Below are positions 1 through 21,310 of a stretch of DNA of 21,310 nt, piece after piece. A program made the position numbers and the translations under genes. A model generated the notes under the pieces. It saw nothing but the letters and a program-made list of their open reading frames with translations, was not told where the DNA came from and ran no database searches. Each line of letters starts with the position of its first letter. Position 1 is the stretch's first letter. The stretch lies in IMG/VR virus record IMGVR_UViG_3300017739_000145, positions 1 to 21,310 of that record; one strand, written 5' to 3'. The DNA comes from a virus.

Positions 1-895
1 AGATTACTTCACCTGTAGATCCTGAAATAAATGAAGGATTGGCTGAGTAGTTAAATTCGTTATTTCTAGCTCTTATAAAAACAAAATCAGAAGTTATATT
101 TTCTTGACTATTTAACTTAAAATTATCAGATCCAGAAATAGCAGTAAATAATTTACCATTATTTAAACATGGGGTATTTGAAGTATAAGCTGTTTTTAAA
201 TCAACCCCGCCATCACCAGATGTTAAATTTAAAGCAGCGGGATTCAATAATATAGTTCCTATATCGGGTAAAAATAAACCATAAGAACCCGAAACAGTCA
301 TTCCATTTGCTACAGCATTCGTGGGTGTAGCACTTGCTGCTATAGCACTTCCATCAGATCCAGATACAATTTGAAATACTCTTCCTGCTTCGTTAAAAGA
401 TATAGTATTAACATCTTTACTATTATCTGTTAATTTCAAAGTAAAATTCTCAGAACCACTATCTAATCTTAGATCTAAAGTACCGGGAAGTATGTTACCC
501 TTAAATTTAGATCTTTCAACACTAATAGCATAAACACTTTGAGTTATAGGAGTGGTTCCTCCAAAATTAAAAGTACTACTTTCATCTCCTAAAACTATAT
601 TTTGCCATTGACCAAATACCGTAGAAGTATATGATCTACCCTCAATACCAGCATCATATAATGTAGATCCGGACCCTGCAGAATCTCCAAAAGCAATGTT
701 AAATTGAACTTCTGCAGAAGCAGCAGTAGAATCTGCTTGAAATACATTTAAATAATAATTTCCACTAACCGAACCTGCTTGAACAGAAGAAGAGTGAAAA
801 GTAGTTAAAGTAGGAAGATTACCAGTCCAAGCTCCTGCAGTAATACTATCTGCACTCACTAAAAAATCTTCGGGATCAAATCTTTTAAATGACAT
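1..895 (-). CDS. Virion structural protein, 3' end cut off by window edge
   Basis: The start codon at 895-893 overlaps the stop of the upstream gene by one base (TAATG), so translation is probably coupled. 298 codons are visible and the frame is still open at base 1, so the C-terminus is missing. The protein begins MSFKRFDPEDFLVSADSITA and later carries FGQWQNIVLGDESSTFNF. I recall this type of N-terminus from uncharacterised structural proteins of marine T4-like phages, but I cannot search for it. The visible part is rich in Ser, Thr, Gly and Asn, has no signal peptide or membrane segment, and looks beta-rich, like tail or fibre proteins. It is the last visible gene of the baseplate block. 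Role in baseplate periphery or fibre attachment is inference. Confidence 0.75.
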   Translation of the reverse strand, partial: MSFKRFDPEDFLVSADSITAGAWTGNLPTLTTFHSSSVQAGSVSGNYYLNVFQADSTAASAEVQFNIAFGDSAGSGSTLYDAGIEGRSYTSTVFGQWQNIVLGDESSTFNFGGTTPITQSVYAISVERSKFKGNILPGTLDLRLDSGSENFTLKLTDNSKDVNTISFNEAGRVFQIVSGSDGSAIAASATPTNAVANGMTVSGSYGLFLPDIGTILLNPAALNLTSGDGGVDLKTAYTSNTPCLNNGKLFTAISGSDNFKLNSQENITSDFVFIRARNNEFNYSANPSFISGSTGEVI

Positions 896-1554
896 TATAC
901 GTTAGTTTTTGTAATTTTTAATGGGACTGTAATTCTAGCTCCACTATCTCGACCAACAATTTGAAGCGTAGTATTTAATTCTGTATTAGTACCAAATAAA
1001 GTATTAACTGTAGTAGCGGTTAAATTTAAAGTAGTACCAAGAACTGTTTTAGATACATTAGTTCCTAAAGTTTCCGTTTGGTTTAAAGCTGTAGCTTCTT
1101 CTGTTTGGATACCTACTCCATTAAAAGTATTTAACACTCTAACATCAGCAATAGTAGCAGTATACCCATTAGCTTCAAATACCTGATTAGAATTTAAATA
1201 GTTTAAAGTTTGAGGAGTAATAGATAATGAAGCTCCTTGTTTTAAAGTAATTTGAGAAAATCCAATATCCAATACTGGCATTTTAGCGGTTCCTCTGGGT
1301 AGGGTTACTAATTTGTATCTTAAATTTTGGGTAGTTTCAGGAAAAGCTTCTAATAAAGGCATATTTTCAATAGCCTGGCCATAAAAAGCACTTCCTGAAG
1401 GATGTGTTGGATTATATAAAGTATAATCGATTTCATCATCAGAAAGAGCAAATTGAGTGATTTTAAAAGAGCCATCACCTCGTGCCAAAAGTTCTCTGCC
1501 TTTTGTGGTTAGAATAGCATCTACTGTTACTACTGAATTGTTTAAATATCCCAT
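895..1554 (-). CDS. Conserved phage structural protein, 219 aa
   Basis: The N-terminal part (about residues 1-90) is the most distinctive: MGYLNNSVVTVDAILTTKGR, then a segment with ALSDDEIDYTLYNPTHPSGS and MPLLEAFPETTQNLRYKL. This pattern is familiar to me from structural proteins near the baseplate genes of marine T4-like phages; function is unknown. The rest is Thr/Asn-rich and likely beta-sandwich. There is no signal peptide or membrane helix. The start is supported by the paired ATTTATAAAC motif immediately upstream, and the next gene begins at its stop codon. It sits downstream of the large wedge protein, so a role in baseplate or fibre assembly is likely but inferred. Confidence 0.75.
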   Translation of the reverse strand: MGYLNNSVVTVDAILTTKGRELLARGDGSFKITQFALSDDEIDYTLYNPTHPSGSAFYGQAIENMPLLEAFPETTQNLRYKLVTLPRGTAKMPVLDIGFSQITLKQGASLSITPQTLNYLNSNQVFEANGYTATIADVRVLNTFNGVGIQTEEATALNQTETLGTNVSKTVLGTTLNLTATTVNTLFGTNTELNTTLQIVGRDSGARITVPLKITKTNV

Positions 1555-1582
1555 TGTTTATAAATATATGTTTATAAATATT
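1555..1582 (-). promoter_or_regulatory. Tandem pair of ATTTATAAAC motifs before the 219 aa gene
   Basis: Two consecutive 14-base units (plus strand TGTTTATAAATAT plus A or T) fill the gap directly upstream of the start at 1554. In the minus sense each reads ATATTTATAAAC, and the proximal one ends one base before the ATG. No TTG-like -33 element is visible upstream, as expected for a promoter read by a gp55-type sigma factor. Whether one or both copies are active is unknown. A translation-initiation role is the alternative. Confidence 0.5.
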
Positions 1583-1589
1583 ATTATTT

Positions 1590-3029
1590 TTAGTTTTCGT
1601 TGTCTGTTATTATACCCCTTTCTTTTAAATCAAGTAAAATAGTATCTAAATTATCTTTTAACTCCTTAGTAGGATACTCAGGGAGAATAACTCCATTAAA
1701 ATTCTGAGTATCTCCTACTGAAGCATCTTTTTTTACATCTAATATTATATAAGAAGGGTCGTTTGAATTTACTCTATGTAATACAAAATTACTTAAATTA
1801 ACAGAGCTAGGAACTAAAGCATTAAGCCTTAATTTTAATTTCCCATCTATATCCTGTTCAGGTTCAATTACTTCATATATAGTGTATTCTGTTTCTTTAT
1901 TGTATTCAAATCTAATTTTATCTCCTACCCGAACACTAAATGGAACTTGTATAGGAGAAAAATTAAACCCCGGTTCTACTTCATCTAAAACATTTTGAGA
2001 ATTTTGAGTATTTCCGTAATTAGTTGATAGTCCACGAGAAGCTGTTATATATAAATTATCTCCATTATTATTTGACCAAAAAGGAACATCAGATACAGGT
2101 GCAGTAGTTGAAGGACTTTGAAACGAACTTTTAAAATTTATAAATTCTAAAGTAACAGGATTATCTAAGGATATAGAAGCTGTAAAAGCTGAATTCCCTA
2201 GATTTGATTTAAATATTGGAGTTGAAAAATTTAATTCTTGTGTTCTTGGTTCTGTAGAAGAAATTCTTGCTCCCATAGTAAAAGCTTGTTGGCTATGCAC
2301 AAAACCATTCCTCATTAAACGTAAAGAACCTTGTATATCATTTTCCGTAGAATTATTAAACCTAACATAAAGCTCCATATCTACTCTTGAAATTTGGCTT
2401 GCTGCAGCACTTGCTAAAGAACCTACACTATATACCCCATCGGATACATTAACGGATGCAGGTGATTCTGGAGATGCAAAGACAGGATTATAACTTGTTA
2501 TAGTATTATCTCCTGAACTTAAACTAGCAGCTCCCTTATTTAACCAAAATAAAAATCTAGGAATATCATCGCTATTTAATTCACTATCAAAATTTAAAGC
2601 ATCTATACTAGCAGATGCATTAGAACCTGTTTGTGAATATAAAATAGGTTCTTGTCTTCCAATTGCCGTTATTTTTTGTTTACCTGTTAAAACCGTATTA
2701 AATGCTGTAGCAGCATCGTTTCTAACAATAGCATTTCTCCCAATTTCAAAATTTTGAAGAGTATCTAATAAAGCAAATGAACCCTGAGAAGGTTTACTGA
2801 TGTTTCCTTTTGAATCCACTAAATATGTAATAAAATAAGCAGTTTGATCTATAATTTCAGGCCCTGTCCCTCCTGCTGATTGGAACACTATAAAGTATTC
2901 TTGATTTTTTTCTGCTACAGGTAATCCCCCTAAGGCTCCATTTACAGGGCCTAAAAAATTATTCAATTGTTGTTGTTCAATTGAAGTATCTATTTGGGTT
3001 TGGGGGTTACTTGGTGGTGGTCCTGCCAT
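1590..3029 (-). CDS. Probable baseplate or tail structural protein, 479 aa
   Basis: I do not recognise a named family. The N-terminus is Pro/Gln-rich (MAGPPPSNPQTQIDTSIEQQ), followed by a segment with LGGLPVAEKNQEYFIVFQSA and a globular region near residues 60-120. The remainder is Ser/Asn/Thr-rich and predicted beta. Residues about 360-420 contain alternating hydrophobic stretches (VPFSVRVGDKIRFEYNKETE) resembling a small beta-barrel. No lysozyme, protease or membrane signature is visible. It lies 5 bases downstream of the 1474-residue wedge protein and surely shares its mRNA. By position it is a baseplate periphery or fibre-connector component (inference). Confidence 0.7.
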   Translation of the reverse strand: MAGPPPSNPQTQIDTSIEQQQLNNFLGPVNGALGGLPVAEKNQEYFIVFQSAGGTGPEIIDQTAYFITYLVDSKGNISKPSQGSFALLDTLQNFEIGRNAIVRNDAATAFNTVLTGKQKITAIGRQEPILYSQTGSNASASIDALNFDSELNSDDIPRFLFWLNKGAASLSSGDNTITSYNPVFASPESPASVNVSDGVYSVGSLASAAASQISRVDMELYVRFNNSTENDIQGSLRLMRNGFVHSQQAFTMGARISSTEPRTQELNFSTPIFKSNLGNSAFTASISLDNPVTLEFINFKSSFQSPSTTAPVSDVPFWSNNNGDNLYITASRGLSTNYGNTQNSQNVLDEVEPGFNFSPIQVPFSVRVGDKIRFEYNKETEYTIYEVIEPEQDIDGKLKLRLNALVPSSVNLSNFVLHRVNSNDPSYIILDVKKDASVGDTQNFNGVILPEYPTKELKDNLDTILLDLKERGIITDNEN

Positions 3030-3034
3030 TTTTA

Positions 3035-6000
3035 TTACTGATTAAAATCTATTGAACTATTTCTACTTCCGTTATACCTACCATTAGTCCATCCTGTTTG
3101 TGTATAATTTGAATCTGGGGTGGTTGCTAATTGTGCATTATTACTAATAAGAAGATCAAAATTAGTAGGTAATATAACTCCTGTTGAGTAATCTACATCT
3201 TGGTATATGCTTGAAGGCCTTGGGTCTATAGCATTATTAAATATGGGATTAGCATAATTATTTGCTTCTAATTGTAAAGTTGAAGGATCTACTATAAGTT
3301 TAAAATCCATATCACTTATGAAATATCCTCCCGCAGGAGCTGCATTAAAAGCATTAAATAATGCAGCTATTAAGGATGATGGATTTGTGCTAGGGATATA
3401 ATCCAAAATACTAAACACATACCACTTAATGCTAGGATCAGAATCACTTGTTATTATATTCTTAGTCGAAATTACAAATTGATGAATCATCCCATCATCA
3501 ATTCCCCCTGCGGGTGCGGGAGCGACGCCAATATTTATTTGGCGAAGACTTATAGTATCCCCATAATTAAGAAGATTAAAATAAGCAGTGTTATCATCTC
3601 CATTACTATCTTTATTTCTGAATACTAGTTGTTCTGGGATTGAGTTAGGATTCCTAACTTCACCATCAGATTCATTTACTACAAAATAGGGCCAAAATAT
3701 TTGGAAAAATCCATTATTAGCTATCTGCCCAGTATCGCTACTATCCATAGGAGTAAAAGTACTAGCACGGTCAAATCCTCTTACTGTTGTATAAGGTCCT
3801 TCACTTTCCTCTATATTAATGATTGGGAGGGGGAGCATTAACTCACCATTAGTTACAGTATGTTCACTACCACTAAATTCTCCATTATAAAATTCATCTT
3901 GTGTAGATTGACTTATTATTTGGGGACCCACAGGAGTATCTACCCCATATGCCCAACTTTGAGTAACAAAAGGAGCAATTTGATTTATAAACCCTTGGGA
4001 TTGACCTTCGGGATTACTACCCAACACATTTAATTCACTAAATACCCCACCAGTTCCTCCACTAATGAATGCTGATTCTATAGATCCCGTATAATCGTGT
4101 CTAGAAGTTTCTACTTGAGTAGGTCGTTGTTTATTTCTTTCTAGTAAGTGTTGTTTAATTACAACTCCTGATGCTAATCCTGAATTTGCTGGTACAAAAT
4201 CTTGTACCATTTTAAATAAAGAATTATCAAAATATTTAATTAATCTTATATAATCTTTCCAATCATAAGATTTATAGTATTTTTCAAAATAAGAATCTCG
4301 TATTTGATCCAATCCAGAATATGAATAATGCGATTCGGACACTTGACGGGGATCTCCAATATATTCCCCTATATTAAAGTATCCTAACGTAGAATTTATA
4401 TCGTCATTAATTTCATTTTGAGGAGAAAATGCAACCTCGACATAATTTATATCTTTAGTATAATTCCTTTCAGAGGGATAGTTTTGTTGAACACTTCTAT
4501 AAGGAGATAAAGTATCACCTGTTGCGATAGAAACATTAGAAGATTTTATTTTTTCAGATACTCTATTTTTAACACCAGAGGCAGGTTGATCAAAATAGTA
4601 AAATTCAGTATCTCCTACTAAATGAGATCCTAAAGGTTGACCTGCATCGTAATTTATAATTCTATAAGTACTATTATCTCCGAATGAATGACTTACTAAT
4701 AAATCTGAGCTAGCGGATATAGCAGGATGTACTGAAGTCAAGAAATGAGTACTTGTACTATAGAGAGGTAAGCTAAAAGGTAAACTTACTGGTAATCCTG
4801 TAGAAGGATTTATGACACTATTAAGTAAAGGAAGATTAAAGGGTAAACTAGTAGGTAACCCATCTCCAACATTAAAAATTAAAGGTGGTATAAATAAACT
4901 ACTACTAACTCCTATCAATTCATTACCTAAGGGGGCTCTAAATGAAATGCTATTAAAAGAAGAATTAGATCCTGTTAATGCTATAGATTCTAATGAAGTA
5001 GGATTCATTATATAATCTTTTGTTATAGTATTAACGGAATCCTCTGTTCCATCAAAATTAGTAATATGGTATCTTATTTCTTGGTAATATCCCTTAAATA
5101 AAGTAGTATCTACATTATAAGCAGAATCTAAAATAACATCATTACTAAACCTAACACTTCCTGTAGGATTCCAATAGTTATTTCGTTCGCTTATCGGAAG
5201 AACCCCAGTAGAGGCAGAATCAAAATATCCAATTTTCCATCCATCTTGTCCATTATATATTTTTTGTCCTGCTCTTAAATTATAATCAAATCTTCCTTTT
5301 ATTAAACTAACTCCCCACCAATCCCCATTATAAAAAGGTAAATTGATAGAAGCAGTATAACTAGCAGCAGGATTTCCTATTTGGAAAGTTAAAGTACCGT
5401 ATTCCGCACTTTGACTTTGAATTGATCCTGAATAAGAACCACTGGTTAAGGTTCCTGATCCTGTGTGTTCTAGCCTTATATGAAAATCGGGGAATTCTTT
5501 ATTCCCAGAATCTTTAACTAAAAGAGCTTGAGTTTGAGAATCTCTATAACCATCAGTTTTAAATCTGAAAAATATAGCTTGGGGTGTGTTTCCATTACTC
5601 CCCCCATCTCCCATTTGGAATAATGAACCGGTCCAAGGTACTACTACTTGATCTACAGCATTGGCATATAATGAATAGTTAAACCTGTTATGGGTATAAT
5701 CATAATCATTAGTATTATTTTTATCCTTACCCCCAAATTCGGATATTCTTAAAATTGTATCAGGAATACCAAAACAATTAACTAAAGCCCTTAAACCTTC
5801 AACTGTACCTTTTTTCTTAAGAAGATAAGGTAAGTTATGATACAAACGTTTATATGTTTCTTTATTAAAGTCATCTAAAGGAATAGCACTATTAGCAACA
5901 GCCACATATTCATTTATAACCTCAGAACCTGTAGGGGGTAAAATACCTCCATTAGGATTATATCCTATAATGGCAGAATATAATTCATCAGAAGAAAAAT

Positions 6001-7459
6001 TATTTTGATATAGTTTTAATCCAGCATCCCTTAGTGCATCTGCAACTAAATCTTTTGATATACCATGATCTAATCTATTATCAGCATTATTTTTTTCTGT
6101 TATAATATTAATATAAGAATATAATATATCAAAATGTTGTCCTATCATATTTAAGAACAATTCATACCCTGTGTTAGCAGGATCTTCTCTTAAATAAGTA
6201 GGAACAGTGTTAAATAAATTATCTTGATTTTCATTATCATACACTGAGGCTGTAAGTAACCTACCTCCATAATAAGGAGAGGATTCATTTGCACTTCCTA
6301 ACCAATTTAATACTTCTCCACTACCTGTAGATTGTAAAGTATAGGGTTGAGATGGATTAGATTTAGGATAAGCTAAAGTTCCCGAGGTGTAGTAAAGGTA
6401 ATTTTCATACCCATCAAAATTTTTAATAATATCCGTTATCTGGGATTCTAAGGATGCTTTAGAAGCAGATACAGAAGGTGAAAATGAAGTGATAGTATTT
6501 AGATTATTTAAATCATTATTAAACGCTTCAAGTTGACCTATTTTATAATAGAAATTTAATAATCTTTGTTCTGCAGAACTAAACTGAATAAAATTACCAA
6601 ACTCAGTATAATTAATATTAACTGTTATACCTTTTTGGTTTAAAAAATTTTCTAATTCATTATATGAAGAAGTTATTTGATTAATTCCTATTAATGAATT
6701 ATAGTCTTGTTCAATTGTTGAATTATTAACTTGGTCCGAGAGTTGGTAGCTAAAGTTAGGTCCTTTTATATACTCTACGTCTCCTTCAATTTGAATAGGT
6801 TTAGGAGGTAAATTTATATTAAACCCAACAGTCTCTGCTGTTTCAAATACTACTTCGAGTTGAGTATTTACCTCTATATTAGAAGGAAGGGGTTGATATA
6901 ATTTTAAAAGAATAGTATTGGGAACAGATGCAACGTCTACTAAAATATTGTTAGTAATGTAATAAGAATCATTTATTTCTATATAAAAATCTTTAAATGC
7001 ATCACCTTCAAGTAAAGATTGAAATTCTTGTACTAAAGAATTAATTTCTTTATTAGAAACATTATTAACCGATAATCTTAATTCAGTTCTACTAGGAGAA
7101 ATTTCTTGTAAGAAAAATTTATATTGATCTGATTTTAAAGCTGTTCTGTAAAAATTATAATAAACATTATAAACTCCTGTTGAATAACCAGAATTTTCTA
7201 TATCTTGAGTAGGATAAACTACAACAGAAGAAATTTGATCTTCGTTAATAGTATTTTTATAATTTCTAATATTAAAATTAGAAACTTTTTCACTCACTAA
7301 TAATTCTCCTGTAATGGTCTCTACAGAAAAAATTACTTTATCTGTAACAGGGTTAAATTCTGAAGTAGAATCTACCACTGGTATAAGAGCTTCTTGAGAA
7401 GAATTATACTCCTGTTGAGTTGCTCCCTCAGGATTATTTAGTGGTGTTATTGTTATCAT
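3035..7459 (-). CDS. Very large baseplate wedge/tail protein with lectin-like domain (possible gp7 counterpart), 1474 aa
   Basis: Visible parts in order: a beta-rich N-terminal third; residues about 420-455 with TYLREDPANTGYELFLNMIG and following helices; residues about 545-578 with LLKKKGTVEGLRALVNCFGI then PDTILRISEFGG, a pattern I associate with phage tail/baseplate proteins; and residues about 605-800, a jelly-roll, concanavalin/LamG-like segment (VVVPWTGSLFQ, FFRFKTDG, YNGDWWGVSLIKG). Two 12-residue Leu/Pro repeats follow at 867-878 and 888-899, then a long Ser/Asn-rich C-terminal part. T4 gp7, the largest wedge protein, has 1032 residues and its gene follows gene 6; here two genes intervene. 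gp7 equivalence is therefore an inference from size and place. The start overlaps the upstream gene by 26 bases. Confidence 0.7.
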   Translation of the reverse strand: MITITPLNNPEGATQQEYNSSQEALIPVVDSTSEFNPVTDKVIFSVETITGELLVSEKVSNFNIRNYKNTINEDQISSVVVYPTQDIENSGYSTGVYNVYYNFYRTALKSDQYKFFLQEISPSRTELRLSVNNVSNKEINSLVQEFQSLLEGDAFKDFYIEINDSYYITNNILVDVASVPNTILLKLYQPLPSNIEVNTQLEVVFETAETVGFNINLPPKPIQIEGDVEYIKGPNFSYQLSDQVNNSTIEQDYNSLIGINQITSSYNELENFLNQKGITVNINYTEFGNFIQFSSAEQRLLNFYYKIGQLEAFNNDLNNLNTITSFSPSVSASKASLESQITDIIKNFDGYENYLYYTSGTLAYPKSNPSQPYTLQSTGSGEVLNWLGSANESSPYYGGRLLTASVYDNENQDNLFNTVPTYLREDPANTGYELFLNMIGQHFDILYSYINIITEKNNADNRLDHGISKDLVADALRDAGLKLYQNNFSSDELYSAIIGYNPNGGILPPTGSEVINEYVAVANSAIPLDDFNKETYKRLYHNLPYLLKKKGTVEGLRALVNCFGIPDTILRISEFGGKDKNNTNDYDYTHNRFNYSLYANAVDQVVVPWTGSLFQMGDGGSNGNTPQAIFFRFKTDGYRDSQTQALLVKDSGNKEFPDFHIRLEHTGSGTLTSGSYSGSIQSQSAEYGTLTFQIGNPAASYTASINLPFYNGDWWGVSLIKGRFDYNLRAGQKIYNGQDGWKIGYFDSASTGVLPISERNNYWNPTGSVRFSNDVILDSAYNVDTTLFKGYYQEIRYHITNFDGTEDSVNTITKDYIMNPTSLESIALTGSNSSFNSISFRAPLGNELIGVSSSLFIPPLIFNVGDGLPTSLPFNLPLLNSVINPSTGLPVSLPFSLPLYSTSTHFLTSVHPAISASSDLLVSHSFGDNSTYRIINYDAGQPLGSHLVGDTEFYYFDQPASGVKNRVSEKIKSSNVSIATGDTLSPYRSVQQNYPSERNYTKDINYVEVAFSPQNEINDDINSTLGYFNIGEYIGDPRQVSESHYSYSGLDQIRDSYFEKYYKSYDWKDYIRLIKYFDNSLFKMVQDFVPANSGLASGVVIKQHLLERNKQRPTQVETSRHDYTGSIESAFISGGTGGVFSELNVLGSNPEGQSQGFINQIAPFVTQSWAYGVDTPVGPQIISQSTQDEFYNGEFSGSEHTVTNGELMLPLPIINIEESEGPYTTVRGFDRASTFTPMDSSDTGQIANNGFFQIFWPYFVVNESDGEVRNPNSIPEQLVFRNKDSNGDDNTAYFNLLNYGDTISLRQINIGVAPAPAGGIDDGMIHQFVISTKNIITSDSDPSIKWYVFSILDYIPSTNPSSLIAALFNAFNAAPAGGYFISDMDFKLIVDPSTLQLEANNYANPIFNNAIDPRPSSIYQDVDYSTGVILPTNFDLLISNNAQLATTPDSNYTQTGWTNGRYNGSRNSSIDFNQ
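4763..4861 (-). repeat. In-frame 36-base repeat, period 63, inside the large wedge gene
   Basis: Two copies at 4826-4861 and 4763-4798 encode GLPTSLPFNLPL and GLPVSLPFSLPL. The peptide copies differ at two of twelve positions and are spaced 21 codons apart. The alternating Leu/Pro pattern differs from the rest of the protein and could be an extended linker between the lectin-like domain and the C-terminal part. Confidence 0.7.
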
Positions 7460-7823
7460 CTGTTGGTAGGGTTAAATCTACTATATTTTGTTGTAAGACT
7501 AAATTTTCTTCTCTTAATGAAGTAATTTCATCTAATAAAGCTTGTACATCATCTGTAATAATTTGTGATCCCACGTAATTAGTACTTTGTTTTATAAGAT
7601 ATTCATGGGAATTAATTTCCCCCTCTTTAGGAATTTCATAAAATAATTCATTATATGATTCAAAAAACTCTTCAACCGTAACCGAAGTCACCTCTTCAGG
7701 GACAGGAGGAACCAATTCAGTAAATTCAGTATTAATAGTATTGAGGTAAGCAGACTTATCATAAAGTTTTTTACTCAAACTTAATTCATTTCCCGAATTA
7801 TATGTTTTTAACTGATTATCCAT
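7434..7823 (-). CDS. Small coiled-coil protein in baseplate operon, 129 aa
   Basis: No family recognised. The acidic protein has a central segment rich in Glu and Pro (VPPVPEEVTSVTVEEFFESY) and, at about residues 92-118, a heptad-like helix (DDVQALLDEITSLREENLVL) that should form a short coiled coil. The last residues are Asp/Asn/Thr. It overlaps the upstream 377-residue gene by 8 bases and the downstream 1474-residue gene by 26 bases, which argues for coupled translation of three proteins of one substructure. Candidate roles are a wedge connector or an assembly factor for its giant neighbour, on position alone. Confidence 0.65.
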   Translation of the reverse strand: MDNQLKTYNSGNELSLSKKLYDKSAYLNTINTEFTELVPPVPEEVTSVTVEEFFESYNELFYEIPKEGEINSHEYLIKQSTNYVGSQIITDDVQALLDEITSLREENLVLQQNIVDLTLPTDDNNNTTK

Positions 7824-8949
7824 TTATTACTTTAAAATAGTATTTATCATCTAATACTAGGGTTTCTCCTCCAATATTAACTTTTAATAGAATTTGATAA
7901 TATCTCTCAGGCTCTAACCCGTTCATATATAAAGTAAAGAAACTACTTTCATTATCAGCACTAATTTTAGTATAGGTAGTATCAAAATCAATTACAAATT
8001 CATTAGTATCTAAATCTTTAACAGCATAAAAAGAAGCTGTAGGGAGATAAAAATTTGTAGTGTAAATAGAAGCTGTTTGGAAAACCCTTTCAGGGAATTG
8101 AGGGCGAGAATTAATTCTAATTTTTTCAACACTATCTCGTCTATAGGTTTTTCCATTATTATCTAAGGAAGCAACCATACGAGAAGTATCTATAATAGTA
8201 TTAGTAGAAGATCCTGTATTAAACACAAAATCATCAAATTTAAATTCAAGTTGTGGTGGGTATATAGTATGAGTATCTATAGAAAAATACTTTACAGTAG
8301 TAACATAATTTTGATCATATCTAAATTCATCAGAATCAGACTGTTTAATTAAAAAACCATCATTAGTAAACCCTCCTAAACTATTAGAAGCACTATACCA
8401 AGTTAGTATTGTATTAGTAACATCTACATTTAAATCTTTATCATTGGCATAACTTAATACTTGAGATTGGTTAACATCTAAAGCTAAAGCTGATCCTGTA
8501 TACCAATTTCCCCCTCCTTCATTAGAACCGCTATAAGAAGCAGTAACATATGCTGAAAAGCTACTAGTAACCCATGCTCCTTCATCTTCACTTAATCTGT
8601 AAGTCCAAGATACTCCATTTTTTACTTGGGGTTTAACAGAATATCTTCCTGTCCCCATATTCCAGGATCCCGATACTGGAAAGATTTCTAGAGTAGTATC
8701 GGTATTAATTCCTGTTACATTGGCAATATAATTTCTTAAATTAACTTGAAAATTAGCAGTACCAATTTTATTATCTACAATATCTTCAATTTCTGTTTGA
8801 GAAAATTTAATTAAATATCTACTTACCTCAGGTGAAATAGAATTGTAAAAAGTAGATGCTTCTATAATTTCATCTAATCCCGTATTCATAGAAGGGAACT
8901 CAGAATATATAGTTGAATCTTTTTCAGGAAAAATTTTGTATACTGCCAT
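7816..8949 (-). CDS. Virion protein with DNRLRE/carbohydrate-binding-like N-terminus, 377 aa
   Basis: The N-terminus MAVYKIFPEKDSTIYSEFPS followed by MNTGLDEI matches the pattern of DNRLRE-type beta-sandwich modules (Asp-x-Thr-Ile near the start, then Asn and Gly), and a Trp-centred strand follows (SGSWNMGTGRYSVK, SWTYR). Middle and C-terminal regions are Ser/Thr/Asn-rich and beta, with repeated TASYSGSN-like turns. No catalytic motif is visible. It lies between the gp6-like and gp7-like genes, so it may be a wedge surface or fibre-base protein that binds glycans. The adhesin reading is family-level inference; the virion assignment rests on the operon. Start is 8 bases after the gp6-like stop, with no Shine-Dalgarno sequence. 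Confidence 0.7.
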   Translation of the reverse strand: MAVYKIFPEKDSTIYSEFPSMNTGLDEIIEASTFYNSISPEVSRYLIKFSQTEIEDIVDNKIGTANFQVNLRNYIANVTGINTDTTLEIFPVSGSWNMGTGRYSVKPQVKNGVSWTYRLSEDEGAWVTSSFSAYVTASYSGSNEGGGNWYTGSALALDVNQSQVLSYANDKDLNVDVTNTILTWYSASNSLGGFTNDGFLIKQSDSDEFRYDQNYVTTVKYFSIDTHTIYPPQLEFKFDDFVFNTGSSTNTIIDTSRMVASLDNNGKTYRRDSVEKIRINSRPQFPERVFQTASIYTTNFYLPTASFYAVKDLDTNEFVIDFDTTYTKISADNESSFFTLYMNGLEPERYYQILLKVNIGGETLVLDDKYYFKVING

Positions 8950-8957
8950 AATTTATA

Positions 8958-10874
8958 TTATAAGGGTACTACTCTACCTTTTATATCGGTATTAGGAAAT
9001 TTAATTTCAAAAATAGAGGGATCCTGTGAAGGATAAACTACGCCATTTGCAGTTGCTCCACTCATATCATAAGCATATTTAGAATAACCTAAACTTTCTC
9101 CTACTTTATTATTAAATAAAATATCTTTAACATTTTGAACTCCATCAACAGAATTTAACATTAAATATAATTCATTAATTAAAATAGGTTGGTTTATTTG
9201 CATGTTATCTACGTTAAAATATTCTATTAACGTATTAATACAATTTGTAAGTACTTCATTACTATTAAAATTAGGAAGTACTACAATTTCAAAATTAATT
9301 CCTATATTGATAACAAAAGCATCTTTAATTCTAATAGAATCATTGATAATCCTATATTGGGATAAATAAGTAGATAAATTTTGTTTTAATGCATTAGAAG
9401 TAGATACTAATTTTTTACTATCATTAAAAGCTAAAACATATAAATCTAAAATAGATGATTTTTCTCCTGGGAGTAAATTATCTAATTTTTGGGGTTCAAC
9501 GTATGCTTTAGCTAAGGATCCATATTGTGAAGGCATACTTAATGCTCTTACTAAGTAATCTTCTTGTGTTACACTTCTTAACTGAGAAGCATAATTAGCC
9601 AAAGAATTTACCCTTAAATCCTGAATAGAATCTCCATCTCCTCCTCCAGTTGCAGGGCTTGGGTTGTTAACTGCTAAAGAATCAAATGTTGTTTGGGATA
9701 AAACAGGATCTAAGGTATCCGTTGAAAAAAACACATTATTTAAACTAGTAATAGTAGTTAAAGTATTAGCAGGTACATTTGCTCCTACACCTCCTCCTGT
9801 TAAATATCTTACAGTTAAAGTAGTATTAGAAGGAGCAACCCCATACGTTTTAGTAAACATAAAGTTTGAAGGGGAATAAGCGGTAGTAAGTTTATCTTGT
9901 GTGTAAGGTAAACCAACCCCTACATTATTGGGATTAGGAATAATTTGTTCATCAAAATCATTTACTGTACCCGCACCAAATTGGATTTGAAGTGTTGCTG
10001 ATCCACTATTTAAATTATTATTACTTAAAAATCTAGTAGTAAATCTTCTAGGAACTTTTTTTAATCTTAATAATTCATCTACCTCGGCAGAATCATTTTG
10101 AGTATTAGGATCATTAGCAAAGGGGTTAGTATTTCTAATTGTTTCAAATACAGTTTCTTGAGCTAAATAATCTACTTCTGTCCAATCATTTCCATCACTA
10201 TCTATTATATCTAAAATACCTAAGGGGCGTTGTAGTAATAAATCGTAGGTAATAAATCTTTCAATTTCACCTACTGCAAGGGTAGTAGTATTAATATTAG
10301 CAGAAATTGCTGGGGCAGTTTTTTTAAGTAAGTAAGAGGAAGGTTCAGTTCCTGTAATTTCGTACACTGAAACTGTAGTAGGATCTAAGGAACTAGATTG
10401 GCTAAAATCAACTCTATTTTGAATTAAAAAATCAGTTCCACTTGTTCCTCCCACAGGAGTATTTTCATTTACAGTTAAAGCATACCTAAAATCGGGTGAA
10501 TAATTTCCACTAATACTATCATAAATAGCAGGTACTGTTTGAAACAATTCTAAATCTGTAGATGCAGCACTTGTAACAGATGGTTTATATCCCATCATGT
10601 ATGCTAAATCATATAAATTATCTACTTGTCGAGCATACTGAACAAAATTTTCCTGAATTTGGTTATCTGTATAAAAAGATAATACATCACCTACATAAGA
10701 AGCCATTTCAATAAACATGGTCCCAGGAGATGTAGGACTAAAATCTGTAACAGTATTAGGAAAATAAGTTTTAGCAAATTCTATAAGGTTAGATCTAAAA
10801 TCAGAAAAATCCCTATTAATGTATTTAATATTTCTATTAACCCCTTTATTATCAGTTATTAAATTATATGGCAT
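8958..10874 (-). CDS. 6: Baseplate wedge protein, gp6/J-like, 638 aa
   Basis: This is the gp6-type component of the T4-like baseplate wedge; gp6 dimers form the inner ring that holds the wedges together and switches during contraction. The N-terminal 110 residues are diagnostic: NRDFSDFRSNLIEFAKTYFP, then FSPTSPGTMFIEMASYVGDV, LSFYTDNQIQENFVQYARQV and LYDLAYMMGYKPS, as in gp6 of cyanophages. The C-terminal half (about 430-600) has the baseplate-J-like segment with VTQEDYLVRALSMPSQYGSL and a final wedge domain. Length is close to T4 gp6 (660). The start overlaps neither signal motif nor Shine-Dalgarno but overlaps the gp25 stop (TAATG). Confidence 0.9.
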   Translation of the reverse strand: MPYNLITDNKGVNRNIKYINRDFSDFRSNLIEFAKTYFPNTVTDFSPTSPGTMFIEMASYVGDVLSFYTDNQIQENFVQYARQVDNLYDLAYMMGYKPSVTSAASTDLELFQTVPAIYDSISGNYSPDFRYALTVNENTPVGGTSGTDFLIQNRVDFSQSSSLDPTTVSVYEITGTEPSSYLLKKTAPAISANINTTTLAVGEIERFITYDLLLQRPLGILDIIDSDGNDWTEVDYLAQETVFETIRNTNPFANDPNTQNDSAEVDELLRLKKVPRRFTTRFLSNNNLNSGSATLQIQFGAGTVNDFDEQIIPNPNNVGVGLPYTQDKLTTAYSPSNFMFTKTYGVAPSNTTLTVRYLTGGGVGANVPANTLTTITSLNNVFFSTDTLDPVLSQTTFDSLAVNNPSPATGGGDGDSIQDLRVNSLANYASQLRSVTQEDYLVRALSMPSQYGSLAKAYVEPQKLDNLLPGEKSSILDLYVLAFNDSKKLVSTSNALKQNLSTYLSQYRIINDSIRIKDAFVINIGINFEIVVLPNFNSNEVLTNCINTLIEYFNVDNMQINQPILINELYLMLNSVDGVQNVKDILFNNKVGESLGYSKYAYDMSGATANGVVYPSQDPSIFEIKFPNTDIKGRVVPL

Positions 10875-11296
10875 TATAATGGCATGTTAAATTCTATAAA
10901 TTCATTTAAACTTGAAAACACCGAATAAAATATTTGAACTGTTATATTATACTCGGAGTCCGAAGAAGTTGTAACTTTTTTTAAATTAACCATAGGAAAT
11001 ACCAAAGTAATATCATCTTCAATATTTTTTTTTAATGTTTCAAGAGTTGAAGGATCATTAGGATCAAAAACATACCCAGTTATATTACTGCCTAAAGTAG
11101 GATTAAATACTCTTTCTCCCTTACTAGTAAGAAAATAGTTAATGATATTAGATTTAATCTGTTCCGCTGTAGTGTAGTTAATTTTAAAAACAGAATCAGA
11201 ACCAGATACAGCACTAGATTGGAAAGGAACAGATAAACCAATCCCAACCGTGGGACTTTGATCTAAAGATGGTATATTTCCAATTTCTATGGCCAT
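10874..11296 (-). CDS. 25: Baseplate wedge protein gp25 (GPW/gp25 family), 140 aa
   Basis: gp25 is a small wedge subunit at the inner baseplate, conserved in contractile tails and in type VI secretion (TssE). The signature is at residues 45-70: a helix (AEQIKSNIINYFLTSKGERV) followed by FNPTLGSNI, i.e. the L-T-x-x-G-E-R-x-x-x-P-x-x-G pattern. Thr57, Gly60, Glu61, Arg62 and Pro66 are visible. A long helix with DPSTLETLKKNIEDDI and a final beta pair complete the fold. Length is near T4 gp25 (132). It directly precedes gp6, as in many contractile-tail clusters, and both ends overlap neighbours as TAATG, indicating coupled translation. Confidence 0.92.
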   Translation of the reverse strand: MAIEIGNIPSLDQSPTVGIGLSVPFQSSAVSGSDSVFKINYTTAEQIKSNIINYFLTSKGERVFNPTLGSNITGYVFDPNDPSTLETLKKNIEDDITLVFPMVNLKKVTTSSDSEYNITVQIFYSVFSSLNEFIEFNMPL

Positions 11297-11622
11297 TACT
11301 TACTATTTAATAATCCCATTATTTGATCCATACCTAAATCTCCTTTAGGTAAATCCCCCCCAGGCATTGCTCCCTGAGGGTTAAATTTATGTACATCCGG
11401 GCTTGTAAATTGGGACGCGGTCTCTCCTAAAATGTTAGCATACTTTTCTCTTTTATTTTCGTTTATTTGAGGAGAAGATTTAGGTAAAGTTTCACTAACA
11501 GGTTGAGTTATAAAAGATTGTTTAGGAGCTTTTACTGCTTCTAATAATATTTCTTTTAATTCTTCTTGGATAGCTTCTTTAACAGCTTCCTTAATTAAAG
11601 ATTTAAATGTTTGTGATTTCAT
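11296..11622 (-). CDS. Small protein with amphipathic N-terminal helix, 108 aa
   Basis: Function not recognised. Residues 5-32 form a strongly amphipathic helix alternating Lys/Glu with Leu/Ile/Ala (LIKEAVKEAIQEELKEILLE), followed by a disordered Pro/Ser/Gln-rich middle and a Gly/Pro-rich tail ending in DQIMGLLNSK. Such N-terminal helices are common in small T4-like structural or assembly proteins. It is the first gene of a translationally coupled series with gp25 and gp6 and has the ATTTATAAAC motif immediately before its ATG. It may be a baseplate assembly partner (inference). Confidence 0.65.
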   Translation of the reverse strand: MKSQTFKSLIKEAVKEAIQEELKEILLEAVKAPKQSFITQPVSETLPKSSPQINENKREKYANILGETASQFTSPDVHKFNPQGAMPGGDLPKGDLGMDQIMGLLNSK

Positions 11623-11636
11623 TGTTTATAAATATT
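11623..11636 (-). promoter_or_regulatory. ATTTATAAAC motif at the start of the 108 aa-gp25-gp6 series
   Basis: The plus strand reads TGTTTATAAATATT, identical to the distal copy at 1569-1582. In the minus sense the motif ends one base before the ATG at 11622. It fills most of a 21-base gap between genes. No -33 TTG is visible in the upstream 40 bases. Confidence 0.5.
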
Positions 11637-11643
11637 ATACTTA

Positions 11644-12390
11644 TTATCCTTTTAAATTTTGAGTGTCTATTATGAATTTTAATTCATTAACTAAAACATT
11701 AGGGTCTGATGCAAAAGATTCATCGCTGGTTAGAGCGACAATGCCTGCTGAATTTCTAGCTTGGGCAAATCTTTTGGGATAAGGGGTTTCGTTTAATTTA
11801 GCATACTTTATTTCAAAAGTAAAACCTTTATAAACTCCAAATCCTTCTTCCAAACTATCATTACTTAATGAATTTAATTCATTATTTATTATTTCATATT
11901 CTATATCTAATTCTTTTGCACATTTTTCTATCAATGCATCTAAAATCTTAATTAAAGTATTAACAGTATTTAAAATTTTAAAAATAAAATTATACAATAC
12001 CCCAAACCCTTCTCCAATAGAATTAAATTTTCTAGCTAAATCTTTTAAATCACTCAGCACACCTCCAGCTGTGATGATATTTCCTGCTGTTAATCCTGGG
12101 AGGCCTGTTGGAATAGGAAGGAGCTTAATAATTCTTATAACAGGGGGAATTGGGCTTGTAATTTTATTTATTACCCCATTTATTCTACCTACACTCACTA
12201 TTTGATTTTGAAGTTGGTTTATTCCACTTGCTAAAGCATTCCTTTTATTTATTATAACTAATAATTCTTCTTTAGTAGGACATGCATTTTCTGGGAATTG
12301 ATTTGTCAATCCTTTTAGTTGCACCATTAAACGTTCCTGAATCTGAGTAGATTGTTTAGCAAAAACTTGAAGTAATCTAGAAGAAGCCAT
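11644..12390 (-). CDS. Probable tail/baseplate structural protein, 248 aa
   Basis: The first 80 residues are helical (MASSRLLQVFAKQSTQIQER, then NKRNALASGINQLQNQIVSV). Residues about 85-165 are hydrophobic with Pro and Gly (ITSPIPPVIRIIKLLPIPTG; VLYNFIFKILNTVNTLIKIL), which could be membrane-active or packed helices. The C-terminal 60 residues (YKGFTFEIKYAKLNETPYPK, then RFAQARNSAGIVALTSDESF) form a compact beta module that I believe recurs in phage structural proteins without known function. The gene sits between the spike gene and gp25, coupled to the spike by TAATG. A hub-associated or membrane-contacting protein is possible but unproven. Confidence 0.6.
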   Translation of the reverse strand: MASSRLLQVFAKQSTQIQERLMVQLKGLTNQFPENACPTKEELLVIINKRNALASGINQLQNQIVSVGRINGVINKITSPIPPVIRIIKLLPIPTGLPGLTAGNIITAGGVLSDLKDLARKFNSIGEGFGVLYNFIFKILNTVNTLIKILDALIEKCAKELDIEYEIINNELNSLSNDSLEEGFGVYKGFTFEIKYAKLNETPYPKRFAQARNSAGIVALTSDESFASDPNVLVNELKFIIDTQNLKG

Positions 12391-13574
12391 TATAACGTTT
12401 TATTATTAGGTGATTTTAAAGATTCTAATTTAGCTAAAGCTGTAGATAAATTTTGAAGGGTTGCTGCTGCTTCTATATTAAGAGGAGCAAAAGGAGCTCC
12501 TGGGGGTAAACTAGCTAAAACTGAAAGTTGGGTGATAGTAGATTGAAGAGAAGTTAAAACATCCCTTAATAAATCTACTGTTTTATCCCCTAATAATAAA
12601 GGTTCTGTAGCATTTTTATCCCCTAATAAAATTTCAGGTGAATTTATAATAACTTTATTTGTGCTATCTATATTAACCGAATCCTGAGAATTTAAATTTA
12701 TAGATTTTGCTGAACTTATTAATGTTGAATCTTGATTAGCATTTAATACTAATCTCCCGGAATTAATTAATACTTGATTAGATGAGTAATCTTTAACACT
12801 TTCAGGAGCTGTATTATAAGAATTATAATTAAATATATTAGGCTCTAAATTTATTTGTTGTGTAGAAGTTAAGTATATAGAAGCTTTATCTTCATTTATA
12901 TTTTCTTCAACAGTAGTCCAACCTTCAGTTGTTTGTTCTCCCTGCCCATTTCTTATTTTAGTAATAGGATCTTTACCTTCACTACTGCCAAATCTTAAAG
13001 ATTGTCCAAACCTACCTTCTATAATATGGTCTCCCTCAAAAGGTTGTAAGGGGTTAATATTAAGTTGTTCTATAAAAGTATTACCTAAACTAATTTCAGT
13101 ACCTCCATCAGTTACCCTTCTCACACTACCCGCAGAAGTTTGTTGATAATCTTTTCGTTGAGAAGGTGCTAATTCCGAACTACCGGGTATAGCATTATGG
13201 TGTTGGCTTCCCCAAACATTGGTAGGAGGTAGATAATATAAACGTGAGCTAGCAGTATTAGTTTCTAATCCGTTAGAAGGTAAAGATAAAACTGTAACTA
13301 CTTCATTAATTAAAGGATAATGTTTTATATTAGGAAATAAAGGAAAAACGGGGATAACCGATTTATTAGTAGTAGGTTGAGTAACATTTTCAATTAAAAT
13401 TACTCCAATTGAAGCCCATTCTCCATAATTCATAAATTCGGGATGAGTATTATTTAAAATAATATCCTTTACCCTACTAGAAAAAATTTCATTTGAAGTA
13501 GGGGGTGAAGGGTTAGCAAAATCATTTAATACCCCTTGTGATAATCCAGTTATGCCATATTGAAGGTTAGGCAT
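12390..13574 (-). CDS. 5: Central spike / baseplate hub protein, gp5/VgrG-like without lysozyme domain, 394 aa
   Basis: Residues about 48-105 look like the OB-fold of gp5/VgrG proteins (GEWASIGVILIENV, then VFPLFPNIKHYPLINEVVTV). A segment at about 175-200 reads FEGDHIIEGRFGQSLRFGSS, typical of spike proteins of T4-like marine phages. Residues about 265-335 are short strands repeating every eight or so residues (INSGRLVLNANQDSTLISSA, INLNSQDSVNIDSTNKVIIN), as in the trimeric beta-helix needle. A helical C-terminus follows. T4 gp5 has 575 residues with an internal lysozyme domain; I see no E-D/C-T catalytic arrangement here, so this spike appears non-enzymatic. It would puncture the outer membrane during contraction. 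Confidence 0.8.
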   Translation of the reverse strand: MPNLQYGITGLSQGVLNDFANPSPPTSNEIFSSRVKDIILNNTHPEFMNYGEWASIGVILIENVTQPTTNKSVIPVFPLFPNIKHYPLINEVVTVLSLPSNGLETNTASSRLYYLPPTNVWGSQHHNAIPGSSELAPSQRKDYQQTSAGSVRRVTDGGTEISLGNTFIEQLNINPLQPFEGDHIIEGRFGQSLRFGSSEGKDPITKIRNGQGEQTTEGWTTVEENINEDKASIYLTSTQQINLEPNIFNYNSYNTAPESVKDYSSNQVLINSGRLVLNANQDSTLISSAKSINLNSQDSVNIDSTNKVIINSPEILLGDKNATEPLLLGDKTVDLLRDVLTSLQSTITQLSVLASLPPGAPFAPLNIEAAATLQNLSTALAKLESLKSPNNKTL

Positions 13575-13915
13575 TATTTTTTATCGTCTTTGAATTTTTT
13601 TACCTCACTTAATAATTGTTGTTTTTCATCTTCTGTCATGCCAAAATTACCATCATCCATTGCTTCATTTTGGACGGCCCGTTGAATAATAGTAGCCATT
13701 TTAATAAGCTGCTCATCATTTTTAACAGAAATTTCAAGATATTCTTTAAGTAAGGGAACAACTAAGGTGGCATCTCCAATATCCTGAATTAAGGGTTTTA
13801 ATTCAGATATAAGAGTAGAAATTTGTTCTTCTTTTCTTTTTTGATTAAGATAAATTTCCTCTAAAATATCAGAGAATTTTTTCCTACCAAATATTTTCTT
13901 ATCTAATTGTCCCAT
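13574..13915 (-). CDS. Conserved small phage protein preceding the spike, 113 aa
   Basis: Not assigned. It is predicted almost wholly helical: a basic N-terminus (MGQLDKKIFGRKKFSDILEE), a coiled region, then GDATLVVPLLKEYLEISVKN with DEQLIKMATIIQRAV, and a Lys/Asp-rich tail. I recall similar GDATLVVPLLKEYL proteins near baseplate genes of marine T4-like phages, with no known role. It is the first gene after the late sigma factor and opens the spike operon; its stop overlaps the spike start (TAATG). An assembly chaperone or hub component is possible. Confidence 0.65.
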   Translation of the reverse strand: MGQLDKKIFGRKKFSDILEEIYLNQKRKEEQISTLISELKPLIQDIGDATLVVPLLKEYLEISVKNDEQLIKMATIIQRAVQNEAMDDGNFGMTEDEKQQLLSEVKKFKDDKK

Positions 13916-13923
13916 ATTTATTT

Positions 13924-13936
13924 TATTTATAAATAT
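13924..13936 (-). promoter_or_regulatory. Candidate late promoter with perfect T4-type TATAAATA before the spike operon
   Basis: In the minus sense this reads CATATTTATAAATA and contains an exact T4 late -10 box, TATAAATA (13931-13924), eight bases before the ATG at 13915. With the usual T4 spacing, transcription would begin only a few bases before the ATG. The motif overlaps the stop codon of the gp55-like gene. No -35 element is visible, as expected for gp55-dependent promoters. Confidence 0.55.
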
Positions 13937-14664
13937 GAAGTATCTTTAAAATTAGTATGCCCGTATTCTTTATAAAAGATATAATGTTCTTTATATATAT
14001 TTCCTAATTTGGTAGCTACTTTAGTAATTTGAGGAGTTTTAGCGTCTACCATTTCTCTTATATAGATGTAAAGAGCTTTTTTATTAAATACATCTAAATT
14101 TTCTCTAGAAGCAAATATAGATAATATAGCATCTGCTATTTGAGCATCTTTTAATTTAGGAAATAGTTCAGTAAGAATTGAATTACAATAATCTATATAC
14201 TCATCCATGAATATAGAATCTTTATCTTTTTCCATAGGATCATAGTCTATACTATATGAGTATCTTAAATTATGATGTAATTCTTCAACTGGGGCCTTGT
14301 CTATTCTTTTTTTATAGTTTTTAGTATTTTGTATAATTAAATATCGTTTAGCAATTGTCCCGAAGTATGAAAATGCTTTTGCCCCCCGTGTAGGATCAAA
14401 TAAATGAATTTTATCTAATAAAAATGTAATTACTTCATGCTGTAAATGTTCAATATCACTTACTTCTGTATAATAAAATTTAAAAGTATGGATAATATTT
14501 TCGGTTAATTTAAAAAACCCGTAATGAATACCATCTCTATAAATTCTACTTCGTTCTTCGGGATCAGAAGAGCCATTGTATTTAACAATAGCGTCTTCTG
14601 TTGCTTGAGTAAAATATTGATTTTTACTTTTTTTCTTTCTTTTTCTTTTTACTGGTTCGCTCAT
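13927..14664 (-). CDS. 55: Late transcription sigma factor, gp55-like, 245 aa
   Basis: gp55 is the minimal sigma factor that directs host RNA polymerase to T4 late promoters (TATAAATA), with gp33 and the sliding clamp as activators. Residues about 48-112 resemble sigma-70 region 2: YGFFKLTENIIHTFKFYYTE, SDIEHLQHEVITFLLDKI, then LFDPTRGAKAFSYFGTIAKR, where the F-D-P-x-x-G-x-x-F-x-x-Y/F pattern is characteristic. The N-terminus is very basic (KRKRKKKSK) and the C-terminal 100 residues are helical. T4 gp55 has 185 residues, so this one is longer, mainly C-terminally. It overlaps the membrane-protein gene (ATGA), and the baseplate block it could activate starts right downstream. Confidence 0.85.
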   Translation of the reverse strand: MSEPVKRKRKKKSKNQYFTQATEDAIVKYNGSSDPEERSRIYRDGIHYGFFKLTENIIHTFKFYYTEVSDIEHLQHEVITFLLDKIHLFDPTRGAKAFSYFGTIAKRYLIIQNTKNYKKRIDKAPVEELHHNLRYSYSIDYDPMEKDKDSIFMDEYIDYCNSILTELFPKLKDAQIADAILSIFASRENLDVFNKKALYIYIREMVDAKTPQITKVATKLGNIYKEHYIFYKEYGHTNFKDTSYL

Positions 14665-14942
14665 AATTTTTCTACCCTAAAGTTGGATAGAACTCTCTGA
14701 AGTTCTTTGATTTGTTCATACATGAATCCTACTTCATCATCACTTTTAAAAATTCCTCGTTCGTCAATTTTTTTAAGTTTTTCATCCGAAAGTTCTATTA
14801 TTCTACTAAATTGGTCTAGATAGGTTACATACCCCGCTAGAATATCTTCTTGTTTTTCGTTTTTACGAAGGAGATTAAAAGTTGTAAATGCTAGAACTAC
14901 AACTAAAATCCCCAATACGCTTATAATAATTGTTTCTATCAT
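14661..14942 (-). CDS. One-pass membrane protein with cytoplasmic coiled coil, 93 aa
   Basis: Residues 4-25 are an uninterrupted hydrophobic segment (IIISVLGILVVVLAFTTFNL), followed by the basic LRKNEKQ, so the topology should be N-out, C-in. The remaining 65 residues are an amphipathic helix containing IDERGIFKSDDEVGFMYEQI, a sequence style I associate with short membrane proteins of T4-like phages. Function is unknown. ATGA overlaps at both ends tie its synthesis to the HD protein before it and the sigma factor after it. Membrane anchoring of a phage complex or an effect on the host envelope are both open. Confidence 0.7.
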   Translation of the reverse strand: MIETIIISVLGILVVVLAFTTFNLLRKNEKQEDILAGYVTYLDQFSRIIELSDEKLKKIDERGIFKSDDEVGFMYEQIKELQRVLSNFRVEKL

Positions 14943-15709
14943 AATTTATCAAATAAATCTTTAAGACCTTTACTTTCAAGTTGGGAAAGTGCTTTATCTT
15001 TTGTAGATTTTTTAGCTTCTTTCGTTAATGTAAAATTTTCTTTCTGGGTAGGCACGGGATTTTTGAACTTAGGTAACCACTCACGTTCAAATTCAATACG
15101 AGCAGCCATTAAATCTGCTTGGTGAAGGATATAAGGAAGAGAAGTGCGAGGTTTTTGTTCAGGCATAAATGCTTTAAGATATTTTTCATTAGCAACATCA
15201 TATAAACCATCATGAGTTTGAATTGCTAACATTTCATTAAATGAATATTGAACACCATGAGATTGAAGCATAAATAAACCCCGATCAGGAACAGAAGCAA
15301 ATGGGACTTGCTTATTAAACATATAATCTTCCCCTAATTTATCTTTTCTCCACTTATCAGTTTGAGGGATATAAGATTCATGTTCTTCATTACCCATCTT
15401 ACCAAGATCATGGTTAATAGCAGAAAAAACTAATTCTTCCTTAGTGAAAGTAGTCATATCTGCTCCTTCTTCTTCCCAAAGATCATATTGTTTAAGAGCA
15501 CAACGAACTACTCTATTAACATGTTCAACATATCCACCTGGGAAAGCATTATGGTATTCTTTTTTATGAGCAGCGGGCATCATCATAATGCGATCCTCAT
15601 ACTTTTTATAGAATCCAATAAGCTTATTTTTTCTATCACCCGTAACATATTCCGTAATATTCTTACAGAATTCTCCCCAATTGTTTTGAATTTGTTCGGC
15701 TGTAAACAT
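14939..15709 (-). CDS. HD-domain metal-dependent phosphohydrolase, 256 aa
   Basis: The HD metal-binding residues are all visible: His63 in GGYVEHVNRV, His100-Asp101 in INHDLGKMG, His166 in IQTHDG and Asp199 in LHQADLMAARIE. The context before the first His (HNAFPGGYVEHV) is like the HHAYEGGLLEHT pattern of HD proteins of the YhaM 3'-5' exoribonuclease type. The enzyme therefore probably hydrolyses a phosphoester or phosphoanhydride, either in RNA or in a nucleotide; substrate cannot be read from the sequence. There is no N-terminal OB domain as in YhaM. The C-terminus is Lys-rich. It is coupled by overlaps to the genes on both sides. Confidence 0.85.
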   Translation of the reverse strand: MFTAEQIQNNWGEFCKNITEYVTGDRKNKLIGFYKKYEDRIMMMPAAHKKEYHNAFPGGYVEHVNRVVRCALKQYDLWEEEGADMTTFTKEELVFSAINHDLGKMGNEEHESYIPQTDKWRKDKLGEDYMFNKQVPFASVPDRGLFMLQSHGVQYSFNEMLAIQTHDGLYDVANEKYLKAFMPEQKPRTSLPYILHQADLMAARIEFEREWLPKFKNPVPTQKENFTLTKEAKKSTKDKALSQLESKGLKDLFDKL

Positions 15710-15903
15710 TATACTCGGTTTTGTTCGTTAGGAGTCATAGGTTCACGTTCTATGGTAGCTTTGATTTCTTCAACCAATTCTTCACACTCCGCCTTTACGT
15801 TATCAACTTCCTGGTTATTTCTTCTTCCATTATGGAATTCAATATGCTTTAGTTTTGCTTCGAGGTTTTCAAGCTTTTTTTGGATGTGTTGTCTAAAATA
15901 CAT
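15709..15903 (-). CDS. Small coiled-coil protein, 64 aa
   Basis: A short, charged, almost fully helical protein: residues 5-55 show heptad spacing (IQKKLENLEAKLKHIEFHNG, then VDNVKAECEELVEEIKATIE). No known family. It starts at 15903 directly after an ATTTATAA-type motif and its stop overlaps the HD-protein start (TAATG), so it leads the coupled series 64 aa, HD, membrane protein, sigma factor. Codon phase and the two-sided context support a real gene. Confidence 0.6.
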   Translation of the reverse strand: MYFRQHIQKKLENLEAKLKHIEFHNGRRNNQEVDNVKAECEELVEEIKATIEREPMTPNEQNRV

Positions 15904-15915
15904 TTTTTATAAATT
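15904..15915 (-). promoter_or_regulatory. ATTTATAA-type motif before the HD/sigma factor series
   Basis: The minus-sense sequence before the ATG at 15903 is AAAATTTATAAAAA, a variant of the motif at 1555, 11623 and 18179 with A in place of C. It occupies a 21-base gap. If functional, it would place the gp55-like factor under a promoter of the type it may itself recognise. Confidence 0.4.
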
Positions 15916-15924
15916 TTATTTAAG

Positions 15925-16356
15925 TTACGAATTAGAATTTAAATAATCAAGGAATTTTTTAAGGTAAGCACATTTTTCATATTCTTCGTTACTTTCAAAA
16001 TAACTAATAGCAGAATTTATTGCCTTAATAAAATCCTTTGAATTTTTTCTTTCTAAAATTTCTTGAGAATATTTATCTTTTATATTAAATTGATTAATAT
16101 AATCCCAAGCCCTATTATACAATAGATTCGCCCCAGCAGCCTCTATCTCTTTAATATTTAAAGAAGCATCAGCCGATTGAAACATTTTAATCAATCCTTT
16201 TTGGTAAACAAGGTGATTATTTATAAGTTTTTCAAACATCCCTAAATAATATCGGGGGTGGTTTTCTTCCATATCCTTAATGAGTTTAGGAACGGGAAAC
16301 CCATTATCGTCTTCTTTATCAGAATTAAAAGCCCCAAATATTTTATTAATGTCCAA
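15925..16356 (-). CDS. Unassigned helical protein with UVR-like C-terminus, 143 aa
   Basis: No clear family. Residues 1-30 include a Pro-rich patch (FPVPKLIKDMEENHPRYYLG), the centre is helical, and the last 30 residues read AINSAISYFESNEEYEKCAY then LKKFLDYL. The latter resembles the UVR helix-hairpin motif of UvrB/UvrC-type proteins (A-x-x-x-E-x-x-Y-E-x-A/C-A-x-L), a protein-interaction motif. This similarity is short and may be chance. The gene starts 11 bases inside the end of the 69-residue gene, indicating coupling. Function unknown. Confidence 0.65.
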   Translation of the reverse strand: MDINKIFGAFNSDKEDDNGFPVPKLIKDMEENHPRYYLGMFEKLINNHLVYQKGLIKMFQSADASLNIKEIEAAGANLLYNRAWDYINQFNIKDKYSQEILERKNSKDFIKAINSAISYFESNEEYEKCAYLKKFLDYLNSNS

Positions 16357-16555
16357 AGTGTCTTTCTATAGTTTCTAGTAAATCTTCCGCTTCACCTAAT
16401 TTATGAAGAGCTTTTTTACCTTCTTCAAAAAACTTTCCTGCGGTATGTTCACCAATACCTGCTGGTGATTTAGTAAGAAGTTCTAATGTAAGCAATGCTT
16501 CTTCCTTATCAGCTTCAGCTTGCCTTTTAATTGCTTTTATTAGTTGAAATTCCAT
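16346..16555 (-). CDS. Small helical phage protein, 69 aa
   Basis: The protein is predicted to be a helical hairpin: MEFQLIKAIKRQAEADKEEA, then LLTLELLTKSPAGIGEHTAG and a second helix KFFEEGKKALHKLGEAEDLL. No cofactor or catalytic signature. The start is set by the motif ending directly before the ATG, and the downstream 143-residue gene begins before its stop. It leads the pair. Unrecognised, but length, codon use and context are those of a real gene. Confidence 0.6.
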   Translation of the reverse strand: MEFQLIKAIKRQAEADKEEALLTLELLTKSPAGIGEHTAGKFFEEGKKALHKLGEAEDLLETIERHFGH

Positions 16556-16592
16556 GATTATAAATATAATTAATTTCTAAATTTTCAACAGT
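16556..16592 (-). promoter_or_regulatory. Promoter candidate for the 69/143 aa pair, ATTTATAA motif with upstream TTG
   Basis: In the minus sense TATATTTATAATC ends at the ATG (16555). A TTG lies 17 bases upstream of TATATTTA, within the spacing reported for Bacteroidota promoters (TTG, 17-23 bases, TAnnTTTG), though the final G is A. So this site fits both the phage motif and a weak host promoter. Either way the mRNA would be nearly leaderless. Confidence 0.4.
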
Positions 16593-16628
16593 TGTATTAT
16601 ATATCCAATATTTCATTAAAACTATTAA

Positions 16629-16817
16629 TTAAGCAATATCCCATTCAATAGCAGCCATTAAATATGCAGATCCTGTATCTATGTTAGGGTTTTCTTTTAG
16701 AATAGCCATAGCTTCAGCTCTGACTTCATTCCTTAACTCATAATCATCAGCTTTAGATAAAATCATTTGAACAACATCATTAGTTTGCATAGTATAGGGG
16801 TTGATATTGATAGACAT
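16629..16817 (-). CDS. Small hypothetical protein, 62 aa
   Basis: Unrecognised. It has a short N-terminal tail (MSININPYTMQTNDVVQMIL) and an acidic helical body (KADDYELRNEVRAEAMAILK) ending in ATEWDIA-like residues (MAAIEWDIA). No membrane segment. It lies between the hairpin after the DUF932 gene and the motif-bearing 69-residue gene, so it may be transcribed by read-through or from an unseen promoter. The region before its ATG is T/A-rich (AATTTATTTTTATTAA) without the full motif. Confidence 0.55.
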   Translation of the reverse strand: MSININPYTMQTNDVVQMILSKADDYELRNEVRAEAMAILKENPNIDTGSAYLMAAIEWDIA

Positions 16818-16840
16818 TTAATAAAAATAAATTGAAAGTA

Positions 16841-16863
16841 GGGGGAGGTTAACATCCTCCCCC
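16841..16863 (-). terminator. Strong GC hairpin after the DUF932 gene, likely terminator
   Basis: A perfect 8-bp stem, GGGGGAGG and CCTCCCCC with a 7-base loop, lies 21 bases past the DUF932 stop. Flanking TTGAA and TTCAA can extend it with a bulge. In the minus sense it is followed by TACTTTCAATTTATTTTTATT-type T-rich sequence rather than an immediate T run, so termination may be intrinsic but imperfect. The alternative is an mRNA 3'-end stabiliser. Confidence 0.7.
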
Positions 16864-16884
16864 TTCAATCAACATGGCATGCTC

Positions 16885-17721
16885 TTATACTGCGAATTCT
16901 TTCGCTACCTCAAAGAGCTCTTGGTTTACTTTTAAGTCTTGTTTAAAGTTCTTAATCTCACGAGCTTTACGCATTTTAGCACCGGAAACATAATCAAAAT
17001 CTCCTGTAACTACACGCTCTTGTACTAGATTAAACACACTCCACAAATCATCTCCTGCATCTTCCTTACGCACTGGGGTAAGAAACTCATCAAGATCAAT
17101 CTTATAAAGCTGATCAACTTTTTGGTTTTCTTGAACTTTAAATCGTGTTTCAAGTGCTTTACGAGCCAAATCATACTTTTGATTTTTATCAAGTGTAGTG
17201 GATTTAAACTTATTCATGCTATCAACTGTAAGAGGCAATTTATCAACCATCTCACTAATAGTTTCACGCAAAGTATTAAAATCATAACCCATGTGACGAA
17301 TTTTCATTGAACCGAACTCTTCATCGGCAATTACCAATCCATTTGAACAAACAAATCGATACATTCCTGCTTGGAACGTAAATGAATTTTTACCATCATG
17401 GGAATTAGTCATGATAATTTGAGGCCAAACATTATCACCATCTTTTCCTTCAATCATCAAATCTGGGTGGCGGAAAACCATCATATGTTTTTGAAAACCT
17501 TCTGTTGCCTTTTTACGAGCAGCAACTTGTTTCGCTTCAATAACCCCCCAACCTAGCTTACGCATATCATCAATTACTTGATTGGTTGGAATGTGTGTGT
17601 AGTGCTTTGAAACTTCGCTACTAGCACTTTCAGAAAACGCTACTGGGCAAACTTCTTTGATTTGCTCGTCGTTCAAGAATTGAACATCTTTTACAGTCGC
17701 TGAAAACATTAAATCACTCAT
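16885..17721 (-). CDS. DUF932-family phage/plasmid protein, 278 aa
   Basis: The family signature is visible: FRHPDLMIEG at about 83-92, TNSHDG at 105-110 and FQAGMYRFVCSNGLV at 116-130, the R-x-V-C-S-N-G-L core shared by DUF932 proteins of phages and plasmids. Their function is unknown. The C-terminal 60 residues are helical (RKAREIKNFKQDLKVNQELF). I start at ATG 17721 (MSDLMFSATVKDVQFL); an upstream TTG at 17760 would add 13 Arg/Lys-containing residues but lies in the leader of a good promoter candidate. G+C is higher than in the structural genes. The gene has its own promoter and hairpin and looks like an independently expressed unit. Confidence 0.85.
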   Translation of the reverse strand: MSDLMFSATVKDVQFLNDEQIKEVCPVAFSESASSEVSKHYTHIPTNQVIDDMRKLGWGVIEAKQVAARKKATEGFQKHMMVFRHPDLMIEGKDGDNVWPQIIMTNSHDGKNSFTFQAGMYRFVCSNGLVIADEEFGSMKIRHMGYDFNTLRETISEMVDKLPLTVDSMNKFKSTTLDKNQKYDLARKALETRFKVQENQKVDQLYKIDLDEFLTPVRKEDAGDDLWSVFNLVQERVVTGDFDYVSGAKMRKAREIKNFKQDLKVNQELFEVAKEFAV

Positions 17722-17770
17722 AACTAAAAATTTAAATAATCGGTCTTGACTCGCTCGCAACCTTACCCCG

Positions 17771-17802
17771 TAAATATACGAATGGTTTCCTGCGCAGCCA
17801 AA
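17771..17802 (-). promoter_or_regulatory. Bacteroidota-type promoter for the DUF932 gene
   Basis: In the minus sense TTTG (17802-17799) is followed by exactly 20 bases and then TATATTTA (17778-17771). The published Bacteroides/Flavobacterium consensus is TTTG or TTG at -33, 19-21 bases, TAnnTTTG at -7; only the final G differs. The start of transcription would lie near 17764, giving a leader of about 40 bases before the ATG at 17721. This is the clearest hint in the window of host type. Confidence 0.55.
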
Positions 17803-17815
17803 TTTTTATATGACT

Positions 17816-18178
17816 TTAATATGACGCCTCAATTCCAAATATCGAACCTGTTACGGGGTTGGCTTGGTTTTCTACTAAAGTGTTCGTTGCTCTAAATTTA
17901 ATATTAGAAGCATTAATAGTACTAGTAACTACTAAATTAAAAGTAGCAGTTGAATCACCTTTCACAGCAAATCCCGCATTCATAGAACCTGTTACAAAAG
18001 AGCAATTTACGGGAGTATTAATAGTAGCTTTAGTAAAAGGCAATTCACCATTTTTTCCTTCAATTGAAAAATAAATATTCCCAGTATTATTGACTAAAGA
18101 AAAATTGTACGTGGCTGCTGTTAAATTAGCGGCAGCACTAACTCCATTTCGTAATTGTGTTCTTGTGTATGTTGGCAT
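17816..18178 (-). CDS. Probable small beta-rich virion protein, 120 aa
   Basis: Starting at ATG 18178 the protein reads MPTYTRTQLRNGVSAAANLT and continues with alternating short strands rich in Thr, Asn, Val and Ser (YNFSLVNNTGNIYFSIEGKN; STATFNLVVTSTINASNIKF). No signal peptide or helix-rich region. It resembles small head-decoration or fibre-associated beta proteins, but no family is recognised. The start is chosen because the ATTTATAAAC motif ends exactly before it; the upstream ATG at 18214 would add twelve hydrophobic residues encoded across that motif. It stands alone between non-structural genes and is followed by the DUF932 promoter. Confidence 0.6.
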   Translation of the reverse strand: MPTYTRTQLRNGVSAAANLTAATYNFSLVNNTGNIYFSIEGKNGELPFTKATINTPVNCSFVTGSMNAGFAVKGDSTATFNLVVTSTINASNIKFRATNTLVENQANPVTGSIFGIEASY

Positions 18179-18190
18179 GTTTATAAATAC
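18179..18190 (-). promoter_or_regulatory. ATTTATAAAC motif immediately before the 120 aa gene
   Basis: The minus sense reads GTATTTATAAAC and abuts the ATG at 18178 with no spacer. A GGTTG occurs 22 bases upstream. The core is identical to sites at 1555 and 11623. Confidence 0.5.
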
Positions 18191-18241
18191 CCCAAAAAAT
18201 AACTTAAGCGGCAACCCCCTTTCTATAGATCCGTATATACT

Positions 18242-18553
18242 TTACTCGCTACCACGAGTTGTTTTTACGATCGAGGGCCGCTTTTTAGATATTACAGTTT
18301 TTTGCTCAATATGGGGAAGAGGGGGTGTTGGGGGTTGTATAACACGAACATAGCGAGGATAATAATAAACAGTTTGGGTATTAGGATAGTAATCTCTATC
18401 AACACCATACGAATTTCTTTGCGGTAATTCGCAGTTATAATCGTTAATATACAATTCGTCGCATTGAGCGTACGCCTCACATGATTTTGGGGCTACGCAA
18501 CCATTACAACAAAATAAAACAATACTACTTAAGCTTAAAATAAATTTCTTCAT
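18242..18553 (-). CDS. Small exported Cys/Tyr-rich protein, possible lipoprotein, 103 aa
   Basis: From ATG 18553 the protein has a typical export signal: MKKFILSLSSIVLFCCNGCV, with Lys2-Lys3, a hydrophobic core and then Cys15, Cys16 and Cys19. The lipobox is imperfect (Leu13-Phe14-Cys15-Cys16), so lipid attachment is uncertain; cleavage at AYA-Q near residue 28 is an alternative. The mature part has further Cys residues, a Tyr-rich stretch (DRDYYPNTQTVYYYPRYVRV) and a Pro-rich then basic tail. A start three codons upstream (18562) is possible. The 5' end overlaps the 187-residue gene by 29 bases in another frame. An envelope role such as superinfection exclusion is speculation. Confidence 0.65.
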   Translation of the reverse strand: MKKFILSLSSIVLFCCNGCVAPKSCEAYAQCDELYINDYNCELPQRNSYGVDRDYYPNTQTVYYYPRYVRVIQPPTPPLPHIEQKTVISKKRPSIVKTTRGSE

Positions 18554-19088
18554 CTTGATCATTCACGAACATTTTAGCATTAGGGAATGCTTTTTTAATA
18601 AAAATAGAATATAATTTATGTCTCCCAGTATCTTCTGTTGCTTCACTACCTTCTTTAGTGGGAGAATAACTTAAAACATCAGGTAGGTTAGAGCTAAATT
18701 CATTTTGCAGAACTTTTTTAATAGTAGCCATTAAACGGAACATATAAACCCTATCGTTAACAAGATTAAATGAAGCCCCTGCTCCAGCATCAGCGACAGA
18801 GAAAATAATTTCATACCCTTCTATGACAGTGCCTTTAGGCTTATTCAAAAATTCATAATATTCGGGGCGATCTAATTCCATATCGTCAGAAACACGCTCT
18901 TTATAGGCAATACCCGATAATTTGATAGGAATGCTTCTTTCAAGATCATCTTGTTCAGTATAGGCATCAACAAGGTATCCGAATGTATCGCCTTTTCTAA
19001 AAGTTTCTTTGTACTCAAATGGCTCGGAAGTTCCTTCACCGACTTCCCTCAAACGTATCTCCGTATATATCTCTTCTAGCGATTTCAT
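18525..19088 (-). CDS. Unrecognised phage protein, 187 aa
   Basis: No family assigned. It begins MKSLEEIYTEIRLREVGEGT, then FEYKETFRKGDTFGYLVDAY and a probable mixed alpha/beta core; the centre has GYEIIFSVADAGAGASFNLV with RVYMFRLMATIKKVL. Near the C-terminus GRHKLYSIFIKKAFPNAKMF precedes a short final strand. The R-x-x-L-Y-x-x-F-I helix is a type often seen in small proteins of T4-like phages, with no proven function. It follows the 448-residue gene by one base (TAA-A-ATG), so the two are translated together and may act together. Stop is TAG. Confidence 0.65.
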   Translation of the reverse strand: MKSLEEIYTEIRLREVGEGTSEPFEYKETFRKGDTFGYLVDAYTEQDDLERSIPIKLSGIAYKERVSDDMELDRPEYYEFLNKPKGTVIEGYEIIFSVADAGAGASFNLVNDRVYMFRLMATIKKVLQNEFSSNLPDVLSYSPTKEGSEATEDTGRHKLYSIFIKKAFPNAKMFVNDQDEEIYFKLK

Positions 19089-19089
19089 T

Positions 19090-20436
19090 TTAGTATCTTT
19101 CTACTGACTTGACTTCACCATCTACCATGTATTCAATTTTAGCAGAAACAAAGTCATCATCATTCATTAACTCATAGACTTCATCTTCGGCATTTAATCC
19201 GCTTATAAAATCTATAGACTTTTCTTCACCATCTTTTTTGATATAAGAAAGTCTATGATTAACCCTAAACATATTTTCTTCAAGTGTATCCGCCATGATT
19301 TGCTTTAACAAGGTTTTAATTCTACTTCTAAGTTCGCTGTATAAGGGTTCTTTAATGTTGTACATCATAGTACCGTCTCCCTCTGGGTCGCCGTTCCAGA
19401 ATCCACCTAGTTTTTTACCTAGGAAATCATCCCAAGCGTATCCATCTTTGATACCCATAGCGAATAACTTTTGAGCTAATCTTTCATTATAAAACGGATA
19501 TAAGGATATAGTTTTTCCTTCGTCTTCTTTAAGATCTTTGTATATGCTTTCTAAGTTCATATCTTCCGGTTCGGCTGAAGCCATCATACCTGTGTATCCA
19601 TGGTTATCAACATATAATTGTTTTAATTTTTTTAATTCTTGGCGAACCAACATTTCTGTTTCGTTATCGAGTGATTCTCCGTTTTGCATACCACTTTTTA
19701 AAATTTCTTCGGCATCCATAATCATACGACCAAGGTTAGTTTTAGAAAAATACCCGCTAAATGCGTCTTTTCTTTCTTTTACTAACTTATCTATATATTT
19801 AGCTTGACCTGCATGTCCTTTAGAGGATTTTTTTAATGACTTACTCATCTTTTTTAATTTTTGGGTTTCACCCTTAGTTAAATCTGCTTCTTCCATACTC
19901 GTAGCTTTTACAAAAATAGTTACTCCTCCACCCATATTAGGTTTAGCAACAAGTCCCATATTTCTAGCTTTTCTGATCAATTGGTTTTTTTCATTAGCAT
20001 CCATAGGGCCTGGTACAATTGCTTTTCCATTCATAGGATCTCCTACATATTTGTAGTTACGAGCACCTAAAAGTTTACCTAACTTATTTTCACTTACGGG
20101 TTCGAATTGTAAAAATCTTTTTCTTGCTCGATTTCTTCTACCGAAATAATCTGTAACGGGTTCGGCAATAAATCTTTTATCTCCTAAACGGGAGTTAAGA
20201 AACATACGGTGCATTTCTGGTTCACTGTTTACGAATCTTTCTCTTTCTTCTGAACCACCTAAGTAGTTTTCCCCATCACCTTTAAATAATTCGTTTCTTG
20301 TAACCTTAACAATCTCTGGATTGGTTTTAAGGTCGTTAAACATTTGTTTTGCTTCGTTTTCGTCGGTAAAATGTCTAAAGTCTCTAGTGACTTCGTTACC
20401 GTCCATTTCAACAAAATCTAATTCGTAATACTTCAT
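19090..20436 (-). CDS. Unrecognised phage protein, 448 aa
   Basis: No match to a family I can name. The N-terminal 50 residues look like a small beta-alpha-beta unit (MKYYELDFVEMDGNEVTRDF; DENEAKQMFNDLKTNPEIVK). Residues about 85-135 are very basic (FGRRNRARKRFLQF), and a Gly-rich stretch follows (MGLVAKPNMGGGVTIFVKAT). A Lys-rich region at about 195-225 (LKKMSKSLKKSSKGHAGQAK) and acidic helices come next, then GYAWDDFLGKKLGGFWNGDP. The basic patches suggest nucleic-acid binding. No helicase or polymerase motif is visible. It is the first gene after the structured spacer, and its expression may depend on that RNA. Confidence 0.7.
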   Translation of the reverse strand: MKYYELDFVEMDGNEVTRDFRHFTDENEAKQMFNDLKTNPEIVKVTRNELFKGDGENYLGGSEERERFVNSEPEMHRMFLNSRLGDKRFIAEPVTDYFGRRNRARKRFLQFEPVSENKLGKLLGARNYKYVGDPMNGKAIVPGPMDANEKNQLIRKARNMGLVAKPNMGGGVTIFVKATSMEEADLTKGETQKLKKMSKSLKKSSKGHAGQAKYIDKLVKERKDAFSGYFSKTNLGRMIMDAEEILKSGMQNGESLDNETEMLVRQELKKLKQLYVDNHGYTGMMASAEPEDMNLESIYKDLKEDEGKTISLYPFYNERLAQKLFAMGIKDGYAWDDFLGKKLGGFWNGDPEGDGTMMYNIKEPLYSELRSRIKTLLKQIMADTLEENMFRVNHRLSYIKKDGEEKSIDFISGLNAEDEVYELMNDDDFVSAKIEYMVDGEVKSVERY

Positions 20437-20456
20437 GTTATTATGTTAAATGTTTG

Positions 20457-20470
20457 CCGATAAATATATT
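20457..20470 (-). promoter_or_regulatory. Possible promoter element before the 448 aa gene
   Basis: Minus-sense AATATATTTATCGGC lies about 20 bases before the ATG at 20436. It shares ATATTTAT with the gene-start motif and fits the TAnnTTT half of a Bacteroidota -7 box, but no TTG at suitable spacing is seen. Transcription from here would leave the structured spacer out of the mRNA. Confidence 0.3.
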
Positions 20471-20508
20471 AAAGGATAGTAAGGTACCCATATAAACTGA
20501 GGATATTT

Positions 20509-20695
20509 GTATATACTTGTCGATGCCCTATAGTTATTTTCGATTCATAAACATATCGTAACATATATACCGGTATAGCGCACGTCGATGGACATCAGCG
20601 CCGGTGGGATATCTACATGGTACGCCGTACGCACGACGGCATACGGGTGGTAAGACGGGGGCACCGTCACCGTTATGACCGCACCCCCATCACCC
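20509..20695 (-). ncRNA. Candidate structured RNA: consecutive hairpins in a GC-rich spacer
   Basis: This 187-base part of the RadA-448 aa spacer folds into successive stems in the minus sense. SL1 (20657-20688): arms GGGGGTGCGGTCA and TGACGGTGCCCCC, 12 of 13 positions paired, loop TAACGG, with an outer GGGTG/CACCC closure (20645-20695). SL2 (20620-20644): GTATGCCGT and ACGGCGTAC, 9 bp. SL3 (20569-20605): CCGGT closure, GCGC/GCGC, ATGTC/GACGT, loop CATC. SL4 (20533-20562): GTTA-CGAT paired with ATCG-(AAAA)-TAAC. SL2 abuts SL1. G+C of 20581-20700 is 72 of 120, against 15 of 60 in 20461-20520. No open frame of note, no terminator T-tract and no tRNA fold were found. Function unknown: leader, processed small RNA or origin-linked structure. 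Confidence 0.55.
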
Positions 20696-20707
20696 AATTA
20701 ATGTTTT

Positions 20708-21310
20708 TTATTCTTCATTACTTGCACCCTCATACAACCAATTGACCATGTTTTTGGTTGTGAAGTTGAAATAATATTTATTCATATTTCCACCGCGACG
20801 GTTCTTACTAAATGCAAGGTAACGATTTCCATCACCATCGAATTTTAAATGACCCATCGCTGTCGTCATATGTTTAATGCGATTTGAACCAGCAAACGTT
20901 CCACTCTTTGTTACTTGCTGGATCAACAATGTCGCCGTATTAATACCACGCTTATTCTCACCCATATTCTGTTCTTCAAGCAACGTCAGTAGCTTCGTCG
21001 TCGCACCCTTATAAGTGCCGCCATAATAATCTTGAATACCAACTGCTACCTCAGCAATCGAATCAATCAACACACAATCATATCCCTCCTCAAATGCACT
21101 ACGCAATACATCAAGTGGATCCTCATCCGCTTGATCACCCATAAACAAAATTGGCACATCACCAAACTTGGGGAAACGCTTAACGTAACCTACCATGTCA
21201 ATCTGATTCATTTCACCCGACACAAACAACACTCGCTTACCCTTATTATTCATATCAGCAATCAAATCAAGCAACACAGTTGTTTTACCAACACCTGGAT
21301 CACCTGTAAT
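20708..21310 (-). CDS. RadA-like RecA-fold ATPase, 5' end beyond window
   Basis: 200 codons are visible; the frame is open to the window edge, so the N-terminus is missing. The first codons read ITGDPGVGKTT, a Walker A loop (GDPGVGKTT), then RVLFVSGEMN (the RadA/Sms S-G-E motif), Walker B in YDCVLIDSIAE, and the RadA-type stretch IQQVTKSGTFAGSNRIKHMT ending in SKNRRGG, a variant of the K-N-R-F-G motif. RadA promotes branch migration in recombination; phage relatives act in recombination-linked replication. The absent N-terminus prevents checking for the RadA zinc finger. The GTG at 21277 is internal, not the true start. G+C (about 43 percent in one 60-base sample) is above that of the structural genes. 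Confidence 0.82.
   Translation of the reverse strand: MTGDPGVGKTTVLLDLIADMNNKGKRVLFVSGEMNQIDMVGYVKRFPKFGDVPILFMGDQADEDPLDVLRSAFEEGYDCVLIDSIAEVAVGIQDYYGGTYKGATTKLLTLLEEQNMGENKRGINTATLLIQQVTKSGTFAGSNRIKHMTTAMGHLKFDGDGNRYLAFSKNRRGGNMNKYYFNFTTKNMVNWLYEGASNEE

Follow-up and report, generated by a model that had tools for sequence, protein, structure and literature searches.

The window, a linear viral fragment of 21,310 bases from IMG/VR, carries a real, conserved and apparently undescribed non-coding DNA element, which overlaps a region that a first-pass annotation had singled out as a multi-hairpin RNA candidate. Judged by alignment, the core of this element is conserved as sequence and spacing and not as pairing. 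Its most likely role, which we put forward tentatively, is that of a cis-acting DNA element, a candidate replication origin comparable in kind to oriE of phage T4.

Genomic setting and conserved core

The window derives from a T4-like phage, as identified by a match to the baseplate wedge family phrog_219. The reported region lies in a 271-nt spacer that leads from an ATPase gene, with weak Pfam matches to RecA, KaiC and AAA, to an open reading frame of 448 aa that had no match in PHROG and Pfam. No tRNA or tmRNA was found within the window. The description of the region as a G+C-rich stretch within an AT-rich spacer, in which stems can be drawn, was borne out. The genes, the core and its boxes are as follows.

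20708-21310, minus strand: 3' part of a RecA/RadA/DnaB-like P-loop ATPase gene (phrog_26214, phrog_19), which runs off the window end
19090-20436, minus strand: 448-aa open reading frame of unknown function, with one relative (L002)
20501-20622, minus strand: conserved core element of ~125 bp (nhmmer match, E 9.8e-21; 105 loci; alignment A2)
20588-20594, minus strand: near-invariant box TGTCCAT (alignment A2)
20520-20524, minus strand: ATCGA box (alignment A2)
20503-20516, minus strand: 3' box GTATATACAAATAT (alignment A2)

Among 49 loci related to the ATPase gene, L003 to L006 have the same spacer and L026, L037 and L040 carry a weaker form of it. A gapped pattern built from these spacers, TGTCCAT N67-75 KATATACNNATAT, matched at least 120 viral stretches. 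The pattern fixes the outer two boxes only; it determines neither the sequence between them nor the boxes of those loci that were reached by way of the protein. A profile search placed the element in 105 IMG/VR loci, 83 of them distinct, with E values from 1e-10 to 1e-27. In the alignment, CCCAcgCGcgttgaTGTCCATat is followed by ~70 bp that include AAAAGG and GATCG..CGATC blocks, then by ATCGA and GTATATACnnATAT, and the spacing of the boxes is fixed across relatives. Many loci have a second ATCGA-TATATAC box ~85-113 nt downstream, or 220-430 nt downstream where a small gene intervenes. In several loci this second box overlaps TTTG-N20-TATATTT, which we take to be a Bacteroidota-type promoter.

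All 29 of the phage contigs compared, up to 170 kb in length, contain one strong copy each, any others being weak partial matches. In many loci the element lies downstream of a RecA/RadA-like gene, and it precedes by 2-10 kb a conserved block of T5orf172-type, HD-hydrolase and baseplate genes. It thus sits at the boundary between an early-type gene run, on the RecA/RadA-like side, and the block leading to the baseplate genes. The element was not found in cultured phages by DNA similarity, nor by model R1 in segments of Flavobacterium phage immuto and Microcystis phage Mel-JY01. Matches of the pattern in bacterial genomes were scattered over unrelated taxa and reached 17 bits at best, compared with model scores of ~48-88 bits for true copies, and were taken as chance.

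Several features of the neighborhood were recorded alongside. In L102, L040, L136 and L089, an opposite-strand gene for a small membrane protein has its end at the element, just downstream of it, and after this gene comes a terminator in the orientation of the element strand, so that an antisense transcript is likely in these loci. In L089, L102, L040 and L157, an inverted repeat (ACGCCAAA..TTTGGCGT, ATACCAAA..TTTGGTAT) lies ~150-240 nt downstream of the element, surrounds a conserved AAAATGGCAACC stretch and shows paired changes between phages. A 170-kb phage contig has fourteen predicted tRNA genes (L128:1763-5886) ~4-8 kb downstream of its copy of the element. Protein cluster 4 (~245 aa, e.g. 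in L097) resembles by eye the T4 late sigma factor gp55, with no confirmation from PHROG or Pfam. In Mel-JY01, whose listed host is Microcystis, a gap of 844 nt without coding sequence (L239:9965-10809; PP395634.1), which contains hairpins and an AT-rich part, lies upstream of genes common to these phages.

Hairpins, pairing and the leader question

The region had been proposed to be a single RNA with at least three stable GC-rich stems and one AT-richer stem in a row, made in the direction of the genes. The structures relevant to this proposal are listed here with the sequence tract in which they lie and the promoter-like box of the next gene.

20648-20696, minus strand: SL1, a sense-strand RNA hairpin directly past the ATPase stop codon (z -4.11)
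20620-20644, minus strand: SL2, a GTATGCCG..CGGCGTAC stem around a CGTACG palindrome (z -2.11)
20541-20655, no strand assigned: DNA tract of alternating purines and pyrimidines, the maximum of the window (up to 0.75; mean 0.45, sd 0.06)
20460-20468, minus strand: promoter-like box TATATTTAT of the 448-aa gene (TATTTAT motif)

Among the proposed stems, SL1 alone is clearly above chance. It folds at -32.1 kcal/mol in the sense strand versus -24.1 kcal/mol in the antisense strand and contains four G-U pairs, and hairpins like it, of differing sequence, occur in L004, L005 and L006. No T-run, and hence no U-run, lies directly 3' of SL1. SL1 is likely a 3'-end or terminator-type hairpin that closes the transcript of the upstream gene, and the flank hairpins of relatives described below probably end the early transcript that precedes them. 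The rest of the proposed row of stable stems held up less well: SL2 is marginal, SL3 is not significant (z -1.21; SL3 and SL4 together, z -0.19), and the 3' part as a whole (20509-20612, 104 nt) is as stable as its shuffles (z +0.58). Comparison of the full 187-nt region with shuffled sequence, suggested as a check on the fold, came out in between, with an MFE of -68.2 in minus sense (z -1.62) that 14 of 200 shuffles equaled; the plus strand gave -57.4 (z -0.66).

The positions of SL3 and SL4 form the most strongly alternating part of the window. With alternation computed in 80-nt windows, starts from 20541 to 20576 gave values of 0.70-0.75, and the element was among the strongest alternation sites in four further genomes or contigs as well (G001, G009, G010 and G011). 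The tract is rich in short palindromes (CGTACG, CCGG, TATA), and stems appear in the region because an alternating tract full of such palindromes yields them by itself.

A one-sided pattern, in which imperfect positions are G-U pairs in the transcript and A-C mismatches in the other strand, had been taken as a sign of selection on RNA. It was found again in 54 non-redundant loci, where near-perfect stems within the 5' flank of 150 nt contain 51 G-T and 8 A-C positions on the sense strand, compared with 34 and 28 in shuffled flanks (p 3e-7). With G-T positions so far in excess of A-C positions, the 5'-flank hairpins do function as RNA transcribed in the direction of the genes. CGTAC is 22-fold over-represented in these flanks. 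A T-run (at least five T in the next 8 nt) follows 4 of 43 flank stems, and unmistakable U-run terminators stand just upstream of the core in L085, L060 and L163. In the core proper, however, the bias is weak (26:12). The G-U pattern therefore stands for SL1 and the flank stems but hardly for the core, and RNA in the gene direction is supported by the strand-specific SL1 and its counterparts but not by the conserved core, which has no folding excess.

The absence of this excess is seen over 83 core sequences, with mean z values of -0.19 (sense) and -0.29 (antisense). RNAalifold returned no structure for the 83 aligned cores. The covariation test that had been suggested for related pairing, run as an all-against-all comparison of columns in 69 sequences (Neff 39), gave no stack of covarying canonical pairs. 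A hairpin at TGTCCAT pairs no better with its own partner than with foreign ones (p 0.61), and an H-type pseudoknot of ATCGA with ATCGAT was rejected, since its own-partner advantage was absent. One candidate helix (columns 57-75 with 94-110) did favor its own partner, at a p of 7e-4 that is uncorrected for relatedness. These results speak against a single four-stem RNA, and the idea of a processed small RNA found no support in them. The region had been said to fit no familiar RNA class; no Rfam family matched the window and nine relatives at the gathering threshold, and a search of the spacer at E values up to 10 returned nothing relevant. The 3' end of a giant RNA was rejected too, as the core has no Rfam match and folds no better than shuffles.

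The region had also been suggested to be a leader that controls the 448-aa gene. This is unlikely because the form of the element stays the same even if an unrelated gene follows or the next gene is reversed, and because the 448-aa gene has the promoter-like box TATATTTAT of its own. The genes downstream of the element vary and often lie on the opposite strand; a leader or riboswitch of the next gene was rejected, there being no single downstream gene family on the same strand. TATTTAT, the motif in the promoter-like box, is enriched 15-45 nt upstream of 1075 gene starts (as many as 85 occurrences per 15-nt bin against ~7), as observed in G001, G008 to G011 and other contigs, and probably serves these phages as their common promoter. 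No such enrichment of TATATAC was found upstream of gene starts, and G001, G008, G010 and G011 each have a single TATATACnnATAT on the element strand. The box is therefore no general promoter, a possibility we rejected for want of recurrence upstream of many genes.

The element as a candidate origin

The first-pass annotation had mentioned a link to replication and the proximity of the RadA-like ATPase, which is a good lead. Upstream of the core, TA steps form a lattice with a period of 3.667 nt (11/3) in the largest clade. The lattice is significant singly (p<0.05) in 40 of 70 loci, with a pooled z of 28 that is inflated by relatedness, and the maximum of the TA-lattice scan of G010 falls at the element. 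In 29 of 35 loci, synonymous GC skew is lower after the element than before it, the mean going from +0.10 to -0.25 (p 9e-8), so that a compositional shift from plus to minus is present at the element. Flavobacterium phage immuto, a cultured relative, has the same downstream gene block as the element loci; of 18 ACCCG copies in 27 kb of its sequence, 15 fall in the syntenic gap, mostly at distances of 11-13 nt. Two ACCCG arrays there flank ~350 nt of non-coding DNA (L238:8300-8900; NC_055915.1, ~66.3-66.9 kb), an arrangement that looks like an iteron origin.

If the element is an origin, an initiator complex would bind the phased sites and the boxes and open the DNA, either at the flexible tract or in the AT-rich spacer that separates the two boxes, and would load the replisome. 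SL1 would be distinct from this, an RNA hairpin at which the transcript from upstream ends. It is possible, though we hold this with less confidence than the origin reading itself, that the element represents a new class of origin in T4-like phages of marine bacteria, made up of the extreme alternating tract, a TA lattice of three steps per 11 bp and paired ATCGA-GTATATACnnATAT boxes, which a phage initiator would open.

A structured non-coding RNA in the gene direction, either a processed small RNA or a leader, would fit the sense-biased SL1 (z -4.1), the 51:8 ratio in the flank stems and the helix of columns 57-75 and 94-110 (p 7e-4), but we consider it unlikely given a core without folding excess over 83 sequences (z -0.19/-0.29), the lack of a covarying stack, the TGTCCAT hairpin without own-partner advantage (p 0.61), the U-run terminators just upstream of the core in three loci and a downstream gene that is often antisense. 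Slightly less doubtful is control of transcription, in which a terminator of the early operon would be followed by a special promoter or operator (ATCGA-GTATATACnnATAT, repeated ~100 nt downstream) that drives or times the next block. The overlap of the second box with TTTG-N20-TATATTT in several loci, a skew step that suits a transcription-unit boundary and the hairpins and terminators just upstream of the core are consistent with this. On the other hand, each genome has the box essentially once, gene starts show no enrichment of it, in many loci no gene on the same strand follows the element, and the alternating tract and the 11/3 lattice are left unexplained. Another DNA-level site, for packaging start, recombination or segregation, would suit the single copy and the extreme alternating tract, and the plus-to-minus skew resembles a terminus or genome end; with no terminase or recombinase family among the annotated recurrent neighbors, we regard it as improbable.

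The origin reading has its own difficulties. The plus-to-minus skew is opposite to the usual rule for bacterial origins and has the sign of a terminus, and transcription may be its cause. The TA lattice does not reach significance either in the window (p 0.24) or in the L103/L130 clade, and the window spacer has no direct repeats. A melting profile gave percentiles of 72-99 for the AT-rich spacer, so that other places in the genome melt more easily. The core sequence was not found in the immuto segment, so that the position is common to the two but the sequence is not, and no initiator gene was identified beside the element. Because of the skew sign, the missing lattice in the window, the melting profile, the coreless immuto gap and the lack of an initiator, the candidate origin is held as a tentative first choice, with transcription control well behind it, a structured RNA a little less probable still and another DNA-level site the least probable.

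Relation to known systems

We know of no established replication start for T4-like phages outside the Escherichia phage group. In T4, oriE has 12-nt iterons, which have no assigned role, and is located at shifts of transcription strand and composition (PMC3016281). The element shares with oriE, and with the syntenic iteron regions of T4 relatives (PMC3016281), a place in a T4-type phage upstream of the baseplate wedge gene 6, before which oriE lies by 1.7 kb. A transcription or composition shift is a further likeness. Evenly spaced direct repeats, roughly a helical turn apart, occur in the immuto gap, and 40 of 70 loci have the TA lattice, but the window has neither. The element is non-coding and combines a conserved core with an alternating tract and with TA steps at intervals of 11/3 nt; oriE, by contrast, overlaps the gene 5 coding sequence and has 12-nt repeats, and no sequence match between the two has been shown.

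The DnaA-trio has a repeat of 3 nt, whereas the lattice of the element has a period of 3.667 nt, and no DnaA of these phages was identified. The likeness to the DnaA-trio and BUS of bacterial oriC (PMC6669920, PMC8287927), a trinucleotide-type lattice beside boxes, is one of resemblance only. The giant ornate phage RNAs GOLLD and ROOL (PMC12286853) are likewise long, hairpin-rich non-coding regions of phages, sometimes near tRNAs; in contrast, the element comprises ~125 nt that appear conserved as sequence and not as pairing, with no Rfam match.

A conserved single-copy element with a sequence signature of its own, present in more than 100 environmental phages, provides a concrete site at which the start of replication can be tested. 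Other phage genomes can be scanned for its signature, which consists of an alternation peak, a TA lattice of 11/3 nt and spaced boxes.
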